Part shown: positions 1-64,000 of the stretch, piece by piece | Layout of the letters: every line of letters starts with the position of its first letter | Position numbering within the stretch: position 1 is the first letter of the stretch | NCBI GenBank assembly: GCA_902610315.1 | Contig: CACLVA010000003.1 | Location: forward strand, 62,001 to 126,000 | Length of the DNA: 64,000 nt | DNA from: an uncultured Pelagibacteraceae bacterium | GTDB taxonomy: Bacteria; Pseudomonadota; Alphaproteobacteria; Pelagibacterales; Pelagibacteraceae | Direction: 5' to 3' | Translations under genes and position numbers: made by a program | Notes under the pieces: model-generated | What the model was told of the DNA's origin: nothing | Seen by the model: the letters and a program-made list of their open reading frames with translations, nothing else | Database searches by the model: none

Positions 1-15
1 CATATATAAATTATC

Positions 16-1092
16 ATGGATCCTATAAAAGAAGCACTTACCTTCGACGATGTTACTTTAGCGCCACAATATTCAAAAGTCTTGCCATCTGAAGTATCAA
101 CAAGAACTATATTATCAGATCAATTAAAATTAGATATCCCGATTCTTTCATCTGCAATGGATACTGTTACAGAGTCAAAGATGGCTATAGCTTTAGCTAA
201 ACAAGGAGGAATAGGAGTTATTCATAGAAATTTAACCATATCTCAACAAATTAATGAAATAAAAAAAGTAAAGTCAAAAAGTTTTAAAGTAGGAGCTGCT
301 GTAGGAACAAACGAAAGTGAATTAAATAGAATAAAGAATATTCTAAAACATGATATTGATCTAATTGTAGTAGATACAGCTCATGGACATAGTCAAAAAG
401 TTGCAGATACAATTTTAAAAATTAGAAAAATTAAACCAAAAAAAACTACTTTATGTGCAGGCAACATAGCTACTGCAGAGGCAGCAAGATTTTTATGTAA
501 GTTAGGAGTTGATGTCATAAAAGTTGGTATTGGACCTGGTTCAATATGCACAACAAGACTAGTTGCAGGTATTGGTGTTCCACAATTGAGTGCGCTATTA
601 GATGTTAAGAAGGGACTTAACAAAAAAGTAAAAATGATTTCTGATGGTGGTATTAAATTCTCCGGGGACATTGCAAAAGCTTTAGCAGCAGGAGCTGATG
701 CAGTGATGGTTGGCTCAATGCTTGCAGGTACATCTGAGGCACCAGGAAAAATTATAAAAAAGAAAGGTAAATTATTTAAAGTTTTTAGAGGAATGGGCTC
801 TGTAGGAGCTATGAATAAAGGCTCTGCAGATAGATATTTTCAAAAAAAACAAAAAGATAAATCTAAGTATGTACCTGAGGGAGTTGAAGGTTTAATTAAA
901 TATAAAGGGGATGTAAGTAAAACTATTAACAAACTGGTAGGAGGTCTTAGATCTTCGATGGGATATTTGGGTGCTGAGCAAATAAAATATCTAAATAAAA
1001 AAGCTAAATTTGTTAAAATTACGAAAGCTGGTTTTTACGAAAGTATGGTACATAGTATAGATGAAGTAAAAAAGAATAGTGAATATTTATGA
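16..1092 (+). CDS. guaB: IMP dehydrogenase lacking CBS domains
   Basis: Converts IMP to XMP with NAD+, the first committed step of GMP synthesis, in the cytosol. The 358-aa product has the IMPDH barrel: N-terminal TFDDV, AMDTVTE near 48, GIGPGSICTT with catalytic Cys178, SDGGI near 209, the RGMGS loop near 258, and the ADRYF flap (Arg273-Tyr274). Typical bacterial IMPDH has about 485 residues because a pair of CBS domains is inserted in the barrel. Here the helix ending near Lys86 runs straight into KVGAAVG at 91, so that module is absent. GMP reductase is similar in size, but the flap, the ESMVHS C-terminal motif and the nearby guaA favour IMPDH. The stop overlaps the next start (ATGA). Confidence 0.95.
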   Translation: MDPIKEALTFDDVTLAPQYSKVLPSEVSTRTILSDQLKLDIPILSSAMDTVTESKMAIALAKQGGIGVIHRNLTISQQINEIKKVKSKSFKVGAAVGTNESELNRIKNILKHDIDLIVVDTAHGHSQKVADTILKIRKIKPKKTTLCAGNIATAEAARFLCKLGVDVIKVGIGPGSICTTRLVAGIGVPQLSALLDVKKGLNKKVKMISDGGIKFSGDIAKALAAGADAVMVGSMLAGTSEAPGKIIKKKGKLFKVFRGMGSVGAMNKGSADRYFQKKQKDKSKYVPEGVEGLIKYKGDVSKTINKLVGGLRSSMGYLGAEQIKYLNKKAKFVKITKAGFYESMVHSIDEVKKNSEYL

Positions 1093-1532
1093 AATTAATT
1101 AATAAATTTATTTTGATAATTTTAATAAGCACAAATTATTTTATTACAGTAAGCGCGGCTGAAAATTTATTTGAAAAAGCAAAAAAAAAATTTGAAAAAA
1201 AAGATTATGAAAAGTCGAAGTTTTTATTTCAAAGAAATATTGTATTTAATCCAAAAAATGCTGAATCTTACCTTTATTTAGCAAAAATATTTAACACAGA
1301 GGAAAATCAAGAAGAGGAAGAAAAAAATTTAGACACCACTCTTCTTTTAGAGCCAAATAATGAAGAAGCAATTTATATGCTGATTAATATTCAATTAGAT
1401 AGATCTAATTTTGAAAAAGCAAATACATTGATGAACAGATTCACAACCATTTGCAAAAAAATGTGTAATAAAAAAACAGAAATAAGCAAGTCTCTTCAAG
1501 ATTTTGAAGCAAATAATGAAAAGACTAACTAA
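1089..1532 (+). CDS. small secreted TPR-repeat protein
   Basis: A 147-aa protein with a hydrophobic N-terminal segment (about residues 5-23, ending near VSAAE) that looks like a signal peptide, so it is probably periplasmic. The rest is made of two to three degenerate TPR helical pairs ([32 protein letters not shown]), a protein-protein interaction scaffold. It overlaps guaB by 4 nt and guaA by 17 nt, so it is cotranscribed with the GMP-synthesis genes. I see no enzymatic motif and its partner is unknown. A link to purine metabolism is not implied by the fold. Confidence 0.7.
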
Positions 1533-3075
1533 GCTAAAAAAAATTCTGATAATTGATTTTGGTTCACAATTTACTCAATTAATTGCAAGAAGAATAAGAG
1601 AACTTGGAGTATTTTCAGAAATTATAAGTCATAAGAATGTAAAAAATATAGATCAAAATGAATTATTTGGCCTGATTCTTTCTGGCGGTCCATTAAATGT
1701 TTACCAAAATAAGAAAATAAAATTAAATAAAAATATTTTTACATTTGATTGTCCAATATTAGGTATTTGTTTTGGTCATCAAATGATATCCAAATTTTAT
1801 GGAGGTCGCGTAAAAAGTTCTAGAATAAGAGAATTTGGTTTAGCAAAGATTAAAAAAACAAAAAATTCTATTTTAATAAAGAATTTTTTTGATAAAAAAA
1901 ATCTGAATAATGTTTGGATGAGCCATGCTGATCATGTAACAAAAATCCCAAAAAATTTTAAAAAAATTGCCTCAACAAAAGATTCTAAATATACAATTAT
2001 TGAAAATTCTAAATTAAAAAGATTTGGTGTTCAGTTTCATCCAGAGGTAACTCATACAACAAAGGGAAAAATATTGCTTAAAAATTTTGTTTTTAAAATT
2101 TGTAAAGCAAAAAGAAATTGGTCTTCAAAACATCAAAAAAATAATCTAATAAAAAAAGTTAAAAATCAGGTTGGAAAAAATAAAGTTATATGCGCTTTGT
2201 CCGGAGGAGTTGATAGCAGTGTTGTAGCACAACTACTAAATAAGTCTGTTGGTAAACAATTAAAATGTATTTTCGTAAATACAGGCCTTTTAAGAAAAAA
2301 TGAGGAAAGTCAAGTAGTTGATACTTTTAAGAAAAAACTCAAAATTGATTTAATATATGTAAATGCAGAAAAACTATTTTTAAGTAAACTGAGAAATGTT
2401 GAAGATCCAGAAAAGAAAAGAAAAATTATTGGTAATTTATTTATTAAAATATTTGAAAAATACGCTAAAAAAATAAAAAATGTTAAATTTTTAGCTCAGG
2501 GAACTTTATATCCGGATTTGATTGAAAGCAAATCTGTAACTGGTTCACAAACTTCAAAAATTAAGTCACATCACAATGTTGGGGGTTTACCAAAAAAAAT
2601 GAAATTAAAGTTAGTTGAACCCTTAAGACTTTTGTTTAAAGATGAAGTTAGAAAATTAGGATTAGAACTTAAACTTTCTAAACAAATAATTTCACGCCAT
2701 CCTTTTCCTGGACCAGGTCTAGCAATCCGGATGCCAGGACAAATAACAAAAGAAAAAATTAAGATTTTAAAAGAAGCTGATCATTATTTTATAAATGAGT
2801 TAAAAAAAGAAAATTTATACAATAAAATTTGGCAGGCCTACGCTGCATTATTGCCAGTAAAAACTGTTGGTGTTATGGGTGATAATAGAACATATGATTA
2901 TATTTGTCTTTTAAGAGCTATAACCTCCTCAGATGGAATGACCGCAGACTACTTTGATTTTTCAAAAAAGTTTATGCAAAATGTATCAAATAAAATTATC
3001 AATAATATTAAAGGTATAAATAGGGTTGTTTACGATGTAACCTCAAAACCTCCAAGCACAATTGAATTAGAGTAA
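1516..3075 (+). CDS. guaA: GMP synthase (glutamine-hydrolysing)
   Basis: Amidates XMP to GMP using glutamine and ATP. Class I amidotransferase domain first: LGICFGHQ with nucleophile Cys85, then FHPEVTH giving His175 and Glu177. The ATP-pyrophosphatase domain follows with the P-loop SGGVDSS at about 229-235. The C-terminal dimerisation domain has the [11 protein letters not shown] motif and ends in [10 protein letters not shown] chose the ATG at 1516 (519 aa, close to the 525 of E. coli); an in-frame TTG at 1504 would add only four residues. The start lies inside the end of the TPR gene, so translation is probably coupled. Confidence 0.96.
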
Positions 3076-3077
3076 TA

Positions 3078-3953
3078 GTGAATTTTATAAATAAAATACC
3101 TGGTCCCTTTTTAGTATTTTTAGGTGCATGTAGTCTTAGTTTTGGAGGACTAATTGTAAAGTCATTTGAAGGTGCAACGCTTTGGCAAATTTTATTTTGG
3201 AGATCTTTATTTTTTATACTTATTGTAACTATATTTTTACTTTTAACTTACAAAACAAAAGTTTTACTTGCTTTTAAACAATCAGGCTTACCCGGTTTAA
3301 TTGGTGGCATTGTTTTATCATCTGGATTTTGTGGATATGTATTTGCTATGTATAACACTACTGTTGCAAATACAAATTTCATAATTCAAACTCAAATTTT
3401 ATTTTTAGCGATATTTGGTTATATTTTTCTAAAAGAGAAAATTTCTAAAATAACTCTAATTTCAATATTTCTAGCAATAACAGGTGTAATTTTAATGATT
3501 GGATCTTCGCTATCGCCAGGTCAGATGACAGGTAATCTTGCTGCTTTTATAATGCCAATATCTTTTGCTATTCTAATTTTAATCATTCGTAAATATCCAC
3601 ATGTAGACATGATACCGTTACAATTAATAGCAGGTATTGTTGCAATGATTGTTGGTTATTTAATAGCAGGCAAAATTAATATTTCATATCATGATATTTT
3701 CTTAGGCTTTTTAGCAGGTTTTTTTCAATTAGGTTTTGGTTTCATATTTATCACTATAGGTGCAAGAAACACCCCTTCTGCAATAGTAGGAATAATCATG
3801 ATTACTGAGGCTGTTTTAGGTCCATTATGGGCATGGATGTTTGCTAACGAAAATCCTCCAATGACTGTTTTAATAGGAGGAAGTGTAATTATTTTTGCAG
3901 TTTTGTTACAATTTTTATTAGTAAAAAAAAAGGACAATTCACAAGTAGTTTAA
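3078..3953 (+). CDS. EamA/DMT-family membrane transporter
   Basis: A 291-aa integral membrane protein with about ten hydrophobic segments arranged as two five-helix EamA repeats, as in the drug/metabolite transporter superfamily (10 TM). The second-repeat signature with Glu before a helix (IMITEAVLGPLWAW) is typical. It begins with GTG two nt after the guaA stop, so it is probably cotranscribed. Family members export or import amino acids, nucleobases and other metabolites, and the substrate cannot be read from sequence. It is one of three DMT permeases in this window. Confidence 0.85.
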   Translation: MNFINKIPGPFLVFLGACSLSFGGLIVKSFEGATLWQILFWRSLFFILIVTIFLLLTYKTKVLLAFKQSGLPGLIGGIVLSSGFCGYVFAMYNTTVANTNFIIQTQILFLAIFGYIFLKEKISKITLISIFLAITGVILMIGSSLSPGQMTGNLAAFIMPISFAILILIIRKYPHVDMIPLQLIAGIVAMIVGYLIAGKINISYHDIFLGFLAGFFQLGFGFIFITIGARNTPSAIVGIIMITEAVLGPLWAWMFANENPPMTVLIGGSVIIFAVLLQFLLVKKKDNSQVV

Positions 3954-3990
3954 AAATTGACTTTCTAAAAATAAATTCTAAGCTTAAATT

Positions 3991-4485
3991 ATGGTAAAAG
4001 TTGTTGATAATCTCTTAAGCCCTGAAGAATTTAAAAAATTAAATGATGTGTTAATGGGTCCCGAATTTCCGTGGTATTTCTTGCCAAGCAAAGTCCACTC
4101 TGGTGACGGAAATTTTCAGTTTTGCCACAATTTTATATTATCTGGCAAAATAGTATCTAAATTTGTAACTATTTTGGATCCTTTTTTAACTAAATTAAAC
4201 ATGAAAAAAGTAATTAGAATTAAAGCTAATAAAACATTTAAAAAAAAAGAGAATATTGAGTCTGCAATGCATACTGATGTGACCAGAAAAGATGATGAAA
4301 AATTTAAGACTGCGGTTTTTTATTGTAATTCTAACAATGGTTCTACTATGTTTGAAAATGGTAAAAAAGTTGAAAGTAAAGCGAACAGAGCAGTAGTATT
4401 TGATGGCAGAACTTTACATTGCGGAGTAGATTGCACAGATTCGCTTAGAAGGGTTGTAATAAACTTTAATTATATAGATGAGTAG
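3991..4485 (+). CDS. small 2OG-Fe(II) oxygenase-like protein
   Basis: A 164-aa protein carrying the iron-binding facial triad pattern His94-x-Asp96 (MHTD) and His143 (TLHCG), followed by Arg153/Arg154 as the likely 2-oxoglutarate ligand. Spacing and size fit a minimal double-stranded beta-helix dioxygenase of the prolyl-hydroxylase/PhyH-like kind, common in marine bacteria and cyanophages. The product would hydroxylate a protein or small molecule with O2 and 2-oxoglutarate, and the substrate is unknown. It sits alone, 37 nt after the DMT gene and upstream of the glycine riboswitch. The fold assignment is an inference from the motif order. Confidence 0.7.
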   Translation: MVKVVDNLLSPEEFKKLNDVLMGPEFPWYFLPSKVHSGDGNFQFCHNFILSGKIVSKFVTILDPFLTKLNMKKVIRIKANKTFKKKENIESAMHTDVTRKDDEKFKTAVFYCNSNNGSTMFENGKKVESKANRAVVFDGRTLHCGVDCTDSLRRVVINFNYIDE

Positions 4486-4569
4486 AATCTGTTGTAATTA
4501 ACTTTACCTCTAAAAACCTTATTTACTTAGATTTATGATATATTTTTTATCTATCTTTTTGTTTATTTA

Positions 4570-4575
4570 TATGAT
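4570..4575 (+). promoter_or_regulatory. possible -10 element for the gcv transcript
   Basis: TATGAT lies so that initiation 7-8 nt downstream would start the RNA at about 4582, just before the first riboswitch helix at 4587. I see no good -35 hexamer at standard spacing, and -10-like words are frequent in such AT-rich DNA, so support is mostly positional. Confidence 0.3.
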
Positions 4576-4586
4576 ATTAATTCTCA

Positions 4587-4726
4587 TACGGGAGAGACTA
4601 CGTATTTGTAGCGCCGAAGGAGCAACCACCCCGGAAACTCTCAGGCAAAAGGACCGTACATATTAACTCTGGAAAGAGATAAATTCTCGCCGAAGGAGCC
4701 AAAATCTCTCAGGCACACCGACAGAG
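4587..4726 (+). ncRNA. tandem glycine riboswitch (two aptamers)
   Basis: Two consecutive glycine aptamers. Aptamer 1 spans 4587-4658 and is closed by a 5-bp P1 (TACGG 4587-4591 with CCGTA 4654-4658). It contains the conserved GCCGAAGGAGCAA core and CTCTCAGGCAAAAGGACCG. Aptamer 2 spans 4667-4726, closed by CTCTG 4667-4671 with CAGAG 4722-4726, with the core GCCGAAGGAGCC and CTCTCAGGCA. It lies directly upstream of gcvT, the classic target of this class, and glycine riboswitches on gcvT are known in SAR11. Ligand binding would stabilise the P1 of aptamer 2, the strand that can otherwise mask the gcvT start. Confidence 0.95.
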
Positions 4727-4748
4727 GGGGTTTAGAAGAGTTAATATG
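4659..4748 (+). promoter_or_regulatory. 12-nt start-codon-masking pair of the glycine riboswitch
   Basis: CATATTAACTCT (4659-4670) is the exact reverse complement of AGAGTTAATATG (4737-4748), which holds the weak Shine-Dalgarno stretch and the gcvT AUG. The first strand is the inter-aptamer linker plus the 5' side of P1 in aptamer 2, so masking and ligand-bound P1 are mutually exclusive. The pairing is seen directly. The inferred outcome is translation ON when glycine is bound. Confidence 0.75.
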
Positions 4749-5849
4749 AATGTAAAAAAAACTGCACTGTACGAATTACACAAAAAGCATAAAGCTAAGT
4801 TCGTTGAGTTTGCTGGTTATAGTATGCCAATTCAATACTCCGAGGGAATTGTAAAAGAGCATAATATTACAAGAAATAAGTCTGGAATTTTTGATGTTTC
4901 GCATATGGGTCAGTTATTCATTAAATACAGTGATGACATAACAGATAAGCTCCAAGAAATTTTACCGACTGACCTGAAGAATTTAAAAATTAATCAAAGC
5001 AAGTATTCGTTTTTAATGAAAGAGAATGGGGGGATATATGATGATCTTATTATCACCAGGATGAAAGATCAGTACATGATTATTTTAAATGCTGCATGCA
5101 AACAAAACGATCTCCAGATTATTAAAAATAAATTGAATAATCAAAATTTGGATATGAACAATGATTTATCTCTTATAGCGATACAAGGTCCAGATTCTAA
5201 AATAATTCTAGAATATGTAGTTTCAAATGTATCAAAATTAAAATTTATGAATGGAGGAAACTTTTCTTTTGCAAATAATGAAATCTTTATAACAAGATCT
5301 GGATATACAGGTGAAGATGGCTTTGAAATATCATTACCTAATAAAGTTGCAATCTCTTTTGTAGAAGAATTAATTTTAAAAGGATCAACTTTAATCGGTT
5401 TAGGTGCAAGAGATACTTTAAGATTAGAGGCAGGTTTATGCTTGTATGGTCATGACATAAATGAAAATACCAGTCCAGTTGAAGCAAATTTAAAATGGGC
5501 TATTTCAAAAAATAGAATTAATGATAATTTTACAGGGTCACAAAAAATAAAAAAACAAATTGAAGAAGGTGTATCAAAATTAAGAGTTGGCATTAAACCA
5601 GAGACTAGAGTTATAGCAAGAGAGTCAACAAAAATTTTTGATGAAAAAGATAACGAGATTGGAAAAGTCACTAGTGGCACATTTGGACCAAGCGTTAATG
5701 CGTCTATCGCGATGGGTTATATTTCAAATTCTCATTCTAAAACAGATACAAAAATTTTCTTAGAAGTAAGAGGAAAAAAAGTACCTGCCAATGTTTGTGA
5801 TTTACCGTTTTATAAAAAAAGCTATGTGAAAGGAGAAGCTAATGTCTAA
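4746..5849 (+). CDS. gcvT: glycine cleavage system T protein (aminomethyltransferase)
   Basis: Transfers the aminomethyl carbon from the lipoyl arm of GcvH to tetrahydrofolate, giving 5,10-methylene-THF and ammonia. The 367 aa match the family length. Visible motifs include FDVSHMGQ near 47, the TGEDGFEI stretch, [20 protein letters not shown] (folate-site region) and a C-terminal barrel with VTSGTFGPS. First gene of gcvT-gcvH-gcvP; its stop overlaps gcvH by 8 nt. Translation is probably controlled by the tandem glycine riboswitch directly upstream. In SAR11 this pathway balances glycine use against one-carbon supply. Confidence 0.96.
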
Positions 5850-6222
5850 TACAAAATTTTCAAAAGAACATGAGTGGATTACACTAGACGGTGAGGTTGG
5901 AACTATTGGAATTACAAAACATGCAACTGAAATGTTAGGTGACATAGTTTTTGCTGAATTACCTGAGAAAGGATCTAATGTTGAAAAAGATGGAACTGCA
6001 GGGGTGGTAGAGTCAACAAAAGCCGCTAGCGACGTATATACTCCAGTAAGTGGTGAGGTTGTAGAAATTAATCAATCAATTGTTGATGATCCTTCAAAAA
6101 TTAATGCTGACCCAGAGGGTGGAGCATGGTTTTTTAAATTAAAGTTAAAAGATAAATCAGAACTCGATACTCTTATGAATAAAGACGAGTACGATAAATT
6201 TGCAAAGGAGACATCAGCATAA
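5842..6222 (+). CDS. gcvH: glycine cleavage system H protein
   Basis: Lipoyl carrier of the glycine cleavage complex, shuttling the aminomethyl intermediate from GcvP to GcvT and electrons to the L protein. The 126-aa product has the single lipoyl domain with the modified lysine Lys60 in [10 protein letters not shown], preceded by HEWI near the start and followed by [12 protein letters not shown]. Overlaps gcvT by 8 nt and gcvP by one base (TAATG), implying coupled translation of a stoichiometric complex. The L protein (lipoamide dehydrogenase) is not in this window. Confidence 0.97.
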
Positions 6223-9092
6223 TGTTACCAAATTCAGAAAAAGATTTTTTAAAGAGACACATTGGACCTTCTAAAGAAGATCAATCAAAAATGTTAAAAG
6301 AATTAAATTATCAATCACTAGATGATTTAATTGACAGCACAGTACCAGAAAAAATAAAGTTTAAAGGTGAATTAAATATTGGTGAGTCAAATTCAGAATA
6401 TGAAGCTTTAAGAAAACTAAGAACAATTTCAAAAAAAAATCAAGTTTATTCTAATTTTATTGGAATGGGTTATTACGGAACGTATACACCTTATGTAATT
6501 TTGAGAAATATATTAGAAAATCCAGGTTGGTATACCTCATATACGCCTTATCAGCCGGAAGTAGCTCAAGGAAGACTTGAGATGTTATTAAATTTTCAAC
6601 AAATGATAGTTGACTTTACAGGAATGGATATCGCTAATGCTTCTTTATTAGATGAGGGTACAGCTGCTGCGGAGGCTATGGGCCTAAGTCACAGATTAAA
6701 CAAAAAAGATAGTAATTTAGTTTTTGTATCTGAGGATTGCCATCCTCAAACAATAAATGTAATTCAAACTAGAGCTGAACCAATGGGTTTAAAAGTATTG
6801 ATTGGTAAAGAAGATGAGGTTTTAGACCAATTAAAGGAAGATTTAGTTTGTGGAATTTTACAATATCCAGGTACTTTAGGAGATATTAAAGACCCAAGTG
6901 AAGCAATTAGCAAAATTCATAAAAAGAATGGCAAGGCTGTATTAGCTTGTGATTTGTTAGCATTAGCAAAATTAAAAACGCCCAGAGAACTTGGTGCTGA
7001 TATAGCAGTCGGAAGCTCACAAAGATTTGGTATTCCAATGGGATATGGAGGCCCACACGCAGCTTTTTTTGCAACAAAAGATGAATACAAAAGATCAATG
7101 CCGGGAAGAATTGTCGGTGTGTCAGTTGATAGACATGGTAATAAGGCATATAGATTGTCCTTACAAACTAGAGAGCAACATATCAGAAGAGACAAGGCGA
7201 CAAGCAACATTTGTACTGCCCAAGCTTTATTAGCAATTGTATCAGCAGCATATTCCATTTATCACGGCCCAGATGGAATTAAGAATATTTCTGAAAGAGT
7301 ATCACAATTAGCAAAAAGTTTTGCAGATAAAATAAAACAGTCTGGATATGAACTTTATTCCAATTATTTTTTTGATACTGTTACAATTATTACTAAAGAA
7401 AAAACTGATCAAATTTATAAAAATGCTTTAAATCAAAAAGTCAATATACGTAAAGTAAATTCTGATATGCTTGCTGTTTCTTTTGATGAAAGAAAGAATG
7501 TTTATAGAGTAAATCAACTGTTAAAAATTTTTAACGCAGCAGAATCAATCAAAAAAGAAGATCCCTCAGTAAGTTTACCTAATCTTCCAAAAAACTTATT
7601 GAGAACCTCAAAATATTTAGAACATCCAGTTTTCAACTCATACCATTCTGAAACTGAAATGTTGAGATATTTAAAAAGATTAGAAGATAAGGATATAGCA
7701 TTGAATAGAACAATGATTGCACTTGGTTCATGTACAATGAAGCTAAATGCTGCCGCAGAGATGATCCCAATTTCATGGAAAGAGTTTGCAGAACCTCATC
7801 CATTTGTCCCAATTGAACAAATGGAAGGATTCAGAGATCTATTTACTGATCTAAAAAATTGGTTGCGTTCCATAACTGGTTTTTCGGGCGTTTCTCTTCA
7901 ACCTAATGCAGGTGCTCAAGGTGAATATGCAGGATTAATGGTTATTCGAAAGTATCATTTAGATAGAGATGAGGCCAATCGGAACATATGTTTAATTCCA
8001 AGTTCAGCACATGGTACTAATCCAGCAAGCGCACAAATGGCTGGAATGAAAGTTGTTGTTGTTAATTGTGATAAAGAGGGAAATGTTGATTTTGATGACT
8101 TAAAGAAAAAAGCAGAGCAACATTCTGAAAACCTCGGGGCATTAATGGTAACTTACCCCTCAACTCATGGAGTGTTCGAAGAAAAAATATCAGATATTTG
8201 TGAGTTAGTTCATAAACATGGCGGTCAGGTTTATATGGATGGCGCAAATCTAAATGCATTAGTAGGAATTGCTAAACCAGGAAATTTTGGTCCAGACGTT
8301 TGTCATATTAACTTACATAAAACGTTTTGTATTCCTCATGGTGGAGGAGGACCTGGAATGGGACCCATTGCTTGTAAAAGACATTTACAAGTCTACTTGC
8401 CCAATCACCCAGTAATAAAAGATTGTGGACCAACATCTGGAATTGGAGCAGTTTCCGCAGCCCCTTGGGGAAGTTCAAGCATTTTATCAATTTCTTGGAT
8501 GTATATTAAAATGATGGGATCAGCAGGATTAAAGCTTGCTACTCAAGTTGCGATATTGAATGCAAATTATATAGCTCATAGATTAAAAGATCACTTTCCG
8601 ATTTTGTACAAAGGGTCAAATGGCAATGTGGCACACGAATGTATTATTGATATTAGAAATATTAAATCAGAAACAGGAATAACAGAGGAAGATATTGCGA
8701 AAAGATTAATTGATTATGGTTTTCATGCACCAACTATGTCTTGGCCTGTCGCTGGTACTATGATGATAGAACCAACCGAGAGTGAAAATTTGAGAGAGAT
8801 AAATAGATTCTGTGATACGCTTATTAAGATCAAATCCGAAATTGACAATATAAAATCTGGTAAATTTGATAAAATAGATAATCCTATAAAGAATGCACCT
8901 CACACAGATTTAGAGCTTTCATCTGATGAATGGAACCATAAATACACACGTGAAGAGGCAGCTTATCCGTCTAAATTTTTGAAAAGTAATAAATTTTGGC
9001 CACCAGTTGCTAGAGTAGATAACGTGTATGGAGATAAAAATATATTCTGTACTTGTCCAAGTATGGATGAATTTAAAGAAGACGCAGCTTAA
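6222..9092 (+). CDS. gcvP: glycine dehydrogenase (decarboxylating), P protein
   Basis: PLP enzyme that decarboxylates glycine and loads the aminomethyl group onto lipoyl-GcvH. At 956 aa it is the single-chain form, with both homologous halves fused rather than split into gcvPA/gcvPB. The PLP lysine is Lys700 in NLHKTFCIPHGGGGPGMGP, and the N-terminal half has the family start KRHIGPS. It shares one base with gcvH and is followed after 5 nt by the flavoprotein gene at 9098, so the riboswitch-controlled transcript may continue further. Confidence 0.97.
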   Translation: MLPNSEKDFLKRHIGPSKEDQSKMLKELNYQSLDDLIDSTVPEKIKFKGELNIGESNSEYEALRKLRTISKKNQVYSNFIGMGYYGTYTPYVILRNILENPGWYTSYTPYQPEVAQGRLEMLLNFQQMIVDFTGMDIANASLLDEGTAAAEAMGLSHRLNKKDSNLVFVSEDCHPQTINVIQTRAEPMGLKVLIGKEDEVLDQLKEDLVCGILQYPGTLGDIKDPSEAISKIHKKNGKAVLACDLLALAKLKTPRELGADIAVGSSQRFGIPMGYGGPHAAFFATKDEYKRSMPGRIVGVSVDRHGNKAYRLSLQTREQHIRRDKATSNICTAQALLAIVSAAYSIYHGPDGIKNISERVSQLAKSFADKIKQSGYELYSNYFFDTVTIITKEKTDQIYKNALNQKVNIRKVNSDMLAVSFDERKNVYRVNQLLKIFNAAESIKKEDPSVSLPNLPKNLLRTSKYLEHPVFNSYHSETEMLRYLKRLEDKDIALNRTMIALGSCTMKLNAAAEMIPISWKEFAEPHPFVPIEQMEGFRDLFTDLKNWLRSITGFSGVSLQPNAGAQGEYAGLMVIRKYHLDRDEANRNICLIPSSAHGTNPASAQMAGMKVVVVNCDKEGNVDFDDLKKKAEQHSENLGALMVTYPSTHGVFEEKISDICELVHKHGGQVYMDGANLNALVGIAKPGNFGPDVCHINLHKTFCIPHGGGGPGMGPIACKRHLQVYLPNHPVIKDCGPTSGIGAVSAAPWGSSSILSISWMYIKMMGSAGLKLATQVAILNANYIAHRLKDHFPILYKGSNGNVAHECIIDIRNIKSETGITEEDIAKRLIDYGFHAPTMSWPVAGTMMIEPTESENLREINRFCDTLIKIKSEIDNIKSGKFDKIDNPIKNAPHTDLELSSDEWNHKYTREEAAYPSKFLKSNKFWPPVARVDNVYGDKNIFCTCPSMDEFKEDAA

Positions 9093-9097
9093 AATTA

Positions 9098-10333
9098 ATG
9101 AAAGTTGCAGTCATTGGTTCAGGTATTTCAGGTCTTAGCGCTGCATACTTTCTATCAAAAAAATATAAAGTTGATTTATTTGAAAAAGAAGATCGTTTTG
9201 GAGGGCACTCTCACACAATTGATATTAAATTAAATGAAGATACAAATAAGATTCATGCAGATATTGGTTTTATTGTTTTTAATAAAAAAACTTATCCAAA
9301 TTTAATTAATTTTTTTAAAGAAATAGACGTAGACATAGAAAAAAGCAATATGAGCTTATCATTTATATCTAAAGACATAGATTTAGAATATTGTGGAAAA
9401 GGATTAAAAGGTATTTTCTCCCATAAAAAAAACTTATTTAATTTTGATTTTTTTAAAATGTTTTTAGAAATATTAAAATTTTATAAAAAAAGTTCTAAAT
9501 TAAATGAATTTAATGAAGATATAAGTCTAGGCGAATATCTAGCTAATGAAAAACATTCTGAGTATTTCATTAATTACCATTTAATTCCTATGGTATCCGC
9601 AATTTGGTCAATGCCACCCTATGATGCAAAAAAAATGCCAATTAAATTTTTTATGAATTTTTTTCAAAATCATGGTTTATTTAATTTAAGTAAAAGACCA
9701 CAATGGTACACAGTAAAAAACAGAAGTAGACAATACGTAAATAAAATAATAGAAAAAATTAGCGGTGAACATTTTAAAAATTACAAAATTCAAAAAATCA
9801 AAAGAATTTCAAATTTTGTGAGAATTTTTTATGGTTCAGAAAATGAATATTTTGATTACGATAAAGTTGTTATTGCTACTCATGCTGATGAAGCAAAACA
9901 AATGATAGAAGACAAATCTAAAGAAGAATCTAAAATTTTGGGAAGTTTTCAATATAGAAAAAATTTAGCCATAATTCACTCAGATGAAGTAGTTATGCCT
10001 CAAAAAAGATTTAATTGGTCTGCTTGGAACACATCAATTTCTAAAAAAAATAGTTCTGTAACTTATTGGTTAAATTTACTCCAAAATTTCAAAATAAATA
10101 AAAATATCTTTTTAACGCTCAATCCTTTTGAACAGATAAATAAAGATAAAATAATAAAGAAAGTTGAATTTACTCACCCTTACTATGATCATAATACACT
10201 AAAAAATCAGAAAAACTTACATTTGATACAAAACAAAAAAAATATATTATTTTGTGGTAGTTACTTTGGTTATGGATTTCATGAAGATGGCATTAAATCT
10301 ACATTAGAAATGATTAAATTTTTCAATGATTAA
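9098..10333 (+). CDS. FAD/NAD(P)-binding oxidoreductase (amine-oxidase-like)
   Basis: A 411-aa flavoprotein with an N-terminal dinucleotide fold, VIGSGISGLSAAYFL (Gly7, Gly9, Gly12), then an acidic residue and RFGGHSHT as in the flavin amine oxidase/desaturase superfamily. The C-terminus has the FAD-contacting FCGSYFGYGFHEDG stretch. Genes of this type regularly sit beside DUF1365 and Cfa-type methyltransferases. In Rhodobacter, related clusters belong to the RpoE-ChrR singlet-oxygen response and flavoenzymes take part in furan fatty-acid formation. A role in oxidising or desaturating a membrane acyl chain is therefore inferred, not shown. It overlaps the DUF1365 gene by 8 nt. Confidence 0.8.
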   Translation: MKVAVIGSGISGLSAAYFLSKKYKVDLFEKEDRFGGHSHTIDIKLNEDTNKIHADIGFIVFNKKTYPNLINFFKEIDVDIEKSNMSLSFISKDIDLEYCGKGLKGIFSHKKNLFNFDFFKMFLEILKFYKKSSKLNEFNEDISLGEYLANEKHSEYFINYHLIPMVSAIWSMPPYDAKKMPIKFFMNFFQNHGLFNLSKRPQWYTVKNRSRQYVNKIIEKISGEHFKNYKIQKIKRISNFVRIFYGSENEYFDYDKVVIATHADEAKQMIEDKSKEESKILGSFQYRKNLAIIHSDEVVMPQKRFNWSAWNTSISKKNSSVTYWLNLLQNFKINKNIFLTLNPFEQINKDKIIKKVEFTHPYYDHNTLKNQKNLHLIQNKKNILFCGSYFGYGFHEDGIKSTLEMIKFFND

Positions 10334-11093
10334 TAATTCTTGTATTTATATTGGGAGCGTAATTCATAAAAGATTTAAACCTAAGAAACATTTTTTTAAA
10401 TATAGTGTTTTTTCTCTTTTCTTAGATCTAGATGAAATAAATGAACTTGATCAGAAAATTCCTTTTTTTTCATACAATAAATTTAATGTTTTAAGTTTTT
10501 TTGACAAAGACCATGGTTATAGAGATGGCTCATCAATTAAAGATTGGTTAATTCATGTATTACAAAAAAAAAATATTTCTACAATAAATATTAAAATCAA
10601 AGTATTATGCTATCCAAGAATATTCGGTTATGTTTTTAATCCATTGAGTATTTTTTTTATCTACGATGCAGACTCAAACCCAATAGCAATATTATACGAG
10701 GTTAAAAATACTTTTGGGGAACAACATACTTATGTCTTTAAAACCGATATAAAAAATAAACAGATCTTTAATAACTGTAAAAAGAAATTTTATGTATCAC
10801 CTTTTATGGATTTAGAATCAAAATATTTTTTTAAAGTGCTGATTCCTAACGAAAGACTTTCGGTAATCATCGATCAGAGAGACAAACAGGGAAAACTATT
10901 ATTTGCTTCACAAGATGGTGAAAGAGTAAAATTAAGCTCAAAAAATCTGCTTATATCGTATCTAAAGCATCCTTTAATGACCCTCAAAATAATTTCAGCA
11001 ATACATTATGAGGCATTAAAACTTTGGATCAAAGGCATTAAATTGGTTAAAAAGAACTTAAAAATTAAAAACAATACTAGTTACGAAAATTAA
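10326..11093 (+). CDS. DUF1365 family protein
   Basis: A 255-aa protein of the DUF1365 family. It begins with the typical IYIGSVIHKRFKPKKHFFKYSVF and has the conserved RIFGYVFNPLSIFFIYD and EVKNTFGEQH blocks, then YVSPFMDLE. No catalytic mechanism is established for the family. Its consistent position between a flavoprotein and a cyclopropane-fatty-acid-synthase homologue suggests work on lipids. It overlaps the flavoprotein by 8 nt and cfa by one base (TAATG). A near-universal three-gene set, so the family call is firm while the activity is open. Confidence 0.85.
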   Translation: MINNSCIYIGSVIHKRFKPKKHFFKYSVFSLFLDLDEINELDQKIPFFSYNKFNVLSFFDKDHGYRDGSSIKDWLIHVLQKKNISTINIKIKVLCYPRIFGYVFNPLSIFFIYDADSNPIAILYEVKNTFGEQHTYVFKTDIKNKQIFNNCKKKFYVSPFMDLESKYFFKVLIPNERLSVIIDQRDKQGKLLFASQDGERVKLSSKNLLISYLKHPLMTLKIISAIHYEALKLWIKGIKLVKKNLKIKNNTSYEN

Positions 11094-12268
11094 TGATTAA
11101 TATTTTTTCAAAAAAAATTGCTTTTTCAGCTTTAAAAATGATTAAGTACGGAAAGATCATAGTAACAGATTATGATCAAAGCAAACATATATTTGGTAAC
11201 GACGATAATTTAATTGTTTTTGTAAAAATTAATAGATCAGATTTCTTTAAAAAGATAATATCAAAAGGTAGCATTGGTATGGCAGAGGCTTACATGAATA
11301 ATGAATTTGAAACTGATAACTTATCAAAGTTGATAGAATTAACTGCTAAAAATATTGAAATTGTACATAAATTTTCAGGTATTTTAGATCTATCTTTTAT
11401 TAATTATGTAAAAAATATTTTTAATAAAAATACGAAATCAAACAGTAAAAAAAATATCTCGAAACATTATGATTTAGGGAATGAGTTTTTTTCCCTTTGG
11501 TTAGACGATACTTTGACTTACTCTAGTGCTATTTTCGAAAATGATAAGTTAGATTTGGAAAAAGCACAAATAAACAAATATAAAAAATTAACTTCACTTA
11601 TTAAGCCTAAAATTGGAGACAAAGTTTTAGAAATAGGTTGCGGATGGGGCGGTTTCGCAGAATTCATAGGAAAAAACTATGATGTTAAACTAGATTGTAT
11701 AACAATTTCAAAAAAACAATTCGATTACGCTAAAAATAGAATTTATAAAATTGGTCTTAACGAAAAAATAAATATTAAAATGCAAGATTATAGAGATGTA
11801 AAAAATAAATATAATTCAATTGCTTCAATTGAAATGATTGAAGCGGTGGGACAAGATTATCTTAAAAATTATTTTCAAAGTATTAAAAAGTATTTAAAAA
11901 ATGATGGAAAAGCAGCAATTCAGGCAATCACGATCGATGATAAATTATTTAATAGATATAAAAAAAAAGAAGATTTTATTCAAAAATATATTTTTCCAGG
12001 TGGATTTCTTCCATCAAAAAATTCCTTAGTTGAATACGCAAAAAAAACTGGCCTAGAGTTTACACAATGTAATTCTTATGGAGTGCATTACAGCAATACT
12101 CTTAAAATATGGAGAGAAAAATTTTTTAAAAGCTGGGAACATATATCTAAGCAAGGTTTTGATAACACATTTAAGAGAATGTGGAATTTCTATTTATCTT
12201 ACTGTGAAGCTGGCTTTAGATCAAAAAATATTGATTTAATACAGTTCTCTTTACTTAAAAATAAATAA
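11093..12268 (+). CDS. cfa: cyclopropane-fatty-acyl-phospholipid synthase family methyltransferase
   Basis: SAM-dependent enzyme that methylates or cyclopropanates the double bond of unsaturated acyl chains in membrane phospholipids. The 391 aa show the Cfa signatures: ISKHYDLGNEFFSLWLD near 122, TYSSAIF near 142, the SAM motif VLEIGCGWGGFAE near 178, SIEMIEAVG near 250 and FPGGFLPS near 300. Whether the product is a cyclopropane, a methylated or a furan-type acyl chain cannot be decided from sequence. Third gene of the flavoprotein-DUF1365-cfa set and followed after one base by a DUF3833 lipoprotein gene. Confidence 0.88.
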   Translation: MINIFSKKIAFSALKMIKYGKIIVTDYDQSKHIFGNDDNLIVFVKINRSDFFKKIISKGSIGMAEAYMNNEFETDNLSKLIELTAKNIEIVHKFSGILDLSFINYVKNIFNKNTKSNSKKNISKHYDLGNEFFSLWLDDTLTYSSAIFENDKLDLEKAQINKYKKLTSLIKPKIGDKVLEIGCGWGGFAEFIGKNYDVKLDCITISKKQFDYAKNRIYKIGLNEKINIKMQDYRDVKNKYNSIASIEMIEAVGQDYLKNYFQSIKKYLKNDGKAAIQAITIDDKLFNRYKKKEDFIQKYIFPGGFLPSKNSLVEYAKKTGLEFTQCNSYGVHYSNTLKIWREKFFKSWEHISKQGFDNTFKRMWNFYLSYCEAGFRSKNIDLIQFSLLKNK

Positions 12269-12269
12269 T

Positions 12270-12803
12270 ATGAAATTAATAAAATCAATTCTATTGATTA
12301 TTGCCTTGTCCTTAGTTACAAGCTGTTCAAATAATATGAAGCCAGAAGATTTTAAAAATACCGAGCCTACCTTACTAATCGAGGAATATTTTAATGGTAA
12401 AGTGAAGGCATGGGGCATCCTACAAGACAGAAGCGGAAAGGTGACACGCCAATTCAAAGCAGATCTAATTGGTTCCTTTAATGAAAATATTATTACATTA
12501 GATGAAGACTTTTATTGGACTGATGGTGAAAAACAAAAAAGAACTTGGAAAATAAAAAAAATAGATAATAATAATTATATAGGAACAGCGCCTGATGTAG
12601 TTGGAGAAGCAACCGGCGTGCAATATGGATCAGCATTTAAATTTAAATATGATTTATTAGTTCCATTCAAAAATAAAAATATCAAAGTTTCATTTGATGA
12701 TTGGATATTTAAACAAGATGAAAAAGTTGCAATCAATAGAGCGACTTTAACTAAATTTGGTTTTAAAGTTGGGGAGTTGACCGTCTTTTTTATGAGAGAC
12801 TAA
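12270..12803 (+). CDS. DUF3833 family lipoprotein
   Basis: A 177-aa protein with a lipoprotein signal peptide, hydrophobic residues 4-16 followed by the lipobox LVTSC with Cys19. The rest matches DUF3833: EEYFNGKVKAWGILQDRSG, then FYWTDGEKQKRTW and a C-terminal LTKFGFKVGELTVFF, a lipocalin-like beta protein. Such proteins regularly accompany Cfa/DUF1365 genes and may handle or bind modified lipids at the membrane (inference). Its stop overlaps the stop of the convergent SDR gene (CTAA, 12800-12803). Confidence 0.82.
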   Translation: MKLIKSILLIIALSLVTSCSNNMKPEDFKNTEPTLLIEEYFNGKVKAWGILQDRSGKVTRQFKADLIGSFNENIITLDEDFYWTDGEKQKRTWKIKKIDNNNYIGTAPDVVGEATGVQYGSAFKFKYDLLVPFKNKNIKVSFDDWIFKQDEKVAINRATLTKFGFKVGELTVFFMRD

Positions 12804-13558
12804 TCGACAATCTTTTTCATACCTTTTTCAATTATTTTAAAATACAGCCCATTTGGTATTACTTTTAAGACCTTCATTATAGATGTGAAAGACTTTGGAA
12901 AATGTATTTCAAAACCTTTATTTTTTGTTAGACCTTTAAACATTTGATCTGCAGCAAACTCTGGAGATTTAATCATTGGCATTGGAAAATCATTTTTATC
13001 AGTCATTGGTGTTTTTATAAAGCCAGGACTTACAAGAGAAACACGAACATTAAATCTTTTTAGATCAAAGTATAAACTTTCTGCAAAACTACTTAGGGCA
13101 GATTTAGACGCACAATATGCACCTGCAGCAGGCAAACCCCTGTAACCTGCTACTGAAGACACTATAGATATATGACCTGATTTTCTATTTTTATAATAAT
13201 CGTATACAGAATTTATTGAGTGTAAGGTACCAAAAAAATTAACTTCCATAATCTTCTTAACCTTCTCAAGATTCAAACTTTTCTCTGATTTTGGATCATG
13301 AATACCTGTACAGAATACAGATATATCAATCTCCCCAATTTTATTTTTAATATTTTCGAAAACATTTTTACACATTTCACTATTTGTAACGTCTAAAGGA
13401 AATGGCATTATATTCTCATTACTTTGAGATATTTCATTTAACAAATTTTCTCTTCTCGCTGAAATTGCTACTTTCCAACCTTCTTTTGCAAATTTTAAAG
13501 CTAGTGCTTTACCAATCCCACTACTAGCTCCAGTTATCCATATTGATTTATTATTCAT
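12800..13558 (-). CDS. short-chain dehydrogenase/reductase
   Basis: A 252-aa classical SDR with the NAD(P) motif TGASSGIG at 9-16, and the catalytic Ser134/135, Tyr148 and Lys152 (AYCASKSAL). The C-terminal extension is basic and amphipathic. An SDR of this sort recurs in clusters with Cfa, DUF1365 and DUF3833, so a lipid substrate is plausible but unproven. It is transcribed toward the lipoprotein gene. Its ATG is only 6 nt from the first ATG of the divergent TspO gene, so its promoter must lie inside the neighbour's coding region or the two overlap. Confidence 0.87.
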   Translation of the reverse strand: MNNKSIWITGASSGIGKALALKFAKEGWKVAISARRENLLNEISQSNENIMPFPLDVTNSEMCKNVFENIKNKIGEIDISVFCTGIHDPKSEKSLNLEKVKKIMEVNFFGTLHSINSVYDYYKNRKSGHISIVSSVAGYRGLPAAGAYCASKSALSSFAESLYFDLKRFNVRVSLVSPGFIKTPMTDKNDFPMPMIKSPEFAADQMFKGLTKNKGFEIHFPKSFTSIMKVLKVIPNGLYFKIIEKGMKKIVD

Positions 13559-13564
13559 ATAAAA

Positions 13565-14047
13565 ATGATGTATAATATGAATATGTTAAAAAATAAATTT
13601 ATATCTTTTATTATATTTGCAATAATTACTTATTCTGCATCATTTATAGGAAGTATAGCGACAATTTCTTACAAAGAGCCATGGTATTCGACCTTAAATA
13701 AATCTTTTTTAACACCCCCGGATTGGGTATTTGCTCCAGTTTGGACAATATTATATCTTTTTATGGCTATAGCCATTTGGTCAGCTTGGCATAAAAATTA
13801 TAATATAAATTTAGTTTTAATCTACTTAATTCATTTATGTTTTAATACAACTTGGAGTATAGTTTTTTTTGTTTTCCACAACATTGAATTAGCTTTATTA
13901 AATTTAATAGTAATATTAACATTTATAGCAATATTAACTTTTAAATATAAAAAAATAAATAATTTAAGTTTTTATCTAATGATTCCGTATTTACTTTGGA
14001 GCTGTTATGCATTAATTCTTAATTTTACTTTAGTTTTATTAAATTGA
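13565..14047 (+). CDS. tspO: TspO/MBR family membrane protein
   Basis: Five-helix tryptophan-rich membrane protein of the TspO/translocator family, 160 aa. Diagnostic features are KPWY-like EPWYSTLNKSFLTPPDW near 37, VFAPVWTILYLFMAIA, a WSAWH turn and NTTWS. TspO proteins bind porphyrins and other tetrapyrroles and in alphaproteobacteria modulate light and oxidative-stress responses. The start is uncertain: ATGs occur at 13565, 13568, 13577 and 13583, the last giving MLKNKF directly before helix 1. The DAO-type gene follows after one base, so the two are probably cotranscribed. Confidence 0.9.
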   Translation: MMYNMNMLKNKFISFIIFAIITYSASFIGSIATISYKEPWYSTLNKSFLTPPDWVFAPVWTILYLFMAIAIWSAWHKNYNINLVLIYLIHLCFNTTWSIVFFVFHNIELALLNLIVILTFIAILTFKYKKINNLSFYLMIPYLLWSCYALILNFTLVLLN

Positions 14048-14048
14048 T

Positions 14049-15152
14049 ATGGATGACATAGTAGTAGTTGGTGGTGGAATAATTGGAGCGTCCACAGCTT
14101 ATTTTCTCTCTAAGGAAGGCAGAAAAGTAAAAGTAATTGAAAAAGATCCAACCTACAAAAAAGCCTCATTTCCATTATCTTTAGGTGGTTTTAGAAGACA
14201 ATTTTTTCAAAAAGAGAACATCATGTTAGGAAAGTTTTCGAGAGAATTTTTGATAAATGTTCCTAGTGATCTAAAAACTAAAAATAATCCAAGCCCAACA
14301 GTCAGTATGGTCCCAAATGGCTACCTTTTACTTTTTGGACCAGAACATGCTCAAGAACAGTATTTAGCTTTAGAAAATCATAAAGCTTGTGAGGCTGGTA
14401 CAAAAAATATTAAAGGTTCAGAATTAAAACAAGTATTTCCATATATAAGTGAAGAGGGTATAGAAACAGCAACTTACTCTGATACAAAAATTGAGGGTTG
14501 GATAGACCCATATTTATTTCATAATGCTTTGAAAAATAAAGCTATAGAATTAGGCGCAGAATTTACTAAAGGAGATGTAAAAAGTTTAAAAGAAATTAAA
14601 GCAAATGCAATAGTATCTGCTGCAGGTTGTTGGACTAATGAACTTTTAAATGATATTCCAGTTTTTCCTCAAAAGCATACTGTTTTTAGATTTAAATGCC
14701 CTAAACATATTCCTGAAATGCCATTAACAGGTGATTTAACAACAGGAGTATATTGGAGACCTGAAGGTAAAGAATATTTAGCTGGATCACCGAAGCCTGT
14801 ATGGGATGCTGATGATTTAGAACCAGAATGGAATGATTTTGAAGAATTAGTTTGGCCAGGCTTAGCAAAAAGAATTTCAGTTTTTGAAGAAATTAAAATG
14901 ACTGGCGCTTGGGCTGGTTACTATGATTGTAATAAACTGGATAATAATGCAGTAGTCGGAAAACACCCAGGGTATAAAAATGTGTATATGGCATCTGGAT
15001 TTACTGGAAGAGGTTTAATGCAAGCACCTGGTATTGGTAGAGCTTTGACAGAATTGATTACAACAGGGTCTTATCAAACAATCGATTTAGGTTGTTTTTC
15101 TGTTGAGAGAGTATTAAAACATGAGGAGAGAGTAGAACCTTACGTTTTATAA
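14049..15152 (+). CDS. FAD-dependent oxidoreductase, DAO family
   Basis: A 367-aa D-amino-acid-oxidase-type flavoprotein with VVVGGGIIGASTAYFL (Gly8, Gly10, Gly13) at the N-terminus, IEKDP as the ribose-binding end of strand 2, SAAGCW in the middle and the FAD-closing GFTGRGLMQAPGIGRALTELI at the C-terminus. Relatives include sarcosine and dimethylglycine oxidases/dehydrogenases and FOXRED1-like proteins. SAR11 bacteria demethylate glycine betaine and related compounds, so an N-methyl-amine substrate is plausible, but no residue seen here fixes it. It faces a small membrane ORF and formate dehydrogenase on the other strand. Confidence 0.82.
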   Translation: MDDIVVVGGGIIGASTAYFLSKEGRKVKVIEKDPTYKKASFPLSLGGFRRQFFQKENIMLGKFSREFLINVPSDLKTKNNPSPTVSMVPNGYLLLFGPEHAQEQYLALENHKACEAGTKNIKGSELKQVFPYISEEGIETATYSDTKIEGWIDPYLFHNALKNKAIELGAEFTKGDVKSLKEIKANAIVSAAGCWTNELLNDIPVFPQKHTVFRFKCPKHIPEMPLTGDLTTGVYWRPEGKEYLAGSPKPVWDADDLEPEWNDFEELVWPGLAKRISVFEEIKMTGAWAGYYDCNKLDNNAVVGKHPGYKNVYMASGFTGRGLMQAPGIGRALTELITTGSYQTIDLGCFSVERVLKHEERVEPYVL

Positions 15153-15156
15153 TTAT

Positions 15157-15330
15157 TTATTCTCCAATTTTTCTTACAAATAATCCTAATATCCCATTAA
15201 ATAATGATACCAGTATAATGATAAATTGACCTTTAAAAGAATAAAAGTCAAAAGATGGATAAAAACTTATAGCAACACTAAAAAATAAATAAGTTAAAAT
15301 AAAAGGTTTTAAAAATTTTTTTATTTTCAA
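15157..15330 (-). CDS. 57-aa membrane protein, hypothetical
   Basis: An uninterrupted frame from a TTG at 15330 to a TAA at 15157. It fills the 180-bp space after formate dehydrogenase, starting 2 nt past that gene's stop and ending 4 nt from the convergent DAO gene. It predicts a basic N-terminus (KIKKFLKP) and two hydrophobic segments (about 10-24 and 35-52), ending VRKIGE. Every other convergent junction in the window is 2 nt or less or overlapping, so a real gene here fits the layout. No family is recognised and the TTG start is the weak point. Confidence 0.5.
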   Translation of the reverse strand: MKIKKFLKPFILTYLFFSVAISFYPSFDFYSFKGQFIIILVSLFNGILGLFVRKIGE

Positions 15331-15332
15331 AT

Positions 15333-16532
15333 TTAATTTTTCTTGTATTTAGCAGCCTCCTCCGAACCACTTGTTGCTGAGCCTTTACTATATGAGTGTG
15401 CGCCCATTCCAGCTAATTGCCCATCTTTTACAATTAAATACTGATCTCTGATAGGTTTTTTATCAAAAAAACATTCTAGAATTTCTCTTACACCATCTGC
15501 ATATCTTGCTTGAGCTGATAATGATGTCCCAGATGTGTGGGGAGTCATTCCATGACTAGGCATACTTCTCCAAACGTGATCATTAGGAGCTGGTTGCGGA
15601 AACCAGACATCACCAGCATAGCCACTTAGTTGGCCTGATTTTAGAGCTTCTGCAATATCATCTTTATTACAAATTTTTCCTCTTGCAGTATTCACGATAT
15701 ACGCGCCTTTCTTCATTTTGCTAATCAAATCTTTATTAAAAAGATTTTCAGTTTCAGGGTGTAGCGGACAATTAATTGTAACTACATCACAAACTTTAAC
15801 CATAGATTCAACTGAGTCATGAAATGTTAAATTTAATTCCTTTTCAACACTGTCTGGTAATTTATGTCTATCAAAATAGTGTAAATGAACATCGAACGGC
15901 TTCATTTTTCTTAATGCATCAAGTCCAATTCTTCCAGCTGCTACTGTTCCTATATGCATTCCTTCGACATCATAACTTCTGTGGACTGCATCAGCTATAT
16001 TCCAACCCCCTTCGTTTACTATTCTGTGTTGGTTATGATAATCTCTAACCATTGAAACAATCATCATTACTATGTGTTCTGCCACAGATCTTGAATTACA
16101 AAAAGTAACTTCAACTACGTCAATTTTGTTATCCATAGCAGCTTGTAAATCAACATGATCTGATCCTATACCTGCGGTTATTGCCATCTTTAAATTCTTC
16201 GCTTTTTTAATTCTCTCTGCAGTTAAGTAATAAGGAAAAAACGGCTGCGAGATAACTATATCTGCATCAACTATATGTTTGTCAGCTTCACATCCATCAC
16301 CGTCTTTGCTATTAGTAACTATAAATTCGTGACCATTGCTCTCTAAAAATTTTCTAAGTCCTAATTCTCCTGAAACACATCCCAGTAATTGACCAGGAGT
16401 AAAATCTCTACCTTTTGGGGTAGGTAAACTCATTCCATCAGGATATTTTTCTAATTTTGGTAAATCTGATAAAGGATAAGACTTCGGCATTCCTCCTTTT
16501 GGGTCGTCATATAATACACATAATATTTTCAT
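15333..16532 (-). CDS. fdh: NAD-dependent formate dehydrogenase
   Basis: Metal-free D-2-hydroxyacid-dehydrogenase-type enzyme that oxidises formate to CO2 and makes NADH. At 399 aa it is almost colinear with Pseudomonas sp. 101 FDH: substrate Asn146, NAD motif AAGRIG at 198-203, NAD-selecting Asp221, catalytic Arg284 and His332 (PHTSGTSLSAQARY) fall at the same numbers, and the GGMP loop is at 13-16. A good ribosome-binding site (AAGGAG) precedes the ATG. It would close the oxidation of C1 units, linking functionally with gcvTHP and the DAO-type oxidase nearby. Confidence 0.95.
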   Translation of the reverse strand: MKILCVLYDDPKGGMPKSYPLSDLPKLEKYPDGMSLPTPKGRDFTPGQLLGCVSGELGLRKFLESNGHEFIVTNSKDGDGCEADKHIVDADIVISQPFFPYYLTAERIKKAKNLKMAITAGIGSDHVDLQAAMDNKIDVVEVTFCNSRSVAEHIVMMIVSMVRDYHNQHRIVNEGGWNIADAVHRSYDVEGMHIGTVAAGRIGLDALRKMKPFDVHLHYFDRHKLPDSVEKELNLTFHDSVESMVKVCDVVTINCPLHPETENLFNKDLISKMKKGAYIVNTARGKICNKDDIAEALKSGQLSGYAGDVWFPQPAPNDHVWRSMPSHGMTPHTSGTSLSAQARYADGVREILECFFDKKPIRDQYLIVKDGQLAGMGAHSYSKGSATSGSEEAAKYKKN

Positions 16533-16596
16533 TTTTTCTCCTTAAATTTTTTAAGAATGTCTTTTTGACAAATTAGTCTATCATGAAAAAGTATAC

Positions 16597-17070
16597 TCAA
16601 GCAAACAAATTATTTTTTGGATATTTTTTCTTAAGGATAAATCTGTTTAAAATAATTCCAAACACAATGACGATAATTGAACCGACCATAATGGGGTTTA
16701 AAAGATAATCAAAAGAAACAGACCCAAGAATTACTATTATTGGATTTCCACCTGCAGGTGGATGAGGGATATTAAAAAGTATCATGAGGCCAACTCCAAA
16801 TCCTACAGCCAAGGGTAAAATTATGAATAATGGTAATTGAATGAAAGAAACAAAAATTACTCCTACAAACGAAGTTAACAAGTGACCAAAAAAAATATTT
16901 TTTGGTTGTGCAAAAGGGCTATCTGGATAACCATAGAGTATAACCATAGTTGAACCAAATGATGCTATTAAAAAGACTCCATAATCAGTTTTATAAGTTA
17001 ACGCAGACAAAACACCAATTGTAAAAAAAGAAAATAGTCCCGCTAAAAATGATAGTTTAATTTTTTCCAT
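16597..17070 (-). CDS. HPP family membrane protein
   Basis: A 157-aa protein with about five hydrophobic segments and the family's defining HPPAGGNP motif (near 102), plus PFAQPKNIFFGHLL (near 52) and GSTMVILYGYP. Some HPP family proteins have been implicated in nitrite transport in cyanobacteria and chloroplasts, but the function of the bacterial group is not settled, so I do not assign a substrate. Its start overlaps the end of the NifU-like gene by 14 nt. Confidence 0.8.
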   Translation of the reverse strand: MEKIKLSFLAGLFSFFTIGVLSALTYKTDYGVFLIASFGSTMVILYGYPDSPFAQPKNIFFGHLLTSFVGVIFVSFIQLPLFIILPLAVGFGVGLMILFNIPHPPAGGNPIIVILGSVSFDYLLNPIMVGSIIVIVFGIILNRFILKKKYPKNNLFA

Positions 17071-17470
17071 AATCAGATTTTAAAATTTTTTTTAAAGTTT
17101 CAAAAGGCAATAATAAGCACTCTTTTCTAGAATAATTGTTTTCTGTTAAAATTTTTTTAAAAAAACTCAACCTTTTAATTATTTTATTTTCTTTTAATTT
17201 ATAAAAGTTAATTACATCATCGCATAAATCGAATACTTTATCAGAATTCATGTTAACTATTTTCTTACTTAATAGATTTACAGAAGCTTGGCAAAATACA
17301 CACGATTTACAATCGTAACCAATATCTTTAATTATTTTATTATTGATTAATAGCCTTATAGTTATCTCATCACCGCATATTGAATTTTTATTTTTAATCT
17401 CATGAGTATACTTTTTAAGTATTTTTTGGTTTTTATTGTCTGAGGCTATTTTTATAATTTGCAAATCCAT
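17057..17470 (-). CDS. NifU/IscU-like Fe-S scaffold protein
   Basis: A 137-aa protein with the three scaffold cysteines of the NifU N-terminal domain in order: Cys32 in ICGDE (with Asp34), Cys57 in KSCVFCQAS, and Cys118 in RKECLLLPF. These positions bind the nascent 2Fe-2S cluster in IscU/SufU. Extra cysteines (54, 60) surround the second ligand. No isc or suf genes adjoin it, and the downstream overlap with an HPP membrane gene is unusual. It could be SufU-like or a zinc-bound regulator of sulfur transfer, and sequence alone does not separate these. Confidence 0.72.
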   Translation of the reverse strand: MDLQIIKIASDNKNQKILKKYTHEIKNKNSICGDEITIRLLINNKIIKDIGYDCKSCVFCQASVNLLSKKIVNMNSDKVFDLCDDVINFYKLKENKIIKRLSFFKKILTENNYSRKECLLLPFETLKKILKSDYGKN

Positions 17471-17610
17471 CTGATGTTTTAATTCTCTAAATTATCAATA
17501 GACTATTTTAGTAAAAAAGCGAATTAAATTAACCCAAAATGACTTAGATTTTGGCTAATAATCATTAAAAATTAGTTGTTTAAAATATTAATTAATACTA
17601 AGAGTCTGAA

Positions 17611-18516
17611 ATGCTGGAATTAAAAAACGAAAAAATAGCAATACCAGTAGTTTTATTTGCTGGAATTCTTTGGTCATTTGGACCCTTAGTAGTAAGATAT
17701 ATCGACCAACCAGAGCTTGTTCCATGGCAGTATTTGTTGGGCAGGGGAGTAACAATATTTTTATTACTTAATCTCTATCTTTTTTTCGAAGAAGGAATTG
17801 ATTTTTATAAAAATTATAAAAGAATTGGTTGGTCTGGTTTGATAGGTGGCACAGGTTTAGGCATAGCAATGATCAGTTTTATTTGGTCAATTACAAATAC
17901 CTCAGCAGCAGTTACTTTGTTGTGCCTTGCGGCAATGCCATTTATGACAGCTTTTTTAGGCTTTTTGTTCTTACATGAAAAAATTTCCTTTAATGTATGG
18001 GTAGCAATTATATTAGCATCAATAGGAATTATTATTATAGCAATTGGTAATTTTTCTGCCGGTACACTACTTGGATTACTTTTTGGTCTTGCCTCGGCAT
18101 TAGGTTTCTCAGTTTTTTCAGTATCATTAAGATGGAGAAAGGAGACACCAAAATTCACAACAGTTGCAATTGCTGGCTTGATATGCGCAATTGTATCAAT
18201 AGTTATTTTAGTGGAGACAGATAGTAATCTTTTATCATCTAGCAGAAATCAAGGGCTTTTTTCAATACATGGAACTCTAGTATGCATGGGCTTAATTTTA
18301 TATTCAATTGGATCAAAATCTATTCAAGCCGCTGAGTTAACTCTTCTCTCATTAACTGAAGTGATAGGTGGAATTTTCTGGGTATGGCTACCTGTTCTTG
18401 GAATTAATGAAGTTCCCTCTAATAATACTATTATAGGAGGCTTCCTAATTTTTATTGCAATAATTTATTATAGTTTAATAATAAAAAATAATAGAAGATT
18501 TATTGCTTTAAATTAA
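17611..18516 (+). CDS. EamA/DMT-family membrane transporter
   Basis: A 301-aa ten-helix drug/metabolite transporter with two EamA repeats (AGILWSFGPLVVRY at the start of the first, TLLSLTEVIGGIFWVWL in the second). The substrate is not predictable from sequence. It is 6 nt upstream of the amidinotransferase gene, so the two are probably cotranscribed. An exchange of guanidino compounds or amino acids is a guess from that context only. The 140 bp upstream, shared with the divergent NifU-like gene, presumably carry the promoters, but I see no strong hexamer pair. Confidence 0.85.
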   Translation: MLELKNEKIAIPVVLFAGILWSFGPLVVRYIDQPELVPWQYLLGRGVTIFLLLNLYLFFEEGIDFYKNYKRIGWSGLIGGTGLGIAMISFIWSITNTSAAVTLLCLAAMPFMTAFLGFLFLHEKISFNVWVAIILASIGIIIIAIGNFSAGTLLGLLFGLASALGFSVFSVSLRWRKETPKFTTVAIAGLICAIVSIVILVETDSNLLSSSRNQGLFSIHGTLVCMGLILYSIGSKSIQAAELTLLSLTEVIGGIFWVWLPVLGINEVPSNNTIIGGFLIFIAIIYYSLIIKNNRRFIALN

Positions 18517-18522
18517 AATAAA

Positions 18523-19635
18523 ATGTCAAACAAAACTGTCGTTAACAGCTGGAATGAATGGGATCCATTAAAACATGTTATTGTGGGTAGAGCAGACGGT
18601 TGCTGCATTCCAGCACCTGAGCCAGCACTGGATGCAAAAGTTCCTGAAGATTCTGATATGAAAGGAACTCATGGACCTAGACTGAAAGATGCAGTTGATA
18701 AAGCTAATCAATTGTTAGACAACTTTTCAGAGATTTTAAAAAAAAGAGGAATAAAAGTAGATAGACCCATACCTTTAAACCATAATCAAAAAATCTCAAC
18801 ACCTGACTGGGAAGTTGAAAGCATGTTTGGTTGTATGCCAGCAAGAGATATTTTATTAACTGTTGGAAATGAAATACTTGAAGCTACAATGAGCTATAGA
18901 TGTAGATGGTTTGAATATTTAAACTATAGACCGCTTTTACAAAAATATTTTAATGAGGACAAAAATATGAAGCATGAAACTGCTCCAAAACCAAGACTAA
19001 CTGATCTTGATTATAGAAAAGATTATTTGTCTGATAAAATAGGAAATAAAAAAAGATTGGAATGGACAGAGAAAAAATTTTTTGTCACTACAGAGGAAGA
19101 ACCTTTGTTTGATGCAGCAGATATACTAAGATTTGGAAAAGATTTAGTAGTACAACATGGTTTTACAACAAATTTAAAAGGTATTGATTGGTTACGAAGA
19201 CATTTTAAAAGTCATAGAGTACATGCAGTTAATTTTCCAGGAGATCCATACCCAATACATATTGATGCAACTTTTACACCTATCAGAGAAGGATTAATTA
19301 TAAACAATCCTCAAAGAAAACTTCCAAAGGATCAAAGGTCACTTTTTGAAAAAAATGGTTGGGAAATTATTGATTCTGCTCAACCTGCGCATAATACACC
19401 ACCACCACTTTGCTATTCATCAGTTTGGTTATCAATGAATGTCCTTGTATTGGATCCAAGAACTGTTTGTGTCGAAAAAAGTGAAGTTTATCAGGCAGAA
19501 CAATTAGATAAACTAGGAATGGAGGTAATTCCCATAGATCTTAGAGACGCATATGCCTTTGGGGGCGGACTGCATTGTTGTACTGCAGATGTTTATCGAG
19601 AAGGTGAATTAAAAGATTATTTTCCCAATCAATAA
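18523..19635 (+). CDS. glycine-amidinotransferase-like enzyme
   Basis: A 370-aa member of the AGAT/inosamine-phosphate amidinotransferase branch of the guanidino-modifying superfamily. It transfers an amidino group, typically from arginine, to an amine. The catalytic triad is visible: acidic FDAADI (Asp197/Asp200), His246 in IHIDATF, and nucleophile Cys352 in GGGLHCCTADV. WLSMNVLVLD and WLRRHF also match vertebrate AGAT. With glycine as acceptor the product would be guanidinoacetate. Inosamine phosphate, 4-hydroxy or other amines are alternatives. It is cotranscribed with a DMT permease and ends 2 nt from a convergent coiled-coil gene. Confidence 0.87.
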   Translation: MSNKTVVNSWNEWDPLKHVIVGRADGCCIPAPEPALDAKVPEDSDMKGTHGPRLKDAVDKANQLLDNFSEILKKRGIKVDRPIPLNHNQKISTPDWEVESMFGCMPARDILLTVGNEILEATMSYRCRWFEYLNYRPLLQKYFNEDKNMKHETAPKPRLTDLDYRKDYLSDKIGNKKRLEWTEKKFFVTTEEEPLFDAADILRFGKDLVVQHGFTTNLKGIDWLRRHFKSHRVHAVNFPGDPYPIHIDATFTPIREGLIINNPQRKLPKDQRSLFEKNGWEIIDSAQPAHNTPPPLCYSSVWLSMNVLVLDPRTVCVEKSEVYQAEQLDKLGMEVIPIDLRDAYAFGGGLHCCTADVYREGELKDYFPNQ

Positions 19636-19637
19636 TA

Positions 19638-20372
19638 TCAATTTTTAGTAGTGCTTTTTATATCTAAATCTTTAAGTTGAGTTGAAATTTCATCACTTAA
19701 ATTCTGATAATCTTGATCTCTTAGTTTTCTTTGCTGTAGATCTAATTGTTTAAGTTTTTCTTCTTTCAATCTTTCTTGTTCTTCTCTAATTTTTTGTTCT
19801 CTATCGAATTTTTCCTCCCATTCTCTGAGTTTCTGCTCTTCTAACATTTTTTCATTATTAACTTTTTGCTCTAATTGTTTTTGTTCTCTTCTTTTTCTTC
19901 TCGAATCTCTTAATTCTTTTTGTTTTTGCTCATCTTCTCTAACTTTAAGATCTACATCTTTTCTTTTTTGTTCTTCATGTTTTAATTGTAAATTTTTTTC
20001 TATTTTTTTTATTTCAATACGACTAAGTTCAATATTATTTTCTTTTTCTATTAAATTAGTTTCTCTATTTTTTAATTGCTCTCGTTTATTTGATATATCT
20101 ATTTCCTTTAAGTTTAATTCTTTTTCTTTTAATCTTAACTCTTCAAACTTCATTGAAATTTTATCTTCCTGTTTTTTCAATTGGTCTATCTTTTTATTTA
20201 TTTCCTTTTTTTCTAAATTTAATTTACTGAATTCTTCTTTTTTACGTTTTTGTGCTAATTCCTTTTGTTTCTGTTTTTGTTTTTCTTTAAAAGTGGTTAT
20301 GGCACTTGATGTTATAGAAGCTAATTTAGCAATAGCTCCATTGTCTAATTTATTCTTAGATTTTTTTTTCAT
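19638..20372 (-). CDS. long coiled-coil protein of unknown function
   Basis: A 244-aa protein made almost entirely of Lys, Glu, Gln, Arg and Leu. From about residue 30 to 230 it is a continuous predicted coiled coil (KKIDQLKKQEDKISMKFEEL, later EEQKLREWEEKFDREQK). No signal peptide or membrane segment. The N-terminus has a short less-charged helix (AIAKLASITSSAITTFK). Such low-complexity rods can be structural or chromosome-associated, but nothing here defines the role. Alone in its transcription unit, convergent with the amidinotransferase gene. Confidence 0.65.
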   Translation of the reverse strand: MKKKSKNKLDNGAIAKLASITSSAITTFKEKQKQKQKELAQKRKKEEFSKLNLEKKEINKKIDQLKKQEDKISMKFEELRLKEKELNLKEIDISNKREQLKNRETNLIEKENNIELSRIEIKKIEKNLQLKHEEQKRKDVDLKVREDEQKQKELRDSRRKRREQKQLEQKVNNEKMLEEQKLREWEEKFDREQKIREEQERLKEEKLKQLDLQQRKLRDQDYQNLSDEISTQLKDLDIKSTTKN

Positions 20373-20460
20373 AAAGAACTTATTAAAGCAAAATTAATGT
20401 TTTTTAACAAGAATTTTATAATTTAAAGTTCAAAATGAGGTGCAACTTTTAAGTGAAAAT

Positions 20461-21829
20461 TTAATTTTTTGCTAAATTTAATTCTTCATCCTTTTTATTT
20501 TCCTCAGCTTTTTTTTTGATTACAACACCTTTCCTTTTCAACATTTTTTCAATTTTCTCGGGGTAAGGTTCATCAATGTGCTCCGTTGAAGGATTTAATT
20601 CCATACCAACTGGCGTTATGGTCTGAGGCATAGGAACAAACTGAGAGTCTGGATTATCTAAAGACGGTCTTACTTTCATTCGATGGATACCAAAAAATCC
20701 AATCATTGAATGAAATATAATAATAAATATAAAAAAAACCGTTATTTCCAATCAAATTCATAAAAATTGAACAGAGGAAGGGACCACTCATTGCGCCAAA
20801 ACCAAAAGCAAATTGTAGACTGGCTCCTGCTGCTACAAATTTATCTTTAGTAATATAATCATTAGTGTGTGCTAAAATCAGAGAAAACAAAGGCAAACTG
20901 CAAAATGAAAACAAAACTACGAAAAAATAAAACCAAATTTTTGATGAGCCAAGTCCTTGTGGTAAATACATTGTGCCACTAGAAAAAATAAGCAACAATG
21001 CAAAAAAAGCTGCGCCAAAAGTTGTAAAAACAATCACTTTTCTTCTATCAAATTTATCTGAAATATAACCAATTGGATATTGAGCAATAGCTCCTGAAAT
21101 TGTTAAAAGAAAAGTAACAATTGAAATTTCAAGAATTGAAAAATTCATTTCAGCTGCATATACAGCAAAAAATAAAAAAACTGCAGAGTGAACAGTACCT
21201 AATAATAATGCACCCACAGTACCAAGTGGTGATGAATTATATAAATCTTTAATAGACATAGTGCTAATTTTTTTAAACGTTGGCGCCTTTCGTTTAGTTA
21301 ACAAAATTGGTATCAGAGCCAAAGACATAATCGCAGATATTAAAATAAATGGCTCAAAATTCTCTGGTTTGCTAAAATTTAGTAAAAACATTCCTAGCCC
21401 CATACTTCCGTATAGAATGATCATATATATCGATAAGACTTTTCCTCTATTTTTATTACTAGCTCTATCGTTTAACCAACTTTCTGCAATTGTATAAATC
21501 AAAACCATTGAATATCCTGTCACAACTCTTAATAAAAACCATGAGAGTGGATTTACAAAAATTGAGTGTAATAAAATCGATAAAGAGGCGATAGATGCAA
21601 AAGCAGCAAAAACTCTTATATGTCCAACGCTTGAAATTACAGGTGTAGCAGTTCTAGCTCCTATAAAATAACCAACAAAGTAGCCAGACATCATAAAACC
21701 TGTAGAAGCTAAACTAAAATTTTCTACAACAGCCCTTACCCCAAGAAGAGAACTTTGGTATCCATATGACAACATAATCATGCTCATACCTAAAAATAGT
21801 GCCCAAGAATTTTTTACAATTTTATTCAT
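20461..21829 (-). CDS. MFS transporter, frame-disrupted near its C-terminus
   Basis: A major facilitator protein with about 12 helices (YcaD-like; DRxxR-type loop SDKFDRRKV in the middle). The frame from the ATG at 21829 runs normally to NLIGNNGFF, then enters unrelated sequence. The missing last helix and tail (FIIIFHSMIGFFG, then FVPMPQTITPVGMELNP typical of the family's C-terminus) continue in another frame to 20461. Removing one base from the run of eight A at 20731-20738 restores one 455-codon reading frame. Sequencing error, a real frameshift or slippage are all possible. The 96-aa piece at 20461-20751 is not a separate gene. Confidence 0.8.
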
Positions 21830-21887
21830 AAACCGCCTGCTTATTATTTGTGATTTTAGACTAAATCAAGAAATTATTATGTCTAAC

Positions 21888-22748
21888 TTATGATTTTTTT
21901 AACTTTAAAAAAGAGTGAACAGCAATTGTAACAATTATAACTATACCACCAAGGATTGTTTCAGTTGTTGGCTGTTCTTTGATTATCAACCAAACCCAAA
22001 TTGGACCAATGATAGTTTCTAGTAAAAAGAAAAGATTTACCTCTGCTGCAGTTATAAATCTTGGAGCGATAGTAACCAAAACAAACGGTATTGCAACACA
22101 CATTAAACACATTAAAGGAACAATTATTAAATCTTTTCCAATAAGAGAATAATCGTCAATAAAAATTACAGCAAAGCATGCCACAAACAATTTTCCAACT
22201 ACTGCTGACGGAACTAAATTTAATTTTTTTGCAGACCTTATTATTACAGCACCAATAGCTAATCCTAGCGCTGCAACAAAACCAAGTATATCTCCATAGA
22301 AGTTACCAATTTTAATTGAATCATAAAAAATATATATTACCGAAATAAAAGTAATGATTATAGCTGACCAAGTTTTTTTGTCAGGGTTTTCTTTTAAAAA
22401 AATATTACTTAAAATTGCAGATAACATTGGCGCTGTTGCAATCATGACCAAAGTATTTGCGACGTTGGTATTTTGAATTGAAACAACAAACGCTATATTT
22501 GTTATCGAAAAAGTTATTATATAAGCTATCCCTTTGTAGCCATTTGAAAACAAAATTTTAAAAAATCTAATTTGATAAATTATAATCATTCCTATAAAAA
22601 CAACACCAAAAGGGATAATTCCCCTATAAAAAACTAAACCCCATGTATCAATTGATGATAATCTTATAAACAAAGAGTCAGGAGTGATTAACATCACGGC
22701 CACAAAAGCCATCAAGGATCCTTTTTTTTGATTAGATAGATCTCTCAT
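21888..22748 (-). CDS. EamA/DMT-family membrane transporter
   Basis: A 286-aa ten-helix DMT permease with two EamA repeats. The first repeat has NTNVANTLVMIATAPMLSAI, the second LFFLLETIIGPIWVWLII, the usual Glu-containing ninth helix. The start overlaps the end of the YyaL-type gene by 17 nt, so the two are translated from one message. Substrate unknown. Third DMT gene of the window, not close enough in sequence to the others to suggest a recent duplication by eye. Confidence 0.84.
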   Translation of the reverse strand: MRDLSNQKKGSLMAFVAVMLITPDSLFIRLSSIDTWGLVFYRGIIPFGVVFIGMIIIYQIRFFKILFSNGYKGIAYIITFSITNIAFVVSIQNTNVANTLVMIATAPMLSAILSNIFLKENPDKKTWSAIIITFISVIYIFYDSIKIGNFYGDILGFVAALGLAIGAVIIRSAKKLNLVPSAVVGKLFVACFAVIFIDDYSLIGKDLIIVPLMCLMCVAIPFVLVTIAPRFITAAEVNLFFLLETIIGPIWVWLIIKEQPTTETILGGIVIIVTIAVHSFLKLKKS

Positions 22749-24681
22749 TTAAATATTTATTGATTTCAGAAATATTTTTTAGTTTTTGTGAACAAGTTTG
22801 ATTTTTACAAATTAAAATATATTGCTCGTCATTAGATTTTTTGTAAATAAATGTAGATTTTTCGAAGTAATTTAATAGTAAAAAATCTCTAATTTTTTGA
22901 AATTCGTCATTAAAACCAAAGAAAGTAAAAGTAATATTATTTTCACAAATATCTAAGGTTTTATAATAGCTAAACATTTGCGAGTAATTTCTATCTATTA
23001 ATGAATAAAAAGACTTTGTAAGATTTTCTATTTTATTTTTATAAATATTATTTTCAGTTATGTTAAAAATTTTATTTAATGTTAGCAGAAAAATGCTATT
23101 TCCATTAGGAATATTATTATCAATTATATCTATAGGTTTTACGAAAAGATCATTTGTTTTTTGAGAATTTTTTTGTAAAGTTTTTGTCTCTTCATCATAG
23201 AAAAGGCTCCATGTTTCTTTTAATATTTCCTCACTCTTGTTAAGATACTTTACATCACCTGTGACCTCATAAAAACTTACTAAAACTAATGCAAAATATG
23301 CGTAATCCTCCAAAAATACATTTATTTCTCCATGTTTATCATAACAATGATAAATCTTATTTTTAAGATTCTTTTGTAAAATTTCTAAAAGTTCAAATGA
23401 TCTATCTCTAAGTATTTTATTCTTAAGCACAAAAGATGAATGTAATAAAGTATATATCCAGAAACTATTTAAATCAGTTTGACTTTTATCGTCAAAAAAA
23501 GGCTTTACCCTTTTTTTTCTTTCATCAAAAAGTTTTTTTTCACTTTTATTTATAATTTCTAACTCATTTTCATTTAATTCATAATTATCATTTTCAATTA
23601 AAATATTTGATCCTTCAAAGTTTCCTTCTTTTGTGACTAAATATTTTTTTTTAAATATATCTATATCGTTACCAAGTAATCCTTTAATTTCTTCATTACT
23701 CCAAACATAGTATTTACCTTCAATACCCTCACTATCAGCATCATAAGCAGAGCCTAATAAGTTTTTGTCGTTAATGAATTCACTATTTATAAAATCAATT
23801 GTTTGTATTAATTTATTATTCAATTTTTGATCTTGTTTATTAACTAAATAATTATTTACTGTTCTTACAAACAAAATATTATCATAAAGCATTTTTTCAA
23901 AATGAGGAACTATCCATTTTTCATCAACGGTATATCTAGAAATACCCCCACCAAGGTGATCGTAAATTCCTTTAGATGAAATATTATTCAGTAATTTTCT
24001 AACTACATCTAAGAAAGTTTTTTTTTTATTCTTATTATAAAAATAAAATATCGTATCAAAAATATATAATTGTGGAAACTTTGGCGCTCCTTTAAAGCCA
24101 CCATTTTTTTCATCCATATATTGTAAAATTTTTTCAACTAATGGTTCAACATCTTGTTTTATAACGGCAGTTTTTAAATTAAACTCTTTAAAAACTAGCT
24201 TCATTTGTTCAACCTGATTTATAATTTTTTCTCTATTATCCTTATAAACCTTCGAAACATTATTTAAAACTTGAGTAAAACTTGGTCTTCCCTGCATTTC
24301 TTTTGGTGGAAAGTATGTTCCCCCAGTAAAAGGTACACCATTTTCGTCTAAAAACATTGATAACGGCCAACCGCCTTGGGCACCGGTTAATATTCCTAGA
24401 CTTCTTTGAAATATAAAATCTAAATCTGGTCTCTCTTCTCTATCAACTTTTATATTGATAAAATTATCATTCATTACTTTTGCTATTTCTATATTTTCGA
24501 AACTTTCATGGGCCATTACATGACACCAATGGCAACTAGCATATCCAATACTTAAAAAAATTGGTTTTTTTTCAACTTGTGCTTTTTTTAAACTGTCTTT
24601 ATTCCATGCCAACCAATCAACAGGGTTATTTTCATGTTGTTTAAGGTAAGGACTTTTTTCAGATTTTAATTTATTAGACAA
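22732..24681 (-). CDS. YyaL/DUF255 thioredoxin-domain protein
   Basis: A large protein (about 649 aa) with an N-terminal thioredoxin-like DUF255 domain containing the CxxC motif SCHWCHVMAHESFE, then GGWPLSMFL and TYFPP, followed by an (alpha/alpha)6-barrel region resembling N-acylglucosamine-epimerase/glycosidase folds. Homologues include B. subtilis YyaL and mammalian SPATA20; the reaction is not established. I place the start at the TTG at 24681, giving MSNKLKSEKSPYLKQHENNPVDW, which matches the usual family N-terminus. A TTG at 24735 would overlap the upstream gene by 53 nt. Confidence 0.83.
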   Translation of the reverse strand: MSNKLKSEKSPYLKQHENNPVDWLAWNKDSLKKAQVEKKPIFLSIGYASCHWCHVMAHESFENIEIAKVMNDNFINIKVDREERPDLDFIFQRSLGILTGAQGGWPLSMFLDENGVPFTGGTYFPPKEMQGRPSFTQVLNNVSKVYKDNREKIINQVEQMKLVFKEFNLKTAVIKQDVEPLVEKILQYMDEKNGGFKGAPKFPQLYIFDTIFYFYNKNKKKTFLDVVRKLLNNISSKGIYDHLGGGISRYTVDEKWIVPHFEKMLYDNILFVRTVNNYLVNKQDQKLNNKLIQTIDFINSEFINDKNLLGSAYDADSEGIEGKYYVWSNEEIKGLLGNDIDIFKKKYLVTKEGNFEGSNILIENDNYELNENELEIINKSEKKLFDERKKRVKPFFDDKSQTDLNSFWIYTLLHSSFVLKNKILRDRSFELLEILQKNLKNKIYHCYDKHGEINVFLEDYAYFALVLVSFYEVTGDVKYLNKSEEILKETWSLFYDEETKTLQKNSQKTNDLFVKPIDIIDNNIPNGNSIFLLTLNKIFNITENNIYKNKIENLTKSFYSLIDRNYSQMFSYYKTLDICENNITFTFFGFNDEFQKIRDFLLLNYFEKSTFIYKKSNDEQYILICKNQTCSQKLKNISEINKYLNERSI

Positions 24682-24682
24682 T

Positions 24683-25240
24683 TTAAAATTGAGAATATGG
24701 TTTTCTTGAAAATATATTTCTAACCATAGGCTCAAAATCCTTAAGACTCATAGACTTATAATTTGGATCAAAAGAACATTGATCATATTTTTCACAAAAA
24801 TCCACTGTTGCTTGATAGTATTTGTGATCTTTGTATTTTTCTCTTTTAAACCGATCAGCGCCCAAATGGTGAGCATAATAATACATTTGAAATTCACCAT
24901 GTTTTTCTATTATCCAATGAGTTTTTTCAGAAACATATGGTTTCAATACCGTTGCTGCGTACTCTGAATGATTTAACGGGGCAAGTTCGTCTCCTATATC
25001 ATGCAATAAACATGCAACTACCATTTCTTCACTTTCTTTATTTTTATAAGCTCTAGTAGCACTTTGCAAAGAATGTTCTAATCTTGAAATTTTGTAACCC
25101 TCTAAAGTTGAGGTCATTCTTGATAAAAAACCTAATATTCTATCAGCGGTTTCACCTACATATTCTTTTTCGAGTTTATCTAAAAACATGTAGTCTTCTT
25201 TAGTACCATTTTTCATTTCTGTGAAATTTACTTTTTTCAT
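24683..25240 (-). CDS. HD-domain protein (PhnZ-like superfamily)
   Basis: A 185-aa protein with the metal-binding HD pattern: His in LEHSLQSATRA near 57, His-Asp in LLHDIGDEL near 82, His near 92 and the EKHGEFQMYYYAHHLG block near 112. The LEHSLQ-HDIG arrangement resembles the PhnZ group of mixed-valent di-iron oxygenases that cleave hydroxy-phosphonates, but most relatives are annotated only as phosphohydrolases. Whether it is an oxygenase or a hydrolase cannot be decided. It lies 3 nt after purF and one base before the YyaL-type start. Confidence 0.75.
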   Translation of the reverse strand: MKKVNFTEMKNGTKEDYMFLDKLEKEYVGETADRILGFLSRMTSTLEGYKISRLEHSLQSATRAYKNKESEEMVVACLLHDIGDELAPLNHSEYAATVLKPYVSEKTHWIIEKHGEFQMYYYAHHLGADRFKREKYKDHKYYQATVDFCEKYDQCSFDPNYKSMSLKDFEPMVRNIFSRKPYSQF

Positions 25241-25243
25241 AGG

Positions 25244-26725
25244 TTAATTATTAGATGCAGTGCTTAATAATGACAACTGCGTCACTTTATTATCACCAAG
25301 ATTATCTATTAATTTAACAGGATAATCACCAGTAAAATAATGATCAGTAAGTTGAGGATATGTTTTATTTCTATTCTCAAAACCCATGGCTTTATATAAA
25401 CCTTTAATACTTAAAAATTCCAGTGATTTAGCATTGATATATTCACATATTTGGTTGTTGTTCATATTTGCTGCAAGCAACTCTTTTTTTGTTGGTGTAT
25501 CAACACCGTAAAAATCAGGATATTTAATTTCAGGGCATGCTATCCTAACATGTACTTCCTTAGCACCTGCGTCGTATAACATTTTAACAATTTTATGGGA
25601 TGTTGTTCCTCTAACAAGAGAGTCATCGACCAGGACAATTATTTTATTTTTAATAGTAGTTTTATTTGCATTAAGTTTTAATTTAACACCTAAACTTCTA
25701 ATTTTTTGAGCTGGCTCTATAAAAGTTCTACCAACATAATGATTTCTGATTAAACCAAGATCAAATGGTATTTTAGTTAGTTGACTAAAACCTATCGCTG
25801 CGGCATTACCTGAGTCTGGAACTGGGACTACTAAATCTGCTTTTAATGAGTTTTCTTTTGCAAGTTCAGCTCCAAAATTTTTTCTATATTCATAAGCACA
25901 TTTACCATTTAATAAACTATCTGGCCTTGAAAAATAAATATATTCAAAAACACAAGGTCTAACTTTTTTAGCAGGAAAAGGTTTTATGCTTACTAACTTA
26001 TCATATTGAACAGATACAATCTCACCATTTTCAACATCCCTAATATATTTAGCACCAATGATGTCTAATGCACATGTTTCTGATGCAAAGACATAAGAGT
26101 TATTTAATTTTCCAATAACAAGTGGCCTTATCCCAAAAGGATCTCTAACTCCAATCAAAGTGTTTTGGGTTAGCATTACTAAAGCATATCCACCTTGAAT
26201 TTGAAATAATGCATCTATGATTTTATCTATGGTTTTTAATCTTTTAGATCTTGCAATTAGCTGCACAATTGTTTCTGTATCAGATGTTGTATAAAAAATA
26301 GCACCATCCTCAACTAATTTTCTTCTGAGAGTTATTGCATTTGTTAAATTACCATTGTGAGAAACTCCAATTCCTCCAGTGTTAGTATCTGCAAAAAAAG
26401 GCTGTATGTTTCTTAAAGTTGTACCTCCCGTAGTGCTATATCTATTATGACCAATTGCATAGTTTCCAGGCAGTGACTTTAAAACCTTCTCTTTATTAAA
26501 ATTATCTCCAACTAAACCAAACCTTTTTTCTGAATGATATTTTTTGCCATCAAATGAAACTATTCCACAACCTTCCTGGCCCCTATGTTGCAAAGCATGC
26601 AAACCAAGTGCAGTCAAAGTTGATGCATCTTCATTATTGCTAATCCCAAATACACCACATTCTTCTTTAATTTTTGGATTATAATTCTTGAACTTTTTCT
26701 TTAGTATCCTGATAGTCTTTTTCAT
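25244..26725 (-). CDS. purF: amidophosphoribosyltransferase
   Basis: First step of de novo purine synthesis: PRPP plus glutamine to phosphoribosylamine. 493 aa. The N-terminal Ntn glutaminase domain becomes active after removal of a 22-residue propeptide to expose Cys23 (EECGVFG). ALQHRGQEGCG and GHNRYSTTGG follow, and the PRPP site IVLVDDSLVRGTTS is in the second half. The propeptide arrangement is like Bacillus rather than E. coli. Its 5' end overlaps cvpA by 47 nt, in the classical cvpA-purF order. Confidence 0.96.
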   Translation of the reverse strand: MKKTIRILKKKFKNYNPKIKEECGVFGISNNEDASTLTALGLHALQHRGQEGCGIVSFDGKKYHSEKRFGLVGDNFNKEKVLKSLPGNYAIGHNRYSTTGGTTLRNIQPFFADTNTGGIGVSHNGNLTNAITLRRKLVEDGAIFYTTSDTETIVQLIARSKRLKTIDKIIDALFQIQGGYALVMLTQNTLIGVRDPFGIRPLVIGKLNNSYVFASETCALDIIGAKYIRDVENGEIVSVQYDKLVSIKPFPAKKVRPCVFEYIYFSRPDSLLNGKCAYEYRKNFGAELAKENSLKADLVVPVPDSGNAAAIGFSQLTKIPFDLGLIRNHYVGRTFIEPAQKIRSLGVKLKLNANKTTIKNKIIVLVDDSLVRGTTSHKIVKMLYDAGAKEVHVRIACPEIKYPDFYGVDTPTKKELLAANMNNNQICEYINAKSLEFLSIKGLYKAMGFENRNKTYPQLTDHYFTGDYPVKLIDNLGDNKVTQLSLLSTASNN

Positions 26726-27224
26726 TTGGAAATTCTTTAATTAAATAATTACTACCTTTTAGAACATATGGAAAGCTATAAGAATGGTCAAGATTTATTG
26801 GCCATTTTTTGTGATTATAAACGATGTCTATTGTAGCAAAAATACATACAGAAATTACATATGCTCTTAGAAAACCAAAGAAAAAACCAAATATTTTATC
26901 TAAAATTCCTATTCCAGAATAACTTACCACTCTACCGATTCCTTTGTTTATCATCAAAATTATAAAAAGTATAATCACAAAAATTGATATTCCTAAAGCA
27001 ATATCTAAAACGTATTCATTATCAATTATACCATCTACAAAGGGTTTAGTTTTTGGAAAAAGAAATAATGTTAAAACATATGCTAATAACCATTTGCTAG
27101 CAGACAATAAACTAAATACAAAACCCTTTGATGTACATTTAATTAAAGATAAAATTATCAATACAATAAAGATCAAATCAAAAATTAATATTTTATTTAA
27201 TATTTCTAAAATTTGCTCAGTCAT
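26679..27224 (-). CDS. cvpA: CvpA family membrane protein
   Basis: A 181-aa inner-membrane protein with four hydrophobic segments in the N-terminal 125 residues, including the GxGRxxxxxGIGILDKIFGFFFGFLRAY block that defines CvpA/colicin V production proteins. In E. coli cvpA is the gene directly before purF, as here. The role is related to envelope homeostasis and is not well defined. The start overlaps the upstream exporter gene by 8 nt. Confidence 0.88.
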   Translation of the reverse strand: MTEQILEILNKILIFDLIFIVLIILSLIKCTSKGFVFSLLSASKWLLAYVLTLFLFPKTKPFVDGIIDNEYVLDIALGISIFVIILFIILMINKGIGRVVSYSGIGILDKIFGFFFGFLRAYVISVCIFATIDIVYNHKKWPINLDHSYSFPYVLKGSNYLIKEFPNEKDYQDTKEKVQEL

Positions 27225-29622
27225 TTATTTTAATGCCAAAGGGCTTTATTAAAATAATTAGACTTGGTAGCAAAGTCAAAACAAGTATCATTGCAAGCAA
27301 CATTGCTATACCGGTGAAAATTCCAAAATAAATAGTTGGAATAAAATTTGACAAAATGAGTATTGAAAAACCAAAAACTATGGTAATTGAAGTATTTAAT
27401 ATTGCTATACCTACTGTCGAGTGGCAAGTATTTATAACTTCGATGTAATTTTTGTTTTTTTTATATTCCTCAATAAATCTGTAAATATAGTGAATACTAT
27501 TATCAACAGCAATACCGATTGTTATTGCTGCAATTGTAATTGTCATCATATCTAACGGAATATTTAACAATCCTATTAAACCCAAAATAGCGAAAGCTGC
27601 TATAAAATTTGGAATTACTCCAATTAAGGATATTTTTATATTTCTAAATAAAATTAAAAACATTAAAAAAATCCCAAGCATTACTAATCCAAGTGTTAAA
27701 ATTTGCGATTTAAATAAACTTTGTAATAAATTATTAAATAGAATTAACACTCCACCAAGTTTAAAGCTTTCATCTTTTAGACCAATTTCACTTTTAAGTT
27801 CTGAGTTAATCTTATTTATTAACTGGTTTCTTCTTAAATTTTCAGATGAGTCTTTAATTCTTAAATTTATTCTAGCCTCATTATTCTTAACTGAAATATA
27901 GGGATCAACAATCTCTTTTTTAATTGTTTCTGGAAGTTTACTATATAGAACTCCCATTTCTAAAGTACCAAGTTCCTTATCATTATTGAGTTTAGTTGCT
28001 ATTTCTATTATTGAATAGAAAGATAAAACTTTGCCAACATAATCTAATTTTTCTAAATATAAATGAACGTTTCTTATTCTATCTATTTTATCTTTGGTAA
28101 ACCAATATTTGCTTTGGTCGTCTTCACTGCTTTCCTCATCCCAATCTTCAAATTGGTCCTCATCTTCACTTATTACCTCTATCTCTTCATTATCAAATTT
28201 TAGAATTATATTTAGTGGAGTTGTTCCACCTAATTTTTCATCGATTAGTTTCATACCTTTATAAATTTCTGTATTTTTGCTAAAATAATTAATGAAACTA
28301 TTTTCAACTTTTAATTTTGAGATTCCTAATATACTCAAGACAATTAAAATTATAGATATAGATAAAATTAATTTTACATTATTTATAGAGTATTTTGAAA
28401 GTGCGTTTGTAAATGATGAAAATGACTTTTCCTCAACCTCAACTTTCTGATGGTCAAATATATTTAGTAATGTTGGAAGAAGAGAAAATGTAACTATAAA
28501 AGAAGTTAACAATCCAAATGACATCATAAGACCAAAATCAATAATTGGTTTAATTTCACTAAAAATTAAAGAGAGAAACGCGCACATAGTGGTAAGGACA
28601 GTATAGATAATTGGCCAAACCATTTTTTCAGTAGTTAATGTAATAATTTCAAATAAAGAAAAATTAGTAAATTCTTTCCTTAATTGTAGAAATCTTGTGC
28701 TCATGTGAATATTCATTGCCATAGTTAATATCAACATTAATGCAATAAAGTTTGAGGAGATCACTGTTACTTTCCAATTCATTATTCCTAAAAAACCAGA
28801 CATAATTAAAACTGAAAAAAAACAACTACTAATAGGTATAAAAATCCAAATTAATTTTCTAAAAACATACCATAAAGTAAATACGATAAACAAAAATACT
28901 CCAAATCCGAAGACGATTATATCATTCTTTATAAATGTCATCATATCGTCAGCAATCATAGGAATCCCACCTAAATGAATTTTGCCAACATCTTCAAATG
29001 ATTTAATAATTTCTCTTATTTCAATTATATTTTGGTGTCTCTCCTTTTTTAAAGAGTCTTTATAATTCTCAATTTCTTTTTTATTATCAAATGCACTGAA
29101 CTGAGGTTTCTCTCTCTCTTTTAAGTTTACGATTATTCCGGTTGTTTTTGCGTCCTCGCTTATAACAAAGTTTCTAAAGACAGGGCTGTTCAAAATTTCT
29201 TGAAAACCTCTATCTCTATCAATATTTTCATCTTTTAAAGTTCTAAAATTTTTAATTCTATCCATTAAGGGCTCATCAGAACTATCAAGTAGTGGAATAT
29301 CTACAATTGTGATTACGTTATGAACCCAGTTTAAACTTTGAATTTTATACTTAAGACTTAGAATATTATTAATAGTATTTTCAGAAGTTATTTTTTCTTT
29401 TGGTGTTAGCGTTAGAACTAAAAATTCCTTTGCACCGAATTTTTCGTTGATTTCATTTAAATATTTAAGATCAGGATCTCCCTCGATTAATAAAGTCTCC
29501 GAAGAAGCATCTAATCTAAAATCTTTAGATTGATAACCAAAAAATATAGCTATCAATATTAATAACGATAAAATGATTTTGGGTTTACTTAGTATAAAAT
29601 TTTTATAGATTTTAGAGATCAT
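27217..29622 (-). CDS. MMPL/RND superfamily exporter
   Basis: An 801-aa protein with the duplicated RND layout: one N-terminal helix, a periplasmic domain (about 35-215), five to six helices, a second periplasmic domain and a final helix block containing GIAVDNSIHYIYRF. It belongs to the predicted-exporter group (COG1033) rather than the trimeric AcrB type and there is no adjacent membrane-fusion or TolC gene. Relatives move lipids or hopanoids. A very acidic stretch (EDEDQFEDWDEESSEDD, near 480) sits in the second periplasmic domain. It occupies the place between dnaB and cvpA. Confidence 0.82.
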   Translation of the reverse strand: MISKIYKNFILSKPKIILSLLILIAIFFGYQSKDFRLDASSETLLIEGDPDLKYLNEINEKFGAKEFLVLTLTPKEKITSENTINNILSLKYKIQSLNWVHNVITIVDIPLLDSSDEPLMDRIKNFRTLKDENIDRDRGFQEILNSPVFRNFVISEDAKTTGIIVNLKEREKPQFSAFDNKKEIENYKDSLKKERHQNIIEIREIIKSFEDVGKIHLGGIPMIADDMMTFIKNDIIVFGFGVFLFIVFTLWYVFRKLIWIFIPISSCFFSVLIMSGFLGIMNWKVTVISSNFIALMLILTMAMNIHMSTRFLQLRKEFTNFSLFEIITLTTEKMVWPIIYTVLTTMCAFLSLIFSEIKPIIDFGLMMSFGLLTSFIVTFSLLPTLLNIFDHQKVEVEEKSFSSFTNALSKYSINNVKLILSISIILIVLSILGISKLKVENSFINYFSKNTEIYKGMKLIDEKLGGTTPLNIILKFDNEEIEVISEDEDQFEDWDEESSEDDQSKYWFTKDKIDRIRNVHLYLEKLDYVGKVLSFYSIIEIATKLNNDKELGTLEMGVLYSKLPETIKKEIVDPYISVKNNEARINLRIKDSSENLRRNQLINKINSELKSEIGLKDESFKLGGVLILFNNLLQSLFKSQILTLGLVMLGIFLMFLILFRNIKISLIGVIPNFIAAFAILGLIGLLNIPLDMMTITIAAITIGIAVDNSIHYIYRFIEEYKKNKNYIEVINTCHSTVGIAILNTSITIVFGFSILILSNFIPTIYFGIFTGIAMLLAMILVLTLLPSLIILIKPFGIKIND

Positions 29623-29648
29623 TTTGACTGCAAATATACTATTTTATA

Positions 29649-31067
29649 TTAATTATTTACAGCATCTTTAAATTTAGTAAACATTTCCTCAAATTCTAAC
29701 ATTACATTACCTGTTGGACCATGTCTTTGTTTACCAATTATTAATTCTGCTAAATGAGAAACTTCATTCATTTTAGCCTGCCATTCAGCGTGTTCAACTG
29801 TTGCGGGCCTTGGTTCTTTTGCTTTTAAATAATAAGATTCTCTATATACAAACATAACAACATCAGCATCTTGTTCGATTGAACCAGATTCTCTTAAGTC
29901 TGAAAGAAGAGGTTTTTTATCATCCCTTTGTTCTACCGCTCTAGATAATTGAGATAACGCCAAAACAGGAACAGAAAGTTCTTTGGCTAGCGCTTTAAGT
30001 CCCTGAGTAATTTCAGATATTTCTTGAACCCTACCTTCTTTTATTGCAAAAGAGGCTTTCATTAATTGTATATAATCTATTACAATCATATCCAATCCAT
30101 ATAGTCTTTTAATACGTCTTGCCCTATTTGATAAAGCTGCAACACTTATTGCCGGTGTTTCATCTATATACAAAGGCAGTTCTGAAATATTTTTTGATGT
30201 TTCTATAAATTGTTCAAATTGTTCCTCTGAAATTTTTCCACGTCTAATATCATTTGATTTAATCCTTGATTGTTCTGCTAATATTCTAGTTGATAACTGT
30301 TCAGATGACATTTCTAAAGAAAAAAAAGCGATAGATCCTTTATTCCCAGACTCTTGAATTTTTCTTGCTGCATGGAATGCTATGTTAGTAGCTAAAGCAG
30401 TCTTACCCATAGATGGTCTACCTGCAATTATAATTAGATCTGACTTATGTAAGCCTCCTAACCTGTCGTCTAAATCTTTTAATCCAGTTGGTACACCAAC
30501 AATGCCTTCTTCATTTTTATATGCACTAGAAGCCATATCTATAGTTTGTTTAACCGCATCATCAAATTTTATTAGTGATGAATTAAACGAACCTTTTTCA
30601 GCAAGGTCATAGAGAACTTTTTCCGAATTTTCTATTATTGATTTACCAGTTATATTAAGATCACTAATTTTAGCGTTATCAATTATATTTTCAGAAATTT
30701 TTATTAATTCTCTTCTAACATACATGTCATAAATTATCTTTGAATACTCAATGGATTGTCTTGAAGATGTAGCAAATTTTGTAATCTTTATTAAATATTC
30801 AGGTACATTTAAATCATCTTTTTCATTTTCGAAATAACTTTTAAGAGTAATTGGATTTGCTAACATACCTTTGTAAATTAAATTATTTATTGCAGAATAT
30901 ATTCTTTGATGTAAAGGATCATAAAAATTAATTTCTGATATTATTGAACTTATGTCATCAAATATCTCGTTTGAAGTTAGAACAGATCCGATTACAGCTT
31001 GTTCTGCCTCTATGTTATTTGGTAATTGATTAATTTCGTTTGATACAAGAGTTAAGTTTTTGTTCAC
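29649..31067 (-). CDS. dnaB: replicative DNA helicase
   Basis: Hexameric helicase that unwinds DNA at the fork. The 472-aa product has the N-terminal primase-interacting domain (PNNIEAEQAVIGSVL at the start, DPLHQRIYSAI near 50) and the RecA-like motor with Walker A AGRPSMGKT (215-223), the IVIDYIQLM Walker B strand and the final LSQLSRAVEQR block. No intein is seen in the usual insertion sites. It follows rplI on the same strand with a 77-bp spacer, in the common rpsF-rpsR-rplI-dnaB order. Confidence 0.96.
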   Translation of the reverse strand: MNKNLTLVSNEINQLPNNIEAEQAVIGSVLTSNEIFDDISSIISEINFYDPLHQRIYSAINNLIYKGMLANPITLKSYFENEKDDLNVPEYLIKITKFATSSRQSIEYSKIIYDMYVRRELIKISENIIDNAKISDLNITGKSIIENSEKVLYDLAEKGSFNSSLIKFDDAVKQTIDMASSAYKNEEGIVGVPTGLKDLDDRLGGLHKSDLIIIAGRPSMGKTALATNIAFHAARKIQESGNKGSIAFFSLEMSSEQLSTRILAEQSRIKSNDIRRGKISEEQFEQFIETSKNISELPLYIDETPAISVAALSNRARRIKRLYGLDMIVIDYIQLMKASFAIKEGRVQEISEITQGLKALAKELSVPVLALSQLSRAVEQRDDKKPLLSDLRESGSIEQDADVVMFVYRESYYLKAKEPRPATVEHAEWQAKMNEVSHLAELIIGKQRHGPTGNVMLEFEEMFTKFKDAVNN

Positions 31068-31144
31068 AACTATTTATACATTTTTTAATATATTTAATAA
31101 AACAAAATTATATAAAATAATCTCTGGGGAAAAAAATGTATAAA

Positions 31145-31603
31145 TTATTTGACCTGGTCTTGAGAATCGACTTTAATTTTAATCTCTGCCTGAACATCTG
31201 AATGAAGATCAACCTTTACTTTAAAAGTTCCTATAGTTTTAATTTCATTTAAAGGTTGTATTAAAGAAGGTTTAATCTCAATTTTTAAATTTTCATAAAT
31301 TAATTTAGAAATTTCGGTTGGTTTAATTGACCCATAAAGATCTTTATTTTCTGTAACTAATTTTTTAACACCAAACATCTTATTGTTAATTTTTTCTAAT
31401 ATCTGCTTAGCAAGCTTTTTCTTTTCTTGGTCTTTTTTGGTTAATTCTGACTTAATTTTTTCAACTTGTTTAATGTTGTCTTTTGATGCGTAAAGTGCTT
31501 TTCGATTAGCAATTAGATAATTTCTTGCAAACCCTCTTTTGACACTAATAATTTCACCGATTGTGCCAATTTTTTTCAAATTTTCTAATAATATCACTTT
31601 CAT
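31145..31603 (-). CDS. rplI: 50S ribosomal protein L9
   Basis: L9 binds 23S rRNA near the L1 stalk base. 152 aa, close to the usual 148-150. The N-terminal RNA-binding domain starts MKVILLENLKKIGTIGEIISVKRGFARNYLI, followed by the long connecting helix and a C-terminal domain with KLVTENKDLYGSIKPTEIS. Starts 1 nt after the rpsR stop, third gene of rpsF-rpsR-rplI. Confidence 0.97.
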   Translation of the reverse strand: MKVILLENLKKIGTIGEIISVKRGFARNYLIANRKALYASKDNIKQVEKIKSELTKKDQEKKKLAKQILEKINNKMFGVKKLVTENKDLYGSIKPTEISKLIYENLKIEIKPSLIQPLNEIKTIGTFKVKVDLHSDVQAEIKIKVDSQDQVK

Positions 31604-31604
31604 A

Positions 31605-31877
31605 TCAAATCAAAGCTAAATTTCTTGCTCTTTTAATAGAGATAGATAACTCTCTTTGTTTTTTCTGAGATATGTTTGTAATTCTTGAAGGCAAAATTTT
31701 ACCATTTTCTGACACATATCTTTTTAATAATTTAATATTTTTATAATCAACTACTGGCGCACCCTTCAATGATAAAGGACAAGTTTTTCTAAATTTGTAT
31801 TTATTTGGCTGAAAAATACTCAACTTAGAGAAATTGCTCGTCTTATTTCTTTTAGAATTATTTTTTTTATTTTTCAT
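31605..31877 (-). CDS. rpsR: 30S ribosomal protein S18
   Basis: S18 partners S6 on the platform of the small subunit. 90 aa with a Lys/Asn-rich N-terminal extension and the conserved core [24 protein letters not shown], ending in [12 protein letters not shown]. Overlaps rpsF by 11 nt, which fits coupled synthesis of the S6-S18 pair. Confidence 0.97.
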
Positions 31878-32205
31878 TAGTTTTATCGTCTTTTAAAAAA
31901 TAGTTAGTCTTAAGGTCAAAATTTTTAACTTTCACAGTTAAAAATCTTAGAAGGTTTTTGTCAAGTTTCTCATTTTTTTCTAATTCCTTAATTAAAGATC
32001 CATCACATTTTATTTTAAAATGAATATAATTTCCTTTTTTGTTTTTTTTAATTAAATGTGAAAGGTTCATTAGACCCCAATCTTGCGTTTGAACAATATT
32101 TCCTTTATTTTTAATGATTATATCTGAATATTTATCTTTAATTTGTTTAATCTGAGAAGCCGATGTGTCCTGTCTAGCTATAATCGTATGTTCGTAATTA
32201 TTCAT
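31867..32205 (-). CDS. rpsF: 30S ribosomal protein S6
   Basis: S6, 112 aa from the ATG at 32205: [13 protein letters not shown] matches the family start, with the [26 protein letters not shown] core and a Lys/Asp-rich tail. The open frame extends upstream to 32412, but those 69 codons read antisense through fabD and lack S6 similarity. In many bacteria the 5' leader of rpsF is bound by the S6-S18 complex; the leader here is at most 76 nt, and I do not see an obvious mimic. Confidence 0.96.
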
Positions 32206-32281
32206 TATTAATTTAGTTAAAAAAAATTGATATACTATTATAATAGTTTTAATACAAGAGTTAATATTATAAAAATAGCAA
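32206..32281. promoter_or_regulatory. divergent rpsF/fabD promoter region
   Basis: 76 bp between two essential divergent operons. On the minus strand TATAAT (32237-32242) is preceded after 16 nt by TTAACT, a reasonable sigma70-type pair for rpsF. On the plus strand TATAAT (32239-32244) overlaps it, though no good -35 lies at the right distance. The two -10 elements share bases, so polymerases could compete. Confidence 0.45.
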
Positions 32282-33208
32282 ATGTTTTCTGTAGTTTTTC
32301 CAGGCCAAGGATCCCAAAAAATAGGCATGGCCAAAGAGTTTTTTGATAAATTTGAATTGGTTAAAAAAATATTTAATGATGCTGATAATATACTTGAATT
32401 TCCAATCTCCAAAATTATTTTTGAAGGCCCTGAAGATAAGTTGAACTTAACAGAGAATACTCAGCCAGCTATATTTTTAACAAGTTACACAATTTTTAAT
32501 GTCGCAAAAAAAGAGTTTGGAATAAATTTTGATAAAGCAGAATACATAGCAGGCCATTCACTGGGTGAATATTCTGCCTTGTGCTGTTTTGGAGCACTAA
32601 GTTTTGAAGACACACTTAAAATTTTAAAAAAGAGAGGAAGATCAATGCAAGAAGCTGTTCCAGCCAACGAAGGATCCATGCTAGCGGTTTTAGGATCTCA
32701 ATTATCTGTTATTGAAAAATTAATTGAAGAAAATTCTGAAGATTGTTTTATTGCTAACAATAACTCTCCCCAACAAGTAGTTGTTAGTGGTCTAAAAAAA
32801 AATATTGACCAATTATCCAAAGTTTTAAATAAATCTAAAATTAAAAATATAAAACTTAATGTAAGTGCGCCATTTCATTGTGAATTAATGAAAAAGGCCA
32901 CCGATAATTTGAAAGATGAAATTTTAAATTTAACTTTTAAAGAGATTAAAAATCCAATAATTTCAAACTATAACGCAAATTCATCAATTTCTGGATTTGA
33001 AATTAAAAATTTGTTAGTTTCACAAATTGAAGGAAGAGTTAAGTGGTTAGAAAGTGTTAGGTTTATGATAGATAAAGGAACAAAAAATTTTATAGAAATT
33101 GGACCAGGAAAAGTGTTATCTGGACTTATAAAAAGAATTGATAAAAATATTGGTGTTAAATCTATTAATAATGAAAATGATATGAAAGAGATAATTAATA
33201 ATGTTTAA
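32282..33208 (+). CDS. fabD: malonyl-CoA:ACP transacylase
   Basis: Loads malonyl groups onto ACP for fatty-acid elongation. 308 aa, usual length. Starts with VVFPGQGSQK, catalytic Ser93 in GHSLGEYSAL, His in SAPFHCELM near 200 and the QIEGRVKWLESV segment near 250, ending with EIGPGKVLSGLIKRI. Overlaps fabG by 8 nt, first gene of fabD-fabG-acpP. Confidence 0.96.
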   Translation: MFSVVFPGQGSQKIGMAKEFFDKFELVKKIFNDADNILEFPISKIIFEGPEDKLNLTENTQPAIFLTSYTIFNVAKKEFGINFDKAEYIAGHSLGEYSALCCFGALSFEDTLKILKKRGRSMQEAVPANEGSMLAVLGSQLSVIEKLIEENSEDCFIANNNSPQQVVVSGLKKNIDQLSKVLNKSKIKNIKLNVSAPFHCELMKKATDNLKDEILNLTFKEIKNPIISNYNANSSISGFEIKNLLVSQIEGRVKWLESVRFMIDKGTKNFIEIGPGKVLSGLIKRIDKNIGVKSINNENDMKEIINNV

Positions 33209-33938
33209 TTTAAAAAACAAAAAAGTTATTATCACAGGCGCAACAGGTGGTATTGGCAATTCACTTGTTGAATGTTTTATTAAACATGAGGCTAGAGTAT
33301 TAGCCACTGGAACAAACGATGAAAAATTAAAACTAATAAACAGTAAATTTGACAATGTTCTTACAAACAAATTTGATATCTCAAACCATGATGAAATTGA
33401 AAATTTTTTAGATAATTCCTCTAAAATTTTAGATGGTAATCCAGATATATTAATAAACAATGCTGGCATAACAAGGGATAACTTGTCACTAAGAATGTCA
33501 AGCAAAGAATGGAATGATGTTTTAAATTTAAACCTAACATCTACTTTTTTATTATGCAAATTTACATTAAAAAAAATGATAAAAAATAAATATGGTAAAA
33601 TTGTAAATATCACATCTGTTGTGGGCCATACAGGAAATGTAGGGCAAGCGAATTATGCAGCATCAAAATCAGGCATAATTGGATTTTCGAAAAGTCTTGC
33701 TTTAGAATATGCAAAAAAAAATATAAATATAAATTGTGTTTCTCCAGGATTTATTGAGACACAAATGACAGACAAAATCGATCCAAAATTTAAAGAATTA
33801 ATTGTTTCAAAAATACCTTCTAATAGACTTGGTTCACCTGATGATGTAGCGAATATTACAGCATTTTTATCTTCAGATTTAGCCAATTATATAACTGGTG
33901 AAACAATACATGTTAATGGAGGTATGTATTTAGGTTGA
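33201..33938 (+). CDS. fabG: 3-oxoacyl-ACP reductase
   Basis: NADPH-dependent SDR reducing beta-ketoacyl-ACP. 245 aa; cofactor motif TGATGGIG at 12-19, NNAGITRDN at 86-94, catalytic Ser139, Tyr152 and Lys156, and the C-terminal NVNGGMYLG-type ending seen in FabG (HVNGGMYLG). Overlaps fabD by 8 nt. Its TGA stop forms part of the TTGACA of the apparent acpP promoter. Confidence 0.96.
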   Translation: MFNLKNKKVIITGATGGIGNSLVECFIKHEARVLATGTNDEKLKLINSKFDNVLTNKFDISNHDEIENFLDNSSKILDGNPDILINNAGITRDNLSLRMSSKEWNDVLNLNLTSTFLLCKFTLKKMIKNKYGKIVNITSVVGHTGNVGQANYAASKSGIIGFSKSLALEYAKKNININCVSPGFIETQMTDKIDPKFKELIVSKIPSNRLGSPDDVANITAFLSSDLANYITGETIHVNGGMYLG

Positions 33939-33962
33939 CAAAACCTTTAATTTATTTATTAA
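33935..33962 (+). promoter_or_regulatory. probable acpP promoter
   Basis: A perfect -35 hexamer TTGACA (33935-33940), overlapping the fabG stop codon, is followed after 16 nt by TATTAA (33957-33962). Transcription would start near 33969, 18 nt ahead of the acpP ATG, with AAAGGA (33975-33980) as ribosome-binding site. A separate strong promoter suits the high ACP demand. Confidence 0.5.
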
Positions 33963-33986
33963 GAAAAAATCAACAAAGGATTCAAT

Positions 33987-34226
33987 ATGTCAGATGATAT
34001 TTCGAGTAAAGTAAAAAAAATTGTAGCAGATCACCTTGGTATAGATGAGGGCAAAGTAACGGATGAGGCAAGTTTTATAGATGATCTTGGTGCTGATAGC
34101 TTAGATACGGTTGAGTTAGTTATGGCTTTCGAGGAAGAATTTGGTTCTGAAATTTCCGATAGTGAAGCAGAAAAAATTCTAACAGTTGGTGATGCTATAA
34201 AATTTATAGAGAGCAAAAGTAATTAA
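33987..34226 (+). CDS. acpP: acyl carrier protein
   Basis: 79-aa acidic four-helix carrier, phosphopantetheinylated at Ser38 in [11 protein letters not shown]. Holds growing acyl chains for fatty-acid and lipid A synthesis. It has one of the clearer Shine-Dalgarno sequences in the window (AAAGGA, 6 nt before the ATG) and its own likely promoter. The next gene, 6 nt on, is gmk; the fabF and mltG genes that commonly intervene in alphaproteobacteria are absent here. Confidence 0.98.
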
Positions 34227-34232
34227 TTTTAA

Positions 34233-34862
34233 ATGTCCTTAAAAAAAAGGGGAGCGATGATAATTCTTTCATCCCCTTCAGGAGCGGGAAAGACGACTCT
34301 TGTTAGACTTCTCTCTGAAAAAAAAAATTTTTTTGCATCGGTATCACATACAACAAGGGCTCCTAGATCAAACGAAAAAGAGGGTGTTGATTACTTCTTT
34401 ATAGATAAAGAAGGCTTTCAAAAATTAATTGAAGAAAATGAATTTTTAGAATTTGCTAAAGTTTTTGGCAATTATTACGGGACATCAAAAAAAAATATTA
34501 TCAATAAGTTAAACGAGGGACAAAATGTCATTTTTGATATTGATTGGCAAGGAACTGAACAAATTATTAAAAAAAAACTAGACTTTAAGGTTGTCACAAT
34601 TTTTATTTTGCCCCCAAGTAAAAAAGTATTAAAGGAAAGATTGTCGAATAGAGATATGAAAGACAAGCTAATTGTTGAGGAAAGAATGAATCAATTTGAT
34701 AAAGATATATTGCATTGGAAAAATTATAATTATGTAGTTATCAATGATGACTTAAAAAACTGTTTTGAGAAAATAGTAAAAATTTTAAACTCAGAATTAA
34801 ATAATAAAAGAAGCGATTATGATAAAAATTCTGTTGAAAATCACATCAAAAAACTAGTTTGA
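34233..34862 (+). CDS. gmk: guanylate kinase
   Basis: Phosphorylates GMP to GDP with ATP. 209 aa; P-loop SSPSGAGKT (13-21), the GMP-binding [19 protein letters not shown] and [16 protein letters not shown] blocks, and the IDWQGTEQI segment. Nine codon positions at its 3' end overlap rsmA tail-to-tail (34854-34862). Functionally continues the guaB-guaA route to GDP/GTP. Confidence 0.96.
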
Positions 34863-35636
34863 CTGATTTTCATATTCTTTAACAAGCATAAGGAATTTAT
34901 CGACTGATATATTTTGAGGTCTATCAGTTAATTTAATATTAGTTTTTTTTGATAAAGCGCTGAAATTTTCAAAAAGTTGTATAAATTTTTTTTTCACCAT
35001 TTTTCTTCTTTGACTAAAAAGAATCTTAGTTATTTTTTCCAGATTTTTAGGATTATCAATATCTATTATTTTTTTTTTAGGAATAAATTCTAATAGTGTA
35101 CTTTCAATTTTTGGTTTAGGAAAAAAACATTCAGGACTAATATCAAAAATTTTTCTTATATTAAATTTCCAATTAGCAAGGATTGTTATTCGGCTATAAT
35201 TTTTGGTATTCACTTTTGCAACTATTCTATCTGCTACTTCTTTTTGAAACATTAAAATTAATTTCTTAAATTTTATTTCTTTGTTTAAACACCAGTTAGA
35301 GAGAATTTTTGTAGAAATATTATAAGGTAGATTTCCGTAAACTATAAATTTATCATAATAGAAATCTTGAGTGAGTTTAAGTACATCTTCATTAACAATT
35401 TGTATTTCTTTTTTGAATTTCCTTTCTAAAATTTTTATCAATTCAATATCTTTTTCAACTACTATTATATGTTTAGGCTCAGACTCAATTATATACGTTG
35501 TTAAGTTTCCTGTCCCTGGACCGATTTCTAAAATTTTATCTTTTTCAGAGATATTACCTACATCTACTATTTTTTTTAGAATATTTTTATCAGTAAGAAA
35601 ATTTTGACCTAAACTTTTTTTAGGATTAAATTTCAT
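34854..35636 (-). CDS. rsmA: 16S rRNA dimethyladenosine transferase
   Basis: Dimethylates A1518 and A1519 of 16S rRNA late in 30S maturation. 260 aa from the ATG at 35636, which gives the family start [11 protein letters not shown]; the open frame runs up to a TTG at 35663 that adds nine unlike residues. SAM motif [11 protein letters not shown] near 36 and the catalytic NLPYNIS motif near 105 are present, as is the [14 protein letters not shown] segment. Overlaps pdxA by 11 nt. Confidence 0.95.
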
Positions 35637-36588
35637 ATTTTTTGAAAAAAAGCATCGATTCAATCAAACTCTTAGGATCTGATTTATTTTTTCCTAACAT
35701 TTGAACATTTGGACCATGATCAGGAGAAATTCTTATAAACGGTAAACCCAATGTGATATTAATAGCATCAAAACCAAATAAAGTTTTAATTGGTGTGAGA
35801 ACTTGGTCATGATACATTCCAATTATCACGTCAAATTTTTTGATGTTTTCTTTTAAAAAAATTGTATCTGCTGCAAAAGGTCCGCTGATATTAATTTTAC
35901 CTTTTTTTAAAACCCTTATAGCAGGAATTATCTCTTTTTTTTCTTTATTTTCTTTGTCAAAACTTTCACAATGAGGATTTAACCCCGTGATTCCAAATTT
36001 AGGTTTTTTCTTTATAACTTCTTTATAAAATTTATCGATCTTTTTTACTTTTATAATAATATCCTTTTTTTTAATATTTTTAGAAACTTTTGAAATTGGT
36101 ATATGAGTAGTAAGAGGACTGACAGATAATTGTTTATTATAAATTAACATCACCGGATCTTTTGAATTTGTTTTTTTTGCCAAATATTCAGTAATTCCAT
36201 TATATTTACCCTTTAAAAAAGATTTTTTAGATACAGGTCCGTTAATCAAACCACAACAACCTTGATTTTTAATAATCTCAAAAGCTTTCTTAAATGAGTT
36301 CTCAATATATGAGTTTGAAACAGATGTAATTTTCTTTCTTGTAAATTTAAATTTATCGTAATTAACATCAACAAGATTAATTTTATCCTTTTTTATATTA
36401 GAAAAATCTTTGTTAAGTTCGTTATATTTAAAATTCTTCTTAAATTTTTCTATATTTTTTTTTAGGATTTTTTTTGATGATATTAAAATAACAGGATGTC
36501 CAAATTTTTTTTTTAAAGCTTTTAAAAATATTTCTAAAAATATACTTTGGGGTTCACCACCTATAATTATAATAGGCCTAAAATTCAT
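35626..36588 (-). CDS. pdxA: 4-hydroxythreonine-4-phosphate dehydrogenase
   Basis: NAD-dependent step of the DXP-dependent pyridoxal-phosphate pathway. 320 aa, with the LINGPVSKKSF and TEYLAK blocks, TTHIPIS near 160, GLNPHCES with a metal-ligand His near 207, and IIGMYHDQVLTPIKTLFGF with another metal His near 260, ending ISPDHGPN. Between surA and rsmA in the usual proteobacterial order; PLP would serve GcvP among others. Starts inside the surA 3' end (11-nt overlap). Confidence 0.94.
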   Translation of the reverse strand: MNFRPIIIIGGEPQSIFLEIFLKALKKKFGHPVILISSKKILKKNIEKFKKNFKYNELNKDFSNIKKDKINLVDVNYDKFKFTRKKITSVSNSYIENSFKKAFEIIKNQGCCGLINGPVSKKSFLKGKYNGITEYLAKKTNSKDPVMLIYNKQLSVSPLTTHIPISKVSKNIKKKDIIIKVKKIDKFYKEVIKKKPKFGITGLNPHCESFDKENKEKKEIIPAIRVLKKGKINISGPFAADTIFLKENIKKFDVIIGMYHDQVLTPIKTLFGFDAINITLGLPFIRISPDHGPNVQMLGKNKSDPKSLIESMLFFKKYEI

Positions 36589-37507
36589 TAATTACAGCTT
36601 TATTATATACTCTCTTATAATGAAGTGTTGAGTACTTTGTTAATTGTCTATTTTTTTCGAAATTTACTGCCTTTTTAAATTGTTCATCTTTGTCGATTTC
36701 TAAAAATTGTTCTTTCTTATCTAAAATTTTTAGTATTATAAAACCTCCGGGCGTAGTTATAGGATTTGTAAATTCTCCAATATTTAACTTATCAATTTGG
36801 CTTGCAATTTTATCAGATAATTGTGACTTATAAACCCATCCAATTTCACCACCATTTTTTTTACTCTCGGAAACGCTATAAATTTTTGCTGTCTGTTCAA
36901 ATCCAATTTCGTTAATACTATTTGCGATACTTGAAAATTTATTTTCTAAATTTTCATTATCTTTTATAGTAAAAATTATTTCTGATAGCAAAATATTATC
37001 CACAGAATTTTTTTCACTTAATTGATTAATTTTTTTTCTAATTTTTGCTTCATCCACTAAAATTAAGTTATTAAATTTGTTTACAATGTAGTCATTCCAG
37101 GCTACTTCAATTGATATTTTCTTTTTTACTAAATCTAGGTTTATACCATATTTTAACAAATAATCTTTAAATGCCTTTATGTCAGGAATTCCTATTTTTG
37201 AATATAAATCTGAAATAATTTTTTTAACAACAATTTCATTTACCGTAATTTCATATCTTCTCTCAATTTCCATTTTTTTTATTCTTTCATTTATTATAGA
37301 GTCAATTGCATATCGATTGATATTTTCCTCTGATAAATTTCTTAAATTAGGATTTAACGCTAGCAAATAATTTTTCTCATTTTTTACATCAAAATTGGTT
37401 ATTATCTGATTATTTACTTTGGCTTTAATAAATATTTCAGAATTGACAGTTTTGAAGTTAAACATCAAAAGAACTAATGTAAAATAAACTTTAAATTTTT
37501 TACTCAT
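36578..37507 (-). CDS. surA: SurA-like periplasmic peptidyl-prolyl isomerase
   Basis: Chaperone for outer-membrane protein biogenesis. 309 aa with a signal peptide (hydrophobic 8-20, ending near TVNS), an N-terminal chaperone segment (IKAKVNNQIITNFDV) and one parvulin domain (LLSEIIFTI to ILDKKE, containing GGEIGWVYKSQL). E. coli SurA has two parvulin domains and about 428 residues, so this is a shortened form. Directly before lptD, whose barrel is a main SurA client; overlaps it by 4 nt. Confidence 0.88.
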   Translation of the reverse strand: MSKKFKVYFTLVLLMFNFKTVNSEIFIKAKVNNQIITNFDVKNEKNYLLALNPNLRNLSEENINRYAIDSIINERIKKMEIERRYEITVNEIVVKKIISDLYSKIGIPDIKAFKDYLLKYGINLDLVKKKISIEVAWNDYIVNKFNNLILVDEAKIRKKINQLSEKNSVDNILLSEIIFTIKDNENLENKFSSIANSINEIGFEQTAKIYSVSESKKNGGEIGWVYKSQLSDKIASQIDKLNIGEFTNPITTPGGFIILKILDKKEQFLEIDKDEQFKKAVNFEKNRQLTKYSTLHYKRVYNKAVINEF

Positions 37508-39876
37508 TTTCTTTTACTAGGAGAATTTATTGACGAAAATGGTACTATAGAAATGGAGAAGAATATTTCTTCATTGGGTTTCAAGTCTTTGTCTGAATAG
37601 TAATCCTTGTTATATTGTATAGCTGCTGTAAGACAGTCATTTTTGTACTCATAAATTAAATTATAGTATTCTGTAAGATCTGTTTTTTTATTTCTCCTAG
37701 TTCTATACATTAGTGAACTTGAATCTGATAGCATAAGCTTCATTTCATTGGAATAGTGGTTCTCAGTTCCAATTTCATCATCCTCTTGCAGAAATTCAAA
37801 AGTTGTAACAAATTTATTTATCGTTAAATCTGCTTTAATTAAATTATAATTTGTTGAACTTAAATCATTATCAACTGAAAAATTGTAATTTAAATTAAAA
37901 TTACTGTTGGGTTCAAAATTAAAAGAACCAATAATGTCTGAACTTTTATTATTAATTGTTGAATTTATTGGTAATTTTTTCTCATTTTTATCCCTTAAAA
38001 CAGAGGCTAAACCAGCAGTTAGAATACTATTATTTTGTTTATCAGTTATTTTGTATTCTCCACCCAATGTTACTGATTGACCGCCTTCTACACTATCGCT
38101 CAATCCAAGTCGATTTTGATTAAATATATTTTTGATATCTATTTTACGATCTAAATTTTTAATATTTTTATTTTTATTTGGGCTGTACATAAATGATGCT
38201 TTACCAGACAAAAAATTATCAAAATCTTCTCCTTCTTTTTTCATAGGATAGGAAATATCATATAATATCGATCCAAAATTTTGAGATCTAAAGTTATTTG
38301 AGTACTCGCTTGAGTTATCACTTTCAGTAGTTACATTTTTTAATAATAAATTAAATTTATTTATAAATCCATTTGAATTTATTTTTGGTATAGATGAATA
38401 TCTTAAATCATTAATTAAAACTTTTTCAAACACATTTGTATCATAATTTTTGTGATATCCATTAGAGACTAAATTTAAATTATTATTAAAATTTTTAGAT
38501 ATTTCAAAACTAGGTAAAAGATATTGATATTTATCACTAGAATTCTCTTTTGTTAAATCCTCATAGGCTTCAACTTTTGCTTCAACATATAAATCTTTGT
38601 TATTTCCCTTAATTGATAAAAAGGAGTTTAGTAATGAATTATTATTTGTAATTTCAGATTTTATTTTGTGTGATTTTAAATAATTATCGTTTGACGTTGT
38701 TTCAATATTAAATTCTAATTCACTGCTTTCAAAAAAAGACAATTCCAAATTTGCTAAAGTATTAGAAAAAAAATGAGACTTTGATTTGCTTTCACTTTTT
38801 TTTAGACTTAAGTCAGTGATATGAGACGAATTTTTGTTTTCTTGTCTATATTCATTTTGAAATAATCCCTCATTTTCATTAAAAATTTTTGGCGAAAAAG
38901 TTAGATCTTTATTTTCTGAGATTACTTTAAAATACGGAACTGACAATGAATCACCCAAAGAACTTGAGCTTTCATACTTTGGCATTAAAAAACCGGATTG
39001 TCTTTTGACAGTGGGATCTGGGTGAAAAAATTTAGGAAAATAAACAATAGGTTTTTCGTATATTTCTAACCAAGCATTTTTATAGTAAATTGTTTTTTTT
39101 GATTTATCGTGTTTAATTTCTTGAGCTTTTAACTGCCATGGTGGACATTTATCAGAATTCTTTTTACAGGTTGTAAAAACACCTTTCTTAATTAATGATT
39201 GATTGTTATTACTAAAAAAATAGTTACCCCTTAATCTTGGGTCATTTTCTATATTACCAAAGCTACTTTTAAAAAAATCTATTTTTATTCCGTCAGCAAT
39301 TATTTCATTCGTTTTAAAATCAATTAAGGCGTTATCAAAATAATATTCGTTATTCAATTCATCTATCATTTTTACAGATTTAATTTTTAATAATTTTTTT
39401 CTAAGTAAAAATCTTGATTCTTTAGATGAAACTTCATTACCAAATTTGTCTTTAAAATTAGAAAAACTATTAACTTCAATTTGATTTTTTAATTTATCGT
39501 AAATAATTTTATTAGTATTAAAGAATATACTTTTTTGGAAATTAATTTTTACATTTTTATTCAAAGTAATTTTTTCTTCTTCTTTAAAATAAGTTAACTC
39601 ATCTCCTAGAATTTCAAAATTTTCATCTAAATTTTCAATTCTTACATCTCCTCTAGCTTTAATAATTTGCTTAGATTTGTCGTAATCCATTTCATTCGCA
39701 TATATAGTTTCATTTTGATTAAATATTTTAACATTTTTTTTAGCAATAATTTTATTATCTTTATCAATAAGTTCTATCGAATTTGCCTCAAAATTTATTT
39801 CCTCACTAAATAAATTTGAAGTAACAAATAAATTAATTAATATTAAAAATACAATTTTTTTGATTTTATTTTTCAT
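37504..39876 (-). CDS. lptD: LPS-assembly outer-membrane protein
   Basis: Inserts lipopolysaccharide into the outer leaflet. 790 aa: signal peptide (hydrophobic 8-22), an OstA/LptA-like periplasmic domain (about 30-210) made of repeated beta strands, then the plug-contacting TTCKKNSDKCPPWQLKAQEIKHDK region and a C-terminal barrel rich in alternating residues, ending near SISIVPF. The two-cysteine stretch near 245 is typical of LptD. Followed by lptG and lptF homologues in reverse order of transport, all overlapping. Confidence 0.92.
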   Translation of the reverse strand: MKNKIKKIVFLILINLFVTSNLFSEEINFEANSIELIDKDNKIIAKKNVKIFNQNETIYANEMDYDKSKQIIKARGDVRIENLDENFEILGDELTYFKEEEKITLNKNVKINFQKSIFFNTNKIIYDKLKNQIEVNSFSNFKDKFGNEVSSKESRFLLRKKLLKIKSVKMIDELNNEYYFDNALIDFKTNEIIADGIKIDFFKSSFGNIENDPRLRGNYFFSNNNQSLIKKGVFTTCKKNSDKCPPWQLKAQEIKHDKSKKTIYYKNAWLEIYEKPIVYFPKFFHPDPTVKRQSGFLMPKYESSSSLGDSLSVPYFKVISENKDLTFSPKIFNENEGLFQNEYRQENKNSSHITDLSLKKSESKSKSHFFSNTLANLELSFFESSELEFNIETTSNDNYLKSHKIKSEITNNNSLLNSFLSIKGNNKDLYVEAKVEAYEDLTKENSSDKYQYLLPSFEISKNFNNNLNLVSNGYHKNYDTNVFEKVLINDLRYSSIPKINSNGFINKFNLLLKNVTTESDNSSEYSNNFRSQNFGSILYDISYPMKKEGEDFDNFLSGKASFMYSPNKNKNIKNLDRKIDIKNIFNQNRLGLSDSVEGGQSVTLGGEYKITDKQNNSILTAGLASVLRDKNEKKLPINSTINNKSSDIIGSFNFEPNSNFNLNYNFSVDNDLSSTNYNLIKADLTINKFVTTFEFLQEDDEIGTENHYSNEMKLMLSDSSSLMYRTRRNKKTDLTEYYNLIYEYKNDCLTAAIQYNKDYYSDKDLKPNEEIFFSISIVPFSSINSPSKRK

Positions 39877-40948
39877 TTATTCTTATCAAGCTTATAGTAG
39901 AAATTAACATTATGATAATTAACGGCACCCATATAGATATACCAATAGGAATTTGCTCATTTTTTCCAAGTTCTTCAAAAAAGAAACTTAAATAATAAAT
40001 TATGACAGAAATTAGAATCCCAAAAATTAGATGAAAAATCTTTGATTTATTGTGTTTTATATTTATCATAATTGTTGTCGCCAAGATCGTCATAACTGTT
40101 AAGTAAAAGGGAAATGAAACCAATTTTTGAATTGCTGAATTTACTTCCGTAGACGAATAATTAATATTTTCATATTTTTTTCTTAAATTATTTAATTCAA
40201 AGATGTTTAGGGAAGACAAGTTTGAATAAAGCGAACTCACATCGTTATAATTTAGATTTGTTTCAAGCTTGAAATTTTTAATATTGTTTAATTGACCCTT
40301 AGAATTTGAAACAAAAGCATTTTTTATTAACCATGTTTTATCATCAATAATTATTTCTTTAGCAAAAATATTGTTTTCGAAATTAAAATTTTTATCAAAC
40401 TGGATTATATCTACCTCATACAAAATTTTATTTTTAAAATTATTTGCATTAATTATATTTATATTTTCTCCAACTTGATCTTTTATCCAAATTCCATTTT
40501 CTGTAATTACTGCTAGATACTTGTTATCCTTAGCGTAAGAGTTTTTTAAGTTAAGATAAGAGTATTTAAGGCTAGATGAAAAATTGTAATAAATTGTTAT
40601 TATTGCCAAACCAATGAAAAAACTTAATATTGATAGTATTTTAATTATTTCTAAATTATCAAGTCCAAAATTTTTTAATACAATTATTTCATTTTGATCC
40701 ATTAACTTTATAAAAGCAAATTGAGCAGTTATAAGAAAAATGAAAGGAAAAATATCAAAAATAATAGAAGGTATATTTAAAAATGTTAAAAAAATTGGCA
40801 AAGTTATTGACACCTCTAAATCTTTAAAAAAATTTATTTCTTCAAATATATTCAAAATAAATGCTAATGACAAAAAAACAATAAATGTTTTTAGTAGAGT
40901 TGTGGTAAACACTTTACTTAAATAAATTTGGTATGTTTTAAATATCAT
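39866..40948 (-). CDS. lptG: LPS export permease, LptG-type
   Basis: A 360-aa YjgP/YjgQ family permease: three N-terminal helices, a periplasmic beta-jellyroll region (about 120-260), and three C-terminal helices. Forms the inner-membrane LptB2FG transporter with the adjacent LptF. The assignment as LptG rather than LptF follows gene order (second of the pair, next to lptD). Overlaps lptD by 11 nt and lptF by 4 nt. No LptB ATPase gene is in this window. Confidence 0.88.
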   Translation of the reverse strand: MIFKTYQIYLSKVFTTTLLKTFIVFLSLAFILNIFEEINFFKDLEVSITLPIFLTFLNIPSIIFDIFPFIFLITAQFAFIKLMDQNEIIVLKNFGLDNLEIIKILSILSFFIGLAIITIYYNFSSSLKYSYLNLKNSYAKDNKYLAVITENGIWIKDQVGENINIINANNFKNKILYEVDIIQFDKNFNFENNIFAKEIIIDDKTWLIKNAFVSNSKGQLNNIKNFKLETNLNYNDVSSLYSNLSSLNIFELNNLRKKYENINYSSTEVNSAIQKLVSFPFYLTVMTILATTIMINIKHNKSKIFHLIFGILISVIIYYLSFFFEELGKNEQIPIGISIWVPLIIIMLISTISLIRINEK

Positions 40949-42084
40949 ATAATGTTTAGTCTAAATTGTTTTTTTAAGTATAAATATAAAAATAAAAATA
41001 TTATAAAAGGGACTGTAAATATTAGAAAGCTCTCATTAAAATTTGCAGAGTAAAATTTAGTTGTAATTTCTGATAATGAAATAGTAGCCACACCTAAAGC
41101 AAAAATTTTAAATTTATAGTTAGAAAATCCTTGTGAATTTTTAGATTTAATTAGTAATAAACTTCCAATTAAAGCAAGCAAAGGTATGTAGAAAGGTTTA
41201 AAAATCCTTGAAAATAATTCTTGAGAGATTTTATTTTTTAAAGACATAGTTTTATCACAATTAAAAATTAAATTTTTATTAAGTTTACCGTCATTATTTA
41301 AATCTATTTTTTCATCAATCAAACAGTCAAATAAGTTTTTAGTATTAACTTCTTGAATTTTTGGTGTCTTAGTAGTTTTTGATGTATATTTAGATAAATT
41401 AAATTGTGTCTCATTAAAATCAAAAGAATTAGTCTTACCATCATTAATATTTAGAATTTTACCATCCGTTAAAATTAAAAAATTACTTCCATTGTTTTCA
41501 GAAAAATATCCTCTTTTTGCAAATATAATTTTCGATTTTGATTTAGAAAAAGAATCTTTAATCATTATGTTTTCTAATGAATTTTGATTTTTGTTATCAG
41601 AATAGATTGTTAATTTTTCAACAGTATCAATAAATTTTTTTGGTTTTATTAGAAGAGGAAAATAATCTATGTTAGATCCCCTTAAAAATGATCTGGCTTT
41701 GTCTTGTGAATTAGGAACTAAAATTAAGCTAAAAATTAAATTGATAAAAAAGAAAATTAATGAGTATCTAATAATTATATTAACAAAAGTTATTTTATTT
41801 ATACCATTAGTCCAAAATATTAATGTCTGATTTTGTTCTTCATATTTTATTAATGTGAAAAATATTGAGAAAAAAAACATAAAAGGTAGTAATTTATTGA
41901 AAATTTTCGGAAGACTATAAATAGTATACAAAAAATAAATCTTAAAGCTATGACCATCCTCAGTGACGAATTCTAAATAATTTACAGCTTGTATTACCCA
42001 AACTATTATTGTCACAGCGCAACAAGATAGTATAAAAAACTGGGTAGTTTCTCCAAAAAAATTTTTAAAAATTATTTTTTTCAT
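40945..42084 (-). CDS. lptF: LPS export permease, LptF-type
   Basis: A 379-aa YjgP/YjgQ permease with the same three-plus-three helix layout and a periplasmic domain (about 125-280). First gene of the lptF-lptG-lptD-surA-pdxA-rsmA run, whose members all overlap by 4-11 nt. Divergent from pepA with a short spacer, exactly as in many proteobacteria, which supports the LptF call. Confidence 0.88.
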   Translation of the reverse strand: MKKIIFKNFFGETTQFFILSCCAVTIIVWVIQAVNYLEFVTEDGHSFKIYFLYTIYSLPKIFNKLLPFMFFFSIFFTLIKYEEQNQTLIFWTNGINKITFVNIIIRYSLIFFFINLIFSLILVPNSQDKARSFLRGSNIDYFPLLIKPKKFIDTVEKLTIYSDNKNQNSLENIMIKDSFSKSKSKIIFAKRGYFSENNGSNFLILTDGKILNINDGKTNSFDFNETQFNLSKYTSKTTKTPKIQEVNTKNLFDCLIDEKIDLNNDGKLNKNLIFNCDKTMSLKNKISQELFSRIFKPFYIPLLALIGSLLLIKSKNSQGFSNYKFKIFALGVATISLSEITTKFYSANFNESFLIFTVPFIIFLFLYLYLKKQFRLNII

Positions 42085-42138
42085 TGAAATTTATTAAAAT
42101 AATCATATACACGTTTTGTTAGAAAATTGAATAAAAAT

Positions 42139-43593
42139 ATGATTATTAAAGAAAAATATACAAAATCTGCAAAATTAAACAATCTTTCAGGATCAATTAT
42201 ATTTTTCTCTGACAACAAATCTCAAATCAAAAACATTAATAATTTATTAAATAATTCTCAGAATAATTTGTTAAATAAAAATTTGAAAAACAATATAAAA
42301 AAAAAAGAAATTTTTTCGTTTGATATTAGTCATAATCAAAAAATAATTATTTATTCCATAAAAAAAGATAAAATATCTTTTGAAAAAAATGGTGCAAAAC
42401 TATATGAGTTTTTTAAAAAAGAGGGTCTTTCTAAAATCCATATTTTTGGAGACTCACTTGGAAATTCATATAATATTAAAAGTTTACATGAGTTAGTTCA
42501 TGGCATGAAATTAAAATCTTATTCTTTTGATAAGTATTTAACAAAAAAAAATTCGGAAGTTATAAATATAAATATAATTTCAAAAAAAAATGTAGATTTA
42601 AAACTAATTAAAAATCTAAATGCCATTGAAAGCGGAGTTAATTTTACCAAAGACCTTGTGTCCGAACCCGGTAATGTACTACATCCAGATGAGTATGCAA
42701 AACGTATAACACAACTAAAAAAGATAGGCTTAAAAATAAAAGTTTATAATACTTCTAAGTTAAAAAAAATGAAGTGTAATGCATTACTAGGAGTAGGCCA
42801 GGGCAGTGATAGAGGATCATACATTGTCACAATGGAATGGAATGGAAACAAAAAACAGAAAAAACCTTTAGCTTTTGTTGGTAAAGGTGTCTGTTTTGAT
42901 ACTGGAGGAATATCATTAAAACCTGCAAGATTTATGGAGGATATGACTTATGATATGGCTGGATCCGCTGTTGTTGTGGGGCTCTTAAAAAGTTTAGCTT
43001 TAAGAAAAGCTAAAGTGAACGCAGTTGGTGTGGTCGGACTTGTGGAAAACATGGTAAGTGGTAACGCCCAAAGACCTGGCGATATTGTAAAATCCTTTAG
43101 TGGAAAAACGATAGAAGTTTTAAACACTGACGCGGAAGGGAGATTAGTTTTAGCAGATGCAATTACATTCACAGAAAAAAAATTTAAACCAAATTTTATT
43201 ATAGATTTAGCAACTTTAACTGGAGCAATTGTCGTTGCTTTGGGATCAGAATATGCAGGCTTATTTTCTAACGACGACAATTTATCAAAGCAATTATTTG
43301 ATGCAGGAGAAAAGGTTGAGGAAAAAGTATGGAGATTACCATTGCATGAAAATTATGACAAACTAATGAATTCTAAAAATGCTGATATGCAAAATATAAA
43401 TTACGTTGGAGGAGCTGGATCAACCACCGCTGCTCAATTTTTACAAAGATTCATAATTAATAAAACTCCTTGGGCTCATCTAGATATTGCAGGAATGGCT
43501 TTCTCTAAATATGCAGGTTCATTAAATTCTAGTGGTGCAACTGGATATGGTGTAAGACTTTTAGATAAGTTTGTAGAGGATAATTTTGAATAA
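42139..43593 (+). CDS. pepA: leucyl aminopeptidase (M17)
   Basis: Cytosolic di-zinc exopeptidase removing N-terminal residues. About 484 aa. The C-terminal catalytic domain has VGKGVCFDTGGISLKP and the NTDAEGRLVLADAI signature with metal ligands and the catalytic Arg, plus SEPGN at the domain junction. The N-terminal domain is divergent. I prefer the ATG at 42139; an in-frame TTG at 42127 would add four residues. Its last bases overlap the upstream TTG of the next frame. Confidence 0.93.
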   Translation: MIIKEKYTKSAKLNNLSGSIIFFSDNKSQIKNINNLLNNSQNNLLNKNLKNNIKKKEIFSFDISHNQKIIIYSIKKDKISFEKNGAKLYEFFKKEGLSKIHIFGDSLGNSYNIKSLHELVHGMKLKSYSFDKYLTKKNSEVININIISKKNVDLKLIKNLNAIESGVNFTKDLVSEPGNVLHPDEYAKRITQLKKIGLKIKVYNTSKLKKMKCNALLGVGQGSDRGSYIVTMEWNGNKKQKKPLAFVGKGVCFDTGGISLKPARFMEDMTYDMAGSAVVVGLLKSLALRKAKVNAVGVVGLVENMVSGNAQRPGDIVKSFSGKTIEVLNTDAEGRLVLADAITFTEKKFKPNFIIDLATLTGAIVVALGSEYAGLFSNDDNLSKQLFDAGEKVEEKVWRLPLHENYDKLMNSKNADMQNINYVGGAGSTTAAQFLQRFIINKTPWAHLDIAGMAFSKYAGSLNSSGATGYGVRLLDKFVEDNFE

Positions 43594-43594
43594 A

Positions 43595-43996
43595 ATGGAA
43601 CAAACTTTATCTATAATTAAACCAGATGCGATGGAAAGAAACTTAGAAAGCAAAATTAAAAATATATTTAAAAAAAATAATTTTGAAATTGTTAAGGAAA
43701 AAAAAGTAATATTAGAAAAAAAAGATGCAGAGGAATTCTACAAAGTGCACGAGACCAAACCATTTTACAATGATTTATGTAATTATTTGTCTTCTGGACC
43801 AGTTTTGGTGATGGTTCTTAAAAAAGAAAATGCAATCGCAGAAAATAGAAAAATAATGGGTGCAACTAATCCTCAAGATGCTGATCCGGGAACAATAAGA
43901 AAGGAATTTGGAATCTCAATAGATAAAAATTCTGTGCACGGATCTGATAGCAAAGAAAATGCTGAAAAAGAAATAAATTTTTTTTTTAAAGAGTAG
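43595..43996 (+). CDS. ndk: nucleoside diphosphate kinase
   Basis: Transfers gamma-phosphate between NTPs and NDPs through a phospho-histidine. 133 aa from the ATG at 43595 (MEQTLSIIKPDAMERN); a TTG at 43586 would add three residues. Active-site His115 in NSVHGSDS, plus NRKIMGATNP and the ADPGTIR segment. Follows pepA by one base and ends by overlapping the convergent purN by 11 nt. Confidence 0.97.
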   Translation: MEQTLSIIKPDAMERNLESKIKNIFKKNNFEIVKEKKVILEKKDAEEFYKVHETKPFYNDLCNYLSSGPVLVMVLKKENAIAENRKIMGATNPQDADPGTIRKEFGISIDKNSVHGSDSKENAEKEINFFFKE

Positions 43997-44573
43997 ATAA
44001 TACCTCGCATATAGCCTGAGGATAGATTTTATGTTCTATCTTCAAAACTTTCTTTTCAATAGATTTGGGATTATCATCTTTTTTAATTCTAACTTTTTTT
44101 TGAATTATAATCTTGCCTGAGTCTAAAAATTTATTTACAAAATGTACAGTACATCCTGTAAATTTCTCACTATTATTAATCACTCTCTTATGCGTGTTCA
44201 AACCTTTATACTTTGGTAGTAATGATGGATGGATATTTATGATCTTACCCTTAAAAGATTTAATAAAATAAACTGGTAATATTTTCATGAAACCTGCTAA
44301 ACAAACTAGCTTTATATGATTTTTTTTTAAAAGATTTAAAACTATATCAGTGAGTTTTTTTGACTCCGTAAAATCAATTGAGCAATTTTTAATAGCTTTT
44401 TTTTTTGCTAGTAATAATCCTTTTGCATTTTTTTTATTTGAGATTACTAACTCAACTTTGTATGAAGATTTTTTTTTGTTAGAATATTTAATTATAGATC
44501 TAAGATTTGATCCTCTTCCAGAAATAAAAACTGCAATTTTATCCTTTATTTTTTTACCATCTGATTTTTTCAT
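43986..44573 (-). CDS. purN: phosphoribosylglycinamide formyltransferase
   Basis: Third step of purine synthesis, transferring formyl from 10-formyl-THF to GAR. 195 aa; FISGRGSNL near 17 binds phosphate, and the catalytic Asn113, His115 and Asp151 (NIHPSLLPKYKG, GCTVHFV, DSGKII) are present. Overlaps purM by 20 nt in the common purM-purN order. Its one-carbon donor pool is fed by the GCV pathway. Confidence 0.95.
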   Translation of the reverse strand: MKKSDGKKIKDKIAVFISGRGSNLRSIIKYSNKKKSSYKVELVISNKKNAKGLLLAKKKAIKNCSIDFTESKKLTDIVLNLLKKNHIKLVCLAGFMKILPVYFIKSFKGKIINIHPSLLPKYKGLNTHKRVINNSEKFTGCTVHFVNKFLDSGKIIIQKKVRIKKDDNPKSIEKKVLKIEHKIYPQAICEVLSTL

Positions 44574-45582
44574 TAAATAAGATTTTTTTTTTTTGGTTTT
44601 GAATAAAATGGCCTATGACGTAAGGTTTAAAATCACTACTAAAATACTTTTTAATTTTACTAATATTTTTTTTCTTCGTAATTATACAAAAACCAACACC
44701 ACAATTAAAAGTCTTCAACATCTCAAAATCACTTACACCCCTTTTTTTTAACCATTTGAATATAGGTTTAACTTTTATTTTATTTAAATAAATATCAGCA
44801 CAAATATTATTTGGAATAATTCTTGTTAAATTTCCGGGTAAACCTCCACCAGTAATATGTGCACATCCATGAATAAGATTTTTACTCAGTAAATTTAAAA
44901 TTTCTTTTACATAAATTTTTGTTGGTTTAATTAATTCTTTTTTAAGAAAACTAATTTTATTTATATTAATATTATTTTTACTTAATATATTTCTTACCAT
45001 TGAATAACCGTTTGAATGAAGACCATTAGACGGTACAGCCATAATGATATCATCTGGCTTTATATTATTTTTTTTTAACAACTTTTTTGATTCTACTATT
45101 CCTAATGAAAAACCTGCTAAATCAAATTTATTTTTTGAATAAGTTCCTGGCATTTCTGCTGTCTCTCCACCTACTAAGCTACATCCACTTAGCTCACATC
45201 CTTTTTTAATACCATTCATAATTTTTTTTAATTTAATTAAATTTATTTTATCAATTGATATATAGTCTAAAAATATTAAAGGTTTTGCACCATGAACTAA
45301 AATATCGTTAACACACATTGCAACTAAGTCTATGCCTATAGTATCAAATTTTTTTAAAGTGTTTGCTATTTCAATTTTTGTCCCTACACCATCAGTGCTT
45401 GAGATTAATAATGGTTCCTTAAAGCCTTTAGGAATACTTGTGATGGAAGCAAAGCTTCCAATATTATTGTTTTTAATAGCAGATTTTTTTCTTTTATTTA
45501 AATTAGCTATATATTTTACAAAATTGTCAGCTGCATTTATGTTTACTCCACTTTTTTCGTATGTAAATTTATATTTTTTCAT
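44554..45582 (-). CDS. purM: phosphoribosylformylglycinamidine cyclo-ligase
   Basis: AIR synthetase of the purine pathway. 342 aa with SGVNINAADNFV at the N-terminus, STDGVGTK near 62, CVNDILVHGAKPLIFLDY near 92 and the GGETAEMPG motif near 138. The start codon is only 11 bp from the divergent DUF2066 ATG. Usual family length. Confidence 0.95.
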   Translation of the reverse strand: MKKYKFTYEKSGVNINAADNFVKYIANLNKRKKSAIKNNNIGSFASITSIPKGFKEPLLISSTDGVGTKIEIANTLKKFDTIGIDLVAMCVNDILVHGAKPLIFLDYISIDKINLIKLKKIMNGIKKGCELSGCSLVGGETAEMPGTYSKNKFDLAGFSLGIVESKKLLKKNNIKPDDIIMAVPSNGLHSNGYSMVRNILSKNNININKISFLKKELIKPTKIYVKEILNLLSKNLIHGCAHITGGGLPGNLTRIIPNNICADIYLNKIKVKPIFKWLKKRGVSDFEMLKTFNCGVGFCIITKKKNISKIKKYFSSDFKPYVIGHFIQNQKKKILFNEKIRW

Positions 45583-45593
45583 ATATTTAAAAA

Positions 45594-46670
45594 ATGTATA
45601 CTAAAAAAAAAATTTTCAAAATTGTATCTTTTACAATTATTTGTTTATCCACTTTAATTTTGGTCACCATACCAACGACAATTGTAGAAAGTAAAATTTT
45701 TAAAATAAGTGATATCGAAATTTCCGAACCTTTTGATGCTAAATTTAATAAAGAAAAGGTAATTAACAAAGGTTTTTCTGCGGCATTCAAAGAATTAACT
45801 TTAAGTATTATTACCACTAAAGACAAACCGAAAATTAAATCTACAAAACTTGATGAAATTAAGTATCTAATAGAATCATTCGAAATAAATAATGAAAGTT
45901 TTCTAGAAAAAAAATATATAGCAAACTTTAATGTAAACTTTAATAAAAAGAGAACTCTAAATTTTTTTGAAAAAAAAAATATTTTTCCATCGTTAAAAAA
46001 AAATAAAGACTTCCTGACAGTATTAATTTTTATAGATAATGACAAAAATCAAATTTTTTTATACGAAAAAAATCCTTTCTATGAAAATTGGAATAGTATA
46101 AATGAAAAGTATTTTTTAATAAATTACGTACTAATAGATGAAGATTTAGATAATATTAAATTAATTAATGAAAATAAAGAAAATATTGAAAACTATCAAT
46201 TTGATGAAATCATCAAAAAATATGATTTAGATGATTACATAATATCGATTATTTTTAAAAATGAAAAAAAATTACGGATATTATCAAAATTCTTTTTTGA
46301 TAAAAAATTGAAAATTATTAATCATGTTTATAATGATGTAGATTTAAGCAATCAAAATAAATTAAACAATCTAATATTTCAAACTAAAGTAAATCTTGAA
46401 GATCTATGGAAAAGTAATAATTTAATCAATACGTCATTAAAGCTACCAATCAATCTGCAATTAAATTCTAAAGATACACAAAAAATAGTAAATTTGGAAA
46501 GAGAAATGGATAAAATAGATTTAATTTACGATTATTATGTAACTAGCATATCTAATAAAAACTTAAATTTTAAAATTATATTTAATGGTAATCCTACACA
46601 ATTTTTAAATCTTATGAGTGAAAGAAATATCAAAATAGATATAGAAAATGAAATATGGAAAGTAAAATAA
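45594..46670 (+). CDS. DUF2066 family exported protein
   Basis: A 358-aa protein with a hydrophobic N-terminal segment (about 8-27) acting as signal peptide or anchor. The N-terminal domain carries the DUF2066 pattern (NKGFSAAFKELTLSI then SFEINNESFLEKKYIANFNVNFNKKR). Position between purM and a DnaA/Hda-like gene is the standard context for this family. Function unknown. Its 3' end overlaps the next gene by 16 nt. Confidence 0.75.
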   Translation: MYTKKKIFKIVSFTIICLSTLILVTIPTTIVESKIFKISDIEISEPFDAKFNKEKVINKGFSAAFKELTLSIITTKDKPKIKSTKLDEIKYLIESFEINNESFLEKKYIANFNVNFNKKRTLNFFEKKNIFPSLKKNKDFLTVLIFIDNDKNQIFLYEKNPFYENWNSINEKYFLINYVLIDEDLDNIKLINENKENIENYQFDEIIKKYDLDDYIISIIFKNEKKLRILSKFFFDKKLKIINHVYNDVDLSNQNKLNNLIFQTKVNLEDLWKSNNLINTSLKLPINLQLNSKDTQKIVNLEREMDKIDLIYDYYVTSISNKNLNFKIIFNGNPTQFLNLMSERNIKIDIENEIWKVK

Positions 46671-47338
46671 AAGATTTAAGACAACAATTATTTAATTTTA
46701 AGTTTAACAAAAGTTTGAATACAAACGATTTTTTTATAAGTGATAGTAATTTTTATGCTTATAATCTACTTCTTAGCTGGCCTAAATGGGAAAAAAAAAT
46801 AATAAATATTTATGGTGAAAGACATTCAGGAAAAACTCATTTAATTGATATATTTTTAGAAAAAAACAAAGGTTTGAAAGTAAACTTAAATGATTTACAA
46901 AATTATGATTTAGATAGATTAAGATTTAATGAAAATATAATAATAGAGAATTTAAGTGAGGGCCTTGACGAGACTTTATTTTATTCATTAATTGATACTA
47001 TTGATAAATATAATAAATTTTTAATTTTAACTTCAAATAAATCATTAAGTAATCTGAATATAAAATTAGACGACTTAAAATCTAGATTAAAAAATTGTTT
47101 GTTTGCTGAGATTCAAAAACCTGATGATATTTTGATACAAGCTTTAATTACTAAAAATTTAGCAGATTACCAAATTTCTCTAGACTCTAAATTAATAGAT
47201 TATATTTCAAAAAGAATAGAAAGGTCTTATAGTAAAATTAAAGAATTTGTATATACAATTGATGAAATTAGTTTAAAAAAAAAAAGACCAGTTAATTTAA
47301 AAATAATTAAAGAAATTTTAGAGGAAAAAATTGACTAA
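46655..47338 (+). CDS. hda: DnaA/Hda-like ATPase-fold protein
   Basis: A 227-aa AAA+ domain protein resembling the DnaA ATPase module without the DNA-binding domain, as in Hda, which with the clamp inactivates DnaA-ATP after initiation. QQLFNF near 10 is a plausible clamp-binding motif (QxxLF-type), and Walker A is GERHSGKT (54-61). The Walker B segment reads NIIIENL, lacking the usual paired aspartates. Between DUF2066 and aspS with overlaps of 16 and 8 nt. In alphaproteobacteria this place is typical of an Hda/HdaA homologue. Confidence 0.78.
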   Translation: MESKIKDLRQQLFNFKFNKSLNTNDFFISDSNFYAYNLLLSWPKWEKKIINIYGERHSGKTHLIDIFLEKNKGLKVNLNDLQNYDLDRLRFNENIIIENLSEGLDETLFYSLIDTIDKYNKFLILTSNKSLSNLNIKLDDLKSRLKNCLFAEIQKPDDILIQALITKNLADYQISLDSKLIDYISKRIERSYSKIKEFVYTIDEISLKKKRPVNLKIIKEILEEKID

Positions 47339-49118
47339 ATATAGGACCCACACATGTAATGAATTAAATATAAAAAATGAGGGTGAAAAAGTTTCACTTT
47401 CTGGGTGGGTTAATAAAAAAAGAGATCATGGAAATTTACTATTTATTGACTTAAGGGATAACTATGGAATTACACAGTGTGTTATTGATAAAAAAAATGA
47501 TTTATTTAAAAAGATTGAAAAAATTCCTTTAGAAACTGTTATACAATTTGAGGGACAAGTAGTCAAAAGAGATAAAAACACAATAAACAAAGAACTTAAT
47601 ACTGGTGAGATTGAAATTAAGATTATTAATTTTAAAATTTTAGGTACAACAAAAGAGTTGCCACTACCAGTGTTTTCAGATCAAGAATATTCTGAGGAAA
47701 TAAGATTAAAATACAGATTTTTAGATTTAAGAAGAAGTAAAATTCATAAAAATATTAACTTAAGATCAAAAGTAATATCTTTTATAAGAAAAGAAATGGA
47801 AAAATATGGTTTCTTAGAATATCAAACTCCGATATTGACATCATCAAGCCCAGAAGGTGCACGAGATTTTTTAGTTCCAAGTAGACTTAACCCTGGTAAA
47901 TTTTATGCTTTGCCACAAGCTCCACAACAATTTAAACAACTTATAATGGTTTCAGGGTTTGATAAATATTTTCAAATTGCTCCTTGTTTTAGAGACGAAG
48001 ATGCTAGAGCAGATAGAAGCCCAGGAGAGTTTTATCAATTAGATATTGAGATGTCCTTTGTTGATCAAAATGACATCTTCAACGTTGTAGAAAAATTGTT
48101 GAATAATCTTTTTAAAAAATTTTCAAATAAAAAAATTTTAAATGAAAAATTTCCTAAAATATCTTTCTCTGACTCAATGCTTAAATATGGAACTGATAAA
48201 CCAGATTTAAGAAATCCATTAGAAATATGCGATTTGACAAAAATTTTTGAAAGAGACGATGTGAAATTTGAAATTTTTAATAAATTGGTAAAAAAGGGGT
48301 CTATAGTAAGAGCAATTGTAACAAAGAAAACAAATAGTAAGCCAAGGAGTTTTTTTGATAACATAGATAAATGGGCTAAAAATGAAGGATCAAGTGGATT
48401 AGCATATTTTACATTCGAAAAAGAAAACAATAAAGTTTTAGGTAAAGGACCTATTGGCAAATTATTTTCTACAGAAGCATGTGAAGAAATAATGAAAATT
48501 AGTAAAGCTGAAATAGGAGATAGTATTTTTCTAGCTTGTGCAAATAAAAAAGAAGTGGAAAAACTCCTTTCAGTTGCAAGGGATAAAATTGCAAAAGATT
48601 TAGAAATTATTGACCAAAACTTATTTGCTTTTTGTTGGATAATTGACTACCCCATGTATGAAAATGATGAAAAGACCGGCAAGATTAAGTTTAGCCATAA
48701 TCCCTTTTCGATGCCACAAGGTGATTTAAATAATTTAAATTTAGACGAACCTTTAAGTATTAAAGCATATCAATATGATATAGTTTGTAATGGTATTGAA
48801 TTATCATCTGGCGCAATAAGAAATCATATTCCAGAATTAATGTATAAACTTTTTTCAGTCGCTGGTTATAACAAAAAAAGTGTAGATGAGAAATTTAGTG
48901 GGATGATAAATGCACTAAGTTATGGCGCTCCACCTCATGGTGGTATAGCACCTGGAATTGATAGGTTAGTAATGCTTTTAGCAAATGAAAAAAATATTAG
49001 AGAAGTAACCATGTTTCCGATGAATCAAAATGCTCAAGACTTAATGATGAATGCACCATCTAACGTTGATGAAAATCAATTAAAAGAGTTGAGTATTAAT
49101 ATAGTTAAAAAAAAATAA
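47331..49118 (+). CDS. aspS: aspartyl-tRNA synthetase
   Basis: Class II synthetase of the bacterial type, 595 aa. N-terminal OB-fold anticodon domain (SLSGWVNKKRDHGNLLFIDLRD), motif 2 region QIAPCFRDEDARADRSPGEFYQLDIE, a GAD insertion domain, and motif 3 GAPPHGGIAPGIDRLVMLL. Begins with TTG at 47331, overlapping the previous gene by 8 nt. The stop directly abuts the stop of the convergent NrdJb-like gene. Confidence 0.95.
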   Translation: MTKYRTHTCNELNIKNEGEKVSLSGWVNKKRDHGNLLFIDLRDNYGITQCVIDKKNDLFKKIEKIPLETVIQFEGQVVKRDKNTINKELNTGEIEIKIINFKILGTTKELPLPVFSDQEYSEEIRLKYRFLDLRRSKIHKNINLRSKVISFIRKEMEKYGFLEYQTPILTSSSPEGARDFLVPSRLNPGKFYALPQAPQQFKQLIMVSGFDKYFQIAPCFRDEDARADRSPGEFYQLDIEMSFVDQNDIFNVVEKLLNNLFKKFSNKKILNEKFPKISFSDSMLKYGTDKPDLRNPLEICDLTKIFERDDVKFEIFNKLVKKGSIVRAIVTKKTNSKPRSFFDNIDKWAKNEGSSGLAYFTFEKENNKVLGKGPIGKLFSTEACEEIMKISKAEIGDSIFLACANKKEVEKLLSVARDKIAKDLEIIDQNLFAFCWIIDYPMYENDEKTGKIKFSHNPFSMPQGDLNNLNLDEPLSIKAYQYDIVCNGIELSSGAIRNHIPELMYKLFSVAGYNKKSVDEKFSGMINALSYGAPPHGGIAPGIDRLVMLLANEKNIREVTMFPMNQNAQDLMMNAPSNVDENQLKELSINIVKKK

Positions 49119-49943
49119 CTATTTTTTTCCTTTAAGATTTATTCTTATATCAGAAAGGTCGACTAATTTCCTTTTATAGTCATTTCTTACAAAACCCTTG
49201 CTAGTCATATCTTTAACTATTTTTATAAGCTGATTATTTTCTTCTAATGAGCCATGCTCTCCATCATTATCTGTTCTATTTATTGATGGAGTATGTGCTA
49301 AATCTTCTCTATTTAGATAAGATATTGCAAGTTCTCTAAATATATAATCTAAAATTGAAGTTGCAGATAGAATTCTATCATTTCCATAAACTTTACCTGA
49401 AGGTTCAAATTTTGTATCTACATAAGCACTAACAAATTCATCAAGTGGAACTCCATATTGTAGTCCCAACGATACTGCAATTGCGAAATTGTTCATAAGA
49501 GCTTTTACTAATTCGCCCTCTTTACTTGTATCTATAAATATTTCACCAATTTTTCCATCTTCATATTCACCTGTGTGCAAATAAACTTTATGGTCACCAA
49601 TTGTAGCTTTTTGTATGTAGCCTTTTCGTCTATCTGGCATACTGAACCTTTTATTTATTACTTCATCAACATTCTTTACAAAGTTTGAATTTTTAATACT
49701 TTTGTTGTCCAGCTTTGCTCCATTATTTTCTATTTTTACCTCTGAAATATTTGTTCCATTTTTAGTTGCTTGTTTTTTTTCAAGACTTTTTGTTTTTCTA
49801 GTGTCAATTTTTATATCTATAACCTCAAATTCCCCATCATCTCTTTGTTCAAGATTATTTAATTCTTTTTGGTCAATTTTGTCCAAAAAATGTTTTACTT
49901 TAAAGGTACAAGTATAAAATGTTTCGACTAAATATTTTGACAT
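49119..49943 (-). CDS. nrdJb: class II ribonucleotide reductase C-terminal subunit (NrdJb-like)
   Basis: A 274-aa protein whose residues 104-215 match the C-terminal part of adenosylcobalamin-dependent ribonucleotide reductase Nrd[52 protein letters not shown] and [16 protein letters not shown]. The first 50 residues ([18 protein letters not shown]) resemble the separate small chain seen where NrdJ is split, as in Pseudomonas. The large catalytic chain is not in this window. The only cysteine I see is near 12, and the C-terminal redox cysteines of full-length NrdJ are missing. A direct role in reduction is unproven. Confidence 0.7.
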
Positions 49944-50049
49944 AAAATTTATTTATTTTAATTATGAATCTTAATTTTATGTATATACAAATTTGATTTT
50001 TAGTCTAATCTAAATTTTTCAATTAAAAATTGAAAATAAAAAAAATATT

Positions 50050-50409
50050 ATGTTGACACTTTTTAAACAAATTTTTACTTGGTGGAATCACCAGACTTTG
50101 GGAACCAGAATTTACACACTTTTATTTGGAAAGTTTAAGGGAAAAGATTATTTTGGGAACAAATATTATCAAAGTAAATCAGGAAAAAGATGGATTGTAT
50201 ATAATGGCGAAGTAGATGCATCAAAAATTCCTAACGAATGGTATTCTTGGATTCATTATTTAAATAATAAAATTGAACATAACCATGAGTTAAAAAAGTT
50301 TAGCTGGCAAAAAAAGAATATTCAAAATTTGACTGGTACTCCAAAAGCTTACCATCCAAATAAAGATGATAAAAATGACTATAAAAAATATAAATCTTGG
50401 AAAGATTAA
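50050..50409 (+). CDS. NADH:ubiquinone oxidoreductase NDUFA12-type subunit
   Basis: A 119-aa homologue of the mitochondrial complex I accessory subunit B17.2/NDUFA12, a feature shared by alphaproteobacteria and mitochondria. Diagnostic stretches are GTRIYTLLFGKFKGKDYFGNKYY, RWIVYNGEVDASKIP and EWYSWIHYL. Sits apart from any nuo operon and overlaps the DUF2155 gene by 44 nt, the usual neighbour in this class. Confidence 0.9.
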   Translation: MLTLFKQIFTWWNHQTLGTRIYTLLFGKFKGKDYFGNKYYQSKSGKRWIVYNGEVDASKIPNEWYSWIHYLNNKIEHNHELKKFSWQKKNIQNLTGTPKAYHPNKDDKNDYKKYKSWKD

Positions 50410-50776
50410 ATTTATTTTATTTTTTTATCTTTTTACTCAATTTCAAACTGTTAATGGATATACAGATGAACCTATTTACTTCGGAACATCAGTTGATATT
50501 AAAATTTTAGATAAATTAAGTTCAAAAAATCGATTATTACAACTTCAAATAGGGGAAGATTATATCTATAAAAATTTATCTCTTAAAGTTCTCAAATGTA
50601 AAAATTCTGAATTCGATGACGATCCAGAGATAACCTCTTATTTACAAGTAAGAGATCTTAACAATAAAGGCAATAATGAGGTTTTCGTATTTAATGGATG
50701 GACATTTTCATCCAGCCCATCAATTCAAGTTTTTGACCATCCTGTATATGATTTATGGATATTAAAATGTCGTTAA
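50366..50776 (+). CDS. DUF2155 family exported protein
   Basis: A 136-aa protein with a signal peptide (hydrophobic 14-26) and the DUF2155 pattern: ILDKLSSKNRLLQLQIGE, LKVLKCKNSE, FVFNGWTFSSSPSIQVFDHPVYDLWILKC. The conserved cysteine pair suggests a periplasmic disulfide. The start is either ATG at 50366 or ATG at 50375. Overlaps NDUFA12 by 44 nt and the convergent accC by 4 nt (TTAA). Function unknown. Confidence 0.82.
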   Translation: MIKMTIKNINLGKIKFILFFYLFTQFQTVNGYTDEPIYFGTSVDIKILDKLSSKNRLLQLQIGEDYIYKNLSLKVLKCKNSEFDDDPEITSYLQVRDLNNKGNNEVFVFNGWTFSSSPSIQVFDHPVYDLWILKCR

Positions 50777-52110
50777 ACTAACTTGTCTTTGTCAAGCCAA
50801 GTAACATTAAAATCAGAGTTAATAAATTTTTGATGCTTAAGTAGTTTTTTATGCAAATCAATTGTTGTTGTTATTCCTTCTATCACAAACTCATCTAGTG
50901 ATCGCAATGTTCTTTGTATAGCCTCAGTTCTATTCCTACCATGACATATAAGTTTACAAATCATACTATCATAGTAAGGTGTAACGTTGTATCCTTGATA
51001 AATTGCACCATCTACCCTTGTTCTAAAACCTGAAGGTTGATGACACATACCAATTAAACCTGGAGACGGTTGAAAACCTTTACTTGGGTCCTCTGCATTT
51101 ATTCGACATTCAATTGCATGTCCTCTTGGCTTCACGTCCGTTTGACTTAAGGCAGTTTCACCAGAGAAGGCTATCCATATTTGCTCTTTAACAATATCAA
51201 TACCGGTAACCATTTCAGAAACAGGATGTTCAACTTGCACCCTAGTATTCATTTCTAAAAAATAAAATTGTCCATCTTCGTAAATATATTCAACTGTTCC
51301 TGCGCCCTCATATCCAATTTTAGAAACCATATTTATGGTTTTTTCAAACAATTCATTTCTCAACTGATCGGTTAATACTGGACTAGGTGTTTCTTCAATA
51401 AGTTTTTGGTGCCTTCTTTGTACTGAACAGTCTCTCTCATGTAAATGAACAGTTCTATTTTTACCTGACAATACTTGAACTTCGATATGTCTTGGATTTT
51501 CAAAAAACTTTTCAATATATACTTCATCATTAGCAAAAAATTTCATAGCCTCCGATTTTGCTGTTAAAAATAAATTATCAAATTCATCTTGAGATTTAAC
51601 AACTTTCATTCCTTTACCACCACCACCCCCAGCAGCTTTGATCAAAATAGGATAACCAATTTTTTTTGCAATATTTTTACCCATATCTAAATTTGAAACA
51701 CCACCTTCAGATCCCTCAATCACTGGGATCCCATATTTTTTTGCGGTATTTTTTGCTTCAATTTTATCTCCCATCATTTTTATAATCTCAGGGGATGGAC
51801 CGATGAACTTGATATTATTTTCCTTTAATATTTTTGCAAAATTATAATTTTCAGATAGAAAACCGTAACCAGGATGAACAGCATCTGCTTTGGTAACTTC
51901 AATTGCAGATAAAATTGATGGAATGTTTAAATAACTATCTACTGGTTGTCTTGATCCAACGCAAAGGCTTTCATCTGCTAACTTTACATGCATACTTTCT
52001 TTGTCTACGTCCGAGTGTATTGCAACAGTTTGAATGCCCCATTCTTTACAAGCTCGTATAATTCGAACAGCTATTTCGCCTCTGTTGGCAATAAGAATTT
52101 TTTTAAACAT
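50773..52110 (-). CDS. accC: acetyl-CoA carboxylase, biotin carboxylase subunit
   Basis: Carboxylates biotin on AccB at the expense of ATP, the first half of malonyl-CoA synthesis. 445 aa ATP-grasp enzyme starting KKILIANRGEIAVRIIRACKE-like (first 20 residues), with KAAGGGGGKGM near 158, the RDCSVQRRHQKLIEE block near 235, and NTRVQVEHPVSE near 288. Overlaps accB by a single base. Confidence 0.97.
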   Translation of the reverse strand: MFKKILIANRGEIAVRIIRACKEWGIQTVAIHSDVDKESMHVKLADESLCVGSRQPVDSYLNIPSILSAIEVTKADAVHPGYGFLSENYNFAKILKENNIKFIGPSPEIIKMMGDKIEAKNTAKKYGIPVIEGSEGGVSNLDMGKNIAKKIGYPILIKAAGGGGGKGMKVVKSQDEFDNLFLTAKSEAMKFFANDEVYIEKFFENPRHIEVQVLSGKNRTVHLHERDCSVQRRHQKLIEETPSPVLTDQLRNELFEKTINMVSKIGYEGAGTVEYIYEDGQFYFLEMNTRVQVEHPVSEMVTGIDIVKEQIWIAFSGETALSQTDVKPRGHAIECRINAEDPSKGFQPSPGLIGMCHQPSGFRTRVDGAIYQGYNVTPYYDSMICKLICHGRNRTEAIQRTLRSLDEFVIEGITTTIDLHKKLLKHQKFINSDFNVTWLDKDKLV

Positions 52111-52526
52111 TACTCAAGTATCACAAGAGTTTGACCATATTCAACAGGCTGACCATCTTCGACAACAATTTTTTTTACAACCCCATCTTTAGTTGATGGT
52201 ACATGATTCATAGTTTTCATTGCCTCTACAATCATAACTGTATCTCCTTTTTTGATTTTATTTCCTATTTCTACAAATTTTTTACCACCAGGTTCAGGTG
52301 CAAGATAAGCAGTACCAATTATAGGGGATTTAATTTCAATTCCTGTTTCAATTTTTTCGTTTTTTATTTCTTTCGAATTTTGTGATACAACTATTTTATT
52401 ATCTTCATTTGTAAAATTTCTAGCAACTTTAATTTTGATATCTTTTTCTGAATATTGTAGTTCTGAAAGCTTATATTCCTCCAAACTATCTACTAATTCT
52501 TTAATTAATTTTTTATTTATTTTCAT
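52110..52526 (-). CDS. accB: acetyl-CoA carboxylase biotin carboxyl carrier protein
   Basis: BCCP, 138 aa. A flexible Lys/Glu/Asn-rich linker (about 38-60) precedes the biotinyl domain with biotin attachment at Lys104 in VEAMKTMNHV. Translationally coupled to accC (one-base overlap) and overlaps aroQ by 14 nt. AccA and AccD are not in the window. Confidence 0.96.
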   Translation of the reverse strand: MKINKKLIKELVDSLEEYKLSELQYSEKDIKIKVARNFTNEDNKIVVSQNSKEIKNEKIETGIEIKSPIIGTAYLAPEPGGKKFVEIGNKIKKGDTVMIVEAMKTMNHVPSTKDGVVKKIVVEDGQPVEYGQTLVILE

Positions 52527-52962
52527 TTATTAACATTTTATGCATTGCTATTATGGCCAAAATATAACCGTTACTACCTAAACCAAATATACCACCAGTC
52601 ACGACATCACTTATTAAAGACTTCTTCCTGAATTCCTCTCTTTTGTAAATGTTTGAAATATGCAATTCTATTTTAGGTTTTTCAAATATTTGTAATGCAT
52701 CCCTTATAGCAACCGATGTATGTGTAAAACCTGCTGCATTTATTATTATTCCGTCTTGAACCTCCTTTGCTTCTTGGATCCATGTCACTATCTCACCTTC
52801 AATATTCGACTGTTTAAATTCGATTTTAATATCTAATTCTTTAGATTTCTTAATGCATAACTCTTTTAGTTCATTGAATGTAATTGTTCCATATTGTGAT
52901 TGTTCTCTTTCACCTAATAGATTAAGATTTGGACCGTTTATAAAAAGAATTTTAAAAGCCAT
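52513..52962 (-). CDS. aroQ: 3-dehydroquinate dehydratase, type II
   Basis: Dehydrates 3-dehydroquinate in the shikimate pathway. 149 aa from the ATG at 52962 (MAFKILFINGPNLNLLG); a TTG two codons up at 52968 is possible but unneeded. Active-site Tyr24 in SQYGT, Asn75 in INAAGFTHTS, His101 in ELHISNI and Arg112 near REEFR. Standard aroQ-accB-accC order. Only 12 bp separate its ATG from the divergent thiS. Confidence 0.95.
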   Translation of the reverse strand: MAFKILFINGPNLNLLGEREQSQYGTITFNELKELCIKKSKELDIKIEFKQSNIEGEIVTWIQEAKEVQDGIIINAAGFTHTSVAIRDALQIFEKPKIELHISNIYKREEFRKKSLISDVVTGGIFGLGSNGYILAIIAMHKMLINENK

Positions 52963-52974
52963 AAACAATACATA

Positions 52975-53193
52975 ATGAAAAAAACTAAAAAAATCAAAAT
53001 TAATTTAAACGGGAAGACACTTTCCTTAAATAAAGGTACTTCAGTTTATAAAGTTATTAAAAATATCAAATTACAACCTAATAAGATAGCAATAGAATTG
53101 AATAGAAAAATTATAAACAAAAAAAATATGAATAAAATATTTCTTAAAAATAAAGATAAAATCGAAATAGTTCATTTTATCGGAGGAGGATAA
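52975..53193 (+). CDS. thiS: sulfur carrier protein ThiS
   Basis: A 72-aa ubiquitin-like sulfur carrier ending in the required Gly-Gly (HFIGGG), which is adenylated and thiocarboxylated to give sulfur for the thiazole ring. Its last base is the first of thiG (TAATG). An unusually basic variant. Confidence 0.9.
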
Positions 53194-53966
53194 TGAAAAG
53201 GGATTTTTTAAAAATCGCATCCAAAAACTTTAATTCTAGATTAATTGTCGGCACAGGAAAATATAAAAATTTTTTAGAATGCTCAAAAGCTGTTAAAGCT
53301 TCTTCTGCAGAAATTGTAACTGTTGCAGTAAGAAGGGTAAATATTTCTGACAAAAAAAAACCGGTTTTAATGGATTATATAGATCCAAAAAAAATAACAT
53401 ATCTTCCAAATACCGCTGGTTGTTTTACTTCGGATGATGCTTTAAGAACATTGAGATTAGCTAGAGAAATTGGAGGTTGGAAACTGGTAAAATTAGAAGT
53501 TTTAGGAGATAAAAAAAGCTTACTTCCAGATATGATTGAAACTTTAAAGTCAACAGAGGTATTATCTAAAGAAGGTTTCAAAGTTATGGTTTATTGCAAT
53601 GATGATCCTTTGATGGCCAAGAGATTAGAAGATGTTGGTGCTGTAGCAATAATGCCTCTTGCTGCACCAATAGGTTCTGGTTTAGGAATACAAAATTATA
53701 CAAATATTAGAATAATTCGTAATCAAACAAAATTACCAGTTATTATTGATGCAGGAATTGGTGAAGCTTCTGACGCAACTATAGCTATGGAATTAGGTTG
53801 CGATGGTGTTTTAATAAATACAGCCATCGCACAAGCAAAAAATCCTTTAGAAATGGCAAAAGCGATGAAATATGCAGTAATAGCTGGAAGAAAATCTTAT
53901 TTATCCGGGAGAATTAAAAAAAACTTGATGGGCTCTGCTTCAACTACAAAAAAAGGAATTATTTAA
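53193..53966 (+). CDS. thiG: thiazole synthase
   Basis: TIM-barrel enzyme forming thiazole phosphate from DXP, ThiS-thiocarboxylate and dehydroglycine. 257 aa; Schiff-base Lys100 in KLVKLEVLG, and the phosphate-binding [25 protein letters not shown]. Coupled to thiS by one base. Other thiazole genes (thiF, thiO/thiH) are not adjacent. Its stop overlaps the convergent RNase E/G gene by 8 nt. Confidence 0.96.
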
Positions 53967-55716
53967 TTTTTCTCTTTTTAAAATATTTCCTTTTTTTAAA
54001 ATTCTTTTTAACAAATTTGACAACATTGTTGGTTTTAACTTTATTATCAATAGTAATTTTTTTTATTTCAATTTTATTTTCAATCTTTTCTAAAACTTTT
54101 TTACTTTTGTTCTCAAGTGATATTTCGTATTCAGGAACTAGTAATAATTTATCACCTAAAAGATTAATCTTTAATTTGTATTTTTTTTCTAGATACTTGA
54201 GATCTTTTTGAAAATTATCAAATAAAAAGTTCTTAATTTTTTCAGGAATATTTGCATTAACTATTTTTGCTTTAGATTTAATTGCTTTTACTTCGATTAA
54301 TTTGATTATTTTTTGCGCAAATGATTGATTTGTTAAGGAAATATTCCATTGTACACTACTCTCTCTTAATCTCTGTCTAGACATCTCTAAAAGACCAAAA
54401 CTGCTTATTCTACCAATTTGTACTCTAGCTCTATCTTTTCTGCATCTTTCTTTTAATTTTCTCTCAACCTGTTTCCTATTACCAAAATTCATCATGTCTA
54501 TAAAATCTATTATTATTAAACCAGATAAATCACGTATTTTAATTTGTCTTGCTATTTCTTCAGCTGCCTCTAGGTTAGTATCAACAGCAGTACTTTCCAC
54601 ATTTTTTTGTTTAATTGACTTGCCTGAGTTTATATCAATAGATACTAAGGCCTCTGTAGGGTTTATAACTAGATATCCCCCTGAGTTTAGTTTTACTTGG
54701 GTGTCATAGATTTCATTTAATTTATCTTCTATTTTTTCTTTTATAAATAAAGGTTCTTTATCTCTATATTTTTTAATCTTTTTGACACTTTTAGGCATAA
54801 GTATTTTCATAAAATTTTTGGCTTTTTGATAACCTTCATTACCTTGAATTATAATATTCTGTGTGTCATCATCATAAATATCCCTCAAAGTACGTTTAAT
54901 AATATCGCTTTCTTGATGTATTAAAGCGGGCGCAATTGAATTCATTGCGCTTTCTTTAATTTTATTCCAATTATCTATTAAACTTGAAAGATCATATTCA
55001 ATATCATTTTTTGTTTTATTAGATCCAGCAGTTCTAACAATAAGACCCATTTCTTTTGGTATCTTTATTTCATTCAGAATTGATCTAATTTTTTTTCTGT
55101 CCCCAAAATTAAAAATTTTTCTTGATATCCCGCCACCCTTTGGTGTGTTTGGCATTAGAACAATGTATTTACCTGCAATAGAAATAAAAGTTGTTAGGGC
55201 AGCGCCCTTTAAACCTCTTTCATCTTTAAGAACTTGAACTAATATAACTTGATTTGGTTTGATAACCTCTTGAATTTTATATCTTTTTGAAGGAATTTTA
55301 GATTTATTAAAATCACTATTAGTCTGATTATCTATTTCGTTTTTTTTTTCTTTATTATCTTCAGGGGATGTTTCGCTATCTTTAATAGAAATATCCTCTT
55401 CCTCACTTTTCTTTGCAAGTTCCTCTCTTAATTTTTCCTCTTCTTTTTTAATTTTTTCTAAATCGCTGGAAGGTAATTGATAATAATCAGATTGAATGTC
55501 ATTAAATGATAAAAATCCGTGTCTATCTCTTCCAAAATCTATAAATGCTGCTTGAAGCGATGGCTCGACTCTGCTTACTTTACCTAGATAAATATTGTTT
55601 TTAATTAAGTTGTTTTTAATAGTCTCGTACTCGTAATCTTCAATATTACCATTTTCTTTAAGCACAACTCTAGTTTCATCTGGATGCGATGCATCGATGT
55701 ATAAATTCTTTTCCAT
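53959..55716 (-). CDS. rne: ribonuclease E/G family endoribonuclease
   Basis: Single-strand endoribonuclease for mRNA decay and rRNA processing. 585 aa: N-terminal S1 domain ([20 protein letters not shown]), an acidic insertion (about 80-140), and the DNase-I-like catalytic core with the two magnesium Asp segments, [12 protein letters not shown] and [14 protein letters not shown], and [18 protein letters not shown] ending at 450. The zinc-link motif CPxCxGxG that normally follows is missing, and the long degradosome tail is reduced to a short basic end ([12 protein letters not shown]). Could equally be called RNase G-like. Confidence 0.92.
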
Positions 55717-55795
55717 AATTTTATTGTTATTTTTTTCATTTTTTTAAATTCTGATGCCTTAACTTTAACAAATTCATCAATTAAATTAAACCAAA

Positions 55796-58138
55796 ATGAA
55801 TCCTTTATTAAAAAAAGTCATACTTTTGTTGAGTTCGAGTATTTTACTATTTTTCTTAATAGTTGTATCTGTATTATGGGCTTTTTCAAATAATTTACCA
55901 GATTACAAATACTTAAAAAGTTATAAAGCACCTGTTTCAAGCAAGATATATTCTGGAGATGGAGAACTTATTCAAGATTTTTCGTCAGAAAAGCGAATTT
56001 TCATTCCTTATAATTCAATACCTAAAATTGTAATTAATTCTTTTTTATCAGCAGAGGATAAAAATTTTTTTGAACACCCTGGGATTGATGCAAAAGGGGT
56101 TTTAAGAGCAATTATCAAAAATATCTCAAATATAATAAACTCGAAAAGATTGGAAGGTGCATCAACAATTACACAACAAGTTGCAAAAAATTTTCTTTTG
56201 ACTAATGAAGTAAGTTTACAAAGAAAACTAAAAGAAGCAATCTTAGCGTTTAGAATTGAAAGAAGTTTATCCAAAGAGAGAATATTGGAGCTATATTTAA
56301 ATCAAATTTATTTGGGCCAAGGTTCTTATGGAATTGCTGCTGCAAGTTTAGAATATTTTGATAAATCAATTGATGAATTAAATTATGAAGAAGCAGCCCT
56401 ACTTGCTGCATTACCAAAAGCACCAAGTAGATACAATCCTTACAAAAATGAAAAAGTTGCTAAGTTTAGAAGAGATCTAGTTTTAAAGAATTTATTAGAA
56501 AATAAATACATCAATAAAAAGAAATTTGTAGAATTAAAAAATAAGAAAATCATCTTGAATAAACGAAAAAAAATATTTTTAGAGGACTCAAGATATTACG
56601 TTGAAGAAGTTAGAAAAGATATAATAGATAAATTGGGGTACGATAAAGTTTACAAAGAAGGTTTAAATATAAAAACACCTTTAAACTTAGATTTACAAGA
56701 AATAGCCTCTAACGTTTTAAGAAACGGTATCGAGAATTATGATAGAAGAAAAGGATGGACAGGGTCAATCAAAAATACCAATTTATTAAACAACAATTGG
56801 AAAAGCTTAATCAATGATAATCTTGAAAAAAAAATTGGGTGGGAAATAGCTAGAGTAATTAAAATTGATGACACAAAAACGATAATTGAAACAAAAAATA
56901 ATAAAAAAGGTGAATTAAATTATTTAAGTCTTGACTGGATAAAAAATTCCAAAAACAAAAAAGGTTTGAATGTTGGTGATATTATTTATGTTAAGCAAGA
57001 TAAAAACTCATCATATGACTTAAAACAATTACCTTCTGTAAACGGTGCAATAGTAGTCATGGACCCGTACACAGGTAGAGTTTTAGCATTAAGTGGCGGC
57101 TTTAGCTTTAAAAAGAGTGAATTTAATAGAGCCACTCAAGCCTTAAGACAGCCTGGTTCAGCATTTAAACCATTTATATACGCACTAGCATTAGAAAATG
57201 GATACACACCTTCAACATTAATTTTAGACGCACCACTAGTTTTAAAACAAGGTACTGATCTTAAAATGTGGAAACCAGAAAATTATGGAAAAAAATTCTA
57301 CGGACGTTCAACCTTGAGAGAGGGTTTAGAAAAATCTAGAAATTTGATGACGGTAAGAATCTCCCAAGATTTAGGATTAAATAAAATAGTCAATCTGTCA
57401 AAAAAACTAGGTATTTATGAAAATCCAAATGAGCTCTTATCGATTTCTTTAGGTTCAGCAGAAACAACATTATTAAAATTAACATCAGCATATTGCTCAT
57501 TTGTGAATGGAGGCAAACTTGTAAACCCTAAATTAATTGACCGAATTCAAGATAGTGAGGGCAATACCATTTTTAAAACTGAGGACAGATATTGTGAAAA
57601 CTGTAAAAATATATCTTTCTTAAGTGACGAAGTGCCAAAGATTAAAGATAATTTTAAACAAATTTTTTCTCCGCAAACTGCATACCAAATAACATCTATT
57701 TTAGAAGGAGCCACTAAAAGAGGAACTGCAAAAAAACTTAGAGATTTAAATTTAGATATTGCTGGCAAAACCGGAACTACCAATAAGAATACTGATACTT
57801 GGTTCATAGGTTTTACATCTGATTTGGTAGTTGGTGTTTATATAGGTTACGATGAACCACAAACTTTAGGAAAATTTGAAACAGGAGCAAAAACAGCTAT
57901 GCCTATATTTAAATCCTTTATGAAAAGAGCTGTTAAAAAAGAAAACACAAGACCATTCAAAATTCCCGAAAATATTACTTTAATGGTCGTTGATTCTCAA
58001 ACTGGAAAAAAAGTCAGTTTCGCATCAAAGAAAACTTTAATCGAGTCTTTTAAATCAGAAAAAATTAATCAAAATTTCGATGTTAATTTGAAAAATAACA
58101 ATAGATTAAATAACAATAATATATTAAAGTTTTACTAA
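55796..58138 (+). CDS. mrcA: bifunctional penicillin-binding protein 1A
   Basis: Class A PBP polymerising and cross-linking peptidoglycan. 780 aa: one N-terminal membrane anchor (7-29), glycosyltransferase domain with catalytic Glu87 in SAEDKNFFEHPG and GASTITQQVAKNFLL, then the transpeptidase with active Ser455 in QPGSAFKPF, SRN near 520 and the KTGTT box. Its stop TAA shares a base with the prfB ATG. Confidence 0.95.
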   Translation: MNPLLKKVILLLSSSILLFFLIVVSVLWAFSNNLPDYKYLKSYKAPVSSKIYSGDGELIQDFSSEKRIFIPYNSIPKIVINSFLSAEDKNFFEHPGIDAKGVLRAIIKNISNIINSKRLEGASTITQQVAKNFLLTNEVSLQRKLKEAILAFRIERSLSKERILELYLNQIYLGQGSYGIAAASLEYFDKSIDELNYEEAALLAALPKAPSRYNPYKNEKVAKFRRDLVLKNLLENKYINKKKFVELKNKKIILNKRKKIFLEDSRYYVEEVRKDIIDKLGYDKVYKEGLNIKTPLNLDLQEIASNVLRNGIENYDRRKGWTGSIKNTNLLNNNWKSLINDNLEKKIGWEIARVIKIDDTKTIIETKNNKKGELNYLSLDWIKNSKNKKGLNVGDIIYVKQDKNSSYDLKQLPSVNGAIVVMDPYTGRVLALSGGFSFKKSEFNRATQALRQPGSAFKPFIYALALENGYTPSTLILDAPLVLKQGTDLKMWKPENYGKKFYGRSTLREGLEKSRNLMTVRISQDLGLNKIVNLSKKLGIYENPNELLSISLGSAETTLLKLTSAYCSFVNGGKLVNPKLIDRIQDSEGNTIFKTEDRYCENCKNISFLSDEVPKIKDNFKQIFSPQTAYQITSILEGATKRGTAKKLRDLNLDIAGKTGTTNKNTDTWFIGFTSDLVVGVYIGYDEPQTLGKFETGAKTAMPIFKSFMKRAVKKENTRPFKIPENITLMVVDSQTGKKVSFASKKTLIESFKSEKINQNFDVNLKNNNRLNNNNILKFY

Positions 58139-59236
58139 TGAGCGATCAGTTTTTACAAATACTAAATTCAATAAAAAATATTAATCAAAGAATACAGGAG
58201 TATCTTTGAAAAGAATAATATCAAATCAAAAATCGAGAAATACCAGAAGCTAATATTAGACGAGAACTTTTGGAAAGATCACTCAAACGCACAAAAAATA
58301 TTAAAAGAAAAAAAAAAATTAGATGATTTAGTCTCATCATTTGAAAGTTCTGTTAAAGAATGTAAAGAGTTAGATGAATTTTTTATTTTAGCTACAGAGG
58401 AAAATAATTCTAAGCTTATTCAGGAAATAACAAAAAATATAGAGCTATTAAAATCTCAAGTTCAAAAAAATGAGATTAAATGTTTCCTATCAAAAGAAAG
58501 TGATATTAATGATTGTTTTGTTGAAATACATGCAGGCGCAGGTGGCACAGAAAGTCAAGACTGGGCAGATATGCTTAGAAGAATGTATATGAAATGGTCC
58601 AATAATCGTGAATTTAAATATTACATTATTAGTGAACATAAAGGAGACGAGGCAGGGATAAAATCAACAACAATAAAGATTAACGGAGATTATGCTTTTG
58701 GATGGTTAAAAAATGAGTCTGGCATACATCGCTTAGTTAGAATTTCACCATTTGACTCTGGCGCCAGAAGACACACTAGTTTTGCAAGTGTATGGGTTTA
58801 TCCTGTGGTTGATGATAGTATACAAATAGATATTCAGGAAAGCGACTTAAGAGTTGATACTTACAGATCTAGTGGCGCCGGGGGACAGCATGTAAATACA
58901 ACCGATAGTGCAGTGAGAATTACACATATACCGACAAAGATAGTGGTGCAATGTCAAAATGATCGATCACAACATAAAAATAAAGAGACATGTATGCAAA
59001 TGTTAAAAGCAAGACTGTATAACTATGAACTTGAAAAAAGAGAAAAAGAAAGTCTGGGCGAAAAAGATCAAAAAAAAGATATTGGGTGGGGTCATCAAAT
59101 TAGATCGTACGTTTTACACCCTTATAGGTTAGTAAAAGACAATAGAACAAATTTTGAAACAAGTGATCCAGATAAAATTTTAAATGGAGAAATAGACAGC
59201 TTTTTGGAAAGCTCTTTGTTTAATTTGAATGGTTAA
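58138..59236 (+). CDS. prfB: peptide chain release factor 2 (programmed +1 frameshift)
   Basis: RF2 ends translation at UGA and UAA. ATG at 58138 opens 23 codons that stop at the in-frame TGA 58207-58209. The site TAT CTT TGA, with an AGGAG 3 nt upstream, is the classic RF2 autoregulatory slip site. Shifting +1 at CTT joins 342 further codons to 59236. The total of 365 aa equals E. coli RF2. The product has the SPF tripeptide (ISPFDSGARR) and GGQ at 248-250. The base after the stop is A, not the C of E. coli. Starts by overlapping the mrcA stop (TAATG). Confidence 0.96.
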
Positions 59237-61427
59237 AAGATTTATACAATTTATTTTATTTTTATTATTACTTTTATTAATTTCCTTAGTTTATTTGGGT
59301 GTCTACGGTATTAGTACAAATAAATTTAATAATTTAATTAGTGAAAAAATTGCGGATAAAAATAAAGATCTAGATATAAATCTTAACGATATAAAAATCT
59401 TTCTGAACATTAATAATTTTAATTTTGAGTTGAAAACCATCGATCCCAAGGTTTCTTTTAAAAAAAAAGAAATAAAAATTAAAAGTATAAGTACAAATCT
59501 TCCTTTAAAAAATTTTTTTTCTAAAAATATAAACTTTGAAGAAATTAAGATTTTAACCCATAAAAATAAAATTAAAAATGTAATTGAAATTGTTAGGGCT
59601 TATCAAAATAACCCACAATTATATATTTTAAGCAAAGTGGTCAAAGATGGCACCATATCTATAGAAAGTAAAATAAAATTTAATCAGGATGGTAGTATAA
59701 AAAAAAATTATTTAATAGATGGTAATATTGAAGATTTAAAAATAAAATTACTAAATGATAATTTGATTGAAAATTTAAATACAAGTTTTTTAGTTAGAGA
59801 CAATGAATATTTAATTTATAACCTTTCTTTAATATATCAATCACTTAAGCTAAAATCTAATCAAATAAAAATTGTTAATAGTCAAAATAATCTTATTTTC
59901 GATGGTGATATTTCAAATAAAAAAGGCCTAATAAATTTAGAAAAATTTTTACCTAACTTTAATATTAATTATAAAAATATTTTAGATAATTTGTCAGTTT
60001 CGTCTAATAACAAATTTTCTTTCAAATTGAGCAAAAAGATGAAACTTGAAGATATTAAATTTCAATCAAAAATTTCTTTTGAAGAACTTAATTACTCAAA
60101 TGATATCTTTAAAAGATTTTTTCCAGGTTATCGAAAGAATATAAAAGTTGAAAATAATTCTTTAACTTTTGATTATAATAATGGTGATTACCAATTAAAT
60201 GGAAGATCTAAATTGAACATAAATGGAGATATTGATGATGTTGATTATTCTATAAAAAAAATTAAGAGGCAAATAATTTATGATTTTAATTTTGAGATAG
60301 TAAACTCTGCAATTAATTTTAAGATTTTAAATTATACCAAAAATAAAGATGATAAAAGTTTATTAAAAATTAAGGGAAAATATACCGACTCAAAACTGAT
60401 AAATTTCGAAAATATTAAATTTGTTGAAGGTAAAAATTCTATTGATATCCAAAAAATTAATTTAAATAAAAATAAAAAAATAAAAAGTATAGATGATATT
60501 AAAGTTAATGTTTTAAATAATAATGACAAACTTAGTAAATTAAATATTAAAAGAATTAAAAATAATTATTCCATTACAAGTCAGACTTTTGATGGATCTA
60601 AACTAGTTGATGAAATTTTATTTTCTAAAGAAGAAAGTAATTTCTTAAGTATTTTTGATAATTTAAATAGTGATGTATCAATTAAAATTGATACAGCTTA
60701 TTTAAATAATGAGGATTACCTTACATTTTTTGATACAAATCTAAAAATTAAAAATAACGAAATTTTTAATATGGATTTATTATCTAAATTTCCCAATAAT
60801 AAGGAGTTTAAAGTTTCGATTAGAACAAATCAAAATAAAGAAAAAATAACAACAATTTTTACAAATTATGCTACCCCTATAGTAAAAAAATATAAATTTA
60901 TAAAAGGTTTTGAAGGTGGCTCATTAGATTTTTATTCAATCAAAAAAAATAAAAAAACTAATTCAAATTTAAAATTGTATGATTTTAAATTAAAAGAGGT
61001 TCCTGCACTTACTAAATTGCTCACATTAGCTTCTCTACAGGGTATTGCAGATTTATTAACTGGAGAGGGCATAAGATTTAACGAATTTGAGATGAAGTTT
61101 AACAAGGACAAAGGATTAATGACTATTGAAGAGATATATTCTTTAGGTCCTTCGATTTCAGTTTTAATGGAAGGATATGTCCAAAAAGATGACTTAATAA
61201 GCCTGAGAGGAACTTTAGTACCAGCCACCACAGTAAATAAAGTGATAGGTTCAATTCCTTTATTGGGAGACATACTTGTAGGAAAAAAGGCTGGGGAAGG
61301 TGTTTTTGGTGTTAGTTTTAAAATCAAAGGATATCCAAAAGATTTAAAAACTACTGTAAACCCAATTAAAACTTTAACGCCTAGATTTATTACAAGAACT
61401 TTAGAAAAATTAAAAAAAACTAATTAG
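59229..61427 (+). CDS. AsmA-like (YhdP/TamB superfamily) envelope protein
   Basis: A 732-aa protein with one N-terminal membrane helix (6-27) and then a very long Asn/Lys/Ile-rich beta-strand region. The C-terminus has the AsmA_2 pattern: LLTGEGIRFNEFEMKF, LGPSISVLMEGYV, DLISLRGTLVPATTVNKVIGSIPLLGDILVG and FKIKGYPKDLKTTVNP. Proteins of this fold span the periplasm and carry phospholipids to the outer membrane. Overlaps prfB by 8 nt and the convergent tyrS by 8 nt. Confidence 0.82.
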   Translation: MVKRFIQFILFLLLLLLISLVYLGVYGISTNKFNNLISEKIADKNKDLDINLNDIKIFLNINNFNFELKTIDPKVSFKKKEIKIKSISTNLPLKNFFSKNINFEEIKILTHKNKIKNVIEIVRAYQNNPQLYILSKVVKDGTISIESKIKFNQDGSIKKNYLIDGNIEDLKIKLLNDNLIENLNTSFLVRDNEYLIYNLSLIYQSLKLKSNQIKIVNSQNNLIFDGDISNKKGLINLEKFLPNFNINYKNILDNLSVSSNNKFSFKLSKKMKLEDIKFQSKISFEELNYSNDIFKRFFPGYRKNIKVENNSLTFDYNNGDYQLNGRSKLNINGDIDDVDYSIKKIKRQIIYDFNFEIVNSAINFKILNYTKNKDDKSLLKIKGKYTDSKLINFENIKFVEGKNSIDIQKINLNKNKKIKSIDDIKVNVLNNNDKLSKLNIKRIKNNYSITSQTFDGSKLVDEILFSKEESNFLSIFDNLNSDVSIKIDTAYLNNEDYLTFFDTNLKIKNNEIFNMDLLSKFPNNKEFKVSIRTNQNKEKITTIFTNYATPIVKKYKFIKGFEGGSLDFYSIKKNKKTNSNLKLYDFKLKEVPALTKLLTLASLQGIADLLTGEGIRFNEFEMKFNKDKGLMTIEEIYSLGPSISVLMEGYVQKDDLISLRGTLVPATTVNKVIGSIPLLGDILVGKKAGEGVFGVSFKIKGYPKDLKTTVNPIKTLTPRFITRTLEKLKKTN

Positions 61428-62655
61428 TGATCTTAAATAGTATATGATTTTTTTTTCCATGCGATAACTTTAAAATATTATCTTTAAAATCATTGATTGT
61501 GATAACCGAATTTTCTTGATCAACGGTATTGTTATTAACTTTTATTCCAAGATTTTTAATAGCTCTTCTTACTTCACTTTTAGATTTTAATAAATTTGAT
61601 TTAATTACTATATCTATAATGTTGATACCTCTATCAACTTCATTTTTTTTTATATTTACAACAGGTAGCTCATCTCCAAAAGTTCCTGCACTAAATGTTT
61701 TGATCGCTGTTTCAGCAGCTTTTTTTGCTGCTGATTTACCATGCAACATTGAGGTAGTTTCATTAGCTAAAAGAATTTTTAACTCATTTATATTTTCGTT
61801 TTTCATACCTTCAATTTCAGCTATTTCTTTATCTGTAAACATTTTTAAAAATTTTATTACATCACGATCATCAGTATTTCTCCAAAACTGCCAATAATCG
61901 TATGGAGATAATAATTTTTTATCTAACCAAACAGCACCTTTTTCTGTTTTTCCCATTTTAGCTCCAGATGCTAATGTAATTAGCGGTGTAGTTAATCCAA
62001 ATGTCTGTTTTCCCGAGCTCCTTTTAATTAATTCAACACCATTTATAATATTTCCCCATTGGTCAGATCCACCTATCTGAAGAACACAATTATTTTTTTT
62101 ATTTAACTCTAAAAAATCATAAGCCTGCAAAATCATGTAATTGAATTCCATGTAACTTAAAGATTGTTCTCTTTCCAATCTTAGCTTAACACTATCAAAA
62201 CTTAACATTTTATTTATAGTAAAATGTTTGCCAACTTCTCTTAAAAATTTAATATAATTTAATTTTCCAAGCCATTTAAAGTTATTTACAAAAATTGGTT
62301 TAGTTTTAATATTTTTTTTGTCTAAAAAAATATCAAACACTTTTTTAATATTTTTAATATTTTTGTCTATTTCTTTGGTAGATAAAATTTTTCTTGTTTC
62401 CTCTTTACCAGAAGGGTCACCAATCATAGTGGTTCCGCCGCCAAGTAGAACTATGGGTCTATGACCATATTTTTGTAGCATTCTTAAACACATTATTTGC
62501 AATAAACTACCAACGTGTAAACTTTTAGCTGTACAATCAAAACCTATATATGCATTAATTTTTTTACTGTGCATCAAATTATCTAATTCTTCAGAATTAG
62601 TGCATTGATTAAAATACTCTCTTTCTTTAAACTCAGATAAGAATGAATTTTTCAT
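61420..62655 (-). CDS. tyrS: tyrosyl-tRNA synthetase
   Basis: Class I synthetase, 411 aa. HIGH-like SLHVGS at 45-50 after AYIGFDCTA, substrate-binding MILQAYDFLEL and GGSDQWGNI, and a KMSKS-type loop AKMGKTEKG. C-terminal S4 RNA-binding domain (from about 345, SEVRRAIKNLGIKVNN). Convergent with the AsmA-like gene (8-nt overlap) and divergent from anmK. Confidence 0.96.
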   Translation of the reverse strand: MKNSFLSEFKEREYFNQCTNSEELDNLMHSKKINAYIGFDCTAKSLHVGSLLQIMCLRMLQKYGHRPIVLLGGGTTMIGDPSGKEETRKILSTKEIDKNIKNIKKVFDIFLDKKNIKTKPIFVNNFKWLGKLNYIKFLREVGKHFTINKMLSFDSVKLRLEREQSLSYMEFNYMILQAYDFLELNKKNNCVLQIGGSDQWGNIINGVELIKRSSGKQTFGLTTPLITLASGAKMGKTEKGAVWLDKKLLSPYDYWQFWRNTDDRDVIKFLKMFTDKEIAEIEGMKNENINELKILLANETTSMLHGKSAAKKAAETAIKTFSAGTFGDELPVVNIKKNEVDRGINIIDIVIKSNLLKSKSEVRRAIKNLGIKVNNNTVDQENSVITINDFKDNILKLSHGKKNHILFKITN

Positions 62656-62714
62656 TTTTTAAATTATTACTTCTAATTCAATATACTTATTTTAATTTGA
62701 TTGAAAAATAAATT

Positions 62715-63842
62715 GTGAGCAATTCTATTAATAGTTTAGGCTTAATGAGTGGCACTTCTGGAGATGGCGTTGATGCATCTATAATAAATTCTGATGGGAA
62801 AGGACAGTTTAAAGTTTTAATTAACAAATACTTTCAATATACTGATGATATTTCTAAATATATTTACAAATTAAAAAGAAATATTAATAAAGTTGAAGAT
62901 ATTAAAAAACATGCTTCAGAAATTAATGATTTAGAGAGGAAAATAACATTGTTTCACTCTAATGTTGTTTCAAATTGCACAACAAACAATAATTTTGAAA
63001 TTGATTTGATTGGTTTTCATGGACAAACAATTTTACACAGTCCTAAAGACAAATATTCAAAACAACTTGGAGATGGAAAATTATTATCTCAACTTTCAAA
63101 AAAAAAAGTTATCTATAATTTTAGACAAAACGATTTAGCGGAAGGTGGTGAAGGAGCTCCATTATCACCTATATTCCACCAATTAATTGTTAAAGAAAAA
63201 AAAATCGACCTTCCTATTTGTATATTAAATATAGGTGGAATATCTAATTTAACTTTGATCGGAGATCTCAAAGAAGAAAATTTGATAAGTAAAGATATAG
63301 GTCCTGGAAATTGTTTAATAGATGAATGGATGAGAAGAAACAAAAAAGGTAATTATGATAAAAATGGTGAAACAGCAAGCATTGGTAAAACAAATGAATT
63401 AATTCTTAATCAAGCTTTAGAAGATTTTGAAAATTTTACCGATAAAAATATAAATTCATTTGATGTTAACGACTTCGAAATAAACTTCTTGAGAGGTTTA
63501 GATTTAGAAGATGGAGCATCTACGATAACAGAATTCACAAGTAATATTATTGCTTCTAAATTGTTAAGTGAAATATCAAAATCTAATCTAAAAATTTCTA
63601 AGATTATTTTATGTGGAGGTGGAAGAAAGAACGAAACTTTAATTGATAAAATAAAAAAAAACTGTGGTAAGTATTTTAAGTTTGAAACAACAGATGATTA
63701 CGGAGTTGATGGTGACTTTGTAGAGTCACAAGCCTTTGCATTTTTAGCTATTAGATCATTTTTTAAACTTCCAATATCTTTTCCAAATACAACTGGATGT
63801 AAATTACCTTCAACAGGTGGAGTTTTAGTGAAAAATTTTTAA
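62715..63842 (+). CDS. anmK: anhydro-N-acetylmuramic acid kinase
   Basis: Phosphorylates 1,6-anhydro-MurNAc, recycling peptidoglycan released by lytic transglycosylases. 375 aa; GLMSGTSGDGVDASI at the N-terminus, GFHGQTILHSP near 101, ILNIGGISNLTLI near 172, DIGPGNCLIDEWM, and CGGGRKNETL. Starts with GTG at 62715. Divergent from tyrS, the standard alphaproteobacterial pair. Confidence 0.93.
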   Translation: MSNSINSLGLMSGTSGDGVDASIINSDGKGQFKVLINKYFQYTDDISKYIYKLKRNINKVEDIKKHASEINDLERKITLFHSNVVSNCTTNNNFEIDLIGFHGQTILHSPKDKYSKQLGDGKLLSQLSKKKVIYNFRQNDLAEGGEGAPLSPIFHQLIVKEKKIDLPICILNIGGISNLTLIGDLKEENLISKDIGPGNCLIDEWMRRNKKGNYDKNGETASIGKTNELILNQALEDFENFTDKNINSFDVNDFEINFLRGLDLEDGASTITEFTSNIIASKLLSEISKSNLKISKIILCGGGRKNETLIDKIKKNCGKYFKFETTDDYGVDGDFVESQAFAFLAIRSFFKLPISFPNTTGCKLPSTGGVLVKNF

Positions 63843-64000
63843 AATAAAGCTGATTCTTTTTGAATATATTTGTCTAATACTTTTCTTAAACTATTTTCAG
63901 ATTTAGCAAAAAAATGATTTGCATCCGGTACAGGCTGAAAATCAACTTTAATACCTTTCTGCGAAGATAATCTTTTATCAAGCTCGTTTATATGATCTAC
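63839..64000 (-). CDS. alpha/beta hydrolase, C-terminal part (runs off the window)
   Basis: The last 53 codons of a minus-strand gene continue past the window end. They read VDHINELDKRLSSQKGIKVD, then PVPDANHFFAKSE and DKYIQ. The D-A-N-H-F-F pattern is the catalytic-His region of the small alpha/beta hydrolase family (COG2945 type), where it usually reads GADHFF. The stop overlaps the anmK stop as a TTAA palindrome (63839-63842). Confidence 0.7.
   Translation of the reverse strand, partial: VDHINELDKRLSSQKGIKVDFQPVPDANHFFAKSENSLRKVLDKYIQKESALF

Follow-up and report, generated by a model that had tools for sequence, protein, structure and literature searches.

The gcvT gene in this stretch of SAR11 DNA is preceded by a tandem glycine riboswitch that we read, with a probability of roughly 0.83, as a translational ON switch whose anti-RBS strand is borne by the linker between its two aptamers. 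Glycine would probably turn gcvT translation on by freeing the ribosome landing site, a direction that we infer from the overlap of two helices and from computed energies. Without glycine, the linker and the 5' P1 strand of aptamer 2 (together 4659-4670) would pair with 4737-4748 and block the ribosome. With glycine, aptamer 2 would pair CUCU 4667-4670 with CAGAG 4722-4726 as part of its own P1. Retention of CUCU in P1 would free AGAG, and the eight A/U-rich pairs left over would be too weak to close the AUG. P1 of aptamer 2 can be completed at 4726, before its masking rival at 4744-4748, so the decision would probably be taken in the short interval of transcription between them.

The window, meaning the whole 64,000-nucleotide stretch that was analysed, is from a genome of the Pelagibacteraceae (SAR11), bacteria that abound in the ocean, and the closest named gcvT loci in a GcvT search belong to the same family, with up to 97% protein identity. 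Two aptamers (4587-4658 and 4667-4726) are joined by a short linker, and both score above the RF00504 gathering score (66.6 and 47.1 bits against 32). The genes downstream, gcvT, gcvH and gcvP, give the glycine-metabolism context of this family; gcvH and gcvP are presumably in one operon with gcvT. The element is predicted to be a glycine sensor of a known class, with glycine as its ligand. See Table 1 for coordinates.

Table 1. Features of the gcvT leader and downstream genes in the window.
Feature	Position	Strand	Basis or remark
Glycine aptamer 1	4587..4658	+	RF00504, 66.6 bits; Rfam span 4579-4666
P1 of aptamer 1	UACGG 4587-4591 with CCGUA 4654-4658	+	Read from sequence
Inter-aptamer linker CAUAUUAA	4659..4666	+	8 nt; 5' two thirds of the anti-RBS strand
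Glycine aptamer 2	4667..4726	+	RF00504, 47.1 bits; Rfam span 4659-4734
P1 of aptamer 2	CUCUG 4667-4671 with CAGAG 4722-4726	+	Read from sequence
Anti-RBS strand CAUAUUAACUCU	4659..4670	+	Complementarity, covariation, helix scan, RNAalifold
Masked strand AGAGUUAAUAUG	4737..4748	+	SD-like AGAG 4737-4740, spacer, AUG 4746-4748
gcvT, aminomethyltransferase of glycine cleavage; regulated gene	4746..5849	+	ORF; GcvT by NCBIfam; ATG 4746-4748
gcvH	5842..6222	+	Overlaps gcvT
gcvP	6222..9092	+	Overlaps gcvH

A simple consensus scan of 4480-4800 found no intrinsic terminator-like site, and the same scan found no sigma-70-like promoter there. The lack of such a terminator argues against a switch that acts mainly on the mRNA, by Rho-dependent termination or decay, with start masking only as its trigger. 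The available part of a study on a gonococcal translational riboswitch does place some of its effects at the mRNA level (PMC13104608), and we consider a switch of this kind unlikely here.

The first-pass annotation had described 4659-4670 (CATATTAACTCT) and 4737-4748 (AGAGTTAATATG) as exact 12-nt reverse complements, and the sequence confirms this. The boundaries that it gave are also correct: P1 of aptamer 1 ends at 4658 (CCGUA 4654-4658), the upstream strand is the linker plus the 5' P1 strand of aptamer 2 (CUCUG 4667-4671), and the downstream strand covers the ribosome-binding stretch and the gcvT AUG (ATG 4746-4748). The window has 62 ATG ORFs of 100 aa or more, gcvT counted. In a search for exact complements between -9..+3 and -130..-25, only gcvT had one exceeding 9 nt. 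The probability of a complement of at least 12 nt was 0.00015, estimated from 20,000 random positions.

We collected leaders through the GcvT search, through RF00504 searches at genus, order and class level, and from fetched stretches. The gcvT alignment (A1) consists of 100 distinct SAR11 leaders, aligned without structural guidance, in which L155 is misaligned by one column. Of 101 distinct leaders classed as gcvT, one, L167, comes from another order and was left out; L183, a gcvT leader of another order, is also outside the alignment. Standard pairs filled 97.7% of the 1200 cells (12 pairs in each A1 leader), compared with a shuffled mean of 93.1% and with 35-43% in slid registers. Two-sided changes were seen at five of the 12 pairs, in 32 cells, and two pairs never vary. 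On each of five measures, all 500 shuffles fell short of the observed value. The control slid by +3 had two-sided changes at six pairs, against the observed five, but in only 14 cells, with 37.8% of cells paired.

A scan of all 10-bp helices with more than 80% of cells paired returned only this register and shifts along the same diagonal. RNAalifold, given no structure as input, drew aptamer 1, P2 and P3 of aptamer 2 and 11 of the 12 masking pairs. P1 of aptamer 2 was absent from this fold of A1, with the masking helix drawn in its place. Covariation, helix scan and RNAalifold all recover an alternative helix between an aptamer-side strand and the RBS. By parsimony on a gcvT tree, which is short (about 80 codons) and makes the event numbers rough, there were eight two-sided changes, one of them due to the misaligned L155, along with 16 one-sided changes after which the bases still pair and 23 changes that break pairing. 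Seven of the 23 breaking events are from L155, and 13 of the other 16 fall at the end pairs 4659/4748 and 4670/4737. The first-pass annotation had staked its helix on compensatory changes between the two strands, and these are present in relatives. Covariation in gcvT leaders supports a conserved decision helix in the register first noted.

The P1 helices behave differently. In P1 of aptamer 1, the inner four pairs are standard in all A1 rows with letters at these columns, and the outermost pair in 65.3%. P1 of aptamer 2 is paired in 93.0% of A1 cells and shows no covariation there; its outermost pair, C4667-G4726, is formed in 66 of 100 leaders and not in 34. We had considered this P1 as a covariation control and dropped it, as it never covaries.

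A comparison with shuffled linkers also favoured the true linker/RBS duplex: z was below -2 for 59 of the 61 distinct gcvT linker/start combinations and for 15 of 17 from leaders of glcB, described below. The mean duplex energy of gcvT linkers was -14.0 kcal/mol with their own start, -12.4 with other gcvT starts and -5.5 with glcB starts. The corresponding means for glcB linkers, in the order given, were -10.0, -8.7 and -6.8 kcal/mol. A stricter comparison asked for the own start to be the best of all starts. As sequences recur among many leaders, just 8 of 78 combinations passed it, and only the means were used.

We then separated what is constant among gcvT leaders from what varies. The longest uninterrupted helix has 11-13 pairs in 96 of 100 leaders and 10 in two; L089 has 7 and L159 has 8. 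CUCU lies wholly in the masking helix in 93 leaders and with three nucleotides in the remaining 7, and the masked strand contains GAG in 99 of 100 and GGG in one. The AUG is wholly inside the helix in 77 leaders, straddles its end in 6 and lies entirely beyond it in 17. In the clade of L062, the AUG is shifted downstream and a C-G pair at the helix end has become A-U, with 12-13 pairs kept. Because the AUG position varies while the CUCU/GAG pairing stays, the constant part is the masking of the SD-like stretch, with its AGAG/CUCU swap, and the AUG is a frequent addition; the SD role of AGAG 4737-4740 is itself putative. The earlier statement that the AUG is perfectly masked is accurate for the window and not as a general rule. 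Likewise, the two helices had been said to be unable to coexist, which is true of the four pairs that use CUCU 4667-4670 and not of the other eight of 12. The title of the first-pass annotation overstates AUG masking and helix exclusivity, and its decision helix and register are correct.

A recount added ten distinct gcvT leaders outside A1, some of them fetched after A1 was made. The pair counts cover nine of these, as the script took a wrong ATG for L216 (and also for L023, L103, L134 and L220, members of A1 or A2, the glcB alignment). There are 12 pairs in L020, L224, L230 and L243 and 11 in L032, L219 and L240, while L122 and L127 have 10 pairs with just two of the four AGAG/CUCU pairs. 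Two loci (L164:156-340 and L165:157-341) have a longer, different insert in place of aptamer 1 P2 and keep both cores and the anti-RBS helix.

A second riboswitch lies upstream of the malate synthase G gene, glcB (four loci tested). The glcB alignment (A2) consists of 38 distinct leaders and shows a nine-pair helix between the linker GCAUAACACU and the start AGUGcUAUGC, at the same place as in gcvT leaders. Standard pairs fill 97.1% of its cells. Two-sided changes occur at three pairs but in only four cells, and the control slid by -3 likewise has three such pairs; the evidence for this candidate helix is one of conservation more than covariation. An A.C mismatch in mid-helix is conserved in 31 of 38 leaders, with A.A in five (e.g., L132:129-317). 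As read from the sequence, the helix in most leaders shares almost no positions with P1 of aptamer 2. Eight further distinct glcB leaders are outside A2 (L003, L006, L008, L027, L102, L217, L227 and L228), and the CAC/GUG core is visible in all of them except L227. In L006, L027 and L217, the start AGAGUG or AGGGUG pairs with CACUCU and overlaps more with P1 of aptamer 2. L126 and L156 have no linker/start helix of the glcB type, and one glcB leader (L016:1416-1595, minus strand) stands apart from the others in that its linker and start resemble those of gcvT (UAUUAACUCU / AGAGUUAAUA).

Next, we considered folding energies, whose calculation leaves out ligand and tertiary contributions. For the window leader, the masked state has -48.2 kcal/mol and the state with aptamer 2 P1 forced has -39.3, so the masked state is 8.9 kcal/mol lower. 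To overcome this difference, glycine would need either a kinetic effect or large tertiary terms. From the masked state, the RBS opens at a cost of 9.9 kcal/mol (-48.2 to -38.3), and from the P1 state at a cost of 1.4 kcal/mol (-39.3 to -37.9). When the 3' end of the transcript was moved, the probability of aptamer 2 P1 was 0.31-0.67 with the end at 4726-4740 and did not exceed 0.01 once the end lay at 4744 or beyond. The masking probability was 0.58-0.99 from 4744, with the takeover falling between 4742 and 4748. The masking helix conflicts with P1 of aptamer 2 at four of its 12 pairs in the window; the remaining eight are compatible with P1 but weak, as the opening costs of 1.4 and 9.9 kcal/mol indicate. 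The earlier proposal that glycine binding releases the start is favoured by the four-pair overlap and the computed energies, though not by an exclusion of all 12 pairs, and its direction stays a probable one.

The same calculation was applied across leaders. Holding P1 lowered the mean opening cost from 7.7 to 3.1 kcal/mol over the 61 gcvT combinations; the drop was at least 3 kcal/mol in 49 of them and smaller in 12, and at 20 °C it reached at least 3 kcal/mol in 52. The RBS was unpaired with a mean probability of 0.05 in 59 gcvT combinations, compared with 0.47 in 120 linker shuffles, a loose comparison since the shuffle set was drawn from the first 40 rows and may include glcB rows. At glcB, the gain from holding P1 stayed below 3 kcal/mol in 15 of 17 combinations and reached at least 3 in two. 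These modelled energies do not support switching at glcB despite the analogous helix.

These energies also bear on the reading that the helix is real and glycine does not open it. The bound aptamer 2 would then bring linker and start together, the eight linker pairs would stack on P1 and keep the AUG closed, and the effect of glycine would be OFF or nil. Eight of 12 pairs are indeed compatible with P1, the closed start is still favoured by 1.4 kcal/mol with P1 forced in the window, and the mean glcB opening cost is barely moved by a held P1 (5.2 to 4.4 kcal/mol). Against this, the gcvT masking helix draws on all or three nucleotides of CUCU in every A1 leader, and the gcvT opening cost falls to 3.1 kcal/mol on average. 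Induction by glycine is the usual logic for a glycine-degrading gene, and the title of Tripp et al. (2009) names a glycine-activated riboswitch in SAR11. We therefore regard an OFF or unresponsive start as quite improbable.

In the usual tandem type, the linker pairs with the 5' leader to form the P0 kink-turn, and complementarity to the start could be secondary to this. GA, the kink-turn element, was absent from the linker in all 98 SAR11 gcvT leaders and present in the leader of 36; by our own rough definition of the motif, and with linker windows not quite equal between sets, GA stood in both leader and linker in 0 of 98 SAR11 gcvT and 0 of 38 glcB leaders, compared with 19 of 27 other alphaproteobacterial ones. 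The SAR11 riboswitch reads in the available part of PMC5069720 begin no more than 15 nt ahead of P1, or at P1 itself, which also argues against P0. We tried P0 duplex energy as a test and rejected it for lack of power, as the outgroup signal is equally low (z < -2 in 5 of 60 SAR11 and 4 of 26 outgroup leaders; z < -1.5 in 8 of 83 and 4 of 27). The leader-linker kink-turn is apparently absent from the SAR11 gcvT riboswitch, and a linker engaged mainly in P0 is a very remote prospect. That linker and start do not pair at all, each being conserved for other reasons such as aptamer fold or ribosome binding, would suit two strongly conserved strands with two invariant pairs, but is already contradicted by the two-sided changes, shuffles and slid registers of A1 and by different yet matched strand sequences in glcB leaders and in genera g2-g6, and is scarcely credible.

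The preferred reading, a linker-borne anti-RBS strand, can be set against other Alphaproteobacteria. In the class sample, RF00504 matched in 55 of 96 genomes, with 29 loci among the matches listed; the outgroup tests used 26 or 27 of these, those with two adjacent aptamers. A script picked the start codons there, perhaps wrongly in some cases (TTG), and with these starts the gene begins 37-105 nt past the Rfam end of aptamer 2 in 26 gcvT leaders, compared with 11 nt in the window. Linker/RBS pairing at z < -2 was found in 5 of these 26, compared with 59 of 61 in SAR11. In those five (L180, L173, L194, L167 and L171), linker plus P1 strand pairs with the gcvT RBS using different sequences, perhaps the same trick. 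It is about an even bet that the SAR11 linker dropped the kink-turn that most of its relatives keep and became the expression platform for gcvT and glcB, with separate matched sequences; the anti-RBS element would then lie within the tandem aptamer, ahead of aptamer 2. If so, a tandem sensor could have been cut down until only a few nucleotides part its aptamers from the start, in keeping with genome streamlining.

Our tandem pattern matched 143 of the loci L001-L165. The 22 missed comprise 8 without an aptamer core (truncated, paralogous or non-SAR11), 13 with an unmatched leader (5 gcvT and 8 glcB-type) and L163, which has a single RF00504 match (55.5 bits) and no recognisable tandem leader. 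Eleven genomes of the order, 94-100% complete, have no RF00504 match and also no orthologous gcvT (G004, G225, G240, G251, G276, G282, G308, G249, G202, G204 and G206). Ten of them have only paralogous aminomethyltransferases, at most 31% identical, and G249 has no match. G003 and G005 (79% complete) give the same picture, with neither RF00504 nor orthologous gcvT. In G008 (79%), gcvT is without its first 62 residues and the leader is out of sight.

Glycine riboswitches on SAR11 gcvT had been called known in the first-pass annotation, and published work agrees: they are reported for gcvT and glcB of 'Candidatus Pelagibacter ubique' (PMC2211319; PMC2704228) and also in PMC5069720, as far as the available parts of these papers go. 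The available text on 'Candidatus Pelagibacter ubique' does not describe the expression platform, nor do the titles or abstract openings listed for this topic, subscription papers aside, and the accessible parts of PMC3160333 and PMC9549626 hold nothing further on it. A model in PMC6944388 omitted the expression platform owing to the diversity of mechanisms, and PMC13273304 builds whole-riboswitch models and names other classes, both according to the parts available. The riboswitch itself is known and the linker-borne platform would be a novel variation on it, though Tripp et al. 2009 may describe RBS masking. It would provide a covariation-backed expression platform for a riboswitch common in ocean metagenomes, and the four-pair exchange between aptamer 2 P1 and the SD-like stretch is testable. 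If the kink-turn is truly missing, these leaders offer a natural test of the purpose of P0 and of the tandem arrangement. The glcB leaders add a caution that like linker/AUG complementarity need not mean like switching.

Among known systems, the 'Candidatus Pelagibacter ubique' riboswitches share class, tandem aptamers, genes and bacterial group with the window, as the available text of those papers describes them. Bacillus subtilis gcvT, in the accessible part of PMC5666159, shares with the proposed SAR11 switch its tandem aptamers, single platform and ON response to glycine. It differs in its rho-independent terminator and required leader-linker kink-turn, whereas the SAR11 leader has no terminator-like site in 4480-4800 and apparently no kink-turn. 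The closest tested relative is the translational tandem ON riboswitch of Neisseria gonorrhoeae gcvT, where glycine raises gcvT expression and, in its absence, a portion of aptamer 2 is paired with the stretch immediately before the start codon (PMC13104608, available part). In the gonococcal switch, P3a, P3 and P1 of aptamer 2 supply the blocking strand; here the linker and the 5' P1 strand would supply it, and the SAR11 blocking helix, unlike the gonococcal one, often takes in the AUG.
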